A stretch of DNA of 64,000 bases from Lysobacterales bacterium. Lineage in GTDB: Bacteria > Pseudomonadota > Gammaproteobacteria > Xanthomonadales > SZUA-36. The notes beneath the pieces are model-generated. The model was not told the DNA's origin. It made no database searches and saw nothing but the letters and a program-made list of their open reading frames with translations. The stretch is taken from assembly GCA_011773845.1 (NCBI GenBank), contig WVWV01000037.1, forward strand, positions 7,033 through 71,032, read 5' to 3'. Positions 1 to 64,000 of this stretch are shown here, piece by piece. Every line of letters begins with the position of its first letter. The first letter of the stretch is position 1. The position numbers and the translations under genes were made by a program.

Positions 1-861
1 GGGCCGCGGCTGCGAGCCGCCGCCCACCAGCGCTACGGCACTGCAGGTATGATGCGGCGCGCGGAAGGGTCGCTGCCGCCAGCGCTCCGGGCGGAAGCCG
101 CCGCGACTGATGGAAGCGAGCGACGCCACTTCCAGGGCCTCGGTTTCAGTCAGGTTCGGCAGGATGCCCGGCAAGCGAGTCGCCAGCATGGTCTTCCCGG
201 TGCCGGGCGGACCGACCATCAGCAGGTTGTGGCCGCCGGCCGCGGCGATTTCCAGGGCACGGCAGGCCCGCGCCTGTCCGACCACGTCGGCGAGGTCGGG
301 AGCCGCGGGTGCCGGCCCGCAGCGAGCCTCGCGGGGCGGGGGCAGTTGCGCGCACCGCTGCAGCCAGCCGACCACCTGCAGCAGGGACGCGGCGCAACGC
401 CGCTCACCCCGGTTTGCCAGCGCTGCCTCAGCCTCGTTGGCCGACGGCACCACCAGGGTGCGCCGGGCCTCGGCGGCTCGCAGCGCGGCCGGCAGTACCC
501 CGCGCACGGCACGCAGTTCGCCGTTCAGGGAAAGTTCGCCCAGAAATTCGCAATCGGCCAGACGATCGCTGCTGACCTGCCCGGAGGCGGCCAGGATGCC
601 CAGGGCGATCGGCAGGTCGAAACCGCCCCCTTCCTTGGGCAACTCGGCCGGTGCCAACGAGATGGTGATGCGGGCAGCGGGGAATTCGAATCCGGCGTTC
701 AGCAGCGCCGCCCTGACCCGGTCCCTCGACTCCCGCACCGCGGTCTCTGGCAGGCCCACCATGGACAACGAGGGCAGGCCGCCGCTCAGATGCACTTCCA
801 CGCCGATGCAGGGTGCTTCCACACCCGCACAGGCGCGGCTGTAGACCAGCGCCAAACCCAC
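1..861 (-). CDS. comM: ComM/YifB-family Mg-chelatase-like AAA+ ATPase (partial, C-terminus off window)
   Basis: ComM (YifB) is a hexameric AAA+ helicase that promotes branch migration during natural transformation. Reading from a GTG at 861 the protein begins MGLALVYSRACAGVE, the usual family start, with a GGAG-like ribosome site just upstream. The N-terminal Lon-protease-like fold runs to about residue 170, followed by the Walker A GPPGTGKT at about residues 220-227. The frame is open to the window edge, giving 287 codons of an expected ~500. Family and frame are clear; whether the organism is transformable is inference, though the pilMNOPQ operon in this window would fit. Confidence 0.93.
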   Translation of the reverse strand, partial: MGLALVYSRACAGVEAPCIGVEVHLSGGLPSLSMVGLPETAVRESRDRVRAALLNAGFEFPAARITISLAPAELPKEGGGFDLPIALGILAASGQVSSDRLADCEFLGELSLNGELRAVRGVLPAALRAAEARRTLVVPSANEAEAALANRGERRCAASLLQVVGWLQRCAQLPPPREARCGPAPAAPDLADVVGQARACRALEIAAAGGHNLLMVGPPGTGKTMLATRLPGILPNLTETEALEVASLASISRGGFRPERWRQRPFRAPHHTCSAVALVGGGSQPRP

Positions 862-944
862 CTTTCACTCCTCGGGAACCAGGACGGCTGCCACGGTCCA
901 CGAGCTTACGTGCGCATTCGAGGGCCGGCGTCCGTGTTTGGATG

Positions 945-962
945 AAAAACCCGTCCGCCGGG
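945..962 (-). terminator. weak candidate terminator after the GPH symporter gene
   Basis: On the minus strand a 4-bp all-GC stem (CCCG/CGGG, 5-base loop) is followed by five T. The stem is short and lies about 75 bases after the symporter stop, so this is only a candidate. Confidence 0.3.
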
Positions 963-1037
963 AGCGCTTCAGTCAGTGCTGCGGCCGGGGCGGCATTGCC
1001 GGCGACACCCCTGGAGTGCTCGCTGGCGAGCTATCGA

Positions 1038-2426
1038 CTAGGCCGGTTGCGCAGACGCCGCGGCCTTGCGCGTGGTCAATTCGCGTTCGATCTCCAGGAC
1101 CTTGCTGTCGCTGAGGTTGTAGAAACTCAACACCACCACGTTCAAAACCGCGACGGTGGCCGGCAGCAGGGTGAACATCAGGCGAATGCCGAGCAGCGAG
1201 GTTTCGGACTGGGCCACGTTGGCCTCGAATCCGAACGCGGCCAGCAGCCATCCGGAGAGCCCTGCCCCGAGCGTCAGGCCGAATTTCTGCGCAAACATGG
1301 AGGCGGAGAACACCAGGCCGGTGGTGCGGCGGCCATGCTTCCACTCGCCGTAATCCGCCACGTCGGCATACATCGCCCACACCAGCGGTGCGGTCGGGCC
1401 CGCTATGAATGCGCCCACCACGTTGACGACCAGCATGGTCCAGAATTGATCGGGAGGAATGAAATAAAACAGGGCGGACCCGATGGCGCCGAGGATGGAC
1501 AGGCCGATCAATGCGTGTTTCTTCTCGAAGCGGTCGCTGAACAGCTTGGTGCAGGCGACCCCCGCGACCAGGGCCAGCGCGCCGGAGGTCATGAACACGG
1601 TCGTGCGGTCGAAGAACCAGAGAAACGGCGCGCCGTCGTCGCCGACGTAGTACTTGAAGTAATGGATCGTAACGGCGCTCCTGATGGCGACCTGGGCCAG
1701 GGTGAAGATCGCACCGAAACACAGTACCAGCCAGGGCCGGCTGGTGATCAGGATGCGCAGGTCGTTCTTCAGGCTCGCCTGGTCGTCTGGCCCTGCGGTG
1801 ACGCGCTCCCGGGTGGTGGCGAACGTGAACCAGAACATCAAGATGGACAGCACGGCGAACAGCGCCATGGTCAGGCGAAAGCCCAGCGCCTCATCCTCCG
1901 CGCCCAGGTACTGGACCAGCGGTCGGACCAGCATCGAGATCAGCAGTCCGCCGCCAAAGGCGCCGATGAAGCGAAAGCTCGCCAGCACGGTGCGTTCCTT
2001 CGAAGACGGGGTCATCACCCCCATCAAGGCCGAATAGGGGACGTTGATGGCCGTGTAGCACATCATCATCAGCGTGTAGGTGACCCACGCGTACACCAGC
2101 TTGCCGGAGGCCCCCAGGTCCGGATTGGCGAACATGGCGAACCCGAGAACGCCGTACGGAACCGCCATCCACAACAGGTACGGACGAAATTTGCCCAGCC
2201 GGGTGTTGGTGCGATCGGCGACCGCGCCCATGAGGGGATCGTTCACCGCGTCCCAGAGCCGGGAGACGAAGAACATGGTGCCCACCGCTGCGGCTGAGAT
2301 GCCGAACACGTCCGTGTAGTAATACAGCAGGAAAATGTTGAATGTCTGGAAGAAGAAGTTCGACGCCATGTCGCCCGCGCCGTACCCCACCTTCTCGGTG
2401 AGCCTGAGTTTGCCGGTTTCAGTCAT
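1038..2426 (-). CDS. GPH-family (MelB-like) sugar:cation symporter
   Basis: Twelve-helix inner-membrane secondary transporter of the glycoside-pentoside-hexuronide:cation family, which takes up sugars or glucuronides with Na+ or H+. Start ATG at 2426 gives 462 residues, the usual family length, and has AAGGG upstream; an in-frame ATG 49 codons earlier lacks family similarity. GAGD (16-19) and DAVNDPLMG (59-67) are the helix I/II signatures, with Asp59 and Asp63 matching the cation-site aspartates of MelB. A -10-like TATACT lies upstream on the minus strand. There is no glycosidase or sugar kinase next to it, so the substrate cannot be named. Confidence 0.9.
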   Translation of the reverse strand: MTETGKLRLTEKVGYGAGDMASNFFFQTFNIFLLYYYTDVFGISAAAVGTMFFVSRLWDAVNDPLMGAVADRTNTRLGKFRPYLLWMAVPYGVLGFAMFANPDLGASGKLVYAWVTYTLMMMCYTAINVPYSALMGVMTPSSKERTVLASFRFIGAFGGGLLISMLVRPLVQYLGAEDEALGFRLTMALFAVLSILMFWFTFATTRERVTAGPDDQASLKNDLRILITSRPWLVLCFGAIFTLAQVAIRSAVTIHYFKYYVGDDGAPFLWFFDRTTVFMTSGALALVAGVACTKLFSDRFEKKHALIGLSILGAIGSALFYFIPPDQFWTMLVVNVVGAFIAGPTAPLVWAMYADVADYGEWKHGRRTTGLVFSASMFAQKFGLTLGAGLSGWLLAAFGFEANVAQSETSLLGIRLMFTLLPATVAVLNVVVLSFYNLSDSKVLEIERELTTRKAAASAQPA

Positions 2427-2591
2427 CTTCGGCCCTTGCCGCTGCCTGTCCGGCCTGGTGTGCGCCGGTGCAGCGGAAGTATAAACCACAGGGCCGCCTG
2501 CCCCTCCGGGGCATTGGGGGGCGCCCGGGCTGACACAACGCCCCGCGAAGTGGTTTAAGCTGAAGGCTGGCACCCCACGGGCCCGTCAAGC

Positions 2592-3524
2592 ATGAACATC
2601 ATCCACACCGCGCTGCTGCTGGTTATGACCCTGCTGGTGGTGCCCGTGGCGAGCTATTTTTTCGGCACGCCGCTGGGTTCGAACGAGCTGGCGGCGCTGC
2701 ATGCCTTGCTCGTCATGCTGCTGGTGGTCTGGCTGGCATGTTTCACACTCGGTGAACTGTCCGGCAATGTCAGCCAGGTCGACAAGCTCTGGAGCCTGCT
2801 GCCGATCGCCTACGCCTGGGTGGTCGCCGGCCATGCTGGTTATGCCCCCCGGCTGGTGCTGATGGCGGTGCTGGTCACCGTCTGGGGCATCCGCCTGACC
2901 TATAATTTTTCCCGGCACGGCGCCTACCGGTTGCGGTTCTGGCATGGCAAGGAGGATTATCGCTGGGGCGTGCTGAGGCGCCGGCCGGAGTTCCGGCGCC
3001 GGTGGCGGTGGACCCTGTTCAACCTGTTGTTCATCGCCGGATACCAGAACGTACTGATCCTGCTGATGACCCTGCCGACCCTCGTCGCCCTGCAATTCGT
3101 GGACACCCCGCTGGGCGCGCTGGATTACCTGGCGGCCGCCCTGATGCTGGCGCTGATCGGTCTGGAGACCGTGGCGGACAACCAGCAGTGGCGTTTCCAG
3201 GCGGCCAAGCGGGCCCTGATCGACGCCGGGCAGCCGCTAACCGGTGATTTCGCCAAGGGCTTCCTGGATACCGGCCTGTGGGCCTACTCCCGGCATCCGA
3301 ACTATTTTGCCGAGCAAGGCCTGTGGATCGCATTCTACCTGTTCAGCATCGCCGCCTCGGGTCAATGGCTCAACTGGAGCATCAGCGGTTGCGTGCTGCT
3401 CGTGCTCCTGTTCCAGGGCAGTTCGGCGTTCAGCGAAGAGATCAGCGCAAGCAAGTATCCCGCCTACGCGGCCTATCAGCAAACCGTCCCGAAATTCATT
3501 CCCACCGGCCTGTTCAGACCTTGA
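2592..3524 (+). CDS. DUF1295 (steroid 5-alpha-reductase-like) membrane protein
   Basis: A 310-residue multi-pass membrane protein. The C-terminal signature GLWAYSRHPNYFAEQ, followed by further helices, is that of the DUF1295/isoprenylcysteine-methyltransferase-like superfamily related to steroid 5-alpha-reductases. The basic loop RRRPEFRRRWRW (about 128-139) is probably cytoplasmic. Hydrophobic helices begin at residue 3. The gene stands alone, divergent from the GPH symporter with 165 bases between them. The family fold is secure, but substrate and reaction are unknown for most bacterial members, so no enzyme name is given. Confidence 0.85.
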   Translation: MNIIHTALLLVMTLLVVPVASYFFGTPLGSNELAALHALLVMLLVVWLACFTLGELSGNVSQVDKLWSLLPIAYAWVVAGHAGYAPRLVLMAVLVTVWGIRLTYNFSRHGAYRLRFWHGKEDYRWGVLRRRPEFRRRWRWTLFNLLFIAGYQNVLILLMTLPTLVALQFVDTPLGALDYLAAALMLALIGLETVADNQQWRFQAAKRALIDAGQPLTGDFAKGFLDTGLWAYSRHPNYFAEQGLWIAFYLFSIAASGQWLNWSISGCVLLVLLFQGSSAFSEEISASKYPAYAAYQQTVPKFIPTGLFRP

Positions 3525-4313
<789 letters not shown>

Positions 4314-4355
4314 AGCCCCGGTGACTGCCCGCCATTGTTGTCGGACCCTCCAGAG

Positions 4356-5234
4356 ATGAGCGGGCTCCGCGCCGGCATGATAGGCCTGGGTGCGATGGGC
4401 GCCCCGATGGCGCGACACCTCGCAGCGCAGGGCCATTTGCGCGGGGTCTGGAACCGCACCGCGAACCGGGGCGAGGCGCTGGCCCGCGAGCTGTCCGTCG
4501 TGGCCGCCAGCGATCCGGCTGCGCTCGCCGGTCTGTGCGACGTGGTGTTGATCTGCGTTTCCGCCGACGCCGACCTGCGCGCGGTGGTGCGCGCCTTGTT
4601 GCCGGGACTCCGGCCCGGAATGGTCGTGGTCGACACCTCCACCGTCAGCCCTCTGACAGCCAGGGAACTGGCCGCCGAGCTGAATGAGCGGGACGTGGGA
4701 TTCGTCGATGCGCCCGTGTCCGGCGGCGTGGAGGGCGCGGTCAAGGGACGCCTGTCCGTCATGGTGGGGGGCAAATCCGCCGATATTTCGCGCATCCGGC
4801 CATTGCTGGACAGTTTCGCCGCCACCGTGACGCACATGGGCGCGGGGGGCGCAGGTCAGGCGGCCAAGGCGGTCAACCAGGTCATGGTGGGCGGTATCGC
4901 AGAGGCGGTATGCGAGGGACTTGCGCTGGCCGAGAAACTAAATCTGGATCAACAGCGTCTATTATCGGTACTGGGTGCCGGGGCGGCCGACAGCTGGTTC
5001 CTGCAACATCGGGGGCCATCGATGCTGCAGAATCGCTTCGCTGAAGGATTCAAGCTGGCATTGCTGAGAAAGGACCTGGAGATCGTGCAGTCCCTGGCAC
5101 GGGAATTGGATATCTCTCTGGAGACCGTCGCGCTCGCGCTTCGGGACTGCGAATCACTGGTTGCGGGTGGCGATGGCGACTGCGATATCTCGGCGCTGAT
5201 CACGCTCAAGCGGCGGCCGGCCACCGGGCGTTAG
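4356..5234 (+). CDS. 3-hydroxyisobutyrate dehydrogenase-family NAD(P)-dependent oxidoreductase
   Basis: A 292-residue beta-hydroxyacid dehydrogenase. GLGAMG (10-15) is the Rossmann dinucleotide site, FVDAPVSGG (116-124) the substrate-binding signature, and Lys171/Asn174 in GQAAKAVNQ match the catalytic Lys and its partner. The family includes 3-hydroxyisobutyrate, tartronate-semialdehyde and succinic-semialdehyde reductases; motifs do not decide between them. ATG 4356 is preferred over an in-frame TTG 21 bases earlier because the Rossmann strand then starts at the usual distance. It lies 42 bases after the PII gene. Confidence 0.88.
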   Translation: MSGLRAGMIGLGAMGAPMARHLAAQGHLRGVWNRTANRGEALARELSVVAASDPAALAGLCDVVLICVSADADLRAVVRALLPGLRPGMVVVDTSTVSPLTARELAAELNERDVGFVDAPVSGGVEGAVKGRLSVMVGGKSADISRIRPLLDSFAATVTHMGAGGAGQAAKAVNQVMVGGIAEAVCEGLALAEKLNLDQQRLLSVLGAGAADSWFLQHRGPSMLQNRFAEGFKLALLRKDLEIVQSLARELDISLETVALALRDCESLVAGGDGDCDISALITLKRRPATGR

Positions 5235-5248
5235 GGAACAACGGGAGC

Positions 5249-7435
5249 ATGCGCGAAAACCATTCATTCGTCTCGGCCGTGCTGGCGGAACTGACCCGGC
5301 GCAAGGTGCTGCGCACGGTGGGTGGCTACGCGGTGGCCGTATTCGTCGTGCTGCAACTCATGGACGCGGCCGTCGAGCCCCTGCGCCTGCCCGAATGGGT
5401 GCCCACCCTGGTCGTCATTGGCCTCATCATCGGCTTTCCACTGGCCTTCCTGCTGGCCTGGCAGTTCCAGATCACGGGGCAGGGAATCCAGCGGACCCGC
5501 TCGGTGGGCCTGCTGAGCCGTGCCCAGAGCTTCGCCCTGTTCGCGTTCATGTTGCTGGCCACCGCCGGCCTCGGCTTTGCCATGTTCAATTATTACGCCG
5601 GTGTCATCGAGACGCCGGGCGAACCGCAAGGCACGGCACGGGGGTTTTCCGCACCGGAGAATTCGATCGCGGTGTTGCCGTTCGCGGACCTCTCGGAGCA
5701 GGGCAACCAGGCGCATTTCTCGGACGGGATCGCCGAGGAAATCCTGAATCTGCTGGCCCAGGTCGACGGCTTGCGCGTGGCCGCACGCACGTCGTCCTTC
5801 GTGTTCCGGGATCCCCAGCAGGACATCCGGGAAATTGGCCGCCTGCTGAACGTGAGCACCGTGCTGGAAGGCAGCGTGCGATCTTTCGGCACCCGCATTC
5901 GGCTCACCGCCCAGTTGATCAATGTGGAGGACGGTTACCACATCTGGTCGCAATCGTTCGATCGGGAACTCGATGACGTGTTCGCCATCCAGGACGAAAT
6001 CGCCAGTGCCATCGCCACCGCCCTGGTCGACTCATTTGCCGGCCTGGAGCAGCGGCCGACCACCCGCGCCCGGAACCTGGCCGCGTTCGAGGCGTTTCGA
6101 ACCGGGCGGCTGCACTGGTGGCGCCGGTCCCCGCAGGAAATTCAGCGCGCCATCGAATTGTTTGCGCGGGCGCTGGAGCATGATCCGCGTTTTGCTCCCG
6201 CCTATGCCGCCATCGCCGACTCCCTGCTGCTGTTGGCCAACTACGGCAACATCGACCAGATGCAGGCCGTCGAGCGCGCACAGCCCATGATCGAGAAAGC
6301 GCTGGCCATCGATCCCCAATCCGCCGAGGCGTTTGCCGCACTCGGTCTCGCCCGGATGCAGATTGGCCAGATGGACGCGGCCGAATCCTCGCTCCGCCAG
6401 GCAATCCGGCTGAATGAAGACTACATCCCGGCGAAGCTCTGGTTGAGCAACCTGCTGGGGCAGCAGGGCCGGGTTCCGGAGCAGGGCCAGGTATTGCAGG
6501 AGGCCATGCGGGTCGATCCCCTCAACGAGTTGCTGGTGGTCAATTACGCGGGCAACCTGGCGGCCCGCGGAGACCCTGGGGCAGCGCAGGGCATGCTCCG
6601 GGACCTGATCAACGTGCGGCCCGACTCGACCATCCTGCTGCAGACCCTGGCCTTGCTGTCCACCGGCCAGGGCGAACTCGTGGTGGCCTGGGAATACGCG
6701 GCCCGCGCCCATGACCTGGAGCCGGAGAGCCCGCGGATGATCGGCACCCTGGCCGAGGTCTGGATGGCGCTCGGTGAAACCGAGCCGGCGGAGCAGTTGC
6801 TGCTCGAGGGGCTGGAAATTGCCGGTGACAACCTGGAATTGCGGTTGCAGTACTTTGGGCTGCTGCTGCGCCAGGGCCGGCTCGAGGAAGCCGAACAGCT
6901 GCTCAGGGAGTTGTACGGTGACAGTCCCCAGAGCCTGCCGCCGCAGTTCCAGCGCTACTACCATTTCCAGACGGCCCTGATCCACCTGTTGCGCGGCGAG
7001 AACGAAGCGGCGCGGGACCGGCTAACGCGTACCATCGATACCAATGCCCCGGCAGCGCCGGATTCGATTCGTTTCGGCAGCCTGGCGCTGGCGGCATTGC
7101 TAAGCCAACAGCTGGATGACCCCGAGGGCGCCGGGCGCTACCTGTCAGAGGCCGAACGCATTCTGCGTCGCGGGCGCATCAACGGCATCGATGCGCCCGA
7201 AATCTATTACGCGGAAAGCGCCCTCCACGCGCTCAGGGGCGAGACCGAACAGGCGCTGAGCGCCCTTCAGGAAGCATACGACCGGGGTTTCCGGGCGGCG
7301 TGGCTGCTGCAGGCGGTCGGCGTCCTAAATCCGCTGCGGGACGAGCCCGCTTACATCGAGATTCGGCAACGGATCCTGGACGATCTGGCCGAGGCGCGCG
7401 CCGCGGTTGCAGCACTGGGCGTTGCGCGGGCCTGA
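5249..7435 (+). CDS. membrane-anchored TolB-like/FlgO domain plus TPR protein
   Basis: 728 residues. Three hydrophobic segments (about 22-40, 52-72, 93-113) follow a basic N-terminus (LTRRKVLRTVGGYA). A FlgO/TolB-N-like domain (about 137-245) has the signatures SIAVLPFADLS, FSDGIAEEILNLL and VLEGSVRS. The rest, to about residue 715, is a tandem array of tetratricopeptide helices. This architecture is common in gammaproteobacterial proteins, often fused to a winged-helix or kinase domain; here no such domain is present. The region after the third helix is probably periplasmic. A shorter relative lies at 37079-39427. Function unknown; a scaffold or sensing role is inference. Confidence 0.85.
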   Translation: MRENHSFVSAVLAELTRRKVLRTVGGYAVAVFVVLQLMDAAVEPLRLPEWVPTLVVIGLIIGFPLAFLLAWQFQITGQGIQRTRSVGLLSRAQSFALFAFMLLATAGLGFAMFNYYAGVIETPGEPQGTARGFSAPENSIAVLPFADLSEQGNQAHFSDGIAEEILNLLAQVDGLRVAARTSSFVFRDPQQDIREIGRLLNVSTVLEGSVRSFGTRIRLTAQLINVEDGYHIWSQSFDRELDDVFAIQDEIASAIATALVDSFAGLEQRPTTRARNLAAFEAFRTGRLHWWRRSPQEIQRAIELFARALEHDPRFAPAYAAIADSLLLLANYGNIDQMQAVERAQPMIEKALAIDPQSAEAFAALGLARMQIGQMDAAESSLRQAIRLNEDYIPAKLWLSNLLGQQGRVPEQGQVLQEAMRVDPLNELLVVNYAGNLAARGDPGAAQGMLRDLINVRPDSTILLQTLALLSTGQGELVVAWEYAARAHDLEPESPRMIGTLAEVWMALGETEPAEQLLLEGLEIAGDNLELRLQYFGLLLRQGRLEEAEQLLRELYGDSPQSLPPQFQRYYHFQTALIHLLRGENEAARDRLTRTIDTNAPAAPDSIRFGSLALAALLSQQLDDPEGAGRYLSEAERILRRGRINGIDAPEIYYAESALHALRGETEQALSALQEAYDRGFRAAWLLQAVGVLNPLRDEPAYIEIRQRILDDLAEARAAVAALGVARA

Positions 7436-7492
7436 GGCGGCCGGGAGCGCTGGATTTCCTCCGGATGCGGGTTCACCGCCCCAGCGGCGGAT

Positions 7493-9568
7493 TCATACCC
7501 CCATGTAGCGTGAAGCGTCGCCCACCCAGCGCCGCACCAGCTTGTCCACCTGTTGCGGATGGTGTTTCAGCAGGCTTTCGGCGACCGGGGGTATGCGCCG
7601 CAGCAAATGCGCGTCGCGCGCCAGGTCGGCGACCCGGAATTGCAGCGCGCCGGTCTGCCGGGTGCCCAGGACCTCGCCCGGGCCGCGCAGTTCGAGGTCC
7701 TTCTCGGCGATCCTGAAGCCGTCGTTGGTCTGGCGGAGGATGTCCAGACGTTGCCGCGCCAGGTCACCCAACGGCGGGGTATAGAGCAGCACGCAGGATG
7801 ACTGGCGGGCGCCACGGCCGACCCGCCCGCGTAACTGATGCAGCTGAGCGAGGCCGAGACGCTCGGCGTTCTCGATGATCATCAGCGATGCGTTGGGGAC
7901 GTCCACACCGACTTCGATGACGGTCGTGGCAACCAGCAGTTGCAGGGCACCGGCCTCGAACCGCGCCATGACCTCATGTTTATCAGCGGCCTTCATGCGC
8001 CCGTGCACCAGGCCGATACTGATGTCGCGCAACTGCTTGCGCAGCTCCTCGGCCACCGCCTCGGCGGCTTGCGCCTGGATCGCGTCCGATTCCTCTACCA
8101 GCGTACAGACCCAATAAGCCTGCGCGCCCTCCCCGCAGGCGGCTGCCACCCGCTGCACCACCTCCGGCCGCCGCTGGTTGGAAATGGCTGCCGTCGTGAC
8201 CGGCAGTCGGCCCTGTGGCAGCTCGTCGATGACCGAGACCTCGAGACCCGCATAGGCGGTCATGGCCAGCGTGCGCGGGATCGGTGTTGCGGTCATGATC
8301 AGTTGATGCGCCTGTTGTTGGCCGGCCTGGCTTTTTTCGAGCAGCGACATGCGCTGGTGGACGCCAAACCGGTGCTGCTCGTCGACGATGACCAGGCCCA
8401 GTTGACGGAACCGGACGCCCTCCTGCATCAGCGCATGGGTGCCGATGACGACCTGGGCTGGGCCGCCGATGGCATCCAGGGCCGCCTGGCGGGGCTTGCC
8501 GGTCACCTTGCTGGTCAGCCACACCGGGTCGATGCCCAGCGGCGCCAGCCAGTCGGTGAACACCCGCAAGTGCTGCTCGGCGAGCAGTTCGGTTGGCGCC
8601 ACGATGGCGACCTGCAGGTCGCTCCCGGCGACCCGCAGTGCCGCCAGGGCGGCCACCACGGTCTTGCCGGAGCCGACATCGCCGTGCAGCAGGCGCAGCA
8701 TGGGGCGGCTGGCGGACAGGTCCCGGAAAATTTCCTCGCTCACCCTGCGCTGAGCCGCGGTCAACTCGAAGGGAAGTGCGTCGACAAAAGCCCGCTCGAG
8801 CTGTCCGGCCGCTGATATCGGCTGCGCCGAGCGCTCGCGTTGCTGCCGATGAAGGCGCTGCATGCTGACGTTGTGAGCCAGCAGTTCCTCCATGGCCAGA
8901 CGCTGCTGGGCGGGATGCTCGCGGGAGGTCAGCGCGGCCACGTCGGCCGCGGGTGGCGGCCGGTGGATGTAATCCAGTGCTTCGGCCAGGGTCGGCAGCC
9001 TGAGGTTGCGCATCATCGCCCCGGGCAGCAATTCCTCCAGGTCGAGCTGACCGTCGCGAAGCGCTGCGAGGGCCTGGTCCGTGAGGCGGATCCAGGTGGC
9101 CTGGCCAATGCCCTCGGTGGACGGGTAGACCGGCGTGAGGCGGTCGGCCAGCGGCACGTCGCGACCCGGTGCCAGGCGCGCATAACTGGGGTGCACCATC
9201 TCCAGCCCCTGGTAGCCGGCGCGTACTTCGCCGAAACATCGCACCCGGGTGCCGCGCGAGAACTGTTGCCGCTGATGGGCCCGGAAATGAAAGAATCGCA
9301 GCGTGATCCGCCCCGTGCCATCCGACAGCACCACCACCAACATGGCGCGTCGTGCCCGCACCAGCGCGGCGTGTTCGACCACCCCCTCGACCAGGGCGCG
9401 CTCACCGGGTCGCAGGCCACCGATCGGGTAGAGGCGGGTCCGGTCCTCGTAGCGCAGCGGCAAGTGAAACAGCAGGTCCCCAATGGCGTGGATACCCAGG
9501 CCGCCGAGCCGCTGCGCCACGCGCGGGCCAACGCCCTGGAGGTCGGTCAATGGTTTATCGGCAGGCAT
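7493..9568 (-). CDS. recG: ATP-dependent DNA helicase RecG
   Basis: Branch-migration helicase that regresses stalled forks and processes Holliday junctions and R-loops. 691 residues, the standard RecG length. Order: N-terminal wedge/OB domain, helicase motif I GDVGSGKT, motif II DEQH (the RecG variant of DEAD), motif III TATPIPRT, motif VI QLRGRVGRG and a C-terminal RecG-type tail. ATG at 9568, 24 bases after ridA. It is the last gene of the yicC-gmk-rpoZ-spoT-ridA-recG strand and is convergent with the TPR gene. Confidence 0.97.
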   Translation of the reverse strand: MPADKPLTDLQGVGPRVAQRLGGLGIHAIGDLLFHLPLRYEDRTRLYPIGGLRPGERALVEGVVEHAALVRARRAMLVVVLSDGTGRITLRFFHFRAHQRQQFSRGTRVRCFGEVRAGYQGLEMVHPSYARLAPGRDVPLADRLTPVYPSTEGIGQATWIRLTDQALAALRDGQLDLEELLPGAMMRNLRLPTLAEALDYIHRPPPAADVAALTSREHPAQQRLAMEELLAHNVSMQRLHRQQRERSAQPISAAGQLERAFVDALPFELTAAQRRVSEEIFRDLSASRPMLRLLHGDVGSGKTVVAALAALRVAGSDLQVAIVAPTELLAEQHLRVFTDWLAPLGIDPVWLTSKVTGKPRQAALDAIGGPAQVVIGTHALMQEGVRFRQLGLVIVDEQHRFGVHQRMSLLEKSQAGQQQAHQLIMTATPIPRTLAMTAYAGLEVSVIDELPQGRLPVTTAAISNQRRPEVVQRVAAACGEGAQAYWVCTLVEESDAIQAQAAEAVAEELRKQLRDISIGLVHGRMKAADKHEVMARFEAGALQLLVATTVIEVGVDVPNASLMIIENAERLGLAQLHQLRGRVGRGARQSSCVLLYTPPLGDLARQRLDILRQTNDGFRIAEKDLELRGPGEVLGTRQTGALQFRVADLARDAHLLRRIPPVAESLLKHHPQQVDKLVRRWVGDASRYMGV

Positions 9569-9592
9569 GTCGGGTGGCCGCCGAGCCGCTCT

Positions 9593-9973
9593 TCAGAGTC
9601 CCAGGACGGCTTCCATCTCGACCGCCGCGCCGCGGGGCAGTGAAGCGACGCCCACCGCCGCGCGCGCCGGATAGGGCTCATTGAAGTATTCGGCCATCAC
9701 CCGGTTGACACAGGCAAACTCATCCATGTCGGTCAGGTACACCGTCAGTTTCAAGATGTCGTTCAATCCGCCGCCTGCGGCGGTGCACACCGCTGCGAGG
9801 TTCTCGATCACGCGCCGAACCTGGTCTTCGAAATCGCCCGCGTCCGGTTCCATGGTCGCCGGATCCAGAGGTATCTGGCCCGAGACGAAAACCAGTGCAC
9901 CGTGGCGTATGGCTTGCGAATAGGTGCCGATGGCGGCGGGGGCGGATTCGGACTGGACGCGCTGTTTGCTCAT
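9593..9973 (-). CDS. ridA: RidA (YjgF/YER057c/UK114) enamine/imine deaminase
   Basis: 126-residue trimeric enzyme that hydrolyses reactive enamines/imines such as 2-aminoacrylate made by PLP dehydratases. The family signature [18 protein letters not shown] near the C-terminus carries the substrate-binding Arg, and the N-terminal [12 protein letters not shown] is typical. It sits between spoT and recG, 37 bases after spoT, an arrangement shared with other gammaproteobacteria. A PLP threonine/serine dehydratase, whose product RidA detoxifies, is encoded at 30803-31771. Confidence 0.96.
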
Positions 9974-10010
9974 GACATGACCTGTGCGGTGGAAATCCGT
10001 GGCGGCGCCT

Positions 10011-12143
10011 TCAGGCGCTGATGCGACTCACGCGGAGCACGTTGCGATTGCGGCGCAGCCGCCGCATCACCCGCGCCATGTGGTCGCGGTCCTGGACGCT
10101 GAGGGTGAACAACAGGGTGGCCGTTTCCGGATTCGCTTCCGGCTGTTCCACGCGCTCGATGTTGCTGCCGGCCTCGCTGATGCTGGTGGAGATGTTCGCC
10201 AGCACGCCCGGGAGATTCTCGCTGATCACGCGCAACGCAACCGGAAACAGGCCCTTGATGATCGGCGCCCAGGCCACGTCCAGGCAACGGTCGGGATGCT
10301 TGCGCAATTCGCGCGTGTTGCGGCAGTTGACGCGATGCACCACGACGCCCTTGCCGGCCGAGACGTAACCCATGATGCGGTCGCCGGGCACGGGGTGGCA
10401 GCAGGCGCCGAAACCCACCACGCTGCCTTCCGAGCCCGCGATGGTCAGCGCCTCCGAGGAGGCGTCCTGACCCGGTTGCAGGCCCGACTCCGGGGCCAGC
10501 TTGGCCGCCACCACGTTGGAGAGCATGTTGCCGTGAGCGAGGTCCTTGAGCAGATCTTCCTGGCGGGCGTAGTGGTTGTCGGCGAGGAACCGGTCCAGTT
10601 GTTCGGGTGCGATGGCCTCCACGCTGGTGCCGCGAGCGTTCAGGGCCTTCTCCAGCATGCGCAGGCCCAGTGCGACGGTGTCCTCGCGCTCCAGGCTCTT
10701 GAGGTAGTGGCGGATCGAGGTGCGCGCCTTGGCGGTGGCCACGATATCCAGCCAGTCCGGTTGCGGGTGGGCATCCGGATCGGTCAGGATCTCGACGGTC
10801 TGACCGTTCTCGAGGCGAATGGACAGCGGGGCCTCGACCTTGTCGACCAGCACCGAGCGGGTGTGGTTACCCACGTCGGTGTGGATCGCGTAGGCGAAGT
10901 CCAGGGCCGTTGAATTGCGTCGCAGGTCGATGATCTTGCCCTTGGGCGTGAACACGAAAATCTCGTTCGGAAACAGGTCCGACTTGACGTCCTCCAGGAA
11001 TTCCAGCGAGTCGCCCGTGTGACGCTGGACTTCCACCAACTGCATCAACCACTCGCGAGCCCGGACCTGGGCCGAGCCGGTATTGCTCTCACCACTCTTG
11101 TATTGCCAGTGGGCGGCTGCCCCCTTCTCGGCCATGACGTCCATCTCCTCGGTGCGGATCTGGATCTCGACGGGCAGATCGTAGGGACTGTTGAGCACGG
11201 TATGCAGCGACTGGTAGCCATTGGCCTTGGGCAGTGCGATGTAGTCCTTGAAGCGACCGGGGCGGGGCTGGTACAGCGCATGCGCGGCACCCAGCGCCTT
11301 GTAACAGTCCGGCGCGGAATGCGTGATGATACGGAACCCGTATACGTCGGTCACTTCGGAAAAGGACAGGTCCTTGGTCAGCATCTTGCTGTAGATGCTG
11401 TACGGCGTTTTTTCGCGGCCGATGATGCGGCACGGCACGCCGGCATCGTTCATCTTGTTCTTGAGCGCCTTGCGGATGGTCTCGATGACTTCACGCCGGT
11501 TCCCGGTCACCGTTTGGATGTGCTGGTCGATGGTGCGGTAGCGCCATGGAAACAGGTTTTCGAAACCCAGTTCCTCCAGTTCGGACTTGAGGCTGTGCAT
11601 GCCCAGCCGGTCGGCGATCGGAGCGTAGATTTCCAGTGTCTCCCGCGCGATCCGGCGTCGCGATTGGTCGCTCATGGAGCCCAGCGTGCGCATGTTGTGC
11701 AGGCGGTCGGCGAGCTTGATGAAGATGACCCGCAGGTCGCGCGACATGGCCAGCATGAGTTTTCGAAAACTTTCCGCGTCGGCCTCCACCCGGGTGCGAA
11801 ACTTCATCTGGTCCAGCTTGGTGACGCCATCCACCAGGTCGGCAATCTCGTCACCGAAATGATTCTGGATTTCTTCCAGCGTCAGGGGCGTGTCTTCGAT
11901 GGTGTCGTGCAGGACTGCGGCGGCCACGCTCTGGTAGTCCATGCGCATGGTCGCCATGATGCGGGCGACCGCTACGGGGTGCAGTATGTAGGGCTCGCCC
12001 GTCCTGCGGGTCTGGCCATCGTGGGCCCTGGCGCCGAGGTCGAAGGCGCGGAGGATGACGGCGACCCGGTCCGGCTCGAGGTAGGTGTTGAGCAGGTCCC
12101 GCAGCTCGAGGACCGGCTCCGGTAGACTCGGAGTCGCGAGCAT
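10011..12143 (-). CDS. spoT: bifunctional (p)ppGpp synthetase/hydrolase SpoT
   Basis: 710 residues. An HD hydrolase domain with HDTIEDT (about 79-85) comes first. Next is the synthetase domain, which carries the RxKD motif ([11 protein letters not shown]) of bifunctional Rel/SpoT enzymes rather than the ExDD of RelA, then TGS, helical and C-terminal ACT domains. Hydrolase and synthetase signatures both look intact. The enzyme makes and degrades (p)ppGpp in response to fatty-acid, carbon or iron stress. It lies 10 bases after rpoZ and in the same operon as gmk, which supplies GDP. ATG at 12143. Confidence 0.97.
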
Positions 12144-12153
12144 ATGGAGTCCG

Positions 12154-12414
12154 TCAGGGCTCTAGGTCTTCCTCCAGCTCGATATCGAAGACCTCCGCAG
12201 CCTCAATCTTTGCCTGCAACACATCCACGCTTTCCGCATCGATCAGCCCCTCGGCGACTTCCCGCAGCGCGATCACGGTGGGCTTGTCATTTTCCTCCGG
12301 TACCAGCGGGTCTGCGCCGTGGCCGATCTGGCGGGCCCGCTTGGTAGCGGTGAGCACCAACTCAAAGCGGTTTTCGATGTTCTCCAGGCAGTCTTCTACG
12401 GTGATTCGCGCCAT
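12154..12414 (-). CDS. rpoZ: RNA polymerase omega subunit
   Basis: 86 residues beginning [20 protein letters not shown], the conserved omega start, with TKRARQI in the first helices. Omega helps assemble RNA polymerase and in proteobacteria forms part of a ppGpp site. Its position directly before spoT is conserved. The acidic tail (IELEEDLEP) is usual. It lies 40 bases after gmk. Confidence 0.97.
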
Positions 12415-12454
12415 GTCGTGCCGTCCTGTTTTGAACTAGGCCAAACCAGCAATT

Positions 12455-13081
12455 TTAGCCGGTTCCGAGCAGCTCCGCCAGCAGCCCGCGGTGCCGTTCT
12501 TGCTGGTAATTCCTGCTCAACCGCAGGCTGCGGAGAATGGCCCGGAGATCGGCCAGGGCGGTATCGAAATCATCATTCACGAGCAGGTAATCGAACTCGT
12601 CCCAGTGGGAGATTTCGGACTGCGCGTCCCGCATGCGCCGCTGGATCACCGCCTCGGTATCCGTGGCGCGCCGCTCCAGGCGCTGGCACAGGATTTCCAG
12701 CGATGGCGGCAGGATGAACACGGACCGGCACCGTCCGAAGGCGGCACGAATCTGCCGCGCGCCTTGCCAGTCGATCTCCAGGATCACGTCCACTCCGCGC
12801 GTGAGGTGTTCCTCGACCGCCGCCCGGGAGGTGCCGTAGCGGCAACCGAACACCTCGGCATGTTCCAGGAATTCGCCCGCCTCGACCATCGCCTCGAAGC
12901 GCTCCGCGCTGATGAAATGATAATGCCGGCCGTCGATCTCGTCCGGCCGCGGCCGGCGGGTGGTGTGCGACACCGACAGTCTGAGGCGCTCATCCTCCGC
13001 CAGCAACGCATCGATGAGGCTGGTCTTGCCGCCGCCGGAGGGCGCCGCCACGATCAGCAGGTTACCGCTGCTATTCGACAT
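12455..13081 (-). CDS. gmk: guanylate kinase
   Basis: 208-residue cytosolic enzyme phosphorylating GMP to GDP. The P-loop APSGGGKTSLI (about 13-23) and the GMP-binding HTTRRPRPDE and DGRHYHF segments are present. The length is standard. The start ATG at 13081 lies inside the last 11 bases of yicC, implying translational coupling. GDP/GTP is the substrate for SpoT two genes downstream. Confidence 0.97.
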   Translation of the reverse strand: MSNSSGNLLIVAAPSGGGKTSLIDALLAEDERLRLSVSHTTRRPRPDEIDGRHYHFISAERFEAMVEAGEFLEHAEVFGCRYGTSRAAVEEHLTRGVDVILEIDWQGARQIRAAFGRCRSVFILPPSLEILCQRLERRATDTEAVIQRRMRDAQSEISHWDEFDYLLVNDDFDTALADLRAILRSLRLSRNYQQERHRGLLAELLGTG

Positions 13082-13940
13082 TCTGGATCTGCTCGCGCAT
13101 CTGCTCGATCAGGACCTTCAGTTCGACCGCGGCCTGGGTCGTCCGCTGGTCGATGGACTTGGAGCTGAGGGTATTCGACTCGCGGTTGAATTCCTGCATC
13201 AGGAAATCCAGCCGGCGTCCCACGGGTTCGTCGACTTCCAGCACCCGGCGGGCCTCCGAGACATGCGCGAGCAGGCGATCGAGTTCTTCGTCGATGTCTA
13301 TCTTCTGGGCCAGGAAAGCGACTTCTTGTTCGAGTCGGCCGGGATCCAGGGGTTGCTGCAGCTCCCCGATTCGGCCCAGCAACCGGTCGCGCAGGCCAGC
13401 CCGAATCTCGGGCAGCCATTCGCGGATACGTGCAGTCCACTCTTGCACCCCTTGCAGGCGCTCCCGCAGGGCGGCAGCCATCTTCTCGCCCTCGCGGCCG
13501 CGGGCCGCCTGCAACTCGGCAGTGGCCTCGGCCAGCAAAGCCAGCGCGGCTTCCTGCATCGGGGCCGCATCCGGCAGTTGTTCCTCGATCACGCCCGGCC
13601 AACGCATCAGGGCCGGCACCGGGGGTTCGGGTTCCACCGCCGCCAGCCCGGCGAACTCCCGGTACAACTCCACCAGTTTGCCGGCCAGGTCGCGGTTCAG
13701 CTCGAGCCGGCCTGCCGCGGCGCCTCCGGCGGGCTGGAAGCGCAGGGTGGCATCGATCTTGCCGCGCGCGAGGTGTCGGCCGAGGAGTTCGCGGATGGCG
13801 GGGTCCAGGGTCCGAAATTCCTCTGGCAGGCGCAGGCTGCACTCGAGGAAACGGTGATTCACCGAGCGCATTTCCCAGCTGAGCCGGCCAAACTCGAACT
13901 GGCGCTCCAGCCTGGCAAAGCCTGTCATGCTCCGAATCAT
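13071..13940 (-). CDS. yicC: YicC-family endoribonuclease
   Basis: 289 residues with the typical start MIRSMTGFAR and the C-terminal signature QEFNRESNTLSSKS. YicC proteins are hexameric ribonucleases reported to act in sRNA (RyhB) turnover in E. coli. First gene of the minus-strand operon leading through gmk, rpoZ and spoT; it overlaps gmk by 11 bases. It is divergent from rph with 111 bases between them, in which only weak -10-like hexamers are visible (TAACAT on this strand, TAAAAT on the other). Confidence 0.95.
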   Translation of the reverse strand: MIRSMTGFARLERQFEFGRLSWEMRSVNHRFLECSLRLPEEFRTLDPAIRELLGRHLARGKIDATLRFQPAGGAAAGRLELNRDLAGKLVELYREFAGLAAVEPEPPVPALMRWPGVIEEQLPDAAPMQEAALALLAEATAELQAARGREGEKMAAALRERLQGVQEWTARIREWLPEIRAGLRDRLLGRIGELQQPLDPGRLEQEVAFLAQKIDIDEELDRLLAHVSEARRVLEVDEPVGRRLDFLMQEFNRESNTLSSKSIDQRTTQAAVELKVLIEQMREQIQNVE

Positions 13941-14051
13941 GGCTGTTTCCGTCCGGTGGGCAGTGGCACAATGTTACCGGCTTGCCGGCCCGACTAAAAT
14001 AGCGGGTATGGCAGGTCCAGCGAACCAACCCAGCACGCAGGCAGGATTCCT

Positions 14052-14768
14052 ATGAGACCCAGTGGCAGAGCACCCGGCGAATTGCGGCCGGTCACCATCG
14101 AACGGGATTACACGCGCTACGCCGAGGGTTCGGTGCTGATCGCCTGCGGGCAGACTCGGATTCTGTGCACCGCCTCGGTCGAGGATCGCGTGCCATTTTT
14201 TCTGCGTGGCAGCGGCAATGGATGGGTGACGGCCGAATACGGCATGCTGCCCCGCTCGACCGCGGAGCGCATGCGGCGGGAGGCGAGCCAGGGCCGTCAG
14301 GGCGGGCGCACCCTCGAAATACAGCGCCTGATCGGCCGCTCGCTGAGGGCCGTGGTGGATCGCAGCGCGCTCGCCGAGCGCACCATTACCCTGGACTGCG
14401 ACGTGTTGCAGGCGGACGGCGGCACGCGCACGGCGTGCATCACCGGCGCGTATGTGGCGCTGGTGGATGCCTGCCGCTGGCTCATGGAGCGGGGGGAAAT
14501 CGCGGTCGATCCGATTCACGGTCAGGTGGCGGCGGTGTCCGTCGGCATTTACGGCGACACGCCCGTGCTGGATCTCGACTATGTCGAAGACTCGGATGCC
14601 GACACCGACATGAACGTGGTGATGAATGACGGCGGCGGCTTCATCGAGATCCAGGGCACGGCCGAGGGGCACGCCTTCCGGCGCGAAGAACTCGACGGCA
14701 TGCTCGAGCTTGCGGCCGCCGGTATCCGCGACCTCATGGCCGTGCAGCGGGACGCGCTGGCCCGCTGA
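14052..14768 (+). CDS. rph: ribonuclease PH
   Basis: 238-residue phosphorolytic 3'-to-5' exonuclease that trims the 3' ends of tRNA precursors. It starts [20 protein letters not shown], the family opening. The phosphate-binding region GRSLRAVVD and the C-terminal IQGTAEG signature are intact, so it should be active. The start has AGGA seven bases upstream. The stop overlaps the rdgB start by one base. Confidence 0.97.
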
Positions 14769-15400
14769 TGCCCGGGACGGGCTTCGAAACCCTGGTGGTG
14801 GCGAGCGGCAACGCCGGCAAGCTGCGGGAACTGGGCGCCCTGCTCCGGCCGCTCGGGTTTTGCATCAAGCCCCAATCGGACTGGGCGGTACCGGCAGCGG
14901 AGGAGAACGCCCAGACCTTTGTCGAAAATGCGCTGCTGAAGGCACGCCACGCGGCCCGGCTGACCGGTTGCGCGGCGATCGCCGACGATTCCGGCCTGGT
15001 CGTGCCCGCCCTGGGTGGCGTGCCCGGTATCCGTTCGGCGCGGTATGCGGGCCTGGATGCCTCGGACGCGGACAACAACCGCAAGCTGCTGGAGAGTATG
15101 GCGGCCCTGTCGGGAGCGGAACGCCAGGCGTTTTTCTATTGCGCCATGGTATTCCTGCGCACGCACGACGACCCCGTTCCGATCATCGCCTGTGCCCACT
15201 GGTGGGGGGAGATCACGGACGCCCCGCGGGGCCGAGGTGGGTTCGGTTACGACCCGCTGTTCCGGGTGCCGGGTGAGGGTTGCACGTCGGCTGAGCTCGA
15301 TGCGGAGGCCAAGAACCGGTTGAGCCATCGCGGGCAGGCGGCGCGCCAGCTGCGGTCCATGCTCGCCGCTGGTCGGGAGTGGCAGGGCGCTGGCGCTTGA
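14768..15400 (+). CDS. rdgB: RdgB/HAM1 non-canonical purine NTP pyrophosphatase
   Basis: 210-residue house-cleaning enzyme that hydrolyses dITP, XTP and ITP to monophosphates. The signatures VVASGNAGKLRELGALL (N-terminal), IADDSGLVVPALGGVPG and GRGGFGYDPLFRVP are present. It is translationally coupled to rph (TGATG). The next gene, hemW, begins within or just after its 3' end. Confidence 0.96.
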   Translation: MPGTGFETLVVASGNAGKLRELGALLRPLGFCIKPQSDWAVPAAEENAQTFVENALLKARHAARLTGCAAIADDSGLVVPALGGVPGIRSARYAGLDASDADNNRKLLESMAALSGAERQAFFYCAMVFLRTHDDPVPIIACAHWWGEITDAPRGRGGFGYDPLFRVPGEGCTSAELDAEAKNRLSHRGQAARQLRSMLAAGREWQGAGA

Positions 15401-16529
15401 GGCTCCGCCACTCGGTCTGTACGTGCACCTGCCATGGTGCATTCGCAAGTGCCCCTATTGCGACTTCAACTCCCACGCGGCGCCGGAGTCGATTCCCTTC
15501 GAAGCCTATAGCCGGGCGCTGATAGGCGATCTCGACCAGCAGCGGGAGCAGGTCGCGGGCCGGCCGCTCACCAGCATCTATTTCGGCGGCGGGACTCCCA
15601 GCCTGTTTCCCGCGCGCTACCTCGAACGGTTGCTGCGGGCGATCGAGATGCGGTTGGCCACGGTGGCGGATGTGGAGGTCACGCTGGAAGCCAACCCGGG
15701 TACAGTGGAGCACGATGCCTTTGCCGCCTACCGGGATGCGGGCGTCAATCGCGTGTCGCTGGGCGTGCAGAGTTTTTCCGATCGCTGCCTGCGCGCCATC
15801 GGGCGCATTCATGGCCGGGCGGAGGTCGAACCCGCGATCGAGTCGTTGCGCCGCGCGGGCCTTGGCAATTTCAACCTTGACCTGATGTATGGCTTGCCAG
15901 GGCAGACGCCGCACGGGGCCCTGCGGGATCTCGAGCAGGCCGTGGCCGCGCAGCCGGCTCACATTTCCTGGTACCAGCTCACCATCGAACCCAACACCCT
16001 GTTTGCGGCGCGGCCGCCCCGGCTGCCAGGCGAGGAGGCGCTGGAGGCGATGCACCGCGATGCCGGGCAACTGTTGGCCGACCACGGCTATGACAACTAT
16101 GAAATCTCTGCCTGGTCGCGGGCGGGCCTGCGTTGTCGTCACAATCTCAATTACTGGCGCTACGGCGACTACCTCGGGATCGGCGCTGGTGCCCACGGCA
16201 AAGTCACCCACGCTTCCCGGGGCCGCATCTACCGCTACTCCTGCCAGCGCCATCCACGTGCCTATCTGCAGGGGCGCTGGCGTGCGGAGCAGCGCGAACT
16301 GGATGGTGCCGAGCGGGTGTTCGAATACTTCCTGAATCGCCTGCGCCTGCGCGAGTGCTTCACCCCGGGGGATTTTGCAGCACGCACCGGCCTGGGCTGG
16401 GAGAACGTCGCGCACCGCGTGCAGCGCGCCAGGCAGGATGGCTTGCTGGAGGTCAGGCGCGGGGGCTTCAGGACCACCGCGTTCGGGCGGCGATTCCTGA
16501 ACGATGCCCAGGCCATGTTCCTCCCCTGA
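15390..16529 (+). CDS. hemW: HemW (radical SAM heme chaperone, CPO3-like); start uncertain
   Basis: Radical SAM protein of the coproporphyrinogen III oxidase-like family; HemW binds and delivers heme. CIRKCPYC supplies the three 4Fe-4S cysteines, GGGTPSLF is the SAM-binding glycine motif, and the HemW C-terminal winged domain is present. The first ATG/GTG/TTG in frame is GTG 15423, which would begin inside the conserved [10 protein letters not shown] strand (368 residues). Conserved sequence extends upstream to a CTG at 15390 (379 residues) preceded by GGGAG, so I list the CTG start. The frame is closed by a stop at 15321. The fully safe core is 15423-16529. Confidence 0.85.
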
Positions 16530-16615
16530 CGAGACGCCTGCCACCCGCTTGCAAAGCCCGTCCCGCGCCGTTAGACTTCCCGGCTCTCTGCACCCTGGAT
16601 CGCAAGGGGACAGCC

Positions 16616-16858
16616 ATGAAAACTGACATTCATCCGGAATATCGCGAGGTGGTCTTCCAGGACGTGTCCTCGGACTTCATGATCCTGACGCGTTCGACGA
16701 TGGACAGCAAGGAAACCATCAAGTGGGAAGATGGCAAGGAGTATCCGCTGATCAAGGTGGAAATCTCCTCGGCATCGCATCCGTTCTACACCGGCAAGCA
16801 CAAGGTCGTGGATTCCGGTGGGCGCGTGGATCGCTTCAAGCGCCGCTACAACAAGTAA
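16616..16858 (+). CDS. rpmE2: 50S ribosomal protein L31 type B
   Basis: 80 residues starting [16 protein letters not shown] and ending [10 protein letters not shown]. This is the cysteine-free (zinc-independent) type B L31, lacking the CxxC pair of type A. AAGGGGA lies five bases before the ATG. Single-gene unit with a strong terminator 25 bases after the stop. Type B copies are often Zur-regulated when a type A gene coexists; no clear Zur box is visible upstream. Confidence 0.96.
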
Positions 16859-16882
16859 TTTCCCGCGGACTCACCTGCAAGC

Positions 16883-16915
16883 AACCCGGCCGGCGCCGCC
16901 GTGCCGGGTTTTTTT
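16883..16915 (+). terminator. rho-independent terminator of rpmE2
   Basis: Perfect 8-bp stem AACCCGGC/GCCGGGTT (16883-16890 with 16903-16910) around a GC-rich loop, followed by a run of T to 16915. Confidence 0.85.
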
Positions 16916-16936
16916 GACCTCAGTCATGTGACGTAC

Positions 16937-16970
16937 TGGCACGGGGCAAGTCACCGTGCCATACTTTTTT
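16937..16970 (+). promoter_or_regulatory. second hairpin before citrate synthase (terminator or operator)
   Basis: Perfect 8-bp inverted repeat TGGCACGG/CCGTGCCA (16937-16944 with 16954-16961), 9-base loop, then TACTTTTTT. It could be a back-up terminator for rpmE2 or a palindromic operator for gltA, whose GTG is 82 bases downstream. Confidence 0.5.
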
Positions 16971-17051
16971 CCATATCCCGGACGCATTTGAGCCGACCGT
17001 GCGCGCCCGGCCGCCCTGGCGGTCACCGCAACCCGTCACAAGGAGTTTCAC

Positions 17052-18341
17052 GTGTCTGACAAGCCCCTCATCCTGACCGACCCGAACACCGACCGTTCGG
17101 TGGAATTACCGGTGATTCGCGGCTCCGAGGGAGAGCCGACCATCGATATCAAGGCGGTACCGTCAAAACTGGGTTATTTCACCTATGACCCCGGCTATGC
17201 GGCCACCGCGAGTTGCACCAGCAGCATCACCTTCATCGACGGAAACCGCGGCATCCTGCGCTACCGGGGTTTTCCGATCGAGCAGCTGGCCGAGAAGAGC
17301 ACCTTCCCGGAAGTGGCGTACCTGCTGTTGCATGGGGAGCTGCCATCGCGCAGTCAGTACGACGAATTTCTCGACGACATCACCTACCACACCATGGTGC
17401 CCGAGAAACTCAACACCTTCATCTCCGGCTTCCATTACGACGCTCATCCCATGGCCATGATGGCGGGCGTGGTGGGCTCCCTGGCTGCGTTCTACCACGA
17501 CCGCCTGGACATGAGCGACCCGGCCCAGCGCATGTTGGCCGCCAAACGCATGATCGCCAAGATGCCGACCATCGCCGCGGCCTGTTATCGGCATCACATG
17601 GGCTGGCCGACCGCCTACCCGCCCAACGCGCTGAATTATACCGAGCGCTTCCTGCACATGATGTTCTCGGTGCCGGCCGAGGTCTACGAGGTAAACCCGG
17701 TCGCGGCACGCGCGTTCGACCTGCTGTTCATTCTGCACGCCGACCACGAGCAGAATGCCAGCACCTCCACGGTGCGCCTGGTGGGCTCGACCGGTGCCAA
17801 TCCATATGCCTGCGTTGCGGCCGGTATCTCGGCACTGTGGGGCCCGGCGCATGGCGGGGCGAACGAGGCGGTGCTGAACATGCTGGAAGCCATTGGCGAC
17901 GTGAGCCAGGTACCGACCTATATCGACCGCGCCAAGGACAAGGACGACCCCTTCCGGCTCATGGGATTTGGCCACCGGGTCTACAAGAATTACGATCCGC
18001 GCGCTTCCATCATCCGCACCGCTGCCCACGAGGTCCTGGCGGAGCTCGGCGCGCGGGATCCGCTCATGGATCTGGCCATGGAACTGGAACGCATCGCGCT
18101 CGAGGACGACTATTTTGTCGACAAGCGCCTGTATCCGAACGTCGACTTCTACTCCGGCATCATCTACAAGGCGATGGGCATTCCCAAGAGCATGTTCACG
18201 GTCATGTTCGCCATTGCCCGTACCGTGGGCTGGGTCTCCCAATGGCTGGAGCAGGCGGATCACCCGACGCGTATCGGCCGGCCTCGACAGGTGTATTCAG
18301 GGCCCGCCGAGCGGGATTACATAGACATCGGCCAACGCTGA
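17052..18341 (+). CDS. gltA: citrate synthase (type II, hexameric)
   Basis: 429-residue enzyme condensing acetyl-CoA and oxaloacetate, first step of the TCA cycle. The GTG start has AAGGAG eight bases upstream. The active-site regions are present: [16 protein letters not shown] (His), [11 protein letters not shown] (His) and [12 protein letters not shown], with VDFYSG supplying the catalytic Asp near the C-terminus. The length matches the proteobacterial NADH-sensitive type II enzyme. Monocistronic, convergent with the next gene. Confidence 0.97.
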
Positions 18342-18358
18342 ACCCGCGCGGCCCCGGC

Positions 18359-18937
18359 TCAGTAGCCGGCCAGCAGGGCTTCCACCTCGGCCAGCGGGGC
18401 GCGCCTCTGCGGACGTCCGTCGACCGGGCAGGGCGGCGCCTGGCGCAGGTCCAAGACCCCGAACACCGCCAGTTCGATGGTGGCATCGTCCCGCTCCAGC
18501 ACCAGCAGGGGAAGGTTGCGGAACGTCCTGTCGTGCCAACGGATGCGGCGTTGCTCCTGGCGGAACGGAATGCCGCGGTCCAGCAGGTAAATGCTGATCG
18601 CCTCGGGCGTGTCGCTGAAGACATGCAGCGAGATCCTGGAGTAGCGGTCGGCCGTGCCATCGAGCACGGGGCCAACCAGGCGGGGCTGGAACCCGGCCAG
18701 GCCACGCATGGCATCGACCGCGGCTGCCCGCAGTGCAGACAGGTGGTGGGTGTGCTGGTGGCCGCCGAAGAAATCCTGGTAGGCGCGCAGGGCCTCCTCG
18801 ACTTCCCGGTTGCTCGGCAACGCCTGACGCGAGCTGACACCGATCCGTTGGGCGGCCTTCTGCTTGGCCAGGCGAAAATTCCGCTGGCCTTCGGTCGCCA
18901 TGATCCGCGCCGCTTCGGCGGCGAGCATGCGGCGCAC
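18359..18937 (-). CDS. conserved protein of unknown function downstream of ponA
   Basis: 192 residues from GTG 18937 (VRRMLAAEAARIMATEG); ATG 18928 is an alternative. The N-terminal third is basic and helical; the middle carries FQPRLVGPVLDGTADRYS and HVFSDTPEAISIYLLDRGIP, and the end has LRQAPPCPVDGRPQRRAPLAEVEALL. Proteins like this are sometimes annotated as putative nucleotidyltransferases; GPVLDGTAD could be read as a degenerate nucleotide-handling loop, but no catalytic motif is convincing. It lies 37 bases after ponA on the same strand, so it is probably cotranscribed. Function unknown. Confidence 0.8.
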   Translation of the reverse strand: MRRMLAAEAARIMATEGQRNFRLAKQKAAQRIGVSSRQALPSNREVEEALRAYQDFFGGHQHTHHLSALRAAAVDAMRGLAGFQPRLVGPVLDGTADRYSRISLHVFSDTPEAISIYLLDRGIPFRQEQRRIRWHDRTFRNLPLLVLERDDATIELAVFGVLDLRQAPPCPVDGRPQRRAPLAEVEALLAGY

Positions 18938-18974
18938 GGAACGACCGCCGTTCGTCCCCCGAACGGGTGGCGGC

Positions 18975-21467
18975 TCAGTACAACTCGTATGGGTCTTCTT
19001 CCTGCGCGGCATTCGCGGCCTCTCCCGGGGTGCTGTCTTCCATGGGCGGCAGGCGCCCTGCCTGGAACAGCTCCACGATCGCGTTGGGGTTATCGAGCGC
19101 GGCCAGCAGCCCGGTTTCGGGGTCGATGCGGGCTTGCGACAGGCCCGGCGGCATGGTCCGCGGGCGGTCGGGGATCCCTTCCAGCGCCTGGCCCATGAAG
19201 CTGATCCAGATGGGCAGCGCGGCCCGCCCGCCAACCTCGTCGCGTCCCAGCGGTTCATGGTTGTCGAAGCCCACCCAGACCGTGGTGACCAGCTCATCGT
19301 TGTAACCCGAGAACCAGGCGTCGCGCTGGTCGTTGGTGGTGCCGGTCTTGCCGGCCAGGTCACTGCGGCCCAGTGCCTTCGCCCGCGTGCCGGTGCCGCG
19401 CCCGATCACATCTGTCATCATGGAGCGGACCAGGTAGGCATTCTGTTCCGAGATCACCCGCTGGGCCGGCCCGGCCAGCGCCGGGTCGGCGTCGGACCCT
19501 CCCTGGCCAGGCAGCACCACTTCCAGTTGCGCGCCCTGCTCGTCGATGCGCATCGGCCGGAACGCGGGCCGGTCGGGATCACCTCCGGCTTGGTCGCGCC
19601 CCAGGCTGGCGGCGGGGGCCGCGCAGTCCTGGCAGACCCGGGCCGGATCGGCACGATAGACCGGGGCGCCCTCGCTGTTCTCGATGGACTCGATAAAGTA
19701 AGGCGCGACCAGGAAGCCCCCATTCGCGAAGGTCGCGTAGCCGCGTGCGATGCTGAGGGCGGACAGGTTGGCGCTGCCGAGCGCAAGCGACAGGTTGGCG
19801 GGCAATTCATCGGCGTCGAACCCGAATGCGCTGATGTGTTCGCGCGCCGCCGCGACGCCGATATCGCGCAACAACCGGATGGAGACCAGGTTTCGGGAGT
19901 GCACCATGGCCTCCCGAAGACGGGTTGGCCCAAAAAATTTCTGGCTGAAATTCTCGGGTTTCCACGTGCGCTCCAGCTCGTCATCCTCGAATACGATGGG
20001 CGCGTCATTGATCAGGCTGGCCGTGGTGAATCCGTTTTCCAGCGCTGCCGAATACAGGAAGGGCTTGAACGATGACCCGGGTTGCCGGCGGCTTTGAACG
20101 ACCCTGTTGAACTTGCTCCGGTTGAAGTCGTAGCCACCGACCAGCGCACGGATGGCGCCATCCGACGGGTCCAGCGAGACGAGGGACGCTTCCGCTTCGG
20201 GCAATTGCCCCAGCCGCCAGCCGCCATCGTCCTGCAGGCGGACGCGGATGACATCGCCGGGTGTGAGCACCTGGTCGACGGCCTCCGGCTGTCGACCGAG
20301 GCGATCGCGGGTGACGAAAGGTCGAGCCCATTCCACGTCCTCGCGCATCAGCGCAATCGTCTGGCCATCGCTCAGGAACACCACCGCCAACTCGGCGTCC
20401 GCCTCGGTCACCAGCCCCGGAATCAGTCCCGCAACGGGCCTGAAAGGTGCCAGGAGTTCCTGCCAGGTCTCCGGGCTCGGGGTGGCCGGCAGATCCACCT
20501 GGGCCTCGGCGCCGCGGTAGCCGTGACGGCGATCATAGTCCTCGAGGCCCTCGCGCACCGCGACGTTGGCGGCGGCCTGCATGCGTGAATTCAGGGTGGT
20601 TTGGATTACATAGCCGCCCGTATAGGCATCCTCGCCCAGCCGCTGCAGCGCTTCACGCCTGACCATCTCGGCCAGGTAGGGTGCGGACAGCTCGGTGGTG
20701 GCCCCGTGGTAAGCGGCGATGTCGCGCTCACTGATCGCAGCCTGGTACTGATCGGGGCTGATGTAACCCTGGTCGAGCATGCGCCCCAGCACGTAGTCGC
20801 GACGCTCGACGGCGCGTTTCGGCGCGGTGATCGGGTTGATGCGGGAGGGCGCCTTGGGCAGAGCAGCGATCATCGCGCACTGGGCGAGCGTCAACTCGTC
20901 CAGAGATTTGCCATAGTAAACATCGGCGGCGGCGCCCACGCCATACGCCCGGTGGCCGAGCATGATCTTGTTGAGAAACAGCTCGAGGATTTCATCCTTG
21001 CCCAGTTGGCGTTCGATGCGCAGGGCCAGGAAGATTTCCTTGAACTTGCGGGTGAACGTCTTCTCGAAGCTCAGGTAATAATTTCGGGCCAGCATCTGGG
21101 TGATGGTGCTGCCGCCGACGGATTTCTCCCCGGTGGTGGCCAGTGTCCAGACGGCCCGTGAGATGCCCTGGTAATCCACGCCCGGATGTTCGTAGAATCG
21201 CGCATCCTCGCCGGCGATGAAGGCATTTTTCAATGCCTCCGGCATGTCCTCGATGGCGATCGGAATGCGGCGTTTCTCGCCAAAGACACTGATCAGCAGG
21301 CCGTCCTGGCTGTACACCCGCAACGGCACCTGCAAGCGGACGTCCCGGATCGTGTCGACCTCCGGAAGATCTCCGGCCAGCAACACGTAAGCTATTGATA
21401 TGGAAACGATACCCAACAGCAGGGTAGCCAGGGTCGCACGCAGTAATGAACGGAGAAGTTTTTTCAA
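18975..21467 (-). CDS. ponA: penicillin-binding protein 1A (bifunctional transglycosylase/transpeptidase)
   Basis: 830-residue class A PBP that polymerises and cross-links peptidoglycan in the periplasm. N-terminal membrane anchor (about 8-31), GT51 transglycosylase domain with catalytic Glu87 in EDARFYEHPGVD and GGSTITQMLARN, an OB/ODD insert, then the transpeptidase with SSFK (catalytic Ser), SRN and KTGTTNDQRDAWF. The start is TTG at 21467 (MKKLLRSLL) with CAGG nine bases upstream; no ATG fits the anchor. Divergent from the pil operon, as in Pseudomonas and relatives. Confidence 0.96.
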   Translation of the reverse strand: MKKLLRSLLRATLATLLLGIVSISIAYVLLAGDLPEVDTIRDVRLQVPLRVYSQDGLLISVFGEKRRIPIAIEDMPEALKNAFIAGEDARFYEHPGVDYQGISRAVWTLATTGEKSVGGSTITQMLARNYYLSFEKTFTRKFKEIFLALRIERQLGKDEILELFLNKIMLGHRAYGVGAAADVYYGKSLDELTLAQCAMIAALPKAPSRINPITAPKRAVERRDYVLGRMLDQGYISPDQYQAAISERDIAAYHGATTELSAPYLAEMVRREALQRLGEDAYTGGYVIQTTLNSRMQAAANVAVREGLEDYDRRHGYRGAEAQVDLPATPSPETWQELLAPFRPVAGLIPGLVTEADAELAVVFLSDGQTIALMREDVEWARPFVTRDRLGRQPEAVDQVLTPGDVIRVRLQDDGGWRLGQLPEAEASLVSLDPSDGAIRALVGGYDFNRSKFNRVVQSRRQPGSSFKPFLYSAALENGFTTASLINDAPIVFEDDELERTWKPENFSQKFFGPTRLREAMVHSRNLVSIRLLRDIGVAAAREHISAFGFDADELPANLSLALGSANLSALSIARGYATFANGGFLVAPYFIESIENSEGAPVYRADPARVCQDCAAPAASLGRDQAGGDPDRPAFRPMRIDEQGAQLEVVLPGQGGSDADPALAGPAQRVISEQNAYLVRSMMTDVIGRGTGTRAKALGRSDLAGKTGTTNDQRDAWFSGYNDELVTTVWVGFDNHEPLGRDEVGGRAALPIWISFMGQALEGIPDRPRTMPPGLSQARIDPETGLLAALDNPNAIVELFQAGRLPPMEDSTPGEAANAAQEEDPYELY

Positions 21468-21520
21468 ACGCTTAACCTGCTATGCTATGACCCGGTTGGG
21501 TGATAATCTCGCCGAAAAAT

Positions 21521-21554
21521 AAGCGCATACAAGGCCTCGATGGCAAGCGCATAC
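21521..21554. repeat. 10-base direct repeat AAGCGCATAC in the ponA-pilM gap
   Basis: AAGCGCATAC occurs at 21521-21530 and 21545-21554, a 24-base centre-to-centre spacing (close to two helical turns), upstream of both genes. It may be a regulator site; no known consensus is recognised. Confidence 0.5.
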
Positions 21555-21700
21555 GATACATTGCCTCGGGTAGAGAAGAAATGCTCGCGTACGGTTGTGG
21601 ACCACCCGGGGGGCGGGTAGTTTCCGCCCGAAGGTCGGGGTGAGGTGAGGCGAATGTGGGTGAATTCGTGGCCCGGCGCCGGGCGAGAAGGGTCCAGTCG

Positions 21701-21729
21701 TTGAGCGCGGCGCGGCTTTCTGATACAAA
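21701..21729 (+). promoter_or_regulatory. sigma70-like promoter for pilMNOPQ
   Basis: TTGAGC (21701-21706), a 17-base spacer, and TACAAA (21724-21729), 54 bases before the pilM start. Confidence 0.4.
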
Positions 21730-21783
21730 AACGGCGGATGAAGATCATTCACAAGCCGCTGGCGTCGTGAGGGATTACGGACA

Positions 21784-22842
21784 TTGAGCTTGTTCAAGAA
21801 AAAGCAGAAACCAGTTCTCGGTCTGGACATCGGCTCGTCCAGCGTGCGGGTGCTCCAGCTCTCGCAGACGGCAGCCGGTTACCGAATCGAACATTTTGCC
21901 CTCGAGCCCGTTAGCCAGGGCGTAGTCGTCGAGAAGTCCCTGCAGGACATCGAGGCGGTCTCCAGCGCCATCGATCGGGCGGTGCGACAATCCGGAGCCC
22001 GCGGCAAGACCTGCGCGATTGCCGTATCCGGCTCCGCGGTATTCACCAAAACCATCAGCCTGCCTTCCAACCTGGCCGAGTCGGACGTCGAGAGCCAGGT
22101 GCAGATCGAAGCCAACCAGTACATACCCTATCCGCTGGAGGATGTGAGCCTCGATTTCGAGGTCCTGGGGCGCTCGCCTCGCAATCCCGACATGGTGGAT
22201 ATCCTGCTGGCGGCGAGCAAGAGTGAGAACGTCGAGAATCGCCAGGATGCGCTGGATGCCGCGGGACTCACGGCTGGGGTGGTCGACGTGGAAGCATTCG
22301 CCATCGCCAACGCGTTCGAGTTGATGCGTGAGCGCGATGGACTGAGCAAGAACGAGGCGGTGGGCATTTTCGACATCGGCTACGATCTGACGACCCTGCT
22401 GGTGATCAAGGGAGAGCGGGTGATCTACACGCGCGAGCATCCTTTTGGGGGCAACCAGCTGTTGGAAGAGACCATGCGCCGCTTCGAGCTCTCCCGGGAG
22501 CAAGCGAGTTTTTACGAGCGTGGCGAGGAGGCGCCGGACGGCTGGCAGGAGGAGGTTCTGGAGCCCTTCGAGCTCAATATCGTGCACCAGTTCAGCCGTG
22601 CCCTGCAGTTCTTTGCGACCTCCAACGAATACTCGCCGGTCAGTTGCATCTACCTCTCGGGCGGCACCGCTGCCTTGCCGCGATTGGCGGAGATGGTTCA
22701 GCGCGAGTTGGGCGTTACGACCCGCGTTGCGGATCCGGTCTCCGGACTTGAAATCGCGCCCTCGGTGGCGTCGTCCGTGCTCAAGCGCAACGCGCCGAAC
22801 CTGATGGTCGCCGTGGGCCTTGCCTTGCGAGGGTTCGACTGA
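21784..22842 (+). CDS. pilM: type IV pilus assembly protein PilM
   Basis: 352-residue cytoplasmic actin/FtsA-like ATP-binding protein that binds the N-terminus of PilN and couples the inner-membrane alignment complex to the motor. The first nucleotide-binding loop VLGLDIGSSSVRVLQL (about 11-26) and the second, GIFDIGYDLTTLLV, are intact. TTG start at 21784 with GAGGG upstream. First gene of pilMNOPQ; its stop overlaps the pilN start by one base. Confidence 0.96.
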   Translation: MSLFKKKQKPVLGLDIGSSSVRVLQLSQTAAGYRIEHFALEPVSQGVVVEKSLQDIEAVSSAIDRAVRQSGARGKTCAIAVSGSAVFTKTISLPSNLAESDVESQVQIEANQYIPYPLEDVSLDFEVLGRSPRNPDMVDILLAASKSENVENRQDALDAAGLTAGVVDVEAFAIANAFELMRERDGLSKNEAVGIFDIGYDLTTLLVIKGERVIYTREHPFGGNQLLEETMRRFELSREQASFYERGEEAPDGWQEEVLEPFELNIVHQFSRALQFFATSNEYSPVSCIYLSGGTAALPRLAEMVQRELGVTTRVADPVSGLEIAPSVASSVLKRNAPNLMVAVGLALRGFD

Positions 22843-23450
22843 TGGCAAGAATCAACCTCCTGCCATGGCGCGAGGAGCTGCGCAGGGAGCGCCAACGGCG
22901 GTTTCTGGTGGCGACGATGGTCACCGTGGTGCTCGGTGTGATCCTGGTGTTCATTACCGGCCTGGTTTTCGATAGCCGTATCAGTTACCAGGAGGCTCGC
23001 AACCAGCGCATCAAGAACGAAATCGCCCAGCTGGAAGTGCGGATCCGGCGCATCGAACAATTGGAGCAGACGCGGGCCAGGCTGCTGTCACGCAAGCGCG
23101 TGATCGAGCAATTACAGGCGAGCCGGTCGCTCACGGTCGAGTTGATGGACAAGCTGGCCAAGTCCATACCGGTGGGAGTCACCCTCAGCACCGTCCGGCA
23201 GCAAGGCCAGAACGTGACGCTGGCGGGCTACAGCCAGTCCAACGCCCGCGTGTCCGCGTACCTTCAGAGTCTCGAGAAGGATGACCTGTTCCTGCAACCG
23301 GACCTGAACGTGGTGCGCACGGCCGCGGTGCCGCAGAGCGATGTGGAGCCGTACGAATTCAACATTCGCGTGACATTGAGGCCGGCGGTCAAGTCCGAGG
23401 ATGAAATGGGATTGGACGAATTCGAGGAATCGCAGGGAGGGGCGCCATGA
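22842..23450 (+). CDS. pilN: type IV pilus assembly protein PilN
   Basis: 202-residue bitopic inner-membrane protein. The conserved N-terminal MARINLLPWREELRRER is the PilM-binding INLLP motif. One transmembrane helix (about 22-42) is followed by a coiled coil and a ferredoxin-like periplasmic domain that pairs with PilO. Overlaps pilO by four bases (ATGA). Confidence 0.96.
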   Translation: MARINLLPWREELRRERQRRFLVATMVTVVLGVILVFITGLVFDSRISYQEARNQRIKNEIAQLEVRIRRIEQLEQTRARLLSRKRVIEQLQASRSLTVELMDKLAKSIPVGVTLSTVRQQGQNVTLAGYSQSNARVSAYLQSLEKDDLFLQPDLNVVRTAAVPQSDVEPYEFNIRVTLRPAVKSEDEMGLDEFEESQGGAP

Positions 23451-24088
23451 TCCTGAACGATTTCCGCGACACCGATTTTTCCGATCTCGGCAGCGCCCCC
23501 GCGACGGTTCGCTACACCCTCCTGGCCCTGCTGCTGGTGGCCTTGGGCGCGATCGGCTACTACATGGTCATCAAGGACAAGTGGGCGGAGCTTGACCGGG
23601 TGAAACTGCAGGAACTGTCGCTGCGCACCGATTTTGAAAACAAGCAGCAGAAAGCCGCCAACCTGGAAGCCTACGAGGAGCAATTGGCCGAGATGCAGGA
23701 CATGCTGCAAACCATGTTCCGCCAATTGCCCAGCAAGACCGAAATGGACAAGCTGCTGGTGGACATCTCGCAGACCGCGTTGGCCGCCGGCATCGACGTG
23801 CAGCTGTTTGAACCCTTGGCCGAGGAACCGCGCGATTTCTACGCGGAACGGCCGATCAGCATCCGCATGCTGGGTGAATACCACCAGTTCGGGGAATTCG
23901 TCGGCGCCGTGGCCGCATTGCCCCGGGTGGTGATCCTGACCATGCATGACATCTCCCTGCGCCGCGCCGAGCGAACCAATCGCGGCAGTGTCGCCGAAGG
24001 CATGCTGATCCTGGAAGGGCAGGTCAAGACCTATCGCTACATCGACGAAGAGGAGGCGGCGCAGATTGCCGCCGAGGCCGCGCCGTGA
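23447..24088 (+). CDS. pilO: type IV pilus inner-membrane protein PilO
   Basis: 213 residues: short cytoplasmic N-terminus, one transmembrane helix (about 25-45), a coiled coil (about 50-90) and a periplasmic ferredoxin-like domain. PilO heterodimerises with PilN and contacts PilP. Overlaps both neighbours by four bases, implying coupled translation. Confidence 0.95.
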   Translation: MILNDFRDTDFSDLGSAPATVRYTLLALLLVALGAIGYYMVIKDKWAELDRVKLQELSLRTDFENKQQKAANLEAYEEQLAEMQDMLQTMFRQLPSKTEMDKLLVDISQTALAAGIDVQLFEPLAEEPRDFYAERPISIRMLGEYHQFGEFVGAVAALPRVVILTMHDISLRRAERTNRGSVAEGMLILEGQVKTYRYIDEEEAAQIAAEAAP

Positions 24089-24636
24089 GCGGGCGGCGAC
24101 CGACACAACGTGCCTGGCTGAGGCCGTGGGTGGCGGTGCTGAGCATCGGGCTGCTGGTGGCCTGCGGTGGGGACATGAGCGACCTGGACAGTTACATCAG
24201 GGACGTCCAGGCGAGGCCAGCCAAGCCGATACCGCCCATCCCGCCCGTCAGGACCTATGAGCCCTATGCCTACGATGGCCAGTTGGGGCGCGATCCGTTC
24301 CGGGCTTCGACCACCGAGGGCAGTGACAGCGAAGTGGTCGGCACCCAGCGCAGCGGGCCGCGACCGGATCCCAACCGCTCCCGGGAGTACCTCGAACGTT
24401 ACGAACTGGACACGCTCGACATGGTGGGGACCTTCGCCAAGGGTGATGATTACTGGGGTTTGATTCGCGACCCGGACGGCGTGATCCATCGGGTCGCCGT
24501 GAACAACTACCTGGGCAAGAACCACGGCCGGGTGACGCGCATTCGTGAGACCGGGGTGGACTTGAGCGAGTTGATTGGCGACGGCATGGGCGGCTGGTTG
24601 GTCCGTGAGGCCACCATCGCACTGGACGAGAGCTAA
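24085..24636 (+). CDS. pilP: type IV pilus lipoprotein PilP
   Basis: 183-residue lipoprotein with a signal sequence and lipobox LLVAC (Cys about residue 27). A proline-rich linker (KPIPPIPPVRTYEPYAY) leads to the beta-sandwich PilP/GspC homology domain, marked by DPFR and later GDDYWGLIRDPDG. PilP joins the PilN/PilO complex to the PilQ secretin. GTG start at 24085. Confidence 0.95.
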   Translation: MSGRRPTQRAWLRPWVAVLSIGLLVACGGDMSDLDSYIRDVQARPAKPIPPIPPVRTYEPYAYDGQLGRDPFRASTTEGSDSEVVGTQRSGPRPDPNRSREYLERYELDTLDMVGTFAKGDDYWGLIRDPDGVIHRVAVNNYLGKNHGRVTRIRETGVDLSELIGDGMGGWLVREATIALDES

Positions 24637-24736
24637 GCGTTGTGGCGCGGCCAGGCAACGGGCGCGGGGTTGAAGGATGAATATTGACAGGGTGAGCGAG
24701 ACCAATTCAAAACCTGCCGGCGCAGGGGGACGGATT

Positions 24737-26842
24737 ATGAAATACAGGAAAGTCATCGGTATGGCGGGAGCGTTGGTGCTGGCCCTGACGCCCTGGCAGG
24801 GCGTGCTGGCAGACACCGAGGTCACGGGCGTCGACTATCGCATGAGCAGCAATGGCAACGTGATCATCACCCTGGCCACGCTGGGCGATACGCCCGCTGT
24901 GAGCGCCTTCGACACGGACAATCCGGCGCGAATCGTGCTCGACATGGCGGACACCGGCAGCGGTGTCGACGCGGCCCCGATCACCATCGGGATGGGTTCC
25001 GTGCAGAGTCTTACCACACTGGCGGCAGGCAACCGGACGCGAGTCCTGGTGGATCTGGATCGGCCCGCGGCCTACGAGTTCAGCGCGGAGTCTGGCCAGG
25101 TCGTACTCACCGTTGCGGCTGCCGCCACGGCCGCCGCCCCGTCCACGGCCAGCTACAGCGGCGATTTTGCGGTGGAAAATGTTGATTTCAGGCGTGGCGA
25201 GGACGGCCAGGGCCGCATGATCATCACGCTGGACCGCGAGGGCGCCAATGTCGCCGTCAGCGCGTCCACCGGCAGCTTGCAGGTCGACATCTTCAATACT
25301 TCCCTGCCCGAGCACCTGAGTCAGCAGTTCGACGTCGTGGACTTCGCCACGCCGGTGCAGATGATTGATGCGGGGCGTCGGGGTGAGATGGCGCAGTTCA
25401 AACTGTCCGTGGCGGGTCTGTTCGAACACCTGGCGTACCAGTCCGGGCGAGACCTCATCGTCGAGGTCTTGGCATTCCAACCGTCGGTCGCCGACGACTC
25501 CTACCAGGTCCAGTTCTACGAGGACAAGGAGTACAGCGGTGCTCGCGTCACCTTCAATTTCCAGGACATCCCGGTACGGTCGGTGTTGCAGTTGATCGCC
25601 GACGTGGCGGACCTCAACATCGTGGTCGCGGACAACGTGGCCGGCAACCTGACCTTGCGCTTGACGAACGTGCCGTGGGACCAGGCTTTGGATATCGTGC
25701 TGGATTCCCGCAACCTCGACAAGCGCCAGAACGGCAATGTGATCTGGATCGCGCCCACGGGCGATATCGCGACCCGGGAGCAGGAGCTCTTGCAGGCCAT
25801 GCAGGACCGCAGGGAACTGGAGCCGCTGCAGACCGCCCTGATCAGCGTGAGTTACGCATCCGCGAGCAGCCTGAAGGCGCTGATCGAGGAGTCGTCGGCT
25901 ACCGATGTCGGGGACACGGGGCTGCTCTCGGACCGTGGCTCGGTGACGATCGACGAGCGCACCAACACGCTCCTGGTGACGGATACCGCGGATCGTATCG
26001 CCGAGATTCAGCAGCTGGTGCTTGAGCTCGATCGGCCGGTTCGGCAGGTACAGATCGAGTCCCGCATCGTGGTGGCGAGCAGTGATTTCAGCCATGAACT
26101 CGGGGTGCGCTTCGGTGTAACCACCGCGCACATCGGCAGCAACATCCTCGCCATCACGGGTGATGGCGAGGGGGCCGACCTGCTCAACCCGGCCACCAAC
26201 CCAAGAGATGATGGGCTGCTCGACATCCCCGGCATTCCGCAGCGTTATAACGTCAATCTGGCGGCCCCTTCCAGTAGCGCGGGCAGCATCGGCTTGTCCT
26301 TCCTGACCGGTGACTGGCTCATCGACCTCGAGCTGTCGGCGTTGGAGGCGGAGGGCGAGGGTGAGGTCATCTCGACCCCGCGGGTCGTTACCGCGAACCA
26401 GTCCGAGGCCTTCATCCAGCAAGGCGTGGAGATTCCCTACGAGGAATCCACCTCCTCCGGCGCGGCGGCGGTGCAGTTCAAGGAGGCGGTGCTGGAGCTG
26501 CGGGTCACCCCGCTCATCACCCCGGACAACCGGATCCAGCTCGAACTGACGGTCAAGCAGGACACCGTGGGCGAGATCTTCCAGACCGGGCGCGGCGGCT
26601 CGGTGCCATCCATCGATACCCGTGAGCTCCAGACCAGTGTGCTGGTCAATAACGGCGAGACGGTGGTGCTGGGCGGCATCTTCCAGGATGAGCGCAAGCG
26701 TGCCGAGGACCGCGTACCGTATCTCAGCAGCATTCCCGGCGTGGGTAGATTGTTCAAGCGTAACCTTAACGAGGCCAAGAAACGCGAGCTGCTGATCTTT
26801 GTGACACCCACCATCGTTGAGGATCGCCCGCTGGTCAACTGA
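24737..26842 (+). CDS. pilQ: type IV pilus outer-membrane secretin PilQ
   Basis: 701 residues from ATG 24737, chosen because AGGGGGA lies six bases upstream and the signal peptide (MKYRKVIGMAGALVLAL, cleavage near VLA-D) follows at once; an upstream in-frame ATG at 24677 has poor spacing. Two AMIN domains (about 28-110 and 140-235) bind peptidoglycan, followed by an STN/N0 domain (about 270-330), N1, and the secretin barrel ending in the conserved VVLGGIFQDERK and VPYLSSIPGVGRLFKR. Gates the pilus through the outer membrane. Confidence 0.96.
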   Translation: MKYRKVIGMAGALVLALTPWQGVLADTEVTGVDYRMSSNGNVIITLATLGDTPAVSAFDTDNPARIVLDMADTGSGVDAAPITIGMGSVQSLTTLAAGNRTRVLVDLDRPAAYEFSAESGQVVLTVAAAATAAAPSTASYSGDFAVENVDFRRGEDGQGRMIITLDREGANVAVSASTGSLQVDIFNTSLPEHLSQQFDVVDFATPVQMIDAGRRGEMAQFKLSVAGLFEHLAYQSGRDLIVEVLAFQPSVADDSYQVQFYEDKEYSGARVTFNFQDIPVRSVLQLIADVADLNIVVADNVAGNLTLRLTNVPWDQALDIVLDSRNLDKRQNGNVIWIAPTGDIATREQELLQAMQDRRELEPLQTALISVSYASASSLKALIEESSATDVGDTGLLSDRGSVTIDERTNTLLVTDTADRIAEIQQLVLELDRPVRQVQIESRIVVASSDFSHELGVRFGVTTAHIGSNILAITGDGEGADLLNPATNPRDDGLLDIPGIPQRYNVNLAAPSSSAGSIGLSFLTGDWLIDLELSALEAEGEGEVISTPRVVTANQSEAFIQQGVEIPYEESTSSGAAAVQFKEAVLELRVTPLITPDNRIQLELTVKQDTVGEIFQTGRGGSVPSIDTRELQTSVLVNNGETVVLGGIFQDERKRAEDRVPYLSSIPGVGRLFKRNLNEAKKRELLIFVTPTIVEDRPLVN

Positions 26843-26865
26843 TCGCTTTTCAGCAGTATCGTTCG

Positions 26866-26895
26866 ATGCCCGGGCCGTGCCCGGGCATTTTTTTT
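26866..26895 (+). terminator. rho-independent terminator of pilMNOPQ
   Basis: Perfect 9-bp stem ATGCCCGGG/CCCGGGCAT (26866-26874 with 26880-26888), 5-base loop, and eight T. It closes the pil operon and separates it from hutG. Confidence 0.9.
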
Positions 26896-26945
26896 CGGGG
26901 CGACGCGTCCGTGATTCCAGCGCCGGGGCGGTATAAAGTGGCAGC

Positions 26946-27767
26946 ATGTCCGAGCCACGCTCCGCAACCGATTTCGAGGACCGGTTCAGCCTCGCGCCCG
27001 GCCGCGGGCCGCTGCTGATCAGCGTTCCGCACGCGGGGACCTTCGTGCCGGAAGGGATGCGCTCCCGAATGACTGAAACAGCCCGACGGTTGCCGGATAC
27101 GGACTGGTGGGTGGATACCCTGTACCGGCCGCTGTGCGACACCGGCATGGGTCTGCTCGTTGCCCATGACTCCCGTTTCATCATCGATCTCAACCGTCCG
27201 CCGGACGACCGTCCTTTATACCCCGGCGGTGGGAGCGGACTGGTGCCGCTGAGGACGTTTGCGGGTGAGCCGATCTATGCGCCGGGCCGTGAGCCGGATG
27301 CCGGGGAGGTGCGTCAACGGGTGGCGGAGTACTGGCATCCCTATCACGCCGCCCTGGCTGCCGAGTTGGCGCGGGTGCGTGATCTTCACGGGCACGCGGT
27401 GCTGCTCGACGCGCACTCGATTGCCAGCGAGGTGCCTGCCCTGTTTGCGGGCCGCCTGCCGGCGCTGAACCTGGGTACGCACCAGGGTGCCAGCGCCGCC
27501 GGAGAACTGATCGCGGCTGCCATGGGAGCACTGCGCGCGGCGCGGAAATACTCGAGTGTGCGGGATGGCCGCTTCAAGGGCGGGTTCATCACGCGACATT
27601 ATGGACGTCCCGCGCACGGCATTCATGCCCTGCAGCTGGAACTCGCCCAGCGAACCTACATGGACGAACCCGGCCAGCGATTCGATGAAGATGCAGCCGA
27701 GGCCCTCCGGGAAGTACTGCGTCGCCTGCTCGCGGCCCTGCTGAGCTGGGTTCCGGGACATGACTGA
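26946..27767 (+). CDS. hutG: N-formylglutamate amidohydrolase (HutG type)
   Basis: 273-residue zinc hydrolase converting N-formylglutamate to glutamate and formate, last step of the five-step histidine degradation route. The family signatures LLISVPHAGTFVPE, HDSRFIIDLNRPPD, VLLDAHSIASEVP and FKGGFITRHYGRPAHGIHAL are present. First gene of hutG-hutF-DUF938-msrC, which overlap in series. No hutH, hutU or hutI is in the window. Confidence 0.92.
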   Translation: MSEPRSATDFEDRFSLAPGRGPLLISVPHAGTFVPEGMRSRMTETARRLPDTDWWVDTLYRPLCDTGMGLLVAHDSRFIIDLNRPPDDRPLYPGGGSGLVPLRTFAGEPIYAPGREPDAGEVRQRVAEYWHPYHAALAAELARVRDLHGHAVLLDAHSIASEVPALFAGRLPALNLGTHQGASAAGELIAAAMGALRAARKYSSVRDGRFKGGFITRHYGRPAHGIHALQLELAQRTYMDEPGQRFDEDAAEALREVLRRLLAALLSWVPGHD

Positions 27768-29115
27768 GCGGTTCATCCAGTGTGCGCAAGCCCTGCTGCC
27801 CGAGGGCTGGTCGGCGGACGTGTGCTTGCATCTGGACGCCGCCGGGATGATCCGATCGGTTTCCAGGGGTACGCCGCAAAACGCCTCGGAAGTGCTCGAC
27901 GGACCCGTCATTCCCGGCATGCCCAACCTGCACAGTCACGGGTTTCAGCGCCTGATGGCCGGCTTGACCCGCCCGGTCCGTCCGGGTGGCGATGATTTCT
28001 GGGGTTGGCGCCAGGCGATGTATCGGCTGGCGGAGCGCATCACTCCCGAGCAGCTGGAGCACTGCCTGGCCCATGTGTACGTCGCGATGCTGAAGGGTGG
28101 TTATACCTCGTGCGCGGAATTCCATTACCTGCACAACGGGCCTGGCGGCAAGCCCTACCGTGATCCCGCGGAGATGAGCCTGCGGGTCCTGGCGGCAGCG
28201 GATGCAGCGCGCATGCCGTTGACATTGTTGCCGGTGCTGTACCGGGCCGGCGGTTTCGGACAGGCCCTCCAGGCGCCTCAGCAGCGTTTCGCCCTGACGC
28301 TCGAGCAGTACCTGGCGTTGGTGGATACCTGCCGCCGACACACCGGTGGCCAGGCGCTGGCCGCCGTTGGCGTGGCGCCGCATTCCCTCCGGGCGGTGCC
28401 GCGCGATGAGTTGCAGCGTCTGCTGTCGGCGCTGGCCGGCGTGAGCCTGCCGATCCATATCCATGTCGCCGAACAACAGGCGGAGGTGCAGGACTGCCTG
28501 GCGCACTACGGTGCCCGGCCGTTGGAGTGGTTGCTGCAGAATTTCGAGATCAACCGGAACTGGTGCCTGGTGCATGCCACCCACATGACTTCCATCGAGG
28601 TGCGGACGGCAGCCGCCACCGGAGCCATCGCCGGCCTGTGCCCGACCACGGAGGCAGACCTGGGCGATGGCTGCTTCGAAGCCCGGGACTGGCTGGATGC
28701 CGGTGGCTGGCTGGGAATCGGCTCCGATAGCAACCTGCGCATCTCGGCCTGCGAAGAGTTGCGGTTGCTGGAATTCACGGAGCGTTTGCGGCGGCAACGT
28801 CGACACGTGCTGGATGACGTTGGGACGTCGCTTTACCTGCATGCGGCACGCTCCGGCGCGGCGGCGTTGGGACAAGCCGTCGGTCAGCTGGCACCCGGTT
28901 GCCGTGCCGACCTGGTGGAGCTGGATGCATCCCACCCGCTGATCGCTGGCCAAACCGGCGACGAGGCGCTCGAAACCTATGTGTTTGCTGGCGGGAGCGA
29001 CATGATTCGCTCGGTCCATGTCGCCGGGGAATGCGTCGTCGAGCGCGGGCGTAACGAACAGGAGGCGCTCTTCGAGGGGCGCTTCCGCCGCATCAGACAG
29101 GAGTTGAACGCATGA
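27760..29115 (+). CDS. hutF: formimidoylglutamate deiminase
   Basis: 451-residue amidohydrolase-superfamily enzyme that deiminates N-formimidoyl-L-glutamate to N-formylglutamate, the substrate of the preceding gene. Metal ligands: PNLHSHGF (HxH), HIHVAEQQ, and the C-terminal Asp in GIGSDSNLRIS. Overlaps hutG by eight bases and the next gene by four. The pairing of HutF with HutG supports both calls. Confidence 0.93.
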   Translation: MTERFIQCAQALLPEGWSADVCLHLDAAGMIRSVSRGTPQNASEVLDGPVIPGMPNLHSHGFQRLMAGLTRPVRPGGDDFWGWRQAMYRLAERITPEQLEHCLAHVYVAMLKGGYTSCAEFHYLHNGPGGKPYRDPAEMSLRVLAAADAARMPLTLLPVLYRAGGFGQALQAPQQRFALTLEQYLALVDTCRRHTGGQALAAVGVAPHSLRAVPRDELQRLLSALAGVSLPIHIHVAEQQAEVQDCLAHYGARPLEWLLQNFEINRNWCLVHATHMTSIEVRTAAATGAIAGLCPTTEADLGDGCFEARDWLDAGGWLGIGSDSNLRISACEELRLLEFTERLRRQRRHVLDDVGTSLYLHAARSGAAALGQAVGQLAPGCRADLVELDASHPLIAGQTGDEALETYVFAGGSDMIRSVHVAGECVVERGRNEQEALFEGRFRRIRQELNA

Positions 29116-29717
29116 GGCCGCAGTTGCCGTTCGCGCCCGCCTGCGAGCGCAACAAGGTGCCGATTCTCGCGCAGTTGCTGAACATACTGCCGGGCACCGG
29201 AGCGTTGCTCGAGATCGGCTCCGGCACCGGCCAGCACGCCGTGTACATGGCGCCACGCTTTCCGCACATGACCTGGCAGCCCACGGACCTGGAGGCCGAG
29301 CTGGAAGGCTTGCGGGCCCGTCTCGAGGCGGAGGGCTGCCATCAGATTCAATCGCCGGTGCCGCTCGATGTGGCGGTCGGTCCATGGCCGGAGCAGTTGT
29401 TCGAAGCGGCCTTCTCGGCCAACACCGCGCACATCATGGGTTGGCCCGAGGTGTGCGCCATGTTCGGAGGTATCGGCGGTTGCCTCATCGCGGGTGGCGT
29501 ATTCTGCCTGTATGGCCCGTTCAACCGTGGCGGCGGGTTCACGGCGCCCAGCAATGCGGCCTTCGATGCGGATCTGCGTGCCAGGGACCCGCGCATGGGC
29601 CTGCGGGATGTCGAACAGCTTGCAAGGCTGGCAGAATGCCACCAGATGAGACTCGACGAGGAGCTCGCAATGCCCGCCAACAACTTCCTGCTGGTATTCG
29701 TCCGGGAGGCCCCATGA
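29112..29717 (+). CDS. DUF938 SAM-dependent methyltransferase-like protein
   Basis: 201 residues of the DUF938 family. ALLEIGSGTGQHAVYMAPRF is a Rossmann SAM-binding motif I, and FSANTAHIMGWPEVCAMF and GGVFCLYGPFN follow the class I methyltransferase order. Substrate unknown. ATGA overlaps at both ends place it inside the hut operon, which suggests coordinated expression but does not show a role in histidine degradation. Confidence 0.85.
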   Translation: MRPQLPFAPACERNKVPILAQLLNILPGTGALLEIGSGTGQHAVYMAPRFPHMTWQPTDLEAELEGLRARLEAEGCHQIQSPVPLDVAVGPWPEQLFEAAFSANTAHIMGWPEVCAMFGGIGGCLIAGGVFCLYGPFNRGGGFTAPSNAAFDADLRARDPRMGLRDVEQLARLAECHQMRLDEELAMPANNFLLVFVREAP

Positions 29718-30172
29718 GTGAACTTGATTACGACTCGCTCGCCGCGCAGGCGCAGGCACTGCTTTCAGGCGCGGGCAATGCGGTGTCGAAGGCGGCCAAC
29801 CTGAGTGCGCTGATCTACCAGGCACTGCCGAGCGTGAACTGGGCGGGTTTCTATTTCCTGGAGGGCGACGTCCTGGTGCTCGGTCCGTTCCAGGGCAAGC
29901 CCGCCTGCGTCAGCATCCCGGTGGGTGAAGGTGTGTGCGGCACGGCGGCTGCCCGGCGTGTCACGCAGCGGGTGGCCGATGTGCATGCATTCGAGGGGCA
30001 CATCGTGTGCGATCCCGAGTCCCGTTCCGAGCTGGTGGTGCCACTGGTCCTCGGCGACGAACTGCTGGGGGTGCTCGATGTCGACAGCCCGCAGCCGGGG
30101 CGCTTCAGTGCCGAGGATGAAGCCGGACTGGCCAGGCTGGCAGAGCTGTTCGTGCAGTCAGTCGCGGTGTAG
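29714..30172 (+). CDS. msrC: free methionine-(R)-sulfoxide reductase (GAF-domain fRMsr)
   Basis: 152-residue single GAF domain. The three conserved cysteines of fRMsr are present in the usual order: ACVSIPVGEGVCG holds two nine residues apart and GHIVCDPESRSELVVP the third, so the enzyme should be active in reducing free Met-R-SO. The start at 29714 overlaps the DUF938 stop. The 3' end overlaps the convergent sixA-like gene by 15 bases. Confidence 0.9.
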   Translation: MSELDYDSLAAQAQALLSGAGNAVSKAANLSALIYQALPSVNWAGFYFLEGDVLVLGPFQGKPACVSIPVGEGVCGTAAARRVTQRVADVHAFEGHIVCDPESRSELVVPLVLGDELLGVLDVDSPQPGRFSAEDEAGLARLAELFVQSVAV

Positions 30173-30673
30173 GTCGCGACGCCGAATCCAGTGGCGCAGG
30201 CCGCCCTGCCCGGCGTCCAGCGACCATCCGCGTTCAAAGTCGATCACCGCCAGGGTGCCGGTCGGCATCTTGTGGATGGGCCCGGCATCGGAAGAGCGCA
30301 TGACGTCCAGGGCGAGGAGCTCGAACCCCGGGTTGTGGCCCACCATCAGGACGATGTCGGCGGCCTGGAAGGCATCGCTGGCGAGTTCGAACAGCATGGC
30401 GGTCGACGCCTCGTAAATCTGCGGCAAGTAGACGACCGCGGGGTCGGAAATGGGCCAGGTGTCCAGCAGCGGCGCCAATGTTTCCCGCGTCCGCGCCGAT
30501 GGCGAACACAGCACGGCACCCGGTGGCGCCAGTTCCCGTTGCACCCAGCCCGACAAGGCCGCCATGTGGGAGCGCCCCCGCTGGCTCAGGCTGCGACTGA
30601 AATCATCGATACCCGGCAGCCACGGCACGGCCTTGGCATGACGAAGCAGGTAAAGCGTTTGACGCTGCGACAT
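30158..30673 (-). CDS. sixA: SixA-like phosphohistidine phosphatase (histidine phosphatase superfamily)
   Basis: 171 residues. LYLLRHAKA is the RHG-type motif holding the phospho-accepting His, and VGHNPGF supplies the second His. SixA of E. coli removes phosphate from histidine phosphotransfer domains; the partner here is unknown. ATG 30673 is chosen because the promoter at 30708-30735 would start transcription near 30700, downstream of an upstream in-frame ATG at 30709. Confidence 0.85.
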   Translation of the reverse strand: MSQRQTLYLLRHAKAVPWLPGIDDFSRSLSQRGRSHMAALSGWVQRELAPPGAVLCSPSARTRETLAPLLDTWPISDPAVVYLPQIYEASTAMLFELASDAFQAADIVLMVGHNPGFELLALDVMRSSDAGPIHKMPTGTLAVIDFERGWSLDAGQGGLRHWIRRRDLHRD

Positions 30674-30707
30674 GGTGATGCGTTCTCTGACCACGTTGGC
30701 ACTGGCC

Positions 30708-30735
30708 ATTATCTGGGCGCGACGCGAAGATTCAA
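30708..30735 (-). promoter_or_regulatory. sigma70-like promoter for the sixA-like gene
   Basis: On the minus strand TTGAAT (30735-30730), a 16-base spacer, and GATAAT (30713-30708). Confidence 0.5.
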
Positions 30736-30802
30736 CTGTTTTCGATGCGCGCCCGAACCATCGTTGGTCGCCGGGCCATTGCGCGCGCCCTCCGGCACAA
30801 AC

Positions 30803-31771
30803 TTACACGGACTCGGGCGGGAACCGGCGCGTATCGACGTTGCCGCCACTGAAAATTACGCCGATCCGGCGTCCGGCAAAACGCTCGGCGTGTTCCAGAA
30901 TGGCGGCGATCACCGTGGCCGAGGAGGGCTCGATGGTCATCTGCAGATGCGCCTGGACCAGGTCCATGCCCTCCAGGATGGCGGCCTCGGACACGGGCAG
31001 CACATCATCGAGCCGTTGCCTGATGATGCGGAACGGCAACGCGCCGACCAGGGCCCGGAGTCCGTCGGCAATCGTGTCGGCCTGCCAATGCGTGACGCGC
31101 TCGCCGCGCTGAAAACTGGCGGCGGTGTCCGCCGCGCCCGCAGGCTCGGCCGCCAGTATCGTGAGGTCCGGGCGCAAATGCCGGGCCACGATGGCCGAGC
31201 CGCTGATCAGGCCGCCGCCGCCCACCGGAGCCATGAGGATGTCGAGGTCCGGTGTCTGGGTCAGCAGTTCGAGTGCCGCGGTACCCTGACCGCAAATGAT
31301 ATCGGGGTGGTCGTAGGGCGGTACCGGAATCCTGCCGTCCGCCACCAGGGCCTCGAGCCCGGCCTCCCGCGCCGCCTGGCCGGGGGCGCAGAAGATGACC
31401 TGGCCGCCATGCCGCCGCACGGCATCGACCTTGTCGGGCACCGCATTGTCCGGCATGACCACGAACGCCTGCCGGCCATCGTTGCGTGCCGCCAGGGCGA
31501 GGGCGGCGCCGTGGTTTCCCGAAGAGTGGGTCGCGACGTCCGCGTCCCGCCCGGCGGACCTGAGACGGGCAACCGCGTGGGTCGCGCCGCGAAACTTGAA
31601 AGAGCCCGTAACCTGGAGATTCTCGCATTTCGCTACCAGCGTGCAGCCCAGCGCCTGGTCCAGCGTGGCGCTGTGCACCACCGGGGTCTGGCGCACCGCG
31701 AAGCGGATGCGCTCGGCGGCGGCCTCCACATCGGGGAATTCCGGGATTCGCGGTTCAGCGCTCGGGTGCAT
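30803..31771 (-). CDS. PLP-dependent threonine/serine dehydratase (or serine racemase-like)
   Basis: 322-residue fold-type II PLP enzyme. GSFKFRGA carries the PLP lysine, SSGNHGAALA binds the phosphate, and GGGGLISG is the glycine loop. It lacks the C-terminal ACT domain of biosynthetic IlvA, so it resembles catabolic TdcB or serine/threo-hydroxyaspartate dehydratases. Such enzymes release 2-aminoacrylate/2-aminocrotonate, cleared by RidA. ATG 31771 begins at the usual position; an earlier in-frame ATG would add 28 unrelated residues. Confidence 0.88.
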   Translation of the reverse strand: MHPSAEPRIPEFPDVEAAAERIRFAVRQTPVVHSATLDQALGCTLVAKCENLQVTGSFKFRGATHAVARLRSAGRDADVATHSSGNHGAALALAARNDGRQAFVVMPDNAVPDKVDAVRRHGGQVIFCAPGQAAREAGLEALVADGRIPVPPYDHPDIICGQGTAALELLTQTPDLDILMAPVGGGGLISGSAIVARHLRPDLTILAAEPAGAADTAASFQRGERVTHWQADTIADGLRALVGALPFRIIRQRLDDVLPVSEAAILEGMDLVQAHLQMTIEPSSATVIAAILEHAERFAGRRIGVIFSGGNVDTRRFPPESV

Positions 31772-31776
31772 GGCCC

Positions 31777-31782
31777 TATAAT
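31777..31782 (+). promoter_or_regulatory. consensus -10 TATAAT before pepN
   Basis: Perfect TATAAT, 50 bases before the pepN ATG, followed by a GC-rich discriminator. The matching -35 (TTCAGC at 31754-31759, 17-base spacer) is weak. Confidence 0.45.
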
Positions 31783-31832
31783 ACGGGCCCCGCTTCCCGA
31801 TTGACCAGCGCGATCCCGGCAAGGAATCTGCA

Positions 31833-34472
31833 ATGAAAAAAGGCGCACCCGGCAAGGCGATTCAACGCGCGGATTACCTTGCGTACCCCTGGAGCATCGA
31901 TCACCTGGACCTGGATTTTTCCATTCACGAGCAGCACACGCAGGTGCGGAGCCGCCTGCAGGTGAGCCGCCGGGCGGGCGCTGACGCGGCCGATGCCATC
32001 GAGCTCGATGGTCGCGACCTGGAGCTCGTGACGCTCGCCGTCGATGGGCAGGCGGTGCCGGCGGAACGCTACCGGATCGAGGGTGAGCGCATGGTGATCA
32101 CGGGGGTGCCGGAACGATTCGAGCTGAGCGCGGAAGTCCGCATCAGGCCATCCGAGAACACCGCGCTCGAAGGTCTTTACCGATCGGGGGAATTCCTGCT
32201 CACACAGTGTGAAGCGGAGGGGTTTCGCAAGATCACCTGGTTTCCCGACCGCCCCGATGTGATGACGCGGTATTCCGTCACCATCGAGGCGGATCGCGAC
32301 TCGCACCCGGTGCTGCTCTGTAACGGCAACCGCGTCGACGGCGGCGTGCGCGCGGGCGGGCGTCACTGGGTGCGCTGGGAGGACCCATTCCCCAAGCCGA
32401 GTTACCTGTTTGCACTGGTCGCCGGAGATCTCGCCCACGTCGAGGACCGCTTTACCACCCGCAGCGGGCGGGAGGTCACCCTGCGCATTTATGTCGAGCA
32501 CGAAAACATCGATCGCTGCGAGCACGCGATGGAGTCGCTGAAGAAGGCCATGTGCTGGGACGAGGAACGGTTCGCTCTCGAGTATGATCTGGACATCTAC
32601 AACATCGTGGCCACCAACGATTTCAACATGGGGGCCATGGAGAACAAGTCACTCAACATTTTCAATTCGAAGTATGTTCTGGCCCGGCCGGATACCGCCA
32701 CCGATGCCGACTACCAGGCCATCGAGGGCGTCATCGGACACGAGTATTTCCATAACTGGACGGGCAACCGCGTGACCTGTCGTGACTGGTTCCAGCTGAC
32801 CCTCAAGGAGGGCCTGACCGTCTTCCGTGATGAGGAGTTTTCCTCCGACATGCAGTCCCGTGCGGTCAAGCGGATCCAGGACGTGCGTGATCTGCGCGAG
32901 CGCCAGTTTCCCGAGGACGCGGGTCCCATGGCCCACCCGATCCGTCCCGACCACTACATCGAGGTCAACAACTTTTACACGGCCACGGTGTACCAGAAGG
33001 GGGCCGCGGTCATTCGCCTTTACCACACGCTGCTTGGCGAGGACGGCTTCCAAAAGGGCATGCAACTGTATTTCGAACGCCATGACGGCCAGGCCGTGAC
33101 CTGCGATGACTTCCTGGCCGCCATGGCCGATGCCAACGATGCCGAACTCGGGCAGTTCGCCCGCTGGTACGCGCAATCCGGCACCCCGGTGGTCAGCGTG
33201 GCGACGGAATTCGAGGCGGCCGCCGGTCGCTATGTCCTGCGGTTGCGGCAAGAAACGCCGCCCACCCACGATCAGCCGGACAAACAGCCGTTGCTGATCC
33301 CCTTCGCGGTCGGCCTGCTGGACCCGCAGGGCCAGGCGCTGGCATTGCAGCTGGAAGGCGAGCGCGCACCAGGTGCGGACACGCGCATGCTGCTGCTTAC
33401 CGAAGCGGAGCAGGAGTTCACCTTCATCGGGCTCGATGCCGAGCCCGTGCCTTCGCTGTTGCGCGATTTCTCGGCCCCGGTCAAGGTCGAGTACGAATAT
33501 GCGCCGCAGCAACTGGCAACCCTGATGGCGCACGATACCGATGCATTCGCTCGTTGGGAGGCGTCCCAGCGATTCGCCCAGGACTGCATCCTGGCCCAGG
33601 TGCGCCAGCGCGCGAATGGCCGGTCGATGCATCTCGCGCCAGGCCTGGTGGCGGCGTTTGGTCGGCTACTGGAGGACCGGGAGACCGACCCCGCATTGTT
33701 GGCCGAAGCCATGGCTCTCCCGGCCGAAGACTACCTCGCCGAGCAGATGGACGTGGTGGATGTGGACGGGATTCATGTCGCGCGGCGCTTCATCAAGGCC
33801 GGGCTCGCGGAGGCCCTGGGCGAGGCGTTTCGGCAGCGCTACGCGCAACTCGGTGACAATCGGAACTATGACAATTCGCCCCGGTCGATCGCAGAGCGCA
33901 GCCTCAGGAACCTGTGTCTCGCCTACCTCGCGGAAACCGCCGAGGGCACGGCGCTCGCAAGCCTGCAACTGGAGGCCAGCGACAACATGACGAACACCCT
34001 CGCGGCGCTGCGCGCCCTGGTGTTCACGGGCTCTGCCGCGGCCGGCCCCGCGCTGGAAGCGTTCGAGCGCCGCTGGCGGGGCGATGCGCTGGTCATGGAC
34101 AAGTGGTTTGCCATGCAGGCCATGACCCCCGGGCATGAGACCATCGAGCGTGTCGAGGACCTCATGGAACATCCCGAGTTCAGCATTCGCAACCCCAACA
34201 AGGTGCGCGCCCTGGTGGGCGTATTTGCGATGCTCAACCCCACCGGGTTCCATGCGCCCAATGGCGCGGGGTATCGGTTCCTCGCGCAGCGGGTGCTGGA
34301 CCTGGATGCGATCAATCCCCAGATGGCGGCCCGCATGGTGACGGCCTTCAACCGGTGGAAACGATACGACGAGGGGCGCAAACGCCTGATGAAGGCACAA
34401 CTCGAACGCATCGCGGCTGTCGAGGGCTTGTCGCCGGACGTGTCCGAAATCGTGTCCAACGCGTTGCAGTAA
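31833..34472 (+). CDS. pepN: aminopeptidase N (M1 family)
   Basis: 879-residue zinc aminopeptidase of the cytosol, main broad-specificity aminopeptidase of Gammaproteobacteria. GAMEN (267-271) binds the substrate amino group; HEYFH (303-307) with Glu326 in KEGL forms the zinc site. The proteobacterial-type Ig and C-terminal helical domains complete the length. AAGGA lies nine bases before the ATG. Followed after nine bases by the SLOG-fold gene. Confidence 0.97.
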   Translation: MKKGAPGKAIQRADYLAYPWSIDHLDLDFSIHEQHTQVRSRLQVSRRAGADAADAIELDGRDLELVTLAVDGQAVPAERYRIEGERMVITGVPERFELSAEVRIRPSENTALEGLYRSGEFLLTQCEAEGFRKITWFPDRPDVMTRYSVTIEADRDSHPVLLCNGNRVDGGVRAGGRHWVRWEDPFPKPSYLFALVAGDLAHVEDRFTTRSGREVTLRIYVEHENIDRCEHAMESLKKAMCWDEERFALEYDLDIYNIVATNDFNMGAMENKSLNIFNSKYVLARPDTATDADYQAIEGVIGHEYFHNWTGNRVTCRDWFQLTLKEGLTVFRDEEFSSDMQSRAVKRIQDVRDLRERQFPEDAGPMAHPIRPDHYIEVNNFYTATVYQKGAAVIRLYHTLLGEDGFQKGMQLYFERHDGQAVTCDDFLAAMADANDAELGQFARWYAQSGTPVVSVATEFEAAAGRYVLRLRQETPPTHDQPDKQPLLIPFAVGLLDPQGQALALQLEGERAPGADTRMLLLTEAEQEFTFIGLDAEPVPSLLRDFSAPVKVEYEYAPQQLATLMAHDTDAFARWEASQRFAQDCILAQVRQRANGRSMHLAPGLVAAFGRLLEDRETDPALLAEAMALPAEDYLAEQMDVVDVDGIHVARRFIKAGLAEALGEAFRQRYAQLGDNRNYDNSPRSIAERSLRNLCLAYLAETAEGTALASLQLEASDNMTNTLAALRALVFTGSAAAGPALEAFERRWRGDALVMDKWFAMQAMTPGHETIERVEDLMEHPEFSIRNPNKVRALVGVFAMLNPTGFHAPNGAGYRFLAQRVLDLDAINPQMAARMVTAFNRWKRYDEGRKRLMKAQLERIAAVEGLSPDVSEIVSNALQ

Positions 34473-34481
34473 CCGGCGCCG

Positions 34482-34946
34482 ATGCTGCGCAAGATCGTAT
34501 CCGGTGGCCAGACCGGCGTTGACCGGGGAGCCCTGGACGCGGCGCTCGCCAGCGGCCTCGAATGCGGGGGCTGGTGCCCGGAGGGCCGTCAGGCGGAGGA
34601 TGGCGCCATTCCCGAGTGCTACCCCGTGCGGGAGCTGGCGGGTGCGGACTTTGATCAGCGCACGCGCCAGAATGTCATCGACAGCGACGGCACGGTCGTG
34701 CTGCGATTCGGCGCCGCGGGCGGCGGCACGGCATTGACCATTCGTTGTGCGCGGGCGCACGGCAAGCCCTTGCTCGAAATCGACGCGAGCCGCTTGCATC
34801 CGCGGGACGCCGGCGAGCAACTGGTGTATTTCGTCCGGGAACATCGTATCGAGGTCCTGAATGTGGCTGGGCCGCGTGCCAGCGAGGCCGTGTCGGCCGA
34901 AGCGTATGCGCGGGATGTGCTGGCCCGACTGGTGGGCGCGGGGTGA
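34482..34946 (+). CDS. SLOG-fold (circularly permuted YpsA-like; putative molybdenum carrier) protein
   Basis: 154 residues. KIVSGGQTGVDRGALDAAL (about 4-22) is the glycine-rich nucleotide-binding signature of the family annotated as putative molybdenum carrier and placed in the SLOG superfamily, which binds nucleotides or nucleotide-derived ligands. Pro-Glu in WCPEGRQAEDG and the GTVVLRFG strand also fit. Ligand and role are unknown. It follows pepN by nine bases and overlaps the lipoprotein gene, so it may be cotranscribed with both. Confidence 0.85.
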   Translation: MLRKIVSGGQTGVDRGALDAALASGLECGGWCPEGRQAEDGAIPECYPVRELAGADFDQRTRQNVIDSDGTVVLRFGAAGGGTALTIRCARAHGKPLLEIDASRLHPRDAGEQLVYFVREHRIEVLNVAGPRASEAVSAEAYARDVLARLVGAG

Positions 34947-35362
34947 GCACGTGGCGGGCCCTGACCCTGTGCGCAGGGTTCATGGCCGCGGGCTGTGCCG
35001 GCCCGCTTCCGGCGCCTGAGCCGGGCGCCGGGCCCGGGGCCATCCGGCTCGAAAGCCTCGTGATTCGCAATGTGTCTTACAGCCAGGTCTCGGAAGTCAC
35101 CCTGCGCGTCCCGGCCACCGGTGAATTCGTGTCCTGCGCCAATATCCCGATTCATGGCCATTGTCGCGCGGGTTTTCCGCAGCGCTCATACCAGGGGCAC
35201 GAGATCGAGATTTCCTGGCAGCAGGATGGGCGCCGGGAGAGCACTGGCGCATTCGAGATCGAGGGCGCAGACCGGCTCGATCCGCGGCAACCAGCCAGCG
35301 TTCGGGTGCTGATCACCCCGGCCGGTACCGCCGTCACCGAATTCGTTCAGCCGGGACGCTGA
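34943..35362 (+). CDS. small lipoprotein of unknown function
   Basis: 139 residues from GTG 34943, overlapping the SLOG gene stop by four bases. A signal sequence ends in a lipobox FMAAGC (Cys about residue 18). The mature part is predicted mostly beta-strand (RLESLVIRNVSYSQVSEVTL, RVLITPAG) with two further cysteines in FVSCANIPIHGHCRAGF that could form a disulfide. No family recognised. The tight coupling to a cytosolic SLOG protein is unexplained. Confidence 0.7.
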   Translation: MSTWRALTLCAGFMAAGCAGPLPAPEPGAGPGAIRLESLVIRNVSYSQVSEVTLRVPATGEFVSCANIPIHGHCRAGFPQRSYQGHEIEISWQQDGRRESTGAFEIEGADRLDPRQPASVRVLITPAGTAVTEFVQPGR

Positions 35363-35378
35363 CGCCGACCAACCGCCC

Positions 35379-35588
35379 TCAGCGCTGGTCCAGCGCGTCC
35401 ACCAGCAACTCGCGTTGCAATTCGGCCTCGTGGCGGGTTGCAAAACGCGGGCTCAGCCGTAAATCGGCCGCAAAGCGCACGTTGAATTGCCAGCCCTCGC
35501 CGTTTTCCGCTTCGAACACCTGCGTGACGAAACATACCTTGTCCAGCACGATGGTGAAGCCCTGGAGGTCATGTACGGATCTGGCCAT
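35379..35588 (-). CDS. small conserved hypothetical protein
   Basis: 69 residues from ATG 35588 (MARSVHDLQGFTIVLDKV); ATG 35618 is an alternative adding ten residues. Acidic/mixed and mostly beta-like at first (FTIVLDKVCFVTQVFEAENGEGWQF), with a helical end. No signal peptide, no known domain recognised. Convergent with the lipoprotein gene, 16 bases away. Confidence 0.6.
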   Translation of the reverse strand: MARSVHDLQGFTIVLDKVCFVTQVFEAENGEGWQFNVRFAADLRLSPRFATRHEAELQRELLVDALDQR

Positions 35589-35817
35589 GTCGGACGCCTG
35601 GCGCAATGGGCGGATCATTGTAACCCAGCCGCGCGGATGATTCGGAGCGACGCGTTTGCCCTGAACCAACGCGAACGCCCGATGCCAAAGGGAGTATAGG
35701 GCGAGGGATTGTCGGTTTGCGGGATGGCATTCAGGCGGGGTTCATGCGGGCCGTGGTAGGCTTTTCCCACAAGGCGACCCGATCCCGGGGCCGACCCGTT
35801 GAGGGGATGGAGGCGTC

Positions 35818-36966
35818 ATGAGGAAGACAGTGCTCATACCCCTGCTGGTCTTGTTGGCTGGCTGCGCCACCTATTACGATCCCTCCACCGGGCCTTCCGG
35901 GAGCGTGTATTACGTTTCTGCCGACCCGGGTTATCCGCTCGCCCCGGCGAATTACGCCCACGCCGCACATTATCCCTGGTGGTCGCTGGATCACTTCTAT
36001 TTCAGGTCGGGCTACCACGGCAGCGGTTTTTCGCTGGGGTTGAACTTCGGCAGCCCGTATTACGGGTGGCATGGTTATTTCTACGATCCCTGGTACCGGC
36101 CGTACCGGTACGCCGGGTGGTATCCGCCCTATTACCGGTACCCGTTCTATGGTCATCCTTACTATCGGTACCCGTATTACGGTCATAGCCACCCGCACTA
36201 CCGGTATTTCCGCCCGCACCCGCACGGTCAGCATCGCCGCCCCCACCACCCTCCTTCCGCGGGGCACGGCAATGCCGATCATGAACGCGCGCACGGGCGG
36301 CATCGCCAAGACTACCCCGGCTCATCGGAACCGCCCGCCGCGGGGTACGACCCTGACCTTACCGCAAGGCGTGGTCCGGGTGCAGCTGGCAGCAGCCGCT
36401 TCGTGACGGTTGCGCCATCCGCGACCGGCGCAGACCGGGCGGTGGTGATTCGCCGCCAGTGGACGACCAAGCCGGGGCCCAGCCGGCCCCATGACACTGA
36501 AACACCGGGCGTGTCGGCGGCGGATCATAACGGGCGGGAGAGCGATGGCTCGGTTTACCGCAGCCCGTCCTACCGGGATCCAGGCCGGCAGCATCGGCGC
36601 TCCGACGCCGGGCGCGAGCCGGCGCGCGGCCGCCCCGAGACCGGCTCCGCCGGAGCCATGCGATCGCCACGGCCCGACCCGGTTATCCGTACCATCGACG
36701 TGCCCGGCCGCCCGGTCATGACCATCAGGGCGCCCGCCCGGGGTAAAGGGCCCGCCCCGCAGCGTCCGCAGCCGATCGTGCCCCAGCCCCATGGACGCCA
36801 AGCCCAGGCGGTTCGGACCACTACCGTAGCCCAGCCCCGGGCGAGCACTTTGCGCCCCGGGGCCCAGCGGGACGATGGACACCGACCCGCTTCGGGAGCG
36901 GCCACGCGCGCATCTCGGCCAGGCCGTGCCACGGCTGCCGGTAGCGAGGGACGCCGCCGGCGCTGA
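35818..36966 (+). CDS. Tyr/Pro/His-rich lipoprotein of low complexity
   Basis: 382 residues. MRKTVLIPLLVLLAGC gives a clear lipobox (Cys16). Residues about 40-125 are extraordinarily rich in Tyr, Pro, Gly and His with repeats of the type RYPYYGH and YYRYP; about 125-145 is His/Pro rich; the rest is an Arg/Pro/Gly/Ala-rich tail with no predicted fold. Aromatic-rich N-terminal lipoproteins like this occur in Xanthomonadales-like bacteria; function unknown. The tail composition could partly reflect frame effects in high-GC DNA, but the frame is open from lipobox to stop. Next gene is a TPR membrane protein. Confidence 0.7.
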   Translation: MRKTVLIPLLVLLAGCATYYDPSTGPSGSVYYVSADPGYPLAPANYAHAAHYPWWSLDHFYFRSGYHGSGFSLGLNFGSPYYGWHGYFYDPWYRPYRYAGWYPPYYRYPFYGHPYYRYPYYGHSHPHYRYFRPHPHGQHRRPHHPPSAGHGNADHERAHGRHRQDYPGSSEPPAAGYDPDLTARRGPGAAGSSRFVTVAPSATGADRAVVIRRQWTTKPGPSRPHDTETPGVSAADHNGRESDGSVYRSPSYRDPGRQHRRSDAGREPARGRPETGSAGAMRSPRPDPVIRTIDVPGRPVMTIRAPARGKGPAPQRPQPIVPQPHGRQAQAVRTTTVAQPRASTLRPGAQRDDGHRPASGAATRASRPGRATAAGSEGRRRR

Positions 36967-37078
36967 GGCGCCCTCCCGACTGCCGCCGCTGGGTGGCGGG
37001 CCAAGACTATCGGCACTGTAGAGTCCACGTCGCCTTGCGCTAGAGTGGCGCTATTCCGCGGGTGGAATTTGGGTCGCC

Positions 37079-39427
37079 ATGGACCGCTTCGTACATGAAA
37101 TCAGGCAGCGCCGGGTGCTACCGGCGGTCGGCGTGTACGCGGCGGGGTGCTGGGTCCTGATCGAGATCCTGGATCGCCTGGTCGAGCGCTACCTGCTCTC
37201 TCCCTATCTCACCGACATCGTGTTCTGGGGCTTGTACTCGCTCATTCCAGCGGTGGTCCTGGTTTCATGGACCCACGGCCGGCCCGGCAAGGACCGGGCC
37301 ACCCGCGCCGAAAAGGTGGGGGTTCCCATCAACATCATCGCCTCCCTGGGGCTGGTGGTGACGATTGCCGGGGGCAAGGACCTCGGTGCCGCTGCCACGG
37401 CGGTCACGCTCAGCAATGAACTGGGTGAAGCCGAAACGCATTACATTGCAAGTGAAGCCTACCGCCGGCGCCTGGCGGTATTCTTTTTCGCCCGCGCGGG
37501 TGGCGCGGCGGAAATCGGGTGGCAGCGCTACGCCGTGACGGAGTTGCTGACGCAGGATCTGCAGCAGAGCCCGTTCATCCTGGCCACCTCGCCCTGGGTC
37601 AACTTCAGGGACGGCTTCTACGTGCGCATGCAGCAGGCCGGTTACGACGATGGCCTGGACCTTCCCCGGTCGCTGATGCGCGAAATTGCCGATGACGCCA
37701 ATCGCCAGTTCTTCATCGAGGGTGACGTCGGGCGGGACGACGGCGAATACGTCATCGAGGCCCGCATCTGGGACACGGCGACGCTGGATCGGACGGCGCA
37801 GATCATCGAGCGTGGCTGGGATTTGTATGCCGTCGTCGACCGGCTCTCGCAGGGCGTGCGCGAGGCACTGGACATCCCGGAGGGGAGTGGGCGAATTCTT
37901 TCGGACCTGCCCCTGGGCGAGACCTACGGCGAATCCGAAGTCGCGCTGCGGCAGTTCATCGATGCCAAGAACGCCCGGCTGCTGGATAACGACCTGGCTG
38001 AGTCCAATGTGCGCCTGGACCGGGCCCTGGCCGCCGACCCGGATTTCGTCCTGGCCTGGCTGTTCAAGAGCGTCAATCAGCTGGATGCCGGCAACCTGCC
38101 GGCCGCGCGTGAATCCATCGAGGCGGCCAGCACGCTCGATTACCGCCTGCCGCCATCGGATCGGGCTCGGCTCAAGGAGATCAGCTATCGCCTGGCAGGG
38201 GAAAACGACAAGTTGCTGGAGTTTCTGCGGCTCCAGGTGCGCTTGCGCGACGATGCCGGCGTGCGCGTGCGACTGGCGAATTACTTGATGTCCTTCGGCC
38301 AACTGGAGGAGGCCAAGCGGGAATTTCTCGCGACCCTCGAGCGCGATCCGCTCAACCTGGGCATCTACCTCGAGCTGGCCGGGCTCGAACGCGCGATCGG
38401 AGACCTGGAGGCCGCGATCGGGTGGGCAAAGCGCTACCGGGAGGAGAAACCCGGCAACCTGGGGGCCGAACTGGCGCTCGGCGACCTGCTACGCGACAGC
38501 GGGGACCTGCAGGCGGCGGAGGACCATTACCGGCAGGCGTCCATCCTCGAGGGCGGCGAGGTCGCGCCGGTGCTGCAGCTGGCCAACGTCGCCGCACGCC
38601 GGGGTGACTTCAACCGGGCACGCAGCCTGCTGGCGGAGGCGGAGACACAGGCGACGACCCCCCAGGCCAGCAGCCTCGTTCGCGGCGCGGCGGCCGAATT
38701 CGAAATGCGCATGGGGCGCCTGCATGCGGCCATTGAGCAGTTGCAGCGCCAGCGGAAAGCGCTGATCCAGTTCCAGCGGCCGATCGAGATGGCGATTGCC
38801 GCCTACGTGCCCATGATCGAGTTGTACCTTGCCCTCGGAGACACGGAGCAGGCGACCCGGGAGCTGGCGCGGGCGCGGCAGAGCCTGGCGCCGCCCATGG
38901 ACCAATTCCTGGCCTTCAGCGAGGCCGGGATCCTGCTGACGCAGGGTGATGTCGCGGCGGCCGAGGCTGCCATCGGACGGGGAGCGGAAATCATCGAGAC
39001 GTTCAAGCTGCAGGACCTGCTCTATCTGAGCGACATGCTCACCGGGTTCGCCCGGCGTTCGCGCGGTGACGACCCCGGCGCGGCCCGGCACCTTGCGGCG
39101 GCAATCGAGCGACTGAATCGCTCCTCGCAGTCGGTGGTTAACGCGCGATCGGCATTGCCCAGGCTCTATGCGGAGCTGGCGTTTTCGCTGGTCGCCGGCG
39201 GTGATCTGGAGCGGGCCGAGGACGTCCTCGACCAGGGCTTTCGGCTGGACCCTTCCGAACCCACGCTGTGGGTGAGCAAAGCGCGATTTCAGGCCGCCTC
39301 GGGCCTGCCACGACTGGCCCTTGCCTCGGTCAATTATGCGCTCGCGATCTGGCGTGAGGCGGATGCTCAATATACCGAGTTCGCGCGTGCCCGGGCGCTG
39401 GCCGACGAACTCCAGGCAGGATCCTGA
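37079..39427 (+). CDS. membrane-anchored TPR protein with degenerate TolB-like region
   Basis: 782 residues. N-terminal [20 protein letters not shown] and two or three hydrophobic helices (about 14-36, 45-64, 82-98) parallel the protein at 5249-7435. A diverged FlgO/TolB-like segment (about 128-250; [31 protein letters not shown]) follows, then tetratricopeptide repeats to the end (such as [13 protein letters not shown] and [18 protein letters not shown]). No catalytic domain. Likely periplasmic repeat domain anchored in the inner membrane; function unknown. ATG at 37079. Confidence 0.8.
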
Positions 39428-39429
39428 CT

Positions 39430-39459
39430 GTTACATTTCTTTATGTATTTCAGTACAAT
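39430..39459 (+). promoter_or_regulatory. sigma70-like promoter for mnmG
   Basis: GTTACA (39430-39435), an 18-base spacer and TACAAT (39454-39459) followed by the GC discriminator GCGC, in a locally AT-rich gap before the ATG at 39492. Confidence 0.6.
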
Positions 39460-39491
39460 GCGCACCCCCAACCTGCGCAAAGCGGAGCTTC

Positions 39492-41378
<1,887 letters not shown>

Positions 41379-41449
41379 AGCGGTCCGGCCTCACGAATAA
41401 AAAACGTTTGGTTTACAGATTTTTAACCCGCAATCGTTATGCTGTCGTT

Positions 41450-41560
41450 GCAAGTTGACTGTGCCTGGTGCATCGCACCTCTGTACAGGCAGTCCCCACA
41501 CTTCTATTGCCTATGGCGATGCACCTTTTCCAACCCCGGCCACCGGCCGGGGTTTTTTTT
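41450..41560 (+). ncRNA. candidate structured small RNA with two alternative folds
   Basis: No protein-coding frame fills this 228-base gap. Fold A pairs TGCCT (41462-41466) with AGGCA (41487-41491), enclosing GGTGC/GCACC (41467-41471, 41475-41479). Fold B pairs GGTGCATCGC (41467-41476) with GCGATGCACC (41516-41525), a perfect 10-bp stem, and AGGCA (41487-41491) with a second TGCCT (41508-41512). The folds exclude each other. A strong terminator ends the unit. A TTTACA (41412-41417) and TATGCT (41438-41443) upstream are promoter-like but spaced 20 bases. The 5' end is estimated. It could instead be the mnmG 3' UTR. Confidence 0.5.
41534..41560 (+). terminator. rho-independent terminator after the candidate RNA / mnmG
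   Basis: Perfect 8-bp all-GC stem CCCCGGCC/GGCCGGGG (41534-41541 with 41545-41552), 3-base loop, eight T. Confidence 0.92.
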
Positions 41561-41606
41561 ACTGCCGCCCGGTGAACTGGCGAGGCGGGCGTGACGGGTC
41601 GGGACG

Positions 41607-42902
41607 CTAGCCGGCCTTGACCGACTGTCCCTCGAACTCTCTGCCGGCTTCCAGGTCGCGGAACACTTCCAGGTCCAGCTCGCCTTCGCTGCGGGCCACG
41701 ATGGTCGTGACCGTGGAGTCCCCCGTCACGTTCACCACCGTGCGCGTCATGTCGAGCAGGCGGTCGACCCCCAGAATCAGGGCGATGCCTTCCTCGGGCA
41801 GGCCAACCTGCGCCAGCACACCGGCCAGCAGCACCAGGCCGACGCTGGGTACACCGGCGGTCCCGATCGAGGCCATGATGACCATCAGCACCACCATGAG
41901 GTACTGCGCCACGCTCAGTTCGATGCCATAGAACTGGGCGATGAAACCGGTGGCGACGCCCTGCATGATCGCGGTGCCGTCCATGTTGATCGTCGCACCC
42001 AGGGGGATGGTGAAGGACGCCACCTTGTTGCTGACGCCGACCCGTTGCTCCACCGACTCCAAAGTGACGGGGAGGGTGGCGTTGCTGGAGGCCGTCGAAA
42101 AGGCGAACAGCATGGCGGCGCGCATCTTGAACAGAAACATCCAGGGGCTGATTCGGCACAGCAGGGCCAACAGCGTGGGATACACCACGAGGGCATGTAT
42201 GAACAGCACGCCGAAGACCAGCACCACGTACCGACCGACTGCGAGGAAGTCGCTGGCGTTGCTGGTGGCGGCGAGGATGGCGATCAGGGCGAACACGCCA
42301 TACGGTGCGAACCGCATGACCAGCGTGACCAGTTTCATGATGACCCCGTTCATGTCATGGAACCACGCCGCCACGCGCTTGCCGGTCGCGCCGCTCAGGG
42401 TGATGGAGATGCCAAGCAGCAGCGAAAAGAAGATGATCGGCAGCATGCGGGCATCCGCCATGGCGGCCACCGGGTTGCTGGGGATCATGTCGATGATCAC
42501 CTGAGTCAGCGGCGTGACCTCGGCGATTTCCTGCTGGACCGCCGCCACGGGGGTCGCACCCACGCCCGGCTGAAAGAGGATGGCCGCGGTCAGCGCCAGG
42601 GTGACGGCGATACCGGTGGTGACGAGGTAGAGCCCAACGGTCTTGCCGCCGACGCGACCCAGCATCTTGGGGTCCGACAGGGAACTGGAGCCGCACACCA
42701 GCGACACGAAAACCAGCGGCACCACCAGCATCTTGAGCAGGCTGATGAAGACCTGGCCCACGACTTTGAACACCCCGTCGATCAGCCAGACCTGGGACCA
42801 TTCCGGGTTGCCCGCCAGGCTCAGCAGCCAGCCGCAGATGCCACCGGTCACCATGGCGATCAGGATGCGCGAGCTGAGACTGAGTTTGTTGCCGGATGCC
42901 AT
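41607..42902 (-). CDS. dicarboxylate/amino acid:cation symporter (DAACS family)
   Basis: 431-residue inner-membrane transporter of the GltP/DctA family. The hallmark hairpin and TM7 motifs are present: [12 protein letters not shown] (serine-rich HP1) and [14 protein letters not shown] (NMDGT), with [12 protein letters not shown] as HP2. Eight helices plus two hairpins expected. Substrate (glutamate, aspartate, C4-dicarboxylates, or neutral amino acids) cannot be decided. Divergent from glnS. Confidence 0.92.
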
Positions 42903-42958
42903 GGGTTTGCTCCCTGTCGTGGTGGCTGTCGCTGCCGCCCGCGCGTGGTGGGCGGGCG

Positions 42959-42975
42959 GTACAATGCGCTAGAAT
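42959..42975 (+). promoter_or_regulatory. tandem -10-like elements before glnS
   Basis: TACAAT (42960-42965) and TAGAAT (42970-42975), 53-68 bases before the GTG start. No good -35 is visible for either. The 11-mer GTACAATGCGC is identical to the mnmG -10/discriminator. Confidence 0.35.
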
Positions 42976-43027
42976 TTACTGCTTTCGAGCGCGGAAAGCC
43001 AAGTTTGAACCCGAGCGAGTGACTGCC

Positions 43028-44710
43028 GTGAGCAACGAGTCGACGGCCCAGACTACCAATTTCATCCGTAACATCGTCATCCGCGATCTCGAGAGCGGCA
43101 AGCACGCGACGGTCGTCACGCGTTTCCCGCCGGAGCCGAACGGACACCTGCACATCGGCCATGCCAAGTCCATCTGTCTGAACTTTGGTCTGGCGCAGGA
43201 ATTTGGTGGCACCACGAATCTGCGGTTTGACGACACCAACCCGCTCAAGGAAAGCGAGGACTATGCGCAGGCGATCATGGCGGATGTTCGCTGGCTGGGC
43301 TTCGAGTGGAATGAGCTGCGGCACGCCTCCGACTATTTTCAGCAGTTGTACGACTTCGCCGTGCACCTGGTCAGAACCGGCACGGCCTATGTCGACAGCC
43401 AGACCGCCGAGGAAATCCGCGCCGCGCGGGGCACCCTGACCGAGCCGGGGCGGGAGAGCCCGTACCGCGACCGGCCGGTAGAGGAAAACCTCGACCTGTT
43501 CCAGCGCATGAAAGCGGGCGAGTTTGGGGACGGCGAGCATGTCCTGCGGGCCCGGATCGACATGGCCGCCTCCAACATGAACATGCGCGACCCGGTCATT
43601 TACCGGATCCGCAACGTCCCCCACCACCGGACCGGGGACGCCTGGCACATCTATCCGATGTACGACTGGGCGCACGGCATTTCGGATGCCCTCGAGGGCA
43701 TTACCCACTCGCTGTGCACACTGGAATTCGAGGACCACCGTCCACTCTACGACTGGTTTCTCGAACAAATCCCGGCGCCCTGCCACCCGCAACAGATCGA
43801 ATTCGCCCGCGGCAACCTGAACTACACCGTGATGAGCAAGCGGCGCCTGCTGCAGCTGGTCGAGGAGGGGCACGTGGACGGCTGGGACGATCCGCGCATG
43901 CCCACGCTCGCCGGATTGCGGCGCCGGGGGTATACGCCCGAGGCCATCCGCGCGTTCTGGGCCGAGATGGGCATCTCCAAGAGCGACAGCATCATCGATA
44001 TGGGCGTACTCGAGAACGCCATCCGCAACGACCTCAACGAGCGCGCCCCGCGCACCATGGCGGTGCTGGATCCGCTGAAGGTCGTGCTCGACAATTTTCC
44101 GGCCGGCGAGACCGAGTGGGTGGAAGCCGCGGTGCACCCGCAGCGGCCGGAACTGGGCGTGCGGAAGGTGCCGTTGACGCGCGAGCTGTGGATCGAACGG
44201 TCGGACTTCATGGAAGATCCGCCCCGCAAGTTTTTCAGGTTGCGGCCCGGGGGCGAGGTGCGCCTGCGCAACGCCTTCATCATCCGTTGTGAAGGGGTGG
44301 TCCGGGGCGCCGACGGAGAGATTGCGGAGTTGCGCTGCGTTTTCGATCCGGACACGCGCAGCGGCCAGCCGGGCGCGGCACGCAGGGTCAAGGGCACCAT
44401 CCACTGGGTATCCGCGATGCACGGCGTATCCGCCGAGGTGCGCCTTTACGATCGCCTGTTCCGGGTGCCCAACCCGCTGGCGGAGAAAGACCGCGATTTC
44501 CTGGAATTCATCAACCCCGATTCGCTCGGGGTGGTTTCGACGGCGGTGGTGGAGCCCGGGGTTGCCGAGGGCGCGCCGGGCGAGTGCTACCAGTTCGAAC
44601 GCATCGGGTATTTCGTCCACGACGTCCTGGACAGCAAGCCGGGCAAGCCGGTCCTGAACCGTACCGTGACCCTGCGGGATTCCTGGGCGCGCCTCGAACC
44701 CAAACCCTGA
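43028..44710 (+). CDS. glnS: glutaminyl-tRNA synthetase
   Basis: 560-residue class I synthetase charging tRNA-Gln. [16 protein letters not shown] contains the HIGH motif and VMSKRRLLQ the KMSKS equivalent; the C-terminal beta-barrel anticodon domains complete the length. Starts at GTG 43028 ([15 protein letters not shown]), with GAGCGAG eight bases before; GTG 43019 is an alternative. The presence of GlnRS is typical of Gammaproteobacteria. Confidence 0.97.
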
Positions 44711-44791
44711 ACATGACTTGAGGCACGTGGAGCCGCGCGCCGGTTTTGATATCCTCGGCGGCGTGGGTTCAAGCCTCCGAGGAGGGCGGTC

Positions 44792-45373
44792 ATGGGATGG
44801 TTTCTGCTGGCACTATTGGTCGCGGCGGTGGCGTTTGCCATCTCCATTTACAACCGCCTGGTGGCCGGGCGCAACCGGTTCAAAAACGCATTCGCCCAGA
44901 TCGACGTGCAGTTGACTCGGCGCCATGATCTGATCCCCAACCTCGTCGAGACCGCCAAGGGCTACATGGCGCATGAGCGTGCCACCCTGGAGGCGGTGAT
45001 CAACGCGCGCAGCGCGGCCGTCTCAGGCCTCAGGCAGGCCGCTCGCGACCCGTCGGATCCGGCGGCCATGAAGGCATTGTCCGAGGCCGAACAGGGCCTG
45101 TCGGGCGCGTTGGGCCGCTTGTTCGCGCTGGCGGAGGCCTACCCGGACCTCAAGGCCAACGAGAACATGATGCAGCTGTCCGAGGAGCTGACCACCACCG
45201 AGAACAAGGTGGCGTTCGCGCGGCAGGCCTACAACGACTCGGTGATGGATTACAACACGCTGCGTGAATCGTTTCCCAATAACCTGTTCGCCGGGTGGTT
45301 CAACTTCGGGGCCGCGGAACTGCTGGACATCGAGGACGAGACCAAGCGGGAAGTCCCGCAGGTTTCATTCTGA
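44792..45373 (+). CDS. lemA: LemA family protein
   Basis: 193 residues: N-terminal transmembrane helix (about 2-22), then the helical LemA domain with YNRLVAGRNRFKNAFAQIDVQL, RRHDLIPNLVETAKGY and YNDSVMDYNTLRESFPNN. LemA proteins are membrane-anchored helical bundles of unclear role, often encoded beside HtpX-like M48 proteases, as here (65 bases before). The pairing suggests a joint membrane quality-control role. Confidence 0.93.
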   Translation: MGWFLLALLVAAVAFAISIYNRLVAGRNRFKNAFAQIDVQLTRRHDLIPNLVETAKGYMAHERATLEAVINARSAAVSGLRQAARDPSDPAAMKALSEAEQGLSGALGRLFALAEAYPDLKANENMMQLSEELTTTENKVAFARQAYNDSVMDYNTLRESFPNNLFAGWFNFGAAELLDIEDETKREVPQVSF

Positions 45374-45438
45374 CCGGTCGTTGAGCAAGCTCAGTCCGGA
45401 CAGCGCGGGCCGACCCAGGGGCGGCCCGCCGTGATCCC

Positions 45439-47370
45439 ATGAATTTCTTCGAGCACCAGGACCGGGCCCGGCGCCAGGCCCGCAGGCTGCTGGTGATGTT
45501 CCTGCTCGCCGTGCTGGCGGTGGTCGTCGCGGTCGACCTCGCCTTGCTGCTGGTGGTGGGGTTCAGCGATGCAGAGGCCGGTGCATCCCCGCTGAGTGTG
45601 CGCGCAATCGCCGCCAATCGCGATCTCCTGGTGGGCGGAGCGGTGGTGACGGCGGCGATCGTGGTGATCGCCAGCCTGATCCGCATAGGTGCGCTGCGCA
45701 GCGGCGGCGGACGCGTGGCGCGCGACCTGGGGGGGACGCCGGTCGAGGCGGACACCCGCGATCCGTTGCGGCGGCGGCTGCACAACGTGGTGGAGGAGAT
45801 GGCACTGGCATCCGGCGTGCCGGTGCCGGAGGTCTACGTGCTGGAACGCGAACCCGGCATCAACGCATTCGCGGCGGGTTATTCGCCGGCGGACGCCGCC
45901 ATTGCGGTCACCCGTGGCGCGCTGGAGCAACTCTCGCGCAGCGAGTTGCAGGGCGTGATCGCGCATGAGTTCAGCCACGTGCTGAATGGTGACATGCGGC
46001 TCAATATCCGCTTGATGGGTGCCGTGTACGGAATCCTCGTGCTGTCCCTGATCGGTCGCCGGGTCCTGCGCCACGCCCGCTTCGCGGGCCGTTCCCGCGA
46101 CCGCGGCGCGGCAGCCATCCTGCTGATGGCGGTGGCCGTCACGGTCATCGGGTACGTGGGCCTGTTTTTCGGTCGCTGGATCAAGTCCGCGGTATCACGC
46201 CAGCGGGAATTTCTGGCCGACGCTTCCGCGGTGCAATTCACACGCGACCCGGAGACCATCGGCGGCGCGCTGAAGAAGATCGCCGTGCACACGCACGCCT
46301 CCTTCCTGGTCGCCGAGGCCGAGGAGGTGGGCCACATGCTGTTCGGGGCTGGCCAGCCAGCCCGGCTACTGGCCACCCACCCGCCGCTGCTGGAGCGCAT
46401 CCGTCGCGTCGATCCCGCTTTTCGCGAGGAGGACCTTGCGGAAGTCGTGGACCGGATGCAGCGGACCGACCGCCGCGCGGCGGAACGGGAAGCCCGGGCG
46501 GAACAGCCAGCGGCAGCCGCAGCCGGCGCGGTGTTCGACGTCGCGGGTGTGGTGGACGAGATTGGCGGGCCGGGCGCCGAGCGCCTGGTGCTGGCCGCGG
46601 CCCTCGCGGCCTCGTTGCCGGCACCGGTGCGGTCCGCTGCGCAGTCCCGCGAATGGGCGCCGGCCGCGCTCCTGTATACGCTTGCCAGCGATGATGCGGG
46701 GATCCGTGAACGCCAGTTACTGACCGTCGCCGAGATCATGGGGCCGGACCTCGAGCACCGGGTCCGCGGCCTGCTGGGCGCAGCGCCACGGCTGGCCGCA
46801 GAGCAGCGCTTGCCGTTGATGGAAATCGCACTGCCAGCCCTAAAACCGTTTCCACCGGGGCTGCTGCGCGACCTGCTGCGGACGATTGATGTCATGGTGC
46901 GGATCGATGGAGAAGTCGACGTGTTCGAGTACCTGCTCGCCCGGCAGGTGGCGCGCTACCTGTGGGAGGCGGCCAACCCGCACCGGACCCGGATGGCGGG
47001 CAGGCGCGAGTTATCGGACCTCGATGCGGAGATGCGGACCGTGCTTGCCATCGTGGCCATGCACGGCCATCGCGACCGGGCGGCGGCACAGGCTGCTTAC
47101 GAGGCGGGCCAGGCGGTTGCACTGCCCGGTGATGCCACGGCACTGCCGGAGATTGCTGACTGGGTCGCGGCGCTCGACGAGGCCCTGGATCGGCTGGATG
47201 CCCTCAAGCCCGCCGCCAAGGAAAAGCTGGTTCAGGGTCTGGTGCGCACCGTGTCCGCCGACCGGCGCCTGGCGGCCGCGGAGCTGGAACTGATGCGCGC
47301 CGTGTGCGCCGGCATACATGTGCCAGTGCCCCCCGTTGCCGGGATTTCTCAATCCAATTCTGCCGCTTGA
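45439..47370 (+). CDS. HtpX-like M48 membrane metalloprotease with long C-terminal extension
   Basis: 643 residues, more than twice HtpX (about 290). Two N-terminal helices (about 17-40, 56-76), the zinc site HEFSH (176-180) with Glu257 in [10 protein letters not shown], and two further helices between them give an M48 domain to about residue 325. The extension (about 360-640) is helical; its end has [22 protein letters not shown] and [22 protein letters not shown], resembling the acidic metal-binding helices of TerB-like domains. Likely an inner-membrane protease for damaged membrane proteins. Cotranscribed with lemA. The 3' end overlaps the convergent GMC gene by 22 bases. Confidence 0.88.
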
Positions 47371-48947
47371 GCGACCCGGCCGGTCATTTCGGCCGCGCAT
47401 TTTTCCGCGATCATGATGGTCGGCGCGTTGGTGTTGCCGGACACCAGCGAAGGCATGACCGAAGCGTCCACCACCCGCAGGCCCTCCACGCCGCGCACCC
47501 GCAGTTGCGGGTCCACCACCGCCAGCGGATCACTGCCCATGCGGCAGGTGCCCACCGGGTGATAGATGGTCTCCGCCTTGCGCCGGATGAATGCCATCAG
47601 GTCCGCGTTGGACTGCACCGCCGGCCCGGGCAAGATTTCCTCGCCGCGCACTTCGCGGAACGCCTCCTGACCGAAAATCTCGCGGCTCAGCAGGGCACAC
47701 TCGAGCATCATGCGCCGGTCGTACTCCGTGCCGAGGTAATGCGCCTCGATCTTCGCGGCCGTGGCCGGATCGGCCGACTGCAGCGTGATCCGCCCACGGC
47801 TGGTTGGACGCAGGCTGCAGGCGTGTATCGTCATTCCGTGTTTGCCGAGCATGCGATTGCGGCCATGGTCGTCGAGCAGCGCGGGCACGAAATGCATCTG
47901 GATGTCCGGCCGGTCGTCCGGGGCATGTCGGCTGACGATGAAGCCCCCGGTCTCGGCGATGTTGGAGCTGCCCGGCCCGCCGCGCGTGAACAGGTAGCGG
48001 AGCCCGGTGAGGAACTCGTTCACGACATCGTAGGTGATCGGATGGCGTGTCTCCACCAGGGTGCAGATGTCCAGGTGATCCTGCAGGTTCTGGCCGACTC
48101 CCGGCAGGTCGATGACCGGCTCGATTTCCAATTCCCGCAGGTGGTCGGCGGGACCGATGCCGGACAGCATCAGGAGTTGCGGCGAATTGATGGCGCCGCC
48201 GCTGATGATGACTTCGCCGGCCCGGAATTCCTGCTGCTCGCCCCGCACCCGGGCGCCGACCCCGACCGCCCGCGGGCCGTCGAACCGGATGCGATCCACC
48301 ATGGCATGGGTGACAACGCGCAGATTGCTCCGCCCGCGGGCCGGCTTGAGATAGGCGTCCGCCGCACTGCAGCGGCGCCCGCGGTCCTGGGTCACCTGGT
48401 AGAAGCCGAAACCGCGCTGCCGGGCACCGTTGAAATCGTCGGTCAGTCCGAAACCGGCCTGGTGCGCGGCGGTCAGAAACACCTTGCTCAACGCGTTGTG
48501 GTAGCGCAGATCCTGCACTTTCAGGGGTCCGCCAACGCCGTGATAGGCCGAAGCGCCACGTTGCTGGTCTTCCGCATATCGGAACCAGGGCAGGACCTGG
48601 TCGAAAGCCCACCCCGGGCAGCCTTGCTCCGCCCAGGTGTCGTAGTCCCGATGGTGCCCGCGGCAGTAACACATGGCATTGATGGAGCTCGAGCCGCCCA
48701 ACACCCGTCCCCTGGGCCAATACAGGCGGCGGCCATCCAGCTGTGGCTCGGGCTCGGTATGGTAGGCCCAGTTCAGGTGGTCCAGCGAGATCAGCCGGGC
48801 CAGGCCGGCCGGCATGTGGATGAACGGGTGCCAGTTGCTGCCGCCCGCCTCCAGCAGCAGCACCCGCGTGGCGGAATGCTCGCTCAGGCGGCCGGCCAGC
48901 ACGCAGCCGGCGGATCCGGCGCCGACCACGATGTAATCGTATTCCAT
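47349..48947 (-). CDS. GMC-family FAD oxidoreductase (choline dehydrogenase-like)
   Basis: 532-residue glucose-methanol-choline oxidoreductase. [15 protein letters not shown] is the FAD Rossmann motif; [18 protein letters not shown] is GMC signature 1; [16 protein letters not shown] is signature 2; the active-site His is in [10 protein letters not shown] and the Asn in SGNTNAPT. It resembles BetA and alcohol dehydrogenases of the AlkJ type; with no betB or betI nearby, choline is not assured as substrate. Divergent from the TetR gene. Confidence 0.9.
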
Positions 48948-49059
48948 ACGGGTTCCAAGGAGGGCGCGCTAGCATGATATCCCAACGGAACAGCGATACA
49001 AGCACACAGGTCAAGCGAGGTTGCATCCGGGCGCGGCTCCGGTTTCGACCGCGCCGCAC

Positions 49060-49087
49060 TTGAGTCTGGCAAAAATGTCCTTATAGT
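49060..49087 (+). promoter_or_regulatory. sigma70-like promoter of the tetR-RND operon
   Basis: TTGAGT (49060-49065), a 16-base spacer, and TATAGT (49082-49087). Predicted transcription start lies inside the palindrome at 49090-49107. Confidence 0.6.
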
Positions 49088-49089
49088 GA

Positions 49090-49107
49090 TTTGAACGTTC
49101 GTTCAAA
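49090..49107. promoter_or_regulatory. TetR-type operator palindrome
   Basis: Perfect 18-base palindrome TTTGAACGTTCGTTCAAA apart from its GTTC centre (7-base arms TTTGAAC/GTTCAAA). It abuts the -10 of the tetR promoter and spans the predicted transcription start, so binding by the encoded TetR protein would repress its own operon. Confidence 0.75.
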
Positions 49108-49133
49108 TGCACTCGAATGCGGAAGCATGGCGC

Positions 49134-49760
49134 ATGGATACACGGCAAAAGATCATCGAGGCAGCGGCCCGCCTGTTCCACGAGCAGGGCTATGCGGCTA
49201 CCGGCATCGCCGCCATCCTGAAGGAGGCGGGCGTCAACGCGGGCAGCATGTACCATTATTTCGACGGCAAGGAAGCCCTGCTCGCAGAGGTGCTCGACTG
49301 GTACCGGGATAACCTGGTTCCCCGCATCATGAAGCCCATCGAGGCCGCGGAGCCCGACCCGCTCAGGCGGGTGTTCCGGCTGCTCGGGTGGTATCGGGAC
49401 TTCCTGGCCGAGCACGATTGTCGACTGGGCTGTCCCGTGGGCAACCTGGCACTGGAGGTTTCCGACACGCATCCGCAGCTGCGGGCGCGCCTGGGACGCA
49501 ACCTGGAACGCTGGTCGGGGCGCTTGCGGCTGTGGCTGGAGCAGGCGGCGGAGCGCCTGCCCCCGGACTGCGACCGCGACAGCCTGGCCCGTTTCGTGCT
49601 CACCGTGATGGAGGGGGCGGTGATGCAGGCGCGCACCGCCGGGTCGTTGCGTCCGTTCGACGAAGCGGTGGCGCAACTGCGCCGGCATTTTGCGGCCCTG
49701 GAGCGCGAGGCCGCGCGCGCCGCCGGCCCGAAGGCGCCGGCCATGGCGGTGAACGGATGA
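49134..49760 (+). CDS. TetR/AcrR family transcriptional regulator
   Basis: 208 residues from ATG 49134, chosen over 49107 because GGAAG lies eight bases upstream and 49107 sits in the operator. N-terminal HTH: KIIEAAARLFHEQGYAATGIAAILKEAGVNAGSMYHYFDGKEALL (split over about 5-50) is the classic TetR DNA-binding region. The C-terminal ligand domain has CRLGCPVGNLALEVSD, similar to the C-terminal domain of the TetR_C_16/YcdC-like groups. Sixteen bases before the RND gene; likely controls it. Confidence 0.9.
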   Translation: MDTRQKIIEAAARLFHEQGYAATGIAAILKEAGVNAGSMYHYFDGKEALLAEVLDWYRDNLVPRIMKPIEAAEPDPLRRVFRLLGWYRDFLAEHDCRLGCPVGNLALEVSDTHPQLRARLGRNLERWSGRLRLWLEQAAERLPPDCDRDSLARFVLTVMEGAVMQARTAGSLRPFDEAVAQLRRHFAALEREAARAAGPKAPAMAVNG

Positions 49761-49776
49761 GCCGCGGAGCAGAGCT

Positions 49777-52700
49777 GTGACCCTGACGCGCATTGCCCTG
49801 GGTAACCCGGTCGCGGTGGTGGTGGCCGGCATCCTGGTCGCCATCTTCGGACTGCTGAGCCTCATGCGGTTGCCGATCCAGATGGCGCCCGAACTGCAAC
49901 GCCCGCAAATCTCCATCAGCACCGGTTGGCGCGCCTCGGCGCCGGCCGAGATCGAGTCCGAAATCATCGAGCTGCAGGAACGCGTGCTGCGCAGCACGCC
50001 GAGCCTGCTGCGCATGGAATCGACGGCCAGTTTCGGGCGCGGCACCATCATTCTCGAATTCGCCATCGGTTCGGACATGGAGCGCGCGCTCATCGAGGTC
50101 ATGAATCGGCTCAACCAGGTGCCGCGCTACCCGGTGGATGCCGATGAGCCGGTCATCCGGGTTGGCAGTGACCAGTTCGAGCGCTCCATCGGCTGGTTCT
50201 CGGTGAAGACCGCACCGGGCAACGACAATCCCATTGAGTCGTACCAGGATTACGTCGACGAGTACATCATCACGCGGCTGGAACGCGTCGCGGGCGTGTC
50301 CTCGGTCGGCAGTTTCGGCGGGCGGGGACACGAAATCCGCATCACCTTCGACCCGTTCAAGGCCGCGAACATCGGGCTTGACCTGACCGGCGTATCCGCG
50401 GAGCTGGGCGCCAATGCCGACGTGTCGGGCGGCACCACCGAGATCGGCCGGCGGCAGTATACGCTTCGCTTCAGCGGCAAATACGAGATCCAGTCGCTGG
50501 GCGACCTGGTGCTGCAGTGGCGGGAAGGCCGGCCGGTGCGGCTCCGCGATATCGCCCGCATCGAAAAGCGCATGGTCGACCCCAGCACCATCCTGCACCA
50601 GAACGGCTCGCCATCGATGGGAATCGCGGTCACCCCCGAGTCCGGGGTCAACGTGCTGCAAGTGCTCGAGGACGTCAAGCAGGTTCACGAAGATCTGAAG
50701 GCCAACGAGCTCGCCCGCGCCGGGCTGGTCATGGAGCTGGTCTATGACCAGTCAGAGTACGTGCTCGATTCGATCACCATGGTGCGCAACAACCTGCTGC
50801 TGGGCATGAGCCTGGCGGTGGTGGTGCTGTGGTGGTTTCTCCGCAAGTTCCGGGCCACCGTCATGGTGGCCCTGGCGATACCGCTGTGCCTGTGCGCTGC
50901 CTTCATGGTGCTGGATTTCACCGGGCGCACCCTGAACATCATTTCCCTGGCTGGCCTGGCGTTCGCGACCGGCATGGTGCTGGATGCAGCGATTATCGTG
51001 CTGGAAAACATCTTCCGGCAGCGGGAGTCGGGTCGTGACGGCGCCGAGGCATCCGAGATCGGCACGCGGCAGGTCTGGGGCGCGCTGGTAGCCTCGACGG
51101 CAACCACGGTGGCGATCTTCATGCCCGTGGTGTTCCTGGAGGACGAGGCGGGACAGCTGTTCAGCGACCTGGCCATCACCATCTCGGCGGCGGTGGTGGC
51201 TTCCCTGCTGGTGGCGGTCACGGTGCTGCCCTCGGCGGCCGCCAACTGGGTGAAGGGCAAGGCCATCGAGGATCGACATCGCAGCTGGTGGCACTGGATT
51301 ACCCGGCACATCATGGAGTGGACGGGCACCCCGCGCCGGCGCTGGAGTATCGTGCTGGCGCTCACCATTACGCCCGTGTTGCTGGTGTTGCTGCTCAAGC
51401 CACCGGCCGATTACCTGCCGGAGGGCAGGCGCAACTGGATCAACGGGTTCCTGGTGGCACCGCCCGGCCTGGGCGTGGAGACCGCGGAGCGGGAGATGAT
51501 GGACGTCATCGACGCCCGGCTCCACCCCTACCTGCGTGACGGGCATCCGCTCCAGCTCAGGAATTACTATCTGGGTTCGGCGCCCGGTTTTGGCACCTTC
51601 ATTGGCGGCCGGGCCGTGGATCCCGCAAATGCGGACGCGCTGATCGACGCGCTGAACCGGGAAGTCCTGAGCGGATTCCCGGACACCTATGGGTTCGCAG
51701 GTCGCCGGGCGGTGTTCGGCGGTCACCGCGGCGGCCGGCAGATCAATGTCGACCTGCAGGCGGAATCGTTCGATTCATTGATCGCCGCGGGCCAGACGGG
51801 TTTCTTCGCCCTGATGCAGGCGATGCCGGGCGCCAACGTGCGGCCGCTGCCGGGCCTGGAGCTCGCAGAGCCCGAGCTGCGCCTGATACCCGATGACCGT
51901 CGCATCGCCGAGGTGGGCTGGAATCGCGCGCGCATGGCGACCGTGGTGCGGGCCATGGGCGATGGGGCCTTCCTGGGCGAATACTTTGACGGCACCCGGC
52001 GGTATAACGTGGTCCTGCGTGCCGAGGAGTGGTATACGCCCGAGGAACTGGCCTCCATCCCGGTCGCCACCGCCAGTGGCGAAGTCCAGGCGATTGGCGA
52101 ATTGGCCCAGCTGGTCCGGACCGCAGGCCCTTCCCAGATTCGCCGGGTCGACCGCCGGCGAACCCTGACCCTGCAGGTCACGCCCCCACGCGAGATGGCC
52201 ATCGAGGAGGCGCTCGACGTGGTGGAGGAACGGGTCCTGCCGGCCATGCGCGAATTGCTGCCCAGTGACGGCAGCATCCGGTTGCGCGGCACGGCGGAAG
52301 CCCTGGACGAGGCACTGGCCAGCATGAGCGGCAGCTTCGTGCTGGCGATCATTATCCTGTACCTGCTGATCTCGGCCCTGTTCCGATCGTTCCGGGATTC
52401 ACTGCTGGTCATCCTGACCATCCCGATGGCAACCGTGGGGGGCATCGCGTCGCTGCGCCTGATGGATCTCGTGCTGGCTTCCTCCGGCGGCCAGCAGATG
52501 GACGTGCTGACCATGATCGGTTTCGTCATCCTGCTGGGTCTGGTGGTCAACAACGCGATCCTGCTGGTGTACCGCGCGCGCGATGCTGAGCGCGAGGGCA
52601 TGGACCGGCGGGACGCGGTCGAAAGCGCGGTGCGCTTGCGCCTGCGGCCGATCCTGATGAGCACCATGACCAGTATTTTCGGCATGCTGCCGTTGATGGT

Positions 52701-52875
52701 GATCCCGGGTTCGGGCACGGAACTGTACCGGGGCATGGCCTCGGTGATCGTGGGCGGCATGTTGGTGAGCGCGCTGTTCACCCTGATTCTGCTGCCGAGC
52801 CTGTTGCGCATGCGCGAAGAACGCCGCCAGGCAGCCCGGGCACCCACCCCCATCCTGCAGGAGGGACTCACGTGA
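49777..52875 (+). CDS. RND efflux transporter permease subunit
   Basis: 1032-residue inner-membrane RND pump (AcrB/MdtB-like), twelve helices and two large periplasmic loops. TM4 reads GMVLDAAIIVLENI: Asp403 matches AcrB Asp407 but the following residue is Ala404 where AcrB has Asp408. TM10 reads GLVVNNAILLV with Asn925 in place of AcrB Lys940. Such variants are known in RND subgroups, so the proton path differs from AcrB. GTG start; it precedes its adaptor gene, the reverse of acrAB order. No TolC gene nearby. Substrate unknown. Confidence 0.9.
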   Translation: MTLTRIALGNPVAVVVAGILVAIFGLLSLMRLPIQMAPELQRPQISISTGWRASAPAEIESEIIELQERVLRSTPSLLRMESTASFGRGTIILEFAIGSDMERALIEVMNRLNQVPRYPVDADEPVIRVGSDQFERSIGWFSVKTAPGNDNPIESYQDYVDEYIITRLERVAGVSSVGSFGGRGHEIRITFDPFKAANIGLDLTGVSAELGANADVSGGTTEIGRRQYTLRFSGKYEIQSLGDLVLQWREGRPVRLRDIARIEKRMVDPSTILHQNGSPSMGIAVTPESGVNVLQVLEDVKQVHEDLKANELARAGLVMELVYDQSEYVLDSITMVRNNLLLGMSLAVVVLWWFLRKFRATVMVALAIPLCLCAAFMVLDFTGRTLNIISLAGLAFATGMVLDAAIIVLENIFRQRESGRDGAEASEIGTRQVWGALVASTATTVAIFMPVVFLEDEAGQLFSDLAITISAAVVASLLVAVTVLPSAAANWVKGKAIEDRHRSWWHWITRHIMEWTGTPRRRWSIVLALTITPVLLVLLLKPPADYLPEGRRNWINGFLVAPPGLGVETAEREMMDVIDARLHPYLRDGHPLQLRNYYLGSAPGFGTFIGGRAVDPANADALIDALNREVLSGFPDTYGFAGRRAVFGGHRGGRQINVDLQAESFDSLIAAGQTGFFALMQAMPGANVRPLPGLELAEPELRLIPDDRRIAEVGWNRARMATVVRAMGDGAFLGEYFDGTRRYNVVLRAEEWYTPEELASIPVATASGEVQAIGELAQLVRTAGPSQIRRVDRRRTLTLQVTPPREMAIEEALDVVEERVLPAMRELLPSDGSIRLRGTAEALDEALASMSGSFVLAIIILYLLISALFRSFRDSLLVILTIPMATVGGIASLRLMDLVLASSGGQQMDVLTMIGFVILLGLVVNNAILLVYRARDAEREGMDRRDAVESAVRLRLRPILMSTMTSIFGMLPLMVIPGSGTELYRGMASVIVGGMLVSALFTLILLPSLLRMREERRQAARAPTPILQEGLT

Positions 52876-53927
52876 ATACCACCTGGTGCAGGGTCGCCGC
52901 GGCGGTCTTGATGACCATCGGCCTCGGTGCGACCACAGCCACCCATGCGCAACAGGGCCCGCCCGCCAACGTGCGGGTGGATGTCGTGGCGATCCAGTCG
53001 ATGAGCTCGACCACGCTGGTGCCGGGCACGGTGATCAGCCGGAATGATGCCAACCTGGCCGCCGAGGTCGAGGGACGTCTGCTGAGCGTGGCCGAGGTGG
53101 GCACGCGGGTGGCCCGCAGTGAGGCCGTGGCCACCATCGAGGATACTGCCCTCAGGCTGCGGCAGTCCGAGCTCGAGGCCGAGGTCATGCGCGCCGAGGC
53201 GCGGCTGGTGTTCCTGGAGAGCGAGGAGCGGCGATTCGCCCGCCTGGCGGAATCCAACCTGGCCGCCGTGGCGCAGCTGGAGCAGACCCGGTCGGACCGG
53301 GAAGTCGCCAAGGGCGACTTGCAGGTGGCGAAGGCGCGGCTCGCCCAGAACCGCGACCTGCTGGCCCGCACGTCCATCACCGCGCCGTTCGACGGCGTTA
53401 TCGTGGAGCGCCTGATGATGCCCGGCGAGCGCGTCACCGAGGGCAGTGACGTGGTGCGGCTGGTAGACCAGGAACACCTGGAGGTGATCACCCGGGCGCC
53501 ATTGGAATATTACCGCTTCGTGCAGCCGGGGCTGCGGCTCGATCTGCGTGCCGGTGCCATGCTGGCGACGGGCGCCGTGCGCACCGTCGTCGCGGTGGGG
53601 GACGAGGACACCCACCAGTTCGAGTTGCGGCTCGATCTCGAGGCCGGCCTCTTTCCCGTCGGCCAGACCCTGCGGGTCTCGGTGCCGACTTCGGCCATGC
53701 AGGAGGTGCTGGTCGTGCACCGCGACGCCCTCGTGCTGCGCCCGGAGGGCATTTCCCTGTTCGTCATCGACGCCAACAACCAGGCGCGGCAGGTCAGCGT
53801 GACCACGGGGATCGGGTCGGGAGAACTGATCGAGGTCCGGGGCGCGGTTTCGGCCGGCGACCGGGTGGTCGTGCGCGGCAACGAGCGGCTGCGCCCGGGC
53901 CAGGCCGTGAACATCATCAGCGGCTAG
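52872..53927 (+). CDS. RND periplasmic adaptor (membrane fusion protein)
   Basis: 351 residues: Sec signal (cleavage near THAQQ, about residue 26), barrel/lipoyl halves (AAEVEGRLLSVAEVGTRVARSEAVATIED), a coiled-coil hairpin (about 92-165), lipoyl return (TSITAPFDGVIVERLMMPGERV) and a beta-barrel. Overlaps the RND stop by four bases (GTGA). Bridges the pump to an outer-membrane channel. Confidence 0.93.
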   Translation: MNTTWCRVAAAVLMTIGLGATTATHAQQGPPANVRVDVVAIQSMSSTTLVPGTVISRNDANLAAEVEGRLLSVAEVGTRVARSEAVATIEDTALRLRQSELEAEVMRAEARLVFLESEERRFARLAESNLAAVAQLEQTRSDREVAKGDLQVAKARLAQNRDLLARTSITAPFDGVIVERLMMPGERVTEGSDVVRLVDQEHLEVITRAPLEYYRFVQPGLRLDLRAGAMLATGAVRTVVAVGDEDTHQFELRLDLEAGLFPVGQTLRVSVPTSAMQEVLVVHRDALVLRPEGISLFVIDANNQARQVSVTTGIGSGELIEVRGAVSAGDRVVVRGNERLRPGQAVNIISG

Positions 53928-53987
53928 GCTGCGGCCGTCCCGGGCCCGGCAGGAGCGCACATACGCGATGGTCACAATGGGGGCGGC

Positions 53988-55331
53988 ATGAGCGAAGCGC
54001 TGCCGCCCGTTGGCGCGGATAACCGGCTCGAGCGGCTGATTCGCGTCCACCACGGTGAGTGGGGCCAGTTCCTGCTCGCGTTCGTCTACTTCTTCTTCCT
54101 GTTGGGAGGCTACTTCATGCTGCGGCCGCTGCGCGGTGCGGTGGCCGCCAACAACAGCGACATCCTGCACTGGCTGTACACGGCCACGTTCCTGGCGATG
54201 CTGCTGATCGTGCCGGTGTTCGGTTTCCTCGTCGCCCGCTATCGCCGCAGCCGCTTCATACCTGGCATCTACCTGTTCTTTGCCGGCAACCTGCTGCTGT
54301 TCATGGTGGCCTTCGACGGGGACACGACATCGCCCTGGGTGCAGCGCACTTTCTATGTGTGGCTGAGCGTGTTCAACCTGTTCGTGGTGTCCATTTTCTG
54401 GAGCTTCATGGCGGACATCTTCCGCCCGGGCCAGGCCCAGCGGCTGTTTGGCGCCATCATGGCGGGCGGCAGCCTCGGCGCCATCCTGGGTCCATTGGCC
54501 ACCGCCGGCCTGGTGAACGCGGCGGGCGTGCGCGGCGTCATGGGGGTCGCCACGGCTTGCCTGTTGATTGCCACCACGATGGCCGTCCTGTTGGGGCGCA
54601 GGGTGCGCCGGGAGCATGCGGGACGCCCCGCAGAGGTCATCGGGGGCAAGATTCTGGAGGGCGCCCTGCACGTGTTCCGCTCCCGCTACCTGCTGCTGGT
54701 GTGTCTGCTCATGCTGACCCACAACATGACCGCCACGTTCCTGTACAACGGCCTGGCTGTGCTGGTCGACCAGAACATTGCCGGATTCGGGCAGCGCACC
54801 GAGTTCTTCAGCTATGTCGATTTCGTGGTCCAGGTGCTGGCCTTCACGTTCCAGTTCTTCATCACCGCCCGCCTGGTGACGCACCTCGGCATGCCACGCA
54901 CGGCCATTCTCCCGCCGATACTGTTGGCCGGCAGCTTCGTCATTCTCGGCAGCGCCCTCGGGTTGGTGCTGTTTGCCGCGGTGCAGGTTGCGCAGCGGGC
55001 GCTGAATTACGGCCTGTTGGGCCCGCTCAAGGAGATGTTGTTCACGGTCGTGGACCGGGAAACCAAGTACAAGAGCAAGAACTTCATCGACACCGTCGTG
55101 TACCGTGGCAGCGACGTCACGGCCAGTTGGCTGTTCAAGGGCCTGATGGTGAGTGGTCTGCCCATGGCTGGCATCGTATGGTTCTACCTGCCCGTGCTGG
55201 TTCTGTGGGGGTGGGGTGCATGGCGCCTCGGCCGGCGTTACGAACAGCTCAGGGCTCAGGCGGAACGGTCCCTGAACGAAGGATGGAAGCGCGGGCCGGA
55301 GGGGGTGTCGATGGCCTCCACGGGGCACTGA
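53988..55331 (+). CDS. NTP/NDP exchanger-like (Npt/AAA family) MFS-type membrane protein
   Basis: 447 residues with about twelve helices. FLLGGYFMLRPLRGAVAANN (near 30-50) and LLGPLKEMLFTVVDRETKYKSKNFIDTVVYRGSD (near 340-375) resemble the Npt1/Npt2 and ATP:ADP antiporter-like family related to MFS. In obligate intracellular bacteria such proteins take nucleotides from the host; homologues in free-living proteobacteria have no assigned substrate. Sixty bases after the adaptor gene, on the same strand. Its last 76 bases overlap the convergent btuD-like gene. Confidence 0.7.
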   Translation: MSEALPPVGADNRLERLIRVHHGEWGQFLLAFVYFFFLLGGYFMLRPLRGAVAANNSDILHWLYTATFLAMLLIVPVFGFLVARYRRSRFIPGIYLFFAGNLLLFMVAFDGDTTSPWVQRTFYVWLSVFNLFVVSIFWSFMADIFRPGQAQRLFGAIMAGGSLGAILGPLATAGLVNAAGVRGVMGVATACLLIATTMAVLLGRRVRREHAGRPAEVIGGKILEGALHVFRSRYLLLVCLLMLTHNMTATFLYNGLAVLVDQNIAGFGQRTEFFSYVDFVVQVLAFTFQFFITARLVTHLGMPRTAILPPILLAGSFVILGSALGLVLFAAVQVAQRALNYGLLGPLKEMLFTVVDRETKYKSKNFIDTVVYRGSDVTASWLFKGLMVSGLPMAGIVWFYLPVLVLWGWGAWRLGRRYEQLRAQAERSLNEGWKRGPEGVSMASTGH

Positions 55332-56041
55332 TAGAGGCGCTGCAGGTTGGTGCTGGTCAACATGTCGGCGGCGGGTCCGGCCGCCCACTGACCGCCGCCG
55401 AATAGCATCAATACGTGGCTGCAATAGCATGCGGCCAGGTTGACATCGTGCATGGCGGCGATGGCCAGGCGCTCACCGCCGTAGACCAGGTCGCCGATGG
55501 TGCTCATGATCCTCACCTGATAGCGCAGGTCGAGGTGGTTGGATGGCTCGTCCAGCAGCATGACCTCGGGGTCCTGGACCAGCAATGAGGCAAATGCGAG
55601 GCGGCGGGCCTCACCACCCGAGAGACGCGTGACGTCACGGCCCTCGTAGCTGTCGAGATCGACCGCGCTCAGCGCCCGCCGCGCTCGCTCGAGCGCATCC
55701 GGTCCCTCCTGCTCCCAGCGTCCGAGATGAGGGTGCCGTCCGGTCAGGGCGGTTTGCAAAACCCCGGCTCCGAACACGTAGACCGAATGCTGTTGCAGCA
55801 TTCCGAGCCGTCGGGCCACCGCACGGCGCGGCAAGCCCAGAATCGGGGTACCCCCGAGCGCCACGTGACCGGACTGGGGCTCGATCAGGCCCGCCAGGCA
55901 CCGCATCAGCGTGGTCTTGCCAATGCCGTTGGCGCCCATCATGCCCCAGAACTGGCCAGGCATGAGCCGCAACGAACACCCCTTGACCACGGCCTTGCCG
56001 GCAATGCTCAGCTCGAGGGCGTGGCAATCCAGCGAGACCAT
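55256..56041 (-). CDS. btuD: FecE/BtuD-type ABC transporter ATP-binding protein
   Basis: 261 residues. Walker A GANGIGKTT (about 37-45), Q-loop LQQHSVYVF, signature LSGGEARR, Walker B VMLLDEPSNHLDL and switch His in AMHDVNLA are intact. Belongs to the iron-siderophore/cobalamin (FecCDE/BtuCD) importer class. Separated by three bases from the permease gene. A BtuB-like receptor at the window end makes cobalamin a reasonable guess; siderophore or heme cannot be excluded. Overlaps the convergent gene by 76 bases at its 3' end. Confidence 0.85.
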   Translation of the reverse strand: MVSLDCHALELSIAGKAVVKGCSLRLMPGQFWGMMGANGIGKTTLMRCLAGLIEPQSGHVALGGTPILGLPRRAVARRLGMLQQHSVYVFGAGVLQTALTGRHPHLGRWEQEGPDALERARRALSAVDLDSYEGRDVTRLSGGEARRLAFASLLVQDPEVMLLDEPSNHLDLRYQVRIMSTIGDLVYGGERLAIAAMHDVNLAACYCSHVLMLFGGGQWAAGPAADMLTSTNLQRLYQCPVEAIDTPSGPRFHPSFRDRSA

Positions 56042-56044
56042 GAT

Positions 56045-57028
56045 TCAGGCGGCGCGCAGGCGCGCGCGGTTCAGCAGCACCAGGAACAGGGGCACGCCCA
56101 GCAATGCCGTGATCACACCGACCGGCAACTGGCGCGGCGCGACGACCGTCCGGGCCAGCGTATCGGACAACACCAGGAACAATCCGCCGAACAGCGTGGC
56201 GGCGGGGATCAAAACGCGATGATCCGAGCCCATGAGCAGGCGCATCAGGTGCGGCACGATCAGGCCGACGAAACCGATGCTGCCGGCGATGGTGACGGCG
56301 GCCGCGGTCAGCAGCGAGGCCAGCAGGTACACCAGCCACAGCAATCCCCGGGTGGACTCTCCCAGCAGTTGGGCCGTGGTTTCGCCCATGGACAGCACGT
56401 TGAGGCTCCGGGCCAGACCGAGGGTCACCATGAACAGCAGGGCAAGCAGTGCCACCGACCAGGCTGGCAAGCGCGCATAGCTGAGATCACCCATCAGCCA
56501 GAACAGCATGCCGCGCACCGTACTGTCGGTTCCCAGGGCCAGCAACAGGCTGACCAGCGCGGCCCAGCCGGCGGCGGTGACCACCCCGGTCAGCAGCAGT
56601 CGCGTGCCGCTCCAGGGGCCACGCCCGCGGGCCAGGCCGAATACGATCACGATCGAGAGCATCGCCCCGGCCAGCGACAACGCGGGCGCTGCGCTCGCGG
56701 CCACGCCCAGCGTCATCCCCAGCAGCGCGGCGAACGCCGCGCCGCCAGAGACTCCCAGAATGTAAGGATCGGCCAGAGGGTTGCGGAGCAACACCTGCAT
56801 CAGGCAACCCGACATGGCCAACATCGCGCCCACGACCCAGGCGGCCACCGCGCGCGGCAATCGCAGCCGCCACAGCAATTCTCCACCCGGCGAATCGGGC
56901 TGCTGCCATGCCTGCCACCAGCTGGCCGTATCGAGCTCGGCGGAGCCGAGCCGGCTGGCCAGCACGATACTGGCGAGGGACAGTAGCGCCAGCAACGGGA
57001 TCACGATCCGTCGGGGTGCAGCGGGCAT
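56045..57028 (-). CDS. btuC: FecCD/BtuC-type ABC transporter permease
   Basis: 327 residues from ATG 57028 with about ten helices. LPRAVAAWVVGAMLAMSGCLMQVLLRNPLADPYILG (across about 57-92), IAGSIGFVGLIVPHLMRLL and PVGVITALLGVPLFLVLL are the FecCD signatures, with GxxGLxxPH the coupling region for the ATPase. The in-frame ATG at 57097 is less likely since the N-terminal basic stretch MPAAPRRIV fits a membrane start. No periplasmic binding protein (btuF) adjoins. Confidence 0.87.
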   Translation of the reverse strand: MPAAPRRIVIPLLALLSLASIVLASRLGSAELDTASWWQAWQQPDSPGGELLWRLRLPRAVAAWVVGAMLAMSGCLMQVLLRNPLADPYILGVSGGAAFAALLGMTLGVAASAAPALSLAGAMLSIVIVFGLARGRGPWSGTRLLLTGVVTAAGWAALVSLLLALGTDSTVRGMLFWLMGDLSYARLPAWSVALLALLFMVTLGLARSLNVLSMGETTAQLLGESTRGLLWLVYLLASLLTAAAVTIAGSIGFVGLIVPHLMRLLMGSDHRVLIPAATLFGGLFLVLSDTLARTVVAPRQLPVGVITALLGVPLFLVLLNRARLRAA

Positions 57029-57129
57029 GGTCGGGATGATTGGCAAGATCCGGGTGAATTGATTAACATTCTGCGCGTCGCACGCGCAAAGTATCACATG
57101 GCCCCACCTCGACCAACACAGCTGCCGAT

Positions 57130-57618
57130 ATGATCGACACGGACGGGTTCAGGCCCAACGTGGCCATCGTCATCATGAAGGAGGACAAACAGGTGTTCTG
57201 GGCCCAGCGGGCAAGCCAGGATGGCTGGCAGTTTCCGCAGGGCGGCATGCGGACGGACGAGACGCCCGTCGAGGCCATGTACCGGGAGTTGCACGAGGAG
57301 ACGGGGCTCCAGGCCGAGCACGTGGAGCTGCTGGGGCAGACGCCGGGATGGTTGCGCTATCGCTTGCCGCGACGCTACCAGCGGCAGCATCACAAGCCGC
57401 TCTGCATTGGCCAGAAGCAGGTATGGTTCCTGTTGCGAATGCTCACCGATGACTCCGCGTTCTCGCTGGACGTCGATGACAGCCCCGAATTCCTGGAATA
57501 CCGTTGGGTCGACTTCTGGTACCCGGTCGATAACGTGATTGCCTTCAAGCGCCGGGTGTATCGCCGCGCGCTCACCCTGCTCGAACCGATGGCGATGCGC
57601 CCCGAAGGCGCCGGCTGA
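57130..57618 (+). CDS. rppH: RNA pyrophosphohydrolase RppH
   Basis: 162-residue Nudix enzyme that removes pyrophosphate from mRNA 5' ends to trigger decay. [18 protein letters not shown] plus EETGL (about 38-60) is a full Nudix box, and [20 protein letters not shown] with GWQFPQGG are RppH features. Divergent from the permease gene by 101 bases. Confidence 0.95.
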
Positions 57619-57638
57619 TCCGCCGGCACCGGAAGCCT

Positions 57639-59048
57639 GTGGTGCGATACTGCCTGAAATCCTCGTTTGCGCTCGTTGTGGCGAGCGTGCTCGCCGCCTG
57701 CGAACCCGGCCCGCCGCAGCACGGGGAACTGACGCACACGGCTGCCCGCCTGCAGCGGGAGGCTTTGCGGGACGACCGGGCGTGGGAATTGGTGGAGTCG
57801 CTGGCCACCGAGATCGGGCCGCGCATGGCGGGCAGCGAGGGCGATCGCCGCGCGGTGGAGTGGGCCCGCCAGCGGTTCCTGGCATTGCAGTTCGACCGGG
57901 TGTGGCTGGAGCATGTTTCCTTTCCGTTGTGGCGCAGGCAGTCGGAGTCGGCGGCCCTGGTCTCGCCCGTGAATCAGCCACTGGCCGTGACCGCGCTGGG
58001 GGGCAGCCCCGGGACCGGTGGCCCGATCCGGGGCGAGGTGGTCCATTTTCCGGACCTGGCGGCACTGGAAGCGGCGGCGCCCGATTCCCTGGAAGGCAAG
58101 ATCGCGTTCATTTCACAGCGCATGCAGCGGACGCGGGACGGTTTGGGTTACATGGCCGCGGTTGACAAGCGCAGTCATGGCCCATTCGTGGCGGCCGAGC
58201 AAGGGGCCCTGGCGCTGTTGATCCGTTCGGTCGGCACCGATGCGGAAGGCCCGCCGCATACCGGGCAGATGTCCACTCAACGCGCCGGGGAACCGGTGCC
58301 CGCGGCGGCGCTGTCCAATGCCGATGCCGATCGGGTGGAAGAGATGCTGGCCGGCGGGCTGCCGGTGGTGATCACTCTCGACCTGGATTGCGGCTTCGAT
58401 GGCATGGGCGAGTCACGCAACGTGATCGGTGAGTTCGATGGCAGCGGCGATACCGGCGGTTTCGTCGTGGTGGGCGCCCATCTCGATTCCTGGGATCTTG
58501 GCACCGGCGCGGTCGACGACGGCAGTGGGGTGGCGATTACCATGGCCGCGGCCCGGCTGGTCGCCGAGCTTCCCGAGCGGCCGCGGCACGGCATACGGGT
58601 GGTGCTGTTTGCCAACGAGGAGCAGGGGGTGTACGGCGGCAAGGCATACGCCGCCGCACACCGTTCCGAGTGGGGTCGCCACGTGCTGGCGGCCGAATCG
58701 GACCTCGGTGCGGGGCGGATATGGAGTTTTAGGACACGGACCGCGGCCGATGCGCAGCCCGCCGTTCAGCAACTCGCGGACCTGTTGGCGCCGTTGGACA
58801 TTGCGTGGGATGCCGAGCGGCCGGCCTTCGGCGGTGCCGACCTGAGCCAGATGCGCAGGCTTGGCGTTCCGGTCGTCGACCTGCAACAGGACGCCAGCCG
58901 CTACTTTGACGTGCACCACAGCGCCAGCGATACCCTCGCGGCAGTCGATCCCGCGGATCTGCGCCAGAACGTGGCGGCCTGGGCAACCCTGATCTACTGG
59001 GCGGCCAGTTCGGACGTGGCTCTGGGGCCCATCGCGCCCACTCATTAG
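57639..59048 (+). CDS. M28-family zinc metallopeptidase lipoprotein
   Basis: 469 residues from GTG 57639. Signal peptide with lipobox VLAAC (Cys about residue 21). A PA (protease-associated) insertion occupies the middle (about 110-240), and the M28 catalytic domain has VVVGAHLDSWDLGTGAVDDGSG (His and bridging Asp), FANEEQG (general-base and ligand Glu), AAESDLGAG (Asp) and DVHHSASDTL (His). All five zinc ligands are visible. Probably a periplasmic aminopeptidase/carboxypeptidase anchored to a membrane. Confidence 0.92.
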   Translation: MVRYCLKSSFALVVASVLAACEPGPPQHGELTHTAARLQREALRDDRAWELVESLATEIGPRMAGSEGDRRAVEWARQRFLALQFDRVWLEHVSFPLWRRQSESAALVSPVNQPLAVTALGGSPGTGGPIRGEVVHFPDLAALEAAAPDSLEGKIAFISQRMQRTRDGLGYMAAVDKRSHGPFVAAEQGALALLIRSVGTDAEGPPHTGQMSTQRAGEPVPAAALSNADADRVEEMLAGGLPVVITLDLDCGFDGMGESRNVIGEFDGSGDTGGFVVVGAHLDSWDLGTGAVDDGSGVAITMAAARLVAELPERPRHGIRVVLFANEEQGVYGGKAYAAAHRSEWGRHVLAAESDLGAGRIWSFRTRTAADAQPAVQQLADLLAPLDIAWDAERPAFGGADLSQMRRLGVPVVDLQQDASRYFDVHHSASDTLAAVDPADLRQNVAAWATLIYWAASSDVALGPIAPTH

Positions 59049-59087
59049 TCGCATGCCGCGCGCCGCGGGCACCGCGGCGGCAGCGAT

Positions 59088-61394
59088 TCAGAAGTCCATC
59101 CGCGCGCCCAGGACCCAGGCTCGGCTCTTGCCTGGGCGGGCGCCGTAGGGCTGACGCGCGACGATGTCCAGCTCGCGGCTCAGGTTTTCAACCACCCCGT
59201 AGAGTTCCAGCCAGCCGTTGAGACGATAGTGCACGGCCAGGTCGAGGACGGTGGACGAATCGGTCTTCTCGTAGGTTCCGCAGCGGGCCTGGGTGCAAAC
59301 GCCGTTGTTGTGGCTGGCGCTCAGGTAGGTGGACCATCGATCGCGTTCGAGTCCCAGCGACAGGAATGCCTGGTGGTCCGGGATGTAGGGCACCGGGTCG
59401 CCGCGGTAGACGTCGCCGAAAAACTCGGAGTCGGCAATGTCGCTCTCGAACTCCGCGTTCATCCAGGTGTAGCTGAGGGTGAACGGCAGGCGAAAGGCCG
59501 CTGAGCGGGAGAAGTCATACTGCAGTTGCACCTCGAGGCCCGGGATTCTGACGGCATCGCCGTTGAATACATCGCCGACCTCGCAATCGCTGCCGGAAGA
59601 CGCGGTGCACACGCCCTGGAGGTTGTCGTAGTCGTTGAAAAACGCCATGACTTCCAGGTCCAGTCGCTCACCCGAATAGCGCAGCCCGGCCTCGTAATTG
59701 ATGCTCTCCTCCGGGTCGATGCCTGCCTTGTTGCCGGGCGCGCTGAAGCCCTTGTGGACCCCCGCGATCAGCAGGGTTCGGGCGGACCAGTCGTAGATCA
59801 CGCCCAATCCCGGGATCAGCACGTCTTCGGAGTTTTCGCGGCGACCCTTGACGTCTCCCGGACCGCGACCGGCCGGGTCATCGGGGTCGGCGCCGTAGTC
59901 GATGCGCGACTGGCGGATCGATTCCAGGCGCAGGCCGGGCGTCAGGGTCCAGCGGCCCAGTTCCAGCCGATCCTGAATATAGAGCGCCCAGGCCTCGGCG
60001 GCCTGGATCCGGTTGCCGGCGTCGCCTTCGCGGCCCAGGGCGCTGATCACCAGCGCGCCGTCGAGCTGCTGGAACGTGTCGTTGCGCTGCAGCCGGTCCT
60101 CTTCGTCCTCGTGCCAACGTATGCCGAACTGCAGCGTGTGCCGGGCCCGGCCGGTGTCCAATTGGTGGCTGAGGTCCGCCTGGATGCCGCGGGAAAAATA
60201 GCTGCGTGCATTGTTGCGGACCTGGATCGCACCGGCCGGGGTGTCGCCGCCGTCGAGGATGGCTTGCAATTGCCGCGCTGTGAGTCCGCCCAGCCCCCGG
60301 CCCAGGTTCACGGCCTCGATGACTGACGCCCATGAGGTGCGCTGAAATTCCCCGACATGGAGGCTGCCGTCGAAATCGATTCCCTCGGTCTTGTACCAGG
60401 CGCGCTCGAATTCATTGTGGTAGGCGGTGACGTCAAGGCGCGTGCGGTGGCCGGGTTCCAGCGACCATCGGGCCATGAGCTGTTCGTGATCGTTGTCCAT
60501 ATTGTCTAGAGCGGACACCCCGTAACGCCGGAGGGCATCACTCCGGAAATCGGCATCGGTCAGGCCCAGGTAGGTCTGGTTGGACTCCTCATCCGATTTC
60601 TGCACCTTGATTTCCAGACGCTGGAACACCTCAGCCGCGGGGTCGCTGCCCAGGCTGAACCTGGCCACGTAGTCGGCCTTCTGCAGGCCGGTGTCGCCCC
60701 GGTGATGGTCGATCCGCTGGAACCCGTCGGAGCGCCACTGGTGGGTCTCCAGCAGCCATCCGACCCGTTCGCCGGAGTCGCCATACCAGGCATGGGTGCG
60801 CCAGGTGCTGTCGGAGCCGCCTTCAACGCGCAGCAGGCCGCCGCGCTGGGCCGGAATGGGAGTGGACACCAGGTTGATCGCGCCGCCGATGGTATAGGGC
60901 CCCTGGGTGATGGCGGCCGGCCCCTTCATGACTTCCAGCGACTCGATGCGGCCAAAGGTCGGGAAGTAGTATGCCGCCGGCGCCGCATACGGGGCCGGCG
61001 CGATCAGCACGTTGTCCTCCAGCAGGGTAATGCGGCTGGACCGCTCGGTTGGGGTGCCGCGGATGCTGATATTGGGGCGCAGGCCAAAGCCGTCCTCCAG
61101 TTGGAAGGATGCGCCGGGCACACGCTGCAGCGCACGCATGACGTCGGTGGTGGCGAAGGATTCGAGCTCCGCGGGCGAAATCCGGCTGGCGCCGCCGGCC
61201 ACGTTGCGGGGATCCTGCGCGACGCCGAAGATGGTGACGGTTTCCATCTCGCGGCAGGGCGTGTCCTCGCCGCGGGCCGCGGCCTCGCGAAACTCATCCG
61301 GGCCGCATTCGGCGGCAAATCCGGGGCTGCTCAGCAAGACGAGGGCCATCCACAGGGCCGCACGGTCGAACCGGTGCCGCGCGCCGCGCGCCAT
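59088..61394 (-). CDS. FecA-like TonB-dependent outer-membrane receptor
   Basis: 768 residues from ATG 61394, selected for a good Shine-Dalgarno (GGGAA) and signal peptide (MARGARHRFDRAALWMALVL, cleavage near GFAA-E). A TonB-box-like ETVTIFG and a plug domain follow with LLEDNVLIAPAPYAAP and VMKGPAAITQGPYTIGGAIN, the FecA ferric-citrate signature stretch, then a 22-strand barrel ending in MDF. No N-terminal signalling (STN) domain or fecIR genes. Fur boxes lie in its promoter and leader. Ligand: ferric dicarboxylate-like, inferred. Confidence 0.88.
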   Translation of the reverse strand: MARGARHRFDRAALWMALVLLSSPGFAAECGPDEFREAAARGEDTPCREMETVTIFGVAQDPRNVAGGASRISPAELESFATTDVMRALQRVPGASFQLEDGFGLRPNISIRGTPTERSSRITLLEDNVLIAPAPYAAPAAYYFPTFGRIESLEVMKGPAAITQGPYTIGGAINLVSTPIPAQRGGLLRVEGGSDSTWRTHAWYGDSGERVGWLLETHQWRSDGFQRIDHHRGDTGLQKADYVARFSLGSDPAAEVFQRLEIKVQKSDEESNQTYLGLTDADFRSDALRRYGVSALDNMDNDHEQLMARWSLEPGHRTRLDVTAYHNEFERAWYKTEGIDFDGSLHVGEFQRTSWASVIEAVNLGRGLGGLTARQLQAILDGGDTPAGAIQVRNNARSYFSRGIQADLSHQLDTGRARHTLQFGIRWHEDEEDRLQRNDTFQQLDGALVISALGREGDAGNRIQAAEAWALYIQDRLELGRWTLTPGLRLESIRQSRIDYGADPDDPAGRGPGDVKGRRENSEDVLIPGLGVIYDWSARTLLIAGVHKGFSAPGNKAGIDPEESINYEAGLRYSGERLDLEVMAFFNDYDNLQGVCTASSGSDCEVGDVFNGDAVRIPGLEVQLQYDFSRSAAFRLPFTLSYTWMNAEFESDIADSEFFGDVYRGDPVPYIPDHQAFLSLGLERDRWSTYLSASHNNGVCTQARCGTYEKTDSSTVLDLAVHYRLNGWLELYGVVENLSRELDIVARQPYGARPGKSRAWVLGARMDF

Positions 61395-61420
61395 CGATCC
61401 GATTCCCAGGTGTTCTTTAT

Positions 61421-61435
61421 TGAGAATTGTTCTCA
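61421..61435. promoter_or_regulatory. Fur box 2, in the leader of the FecA-like receptor gene
   Basis: TGAGAATTGTTCTCA, a near-perfect 7-1-7 inverted repeat against the Fur consensus TGATAATNATTATCA. It lies just downstream of the predicted receptor transcription start (about 61440). Confidence 0.75.
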
Positions 61436-61446
61436 TTTGATATGCA

Positions 61447-61475
61447 ATTCTAGCGGGCCTTAACGTAATTGACAA
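61447..61475 (-). promoter_or_regulatory. sigma70 promoter of the FecA-like receptor gene
   Basis: Minus strand TTGTCA (61475-61470), a 17-base spacer, and TAGAAT (61452-61447); each hexamer is 5/6 of consensus. Confidence 0.75.
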
Positions 61476-61496
61476 TCATTCTCATTTGCATTTAAA
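61469..61496 (+). promoter_or_regulatory. sigma70 promoter of bfd
   Basis: Consensus TTGACA (61469-61474), a 16-base spacer, and TTTAAA (61491-61496). Its -35 shares bases with the -35 of the divergent receptor promoter. Confidence 0.6.
61470..61484. promoter_or_regulatory. Fur box 1, shared by the divergent receptor and bfd promoters
   Basis: TGACAATCATTCTCA; its complement TGAGAATGATTGTCA matches the Fur 7-1-7 consensus at 13 of 15 positions. It covers the -35 element of both promoters. Confidence 0.85.
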
Positions 61497-61517
61497 CTGA
61501 AAATCGTTCGGCACACA

Positions 61518-61531
61518 TTGACCTGCATCAA
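61518..61531. promoter_or_regulatory. FNR/Anr-like site upstream of bfd
   Basis: TTGAC-CTGC-ATCAA differs from the FNR consensus TTGAT-N4-ATCAA at one position. It lies between the predicted bfd transcription start (about 61503) and the ATG at 61541, a place where binding would be expected to repress. Confidence 0.5.
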
Positions 61532-61540
61532 CCAACGTCC

Positions 61541-61750
61541 ATGTACGTATGCATCTGCAAGGCAGTCACGGAGTCGCAAATCCGCCAGGCGGTGGCGGAG
61601 GGTGCGCGTGACCTGAAGCAACTGCGGGCCGCCACCGGTTGCAGCAGCAAATGTGGATGCTGTCTGGAGACTGCACAGGCTGTCCTGGTCGATGAACTCA
61701 GGGCGCGGGGAACATTCCTGCGCGTGGTGGGTACGATCGACGCCGCCTGA
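61541..61750 (+). CDS. bfd: bacterioferritin-associated ferredoxin
   Basis: 69-residue 2Fe-2S protein that docks on bacterioferritin and reduces its ferric core to release iron. Cys4, Cys6, Cys38 and Cys41 match the cluster ligands of E. coli Bfd; two extra cysteines (34, 40) are present. Start ATG 61541. Predicted to be Fur-repressed, matching its role when iron is scarce. Followed by the bfr gene 134 bases downstream. Confidence 0.94.
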
Positions 61751-61779
61751 CCTGTCGCGAACTCCGATTACCTCTCAAA

Positions 61780-61794
61780 TCGGAATCATTCTCA
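61780..61794. promoter_or_regulatory. weak Fur box 3, upstream of bfr
   Basis: TCGGAATCATTCTCA; the right arm matches the Fur consensus well, the left arm poorly. A -10-like TAGAAT (61821-61826) lies downstream but lacks a clear -35. Confidence 0.45.
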
Positions 61795-61884
61795 TTTCAC
61801 CATCGAATTGATGCATTCGTTAGAATGTTTCGGCTCTGCGGCCGCCGCGGCCGCTCGAATCCCTGTGAGAGGAGGAACAAAGCC

Positions 61885-62352
61885 ATGAAAGGCGACGGCA
61901 AGGTCATTGAATTCCTCAATGGAGTGCTGCGTAACGAATTGACCGCAATCAACCAGTATTTCCTGCATTCGCGCATGTTCAAGGACATGGGGTTGAAGGA
62001 ACTCGCCGACTACGAGTTCGGGGAATCAATGGACGAGATGAAGCATGCCGACACGCTGGTGGAGCGGATTCTGTTTCTCGAGGGCCTGCCGAACATGCAG
62101 GACATCGGCAAGATCATGATCGGCGAGCATCCGCGGGAGATGCTGGAGTGCGACCTGAGCCTGGAGATGAAGGCCATCCCCCTGCTGCGCGAGGCCATTG
62201 AGCATTGCGAGGCGTGCAACGACTTCGTCAGCCGTGAGTTGTTCGAATCGATCCTCGATTCCGAGGAGGAACATGTCGACTGGCTGGAGACCCAGTTGGA
62301 ACTGATCGACAAGATCGGGATCGAGAATTACCTGCAGGCCAAAATGGGCTGA
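61885..62352 (+). CDS. bfr: bacterioferritin
   Basis: 155-residue subunit of the 24-mer iron store. Ferroxidase ligands Glu18, Glu51, His54, Glu94, Glu127 and His130 are all present, and Met52 supplies the heme ligand, so this is a heme-binding, ferroxidase-competent subunit. Strong AGAGGAGG ribosome site before ATG 61885. Physical linkage to bfd is conserved. Confidence 0.97.
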
Positions 62353-62371
62353 CCAGGCCGCGGGGCTGCGC

Positions 62372-62399
62372 AAAAACCCCGCGGAAGCGGGGTTTTTTT
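62372..62399 (+). terminator. rho-independent terminator of bfr
   Basis: CCCCGC/GCGGGG stem extended by A:T pairs (62372-62382 with 62387-62397), GGAA loop, T run to 62399. Confidence 0.9.
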
Positions 62400-62516
62400 G
62401 TGGCCCGCTGAATTGCCCCACACCGGCGCGCCAATGGCATAATGTCTGCGGTCAGCACCTTGATAAGCTGGCCGCAGAGCCCCATCTGGGATACGACTTG
62501 TAACGCGATTCGACCG

Positions 62517-63068
62517 ATGTTCAGCCAGACCAGCCAGCCCTGCCAGTTCGAGCGCGACTGCGAGGTGATCATGATTCCGTCCGGTGACGCGGTGACCCTG
62601 CCGGCCGGCACCATTGGCTACATCACCCAGGCCCTCGGCGGGTCCTTCACCGTGTTCGTGGATGGCAACCTGTTTCGCGTGGCCGGCACCGACGCGGACG
62701 CCATCGGCAAGGAGCCGGTCAAGCCGCCCAGCCTGCCGGCCGATGCCACGGCCGAGGATGTCGAGAAACTCGTCTGGACGCAGTTGAAGACCTGCTACGA
62801 CCCGGAGATTCCGGTCGACGTGGTCGAGCTGGGGTTGATCTACAACTGCGAACTCACGGCCTGCGACGACGGCACCCGCAAGGTGGACGTCACCATGACG
62901 CTCACGGCGCCCGGCTGCGGCATGGGCGATATCCTGGTGGAAGACGTGCGCGCCAAGCTCAGCCTGATCCCGACCGTCAGCGCGGTCAGCGTCGAGTTGA
63001 CCTTCGACCCGCCCTGGAATCACCAGATGATGTCGGACGTGGCACGCCTGGAGACGGGCCTGTTCTGA
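62517..63068 (+). CDS. sufT: putative Fe-S cluster assembly protein SufT (MIP18/DUF59 family)
   Basis: 183 residues. After a short N-terminus, ERDCEVIMIPSGDAVTLPAG is the SufT-specific N-terminal domain and VWTQLKTCYDPEIPVDVVELGLIYN starts the DUF59 domain; TAPGCGMGDILVEDV holds the conserved Cys. SufT acts in Fe-S maturation, mostly under high demand. ATG 62517 is chosen; an upstream in-frame ATG at 62442 overlaps a -10-like CATAAT. No suf or isc genes adjoin, only bfr-bfd. Confidence 0.9.
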   Translation: MFSQTSQPCQFERDCEVIMIPSGDAVTLPAGTIGYITQALGGSFTVFVDGNLFRVAGTDADAIGKEPVKPPSLPADATAEDVEKLVWTQLKTCYDPEIPVDVVELGLIYNCELTACDDGTRKVDVTMTLTAPGCGMGDILVEDVRAKLSLIPTVSAVSVELTFDPPWNHQMMSDVARLETGLF

Positions 63069-63126
63069 ACCTCGGGCCCGGCCCAGCCAATCACCGCACG
63101 CCGCTCCACGCGACCCAATGCAGTGC

Positions 63127-64000
63127 TCAGCGGGGTTCGCCGCCGGGCTCCCAGCGCAGCGAAACAAAGCCCGCGCGGCCGGCGCTGTTGAAGCCGATCA
63201 CCGGTTCGTAGTCGCGGTCGAACGCATTGTCGAGGCGGATTTCCAGGGCCAGGCGGTGGGTGAGATCGAGGCCGCCGCGCAATGAGAAGATGCCGTAGCC
63301 GGGCAATCGCTGGCCGCCAATGTCGTCGCGAGGGCCGGAAACGAACCAGTCGGCTCCCAGCCAGGCGCGACCGCCCAGCCGGCGATCGACACTGAAAGCC
63401 GCTTTTTCCTCCGGGCGTCGCAGCAGCGCCTGTCGGCTGCTCCGGTCCCGGGACTCCTGCCAGGTGACGCTGGCCTTGAAGCGCCACGGCCCACGAGCCG
63501 CCTGCAGGTCCAGTTCCACCCCGCGCAACTCGGCACGGTCGATGTTGACCGCCCGAAAGCGCTCGCCCGCAAACGCAATGAGGCCGTCGACCTCGGTATG
63601 CCAGGCCGATACGACGATGCGGCTGCCACCTCCCAATGGCTGCTGGTAGAGCAGCTCCAACGAGCGGGCGGTCTCCGGCTGCAGGTCCGGATTGCCGGCG
63701 AACAGGCCGTCGAATCCGGGTGACAACAGCTCGTTGAGGTTCGGGGCGCGGAAGGCGGTGCCGTACAGCCCCATGAGCTTGCCTTGCGCGCCGACATCGA
63801 GTGCCAGCGCGGCCTGGTAGGTGAATTCAATGCCAAACTCGCTGTTGCGGTCGAAGCGGCCACTGAGTTGCAGTCGGCTGCGCCGGTACGGTTGTTCCAG
63901 CAGCAGGTACGCGCCGGTGTTGCGCCGATCCCCGGCGTAGCTCCCTTGGGCACGCCCCGTATCGTCCACGTGGTCGACCCCGAAGCCAAGCTGGCCGGCC
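63127..64000 (-). CDS. btuB: BtuB-like TonB-dependent receptor (partial, N-terminus off window)
   Basis: The last ~290 residues of an outer-membrane receptor barrel; the frame runs open to the window edge. GTAFRAPNLNELLSPGFDGLFAGNPDLQPE is the BtuB/cobalamin-receptor barrel signature (split around residue 75-105 of the fragment), and the final strands NAFDRDYEPVIGFNSAGRAGFVSLRW are also BtuB-like. The plug and TonB box lie outside. Together with the BtuCD-type genes at 55256-57028 this suggests corrinoid uptake. Confidence 0.88.
   Translation of the reverse strand, partial: AGQLGFGVDHVDDTGRAQGSYAGDRRNTGAYLLLEQPYRRSRLQLSGRFDRNSEFGIEFTYQAALALDVGAQGKLMGLYGTAFRAPNLNELLSPGFDGLFAGNPDLQPETARSLELLYQQPLGGGSRIVVSAWHTEVDGLIAFAGERFRAVNIDRAELRGVELDLQAARGPWRFKASVTWQESRDRSSRQALLRRPEEKAAFSVDRRLGGRAWLGADWFVSGPRDDIGGQRLPGYGIFSLRGGLDLTHRLALEIRLDNAFDRDYEPVIGFNSAGRAGFVSLRWEPGGEPR

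Follow-up and report, generated by a model that had tools for sequence, protein, structure and literature searches.

The window analysed here is a 64,000-nt stretch of DNA, and the open reading frame of interest occupies positions 53988–55331 of its forward strand. The frame starts with ATG and encodes 447 amino acids, at the same coordinates and on the same strand as the sequence-only reading had given. From its sequence, profile searches, predicted fold and residue alignments, the product is described as an NTT-related carrier of the MFS fold. Upstream and on the same strand lie a TetR-type regulator (49107–49760; assigned from Pfam and the open reading frame list), an RND permease of the AcrB/AcrD/AcrF type (49777–52875, 1032 aa) and an RND periplasmic adaptor (52872–53927, 351 aa). 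The adaptor gene overlaps the permease gene by 4 nt and ends 60 nt before the carrier, so the earlier observation that the carrier follows an RND pump and adaptor on one strand holds. On the other side, a convergent gene for an ABC ATPase (55256–56041, reverse strand; a relative at another locus, L052, matches ABC_tran) overlaps the 3′ end of the carrier by 76 nt (55256–55331). This ABC ATPase is a neighbour and stands outside the proposed unit. An overlap greater than zero between the two genes is present in 19 of 29 family loci and measures 31 nt in six, while the large value at L156 is doubtful. The stretch 55256–62352 holds the ABC ATPase, a FecCD-type permease, a TonB receptor and a bacterioferritin-like frame, with NUDIX and peptidase-like frames between them. 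With labels assigned by eye, it looks like an iron or cobalamin uptake block, and many family loci share portions of it in synteny.

A homologue of the carrier (E ≤ 0.001) was found in 53 of the 61 whole genomes searched, its own included, which identifies the frame as a real gene and not a chance one. These comprise 35 of 37 genomes of the same bacterial family and 18 of 24 other genomes of the order. The two same-family genomes without a homologue are 77% and 60% complete, and the best copies in 33 other genomes of the family are 52–78% identical to the carrier. The host genome itself (2.7 Mb, 165 contigs, 90% complete) contains genes for PurH, CTP synthase and the ATP synthase alpha subunit. 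This gene content makes a life on imported ATP unlikely and is in line with a host that is not an energy parasite.

The sequence-only reading had likened the protein to the Npt-type NTP/NDP exchangers. These belong to the known NTT/AAA family (TC 2.A.12; Pfam TLC, PF03219; NCBIfam TIGR00769), which includes Rickettsia Tlc, Chlamydia Npt/NTT1 and plant AtNTT1. For the single carrier sequence the likeness is weak. The Pfam model MFS_1 scores 54.2 bits (cut-off 33.4), whereas TLC scores 21.8 bits, barely above its gathering score of 21, and its best stretch covers only residues 327–390. Against TIGR00769 the carrier reaches 13.7 bits, where the cut-off is 387.2, and a phmmer search of the PDB gave an NTT match at an E-value of only 0.24. 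Three relatives scored 25.5 (L081), 38.1 (L064) and 14.1 bits (L078) with TLC, the last falling below the gathering score. A six-frame search of the host genome with PF03219 (E ≤ 0.001) gave no match, and neither did its controls.

Profiles made the likeness strong. A scan of genome contigs with a 14-row alignment confirmed at least 548 relatives. The best 80 of these were retained, and they represent Gamma-, Beta- and Alphaproteobacteria, delta-type lineages, Nitrospira, Nitrospinota, Bacteroidota and a planctomycete. The window protein and 63 of these 80 relatives were combined in a 64-row alignment, which omits the other 17, ten of them from Nitrospira, for size. Searched against the PDB, the resulting profile matched CpNTT1 of Chlamydia (E = 2.7e-15) and AtNTT1 of Arabidopsis (E = 9.5e-14), both over their full length. 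The sole other match at E ≤ 1 was partial, to the oxalate:formate antiporter (1.3e-5). An hhalign comparison against four rows of canonical NTTs, including one truncated by the end of its locus, gave a probability of 98.9% and an E-value of 1.4e-17 over 415 columns. For all 64 members, NTT-type rows (three canonical and two NTT-HEAT) outscored every MFS protein sampled from the host genome (21 loci, some overlapping), a comparison that also drew on the PDB. The carrier thus did not fall inside an ordinary MFS drug or sugar family, as judged against this 21-locus sample.

The rows nearest of all to the 64 members are single-domain proteins from genomes outside the class, here called group B. 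With the family profile, NTT-type proteins score 43–94 bits, groups B and C score 109–215 bits and the best MFS protein of the host genome scores 9.4 bits. The Pfam scores of the same proteins form a graded series. A canonical NTT (L021) scores 600 bits with TLC and 13 with MFS_1, a group C protein (L025) 46 and 27, and a group B protein (L040) 37 and 23. In this series the window family lies on the MFS side. Use of a rapidly built tree, with SH-aLRT support and no bootstrap, was confined to groups inside the carrier family; its NTT and HEAT branches are very long, the outgroup does not form one side of a branch and long-branch attraction is a risk.

Structure prediction, which had been put forward with the sequence-only reading, agreed with the profiles. 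AlphaFold2 run on the 64-row alignment returned a model with a pLDDT of 92.6 and a pTM of 0.90. In a Foldseek search of the PDB with this model, NTTs took ranks 1–4 and a fifth NTT chain was ranked 13. VIA-align gave Z scores of 37.9, 37.3 and 34.4 for AtNTT1 and CpNTT1, and LacY came next at 29.5. The top match was to AtNTT1 (Z 37.9, rmsd 2.6, 410 residues), with CpNTT1 at 34.4. The structural matches listed for the model are transporters of the MFS fold. As predicted, the carrier has the fold of the solved NTTs, which are its best matches (Z 34–38).

The carrier resembles the NTT/AAA proteins in fold, in its full-length alignment, in an R-x-x-R/K motif in TM1, and in P-x-x-E and K-x-K-...-D-...-R stretches in the C half. 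It differs from them in that four charges linked to transport are replaced, in lying far under the TIGR00769 cut-off, in being about 70 residues shorter than three canonical open frames and in its gene neighbours. In addition, it scores above the MFS_1 cut-off, which the canonical NTTs L021 and L022 do not reach. It shares a free-living setting and an NTT-type core with the NTT homologues and NTT-HEAT fusion proteins that Major et al. (2017) described. Two NTT-HEAT proteins, L027 and L030, both carry HEAT_2 and TLC in Pfam and match the family profile at 45 and 94 bits. Unlike these fusions, the carrier is single-domain, with no HEAT or cNBD. It shares with MFS proteins in general the two-domain MFS fold and a score above the MFS_1 cut-off, but NTTs are nearer to it than are the MFS proteins of its own genome.

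The substrate site was compared through residues K155, E245, E385 and K527 of AtNTT1. PMC4256464 describes these as strongly conserved in bacteria and important for transport. According to PMC3306366, AtNTT1 K155E abolishes binding of ADP and ATP, K527E abolishes ATP binding while ADP binding remains, and E245K leaves a protein that binds nucleotide and hardly exchanges it. The AtNTT1 residues were placed on the solved chain with one consistent offset, by eye on the alignments. In a 99-row alignment, the carrier equivalents of the four residues are Y64, S127, Y253 and D376. None of the 77 family rows (the window protein, 63 relatives, eight paralogues and five relatives from the order) matches the NTTs at any of these positions, and D376 is present in all 77. 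All four charges are kept in the three canonical NTT rows. Group C (eight rows) has E at 385 and K or R at 527, with W and D at the other two positions, and group B (nine rows) keeps only E385. The number of these charges thus falls along the superfamily. Both hhalign and MAFFT put the four residues in the same places and the HMMER alignment, as read by eye, fits them; at several of the residues compared, alignment of the two HEAT rows is poor. These substitutions, together with the TIGR00769 score, rule out membership of the canonical ATP/ADP exchangers.

Other charged residues are common to the carrier family and the NTTs: R46, R or K at position 49, K362, K364 (most rows), E349 (most rows), R373 and D368, the last counted in 75 of 77 family rows. 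The TM1 motif R46-x-x-R49 (54123–54134, forward strand) aligns with the R and K of the NTT LRDTKD stretch. In the C half, K360-Y-K-x-K-...-D368-...-R373-x-x-D376 (55065–55115, forward strand) aligns with the NTT pattern K-x-K-x-K-...-D-...-R-x-x-K527, with D376 replacing K527. These shared basic residues could have a structural role instead of contacting the substrate.

Taken together, the protein is probably an inner-membrane secondary carrier of the MFS fold, on a branch beside NTT/AAA, with a small anionic metabolite other than ATP/ADP as its likely cargo. Transport would proceed by alternating access between the two halves. R46 and R49 in TM1 and K360, K362, K364 and R373 in the C half would bind an acidic group of the cargo. 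D376, standing where the ATP-contacting lysine was, may act as a proton or ion-pair partner. An anionic metabolite is read from the kept basic residues and the mixed gene neighbours, and recurrent oxidoreductase genes beside the relatives suggest a sugar acid or carbonyl compound. The higher MFS_1 score of the single sequence (54 against 21.8 bits for TLC) counts against this assignment, and so does the ADP binding that AtNTT1 retains with the K527E change.

We give a small but real chance to a true nucleotide carrier, which would move NDP, NAD or another nucleotide and draw its specificity from other residues, like divergent microsporidian NTTs. Full-length homology to NTTs, the closest fold and the retained RxxR/K and KxK...D...R stretches argue for it. 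According to PMC4256464, microsporidian ThNTT1 and ThNTT3 have I155, N or V at 245 and Y385, yet in E. coli both move ATP, GTP, ADP and GDP. Loss of three of the four residues, as in these two proteins, thus does not exclude nucleotides. The fourth, K527, is not among the changes reported there, and in the carrier it is Asp. PamNTT4, which falls outside the main NTT clade, is a NAD carrier according to PMC5381601. Against nucleotide transport stand the change of all four positions in every one of the 77 rows, where the lysine that contacts ATP (PMC3306366) gives way to a residue of opposite charge, the failure to reach the TIGR00769 cut-off, and the PurH, CTP synthase and ATP synthase genes of the host. 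The sequence-only reading had left a choice between a nucleotide transporter and a remote relative with another substrate. The residues favour the second and speak against the first, although the microsporidian NTTs transport with three of them changed.

The family has 33 other orthologues of full or nearly full length, and gene neighbourhoods were counted at 32 of them, leaving out one on a 3.8-kb contig. The adaptor lies directly upstream of the carrier in 28 of the 32 loci and the RND permease upstream in 26. In those 26 the order RND, adaptor, carrier runs on one strand, with gaps of 2–170 nt between match ends. At L135 and L151 the missing permease coincides with a contig end. The TetR-type regulator has a match at only one of the 32 loci (L162). 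By strand and spacing, the carrier probably shares a transcript with the RND and adaptor genes in its own bacterial family. An accessory role to the pump, in which the carrier performs the inner-membrane step that hands pump cargo to the periplasm as a drug- or lipid-efflux partner, would fit this arrangement but appears unlikely. Four of the 32 loci (L148, L155, L157 and L158) keep the carrier with neither RND nor adaptor genes, the usual upstream M48 or GMC gene lying 0.1–1.3 kb away. The pump genes are thus not needed by the carrier, and an obligate RND accessory is rejected; the link is real yet not obligate. Moreover, the block around the carrier is syntenic in general, so adjacency to the RND genes may be plain inheritance, and other neighbours prevail outside the bacterial family of the window.

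Elsewhere the carrier has a different partner. Directly behind it lies an aldo/keto reductase gene in 39 of 69 loci outside the window clade, in several phyla (L061–L130; for example L090, L096 and L061). Cultured species with this pair include Ekhidna lutea (L090) and Methylohalomonas lacus (L076). In the window clade, none of the eight loci with room downstream has one. The count required at least 700 nt downstream, which dropped one of 70 loci outside the clade and two of ten within it. By a rough Tat criterion, the presence of an RR-x-hydrophobic motif close to the start, 35 of the 39 paired reductases are positive. D-Y-K-H, which we take to be the catalytic tetrad of aldo/keto reductases, is intact in all 32 aligned partners. 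Paralogues in the family of the window are paired with a reductase at five of eight loci, with the carrier at L166 lying at a contig end. Two aldo/keto reductases were found in the host genome, which by estimate would put the adjacency far above chance. Neither lies on the contig of the window, and they match the paired reductases at only about 25–29%. With the 0/8 count in the clade, a reductase partner in the window itself is rejected. In the tree, the nearest other clade consists of three Bacteroidota rows (SH-aLRT 95) with the reductase. Of the 69 rows labelled on this tree, 43 carry the pair, and at least 13 changes are needed to account for them, so the pairing has appeared or disappeared repeatedly.

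These pairings raise a further reading. The clade could form a functionally separate branch of the NTT superfamily and act together with redox enzymes of the periplasm, its cargo being NAD(P)(H) or the carbonyl or sugar-acid substrate of a Tat-exported reductase encoded just behind; the window lineage would lack the reductase and have its carrier in an RND operon. We regard this as quite doubtful. Plasmid-borne relatives in cultured bacteria have an aldo/keto reductase as neighbour once (Pantoea) and SDR and SMP-30 genes once (Azotobacter); two others lie beside unrelated genes, and one record is unannotated there. The annotated ones bear the name 'MFS transporter'. That name, and the dominance of MFS_1 over TLC in the single sequence, reversed in canonical L021, would suit an ordinary MFS drug or sugar porter with merely superfamily-wide NTT resemblance, but such a porter is very improbable and is rejected as better kin, since all 64 members are nearer NTT-type proteins (43–94 bits, against 9.4 for the best MFS match in a sample of 21 loci from one genome) and NTT structures lie some 5–8 Z units above LacY for the predicted model.

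The preferred assignment, a carrier beside NTT/AAA with a small anionic cargo, bears on how such genes are read. An NTT-type sequence is often taken to indicate an energy parasite. Among 398 genomes sampled from the phylum, only three, of 1.2–1.4 Mb, have a protein above the TIGR00769 cut-off. The carrier's branch occurs widely in free-living bacteria. A large sister branch of free-living organisms that lacks the nucleotide-handling charges helps to show how ATP/ADP exchange arose from, or alongside, ordinary MFS transport, and warns that such genes should not be called 'NTP/NDP exchangers'. Because relatives are repeatedly paired with an aldo/keto reductase bearing a Tat-like signal, there is a concrete handle on the substrate.

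The sequence-only reading is partly supported overall. It had treated a free-living setting as unexpected for an NTT homologue; Major et al. (2017, PMC5381601) had already described NTT genes from free-living bacteria, so this premise is not new and the setting is unsurprising. That study covers 377 sequences, which may include the carrier's clade; a term search of the main text returned no 'MFS', 'major facilitator', 'aldo' or 'K527'. Our literature search, thin on subscription journals, found no functional work on the carrier's branch and no paper on its pairing with aldo/keto reductases. Beyond the NTTs already known from free-living bacteria, there remain a wide sister branch without nucleotide-handling charges and the unexplained reductase pairing in other lineages.

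Some minor features of the locus and its orthologues were also recorded. A 1235-aa antisense frame (51723–55430, reverse strand) runs opposite the carrier and adaptor genes and the 3′ portion of the permease gene, and is probably a high-GC shadow frame. The orthologue at L145 (genome G024; the same gene as at L017) is broken by a stop about 195 codons into the match, either a decayed copy or an assembly error. Downstream of the carrier at L160 (genome G023) lies a second, partial carrier-like stretch of 77 aa with 44% identity.
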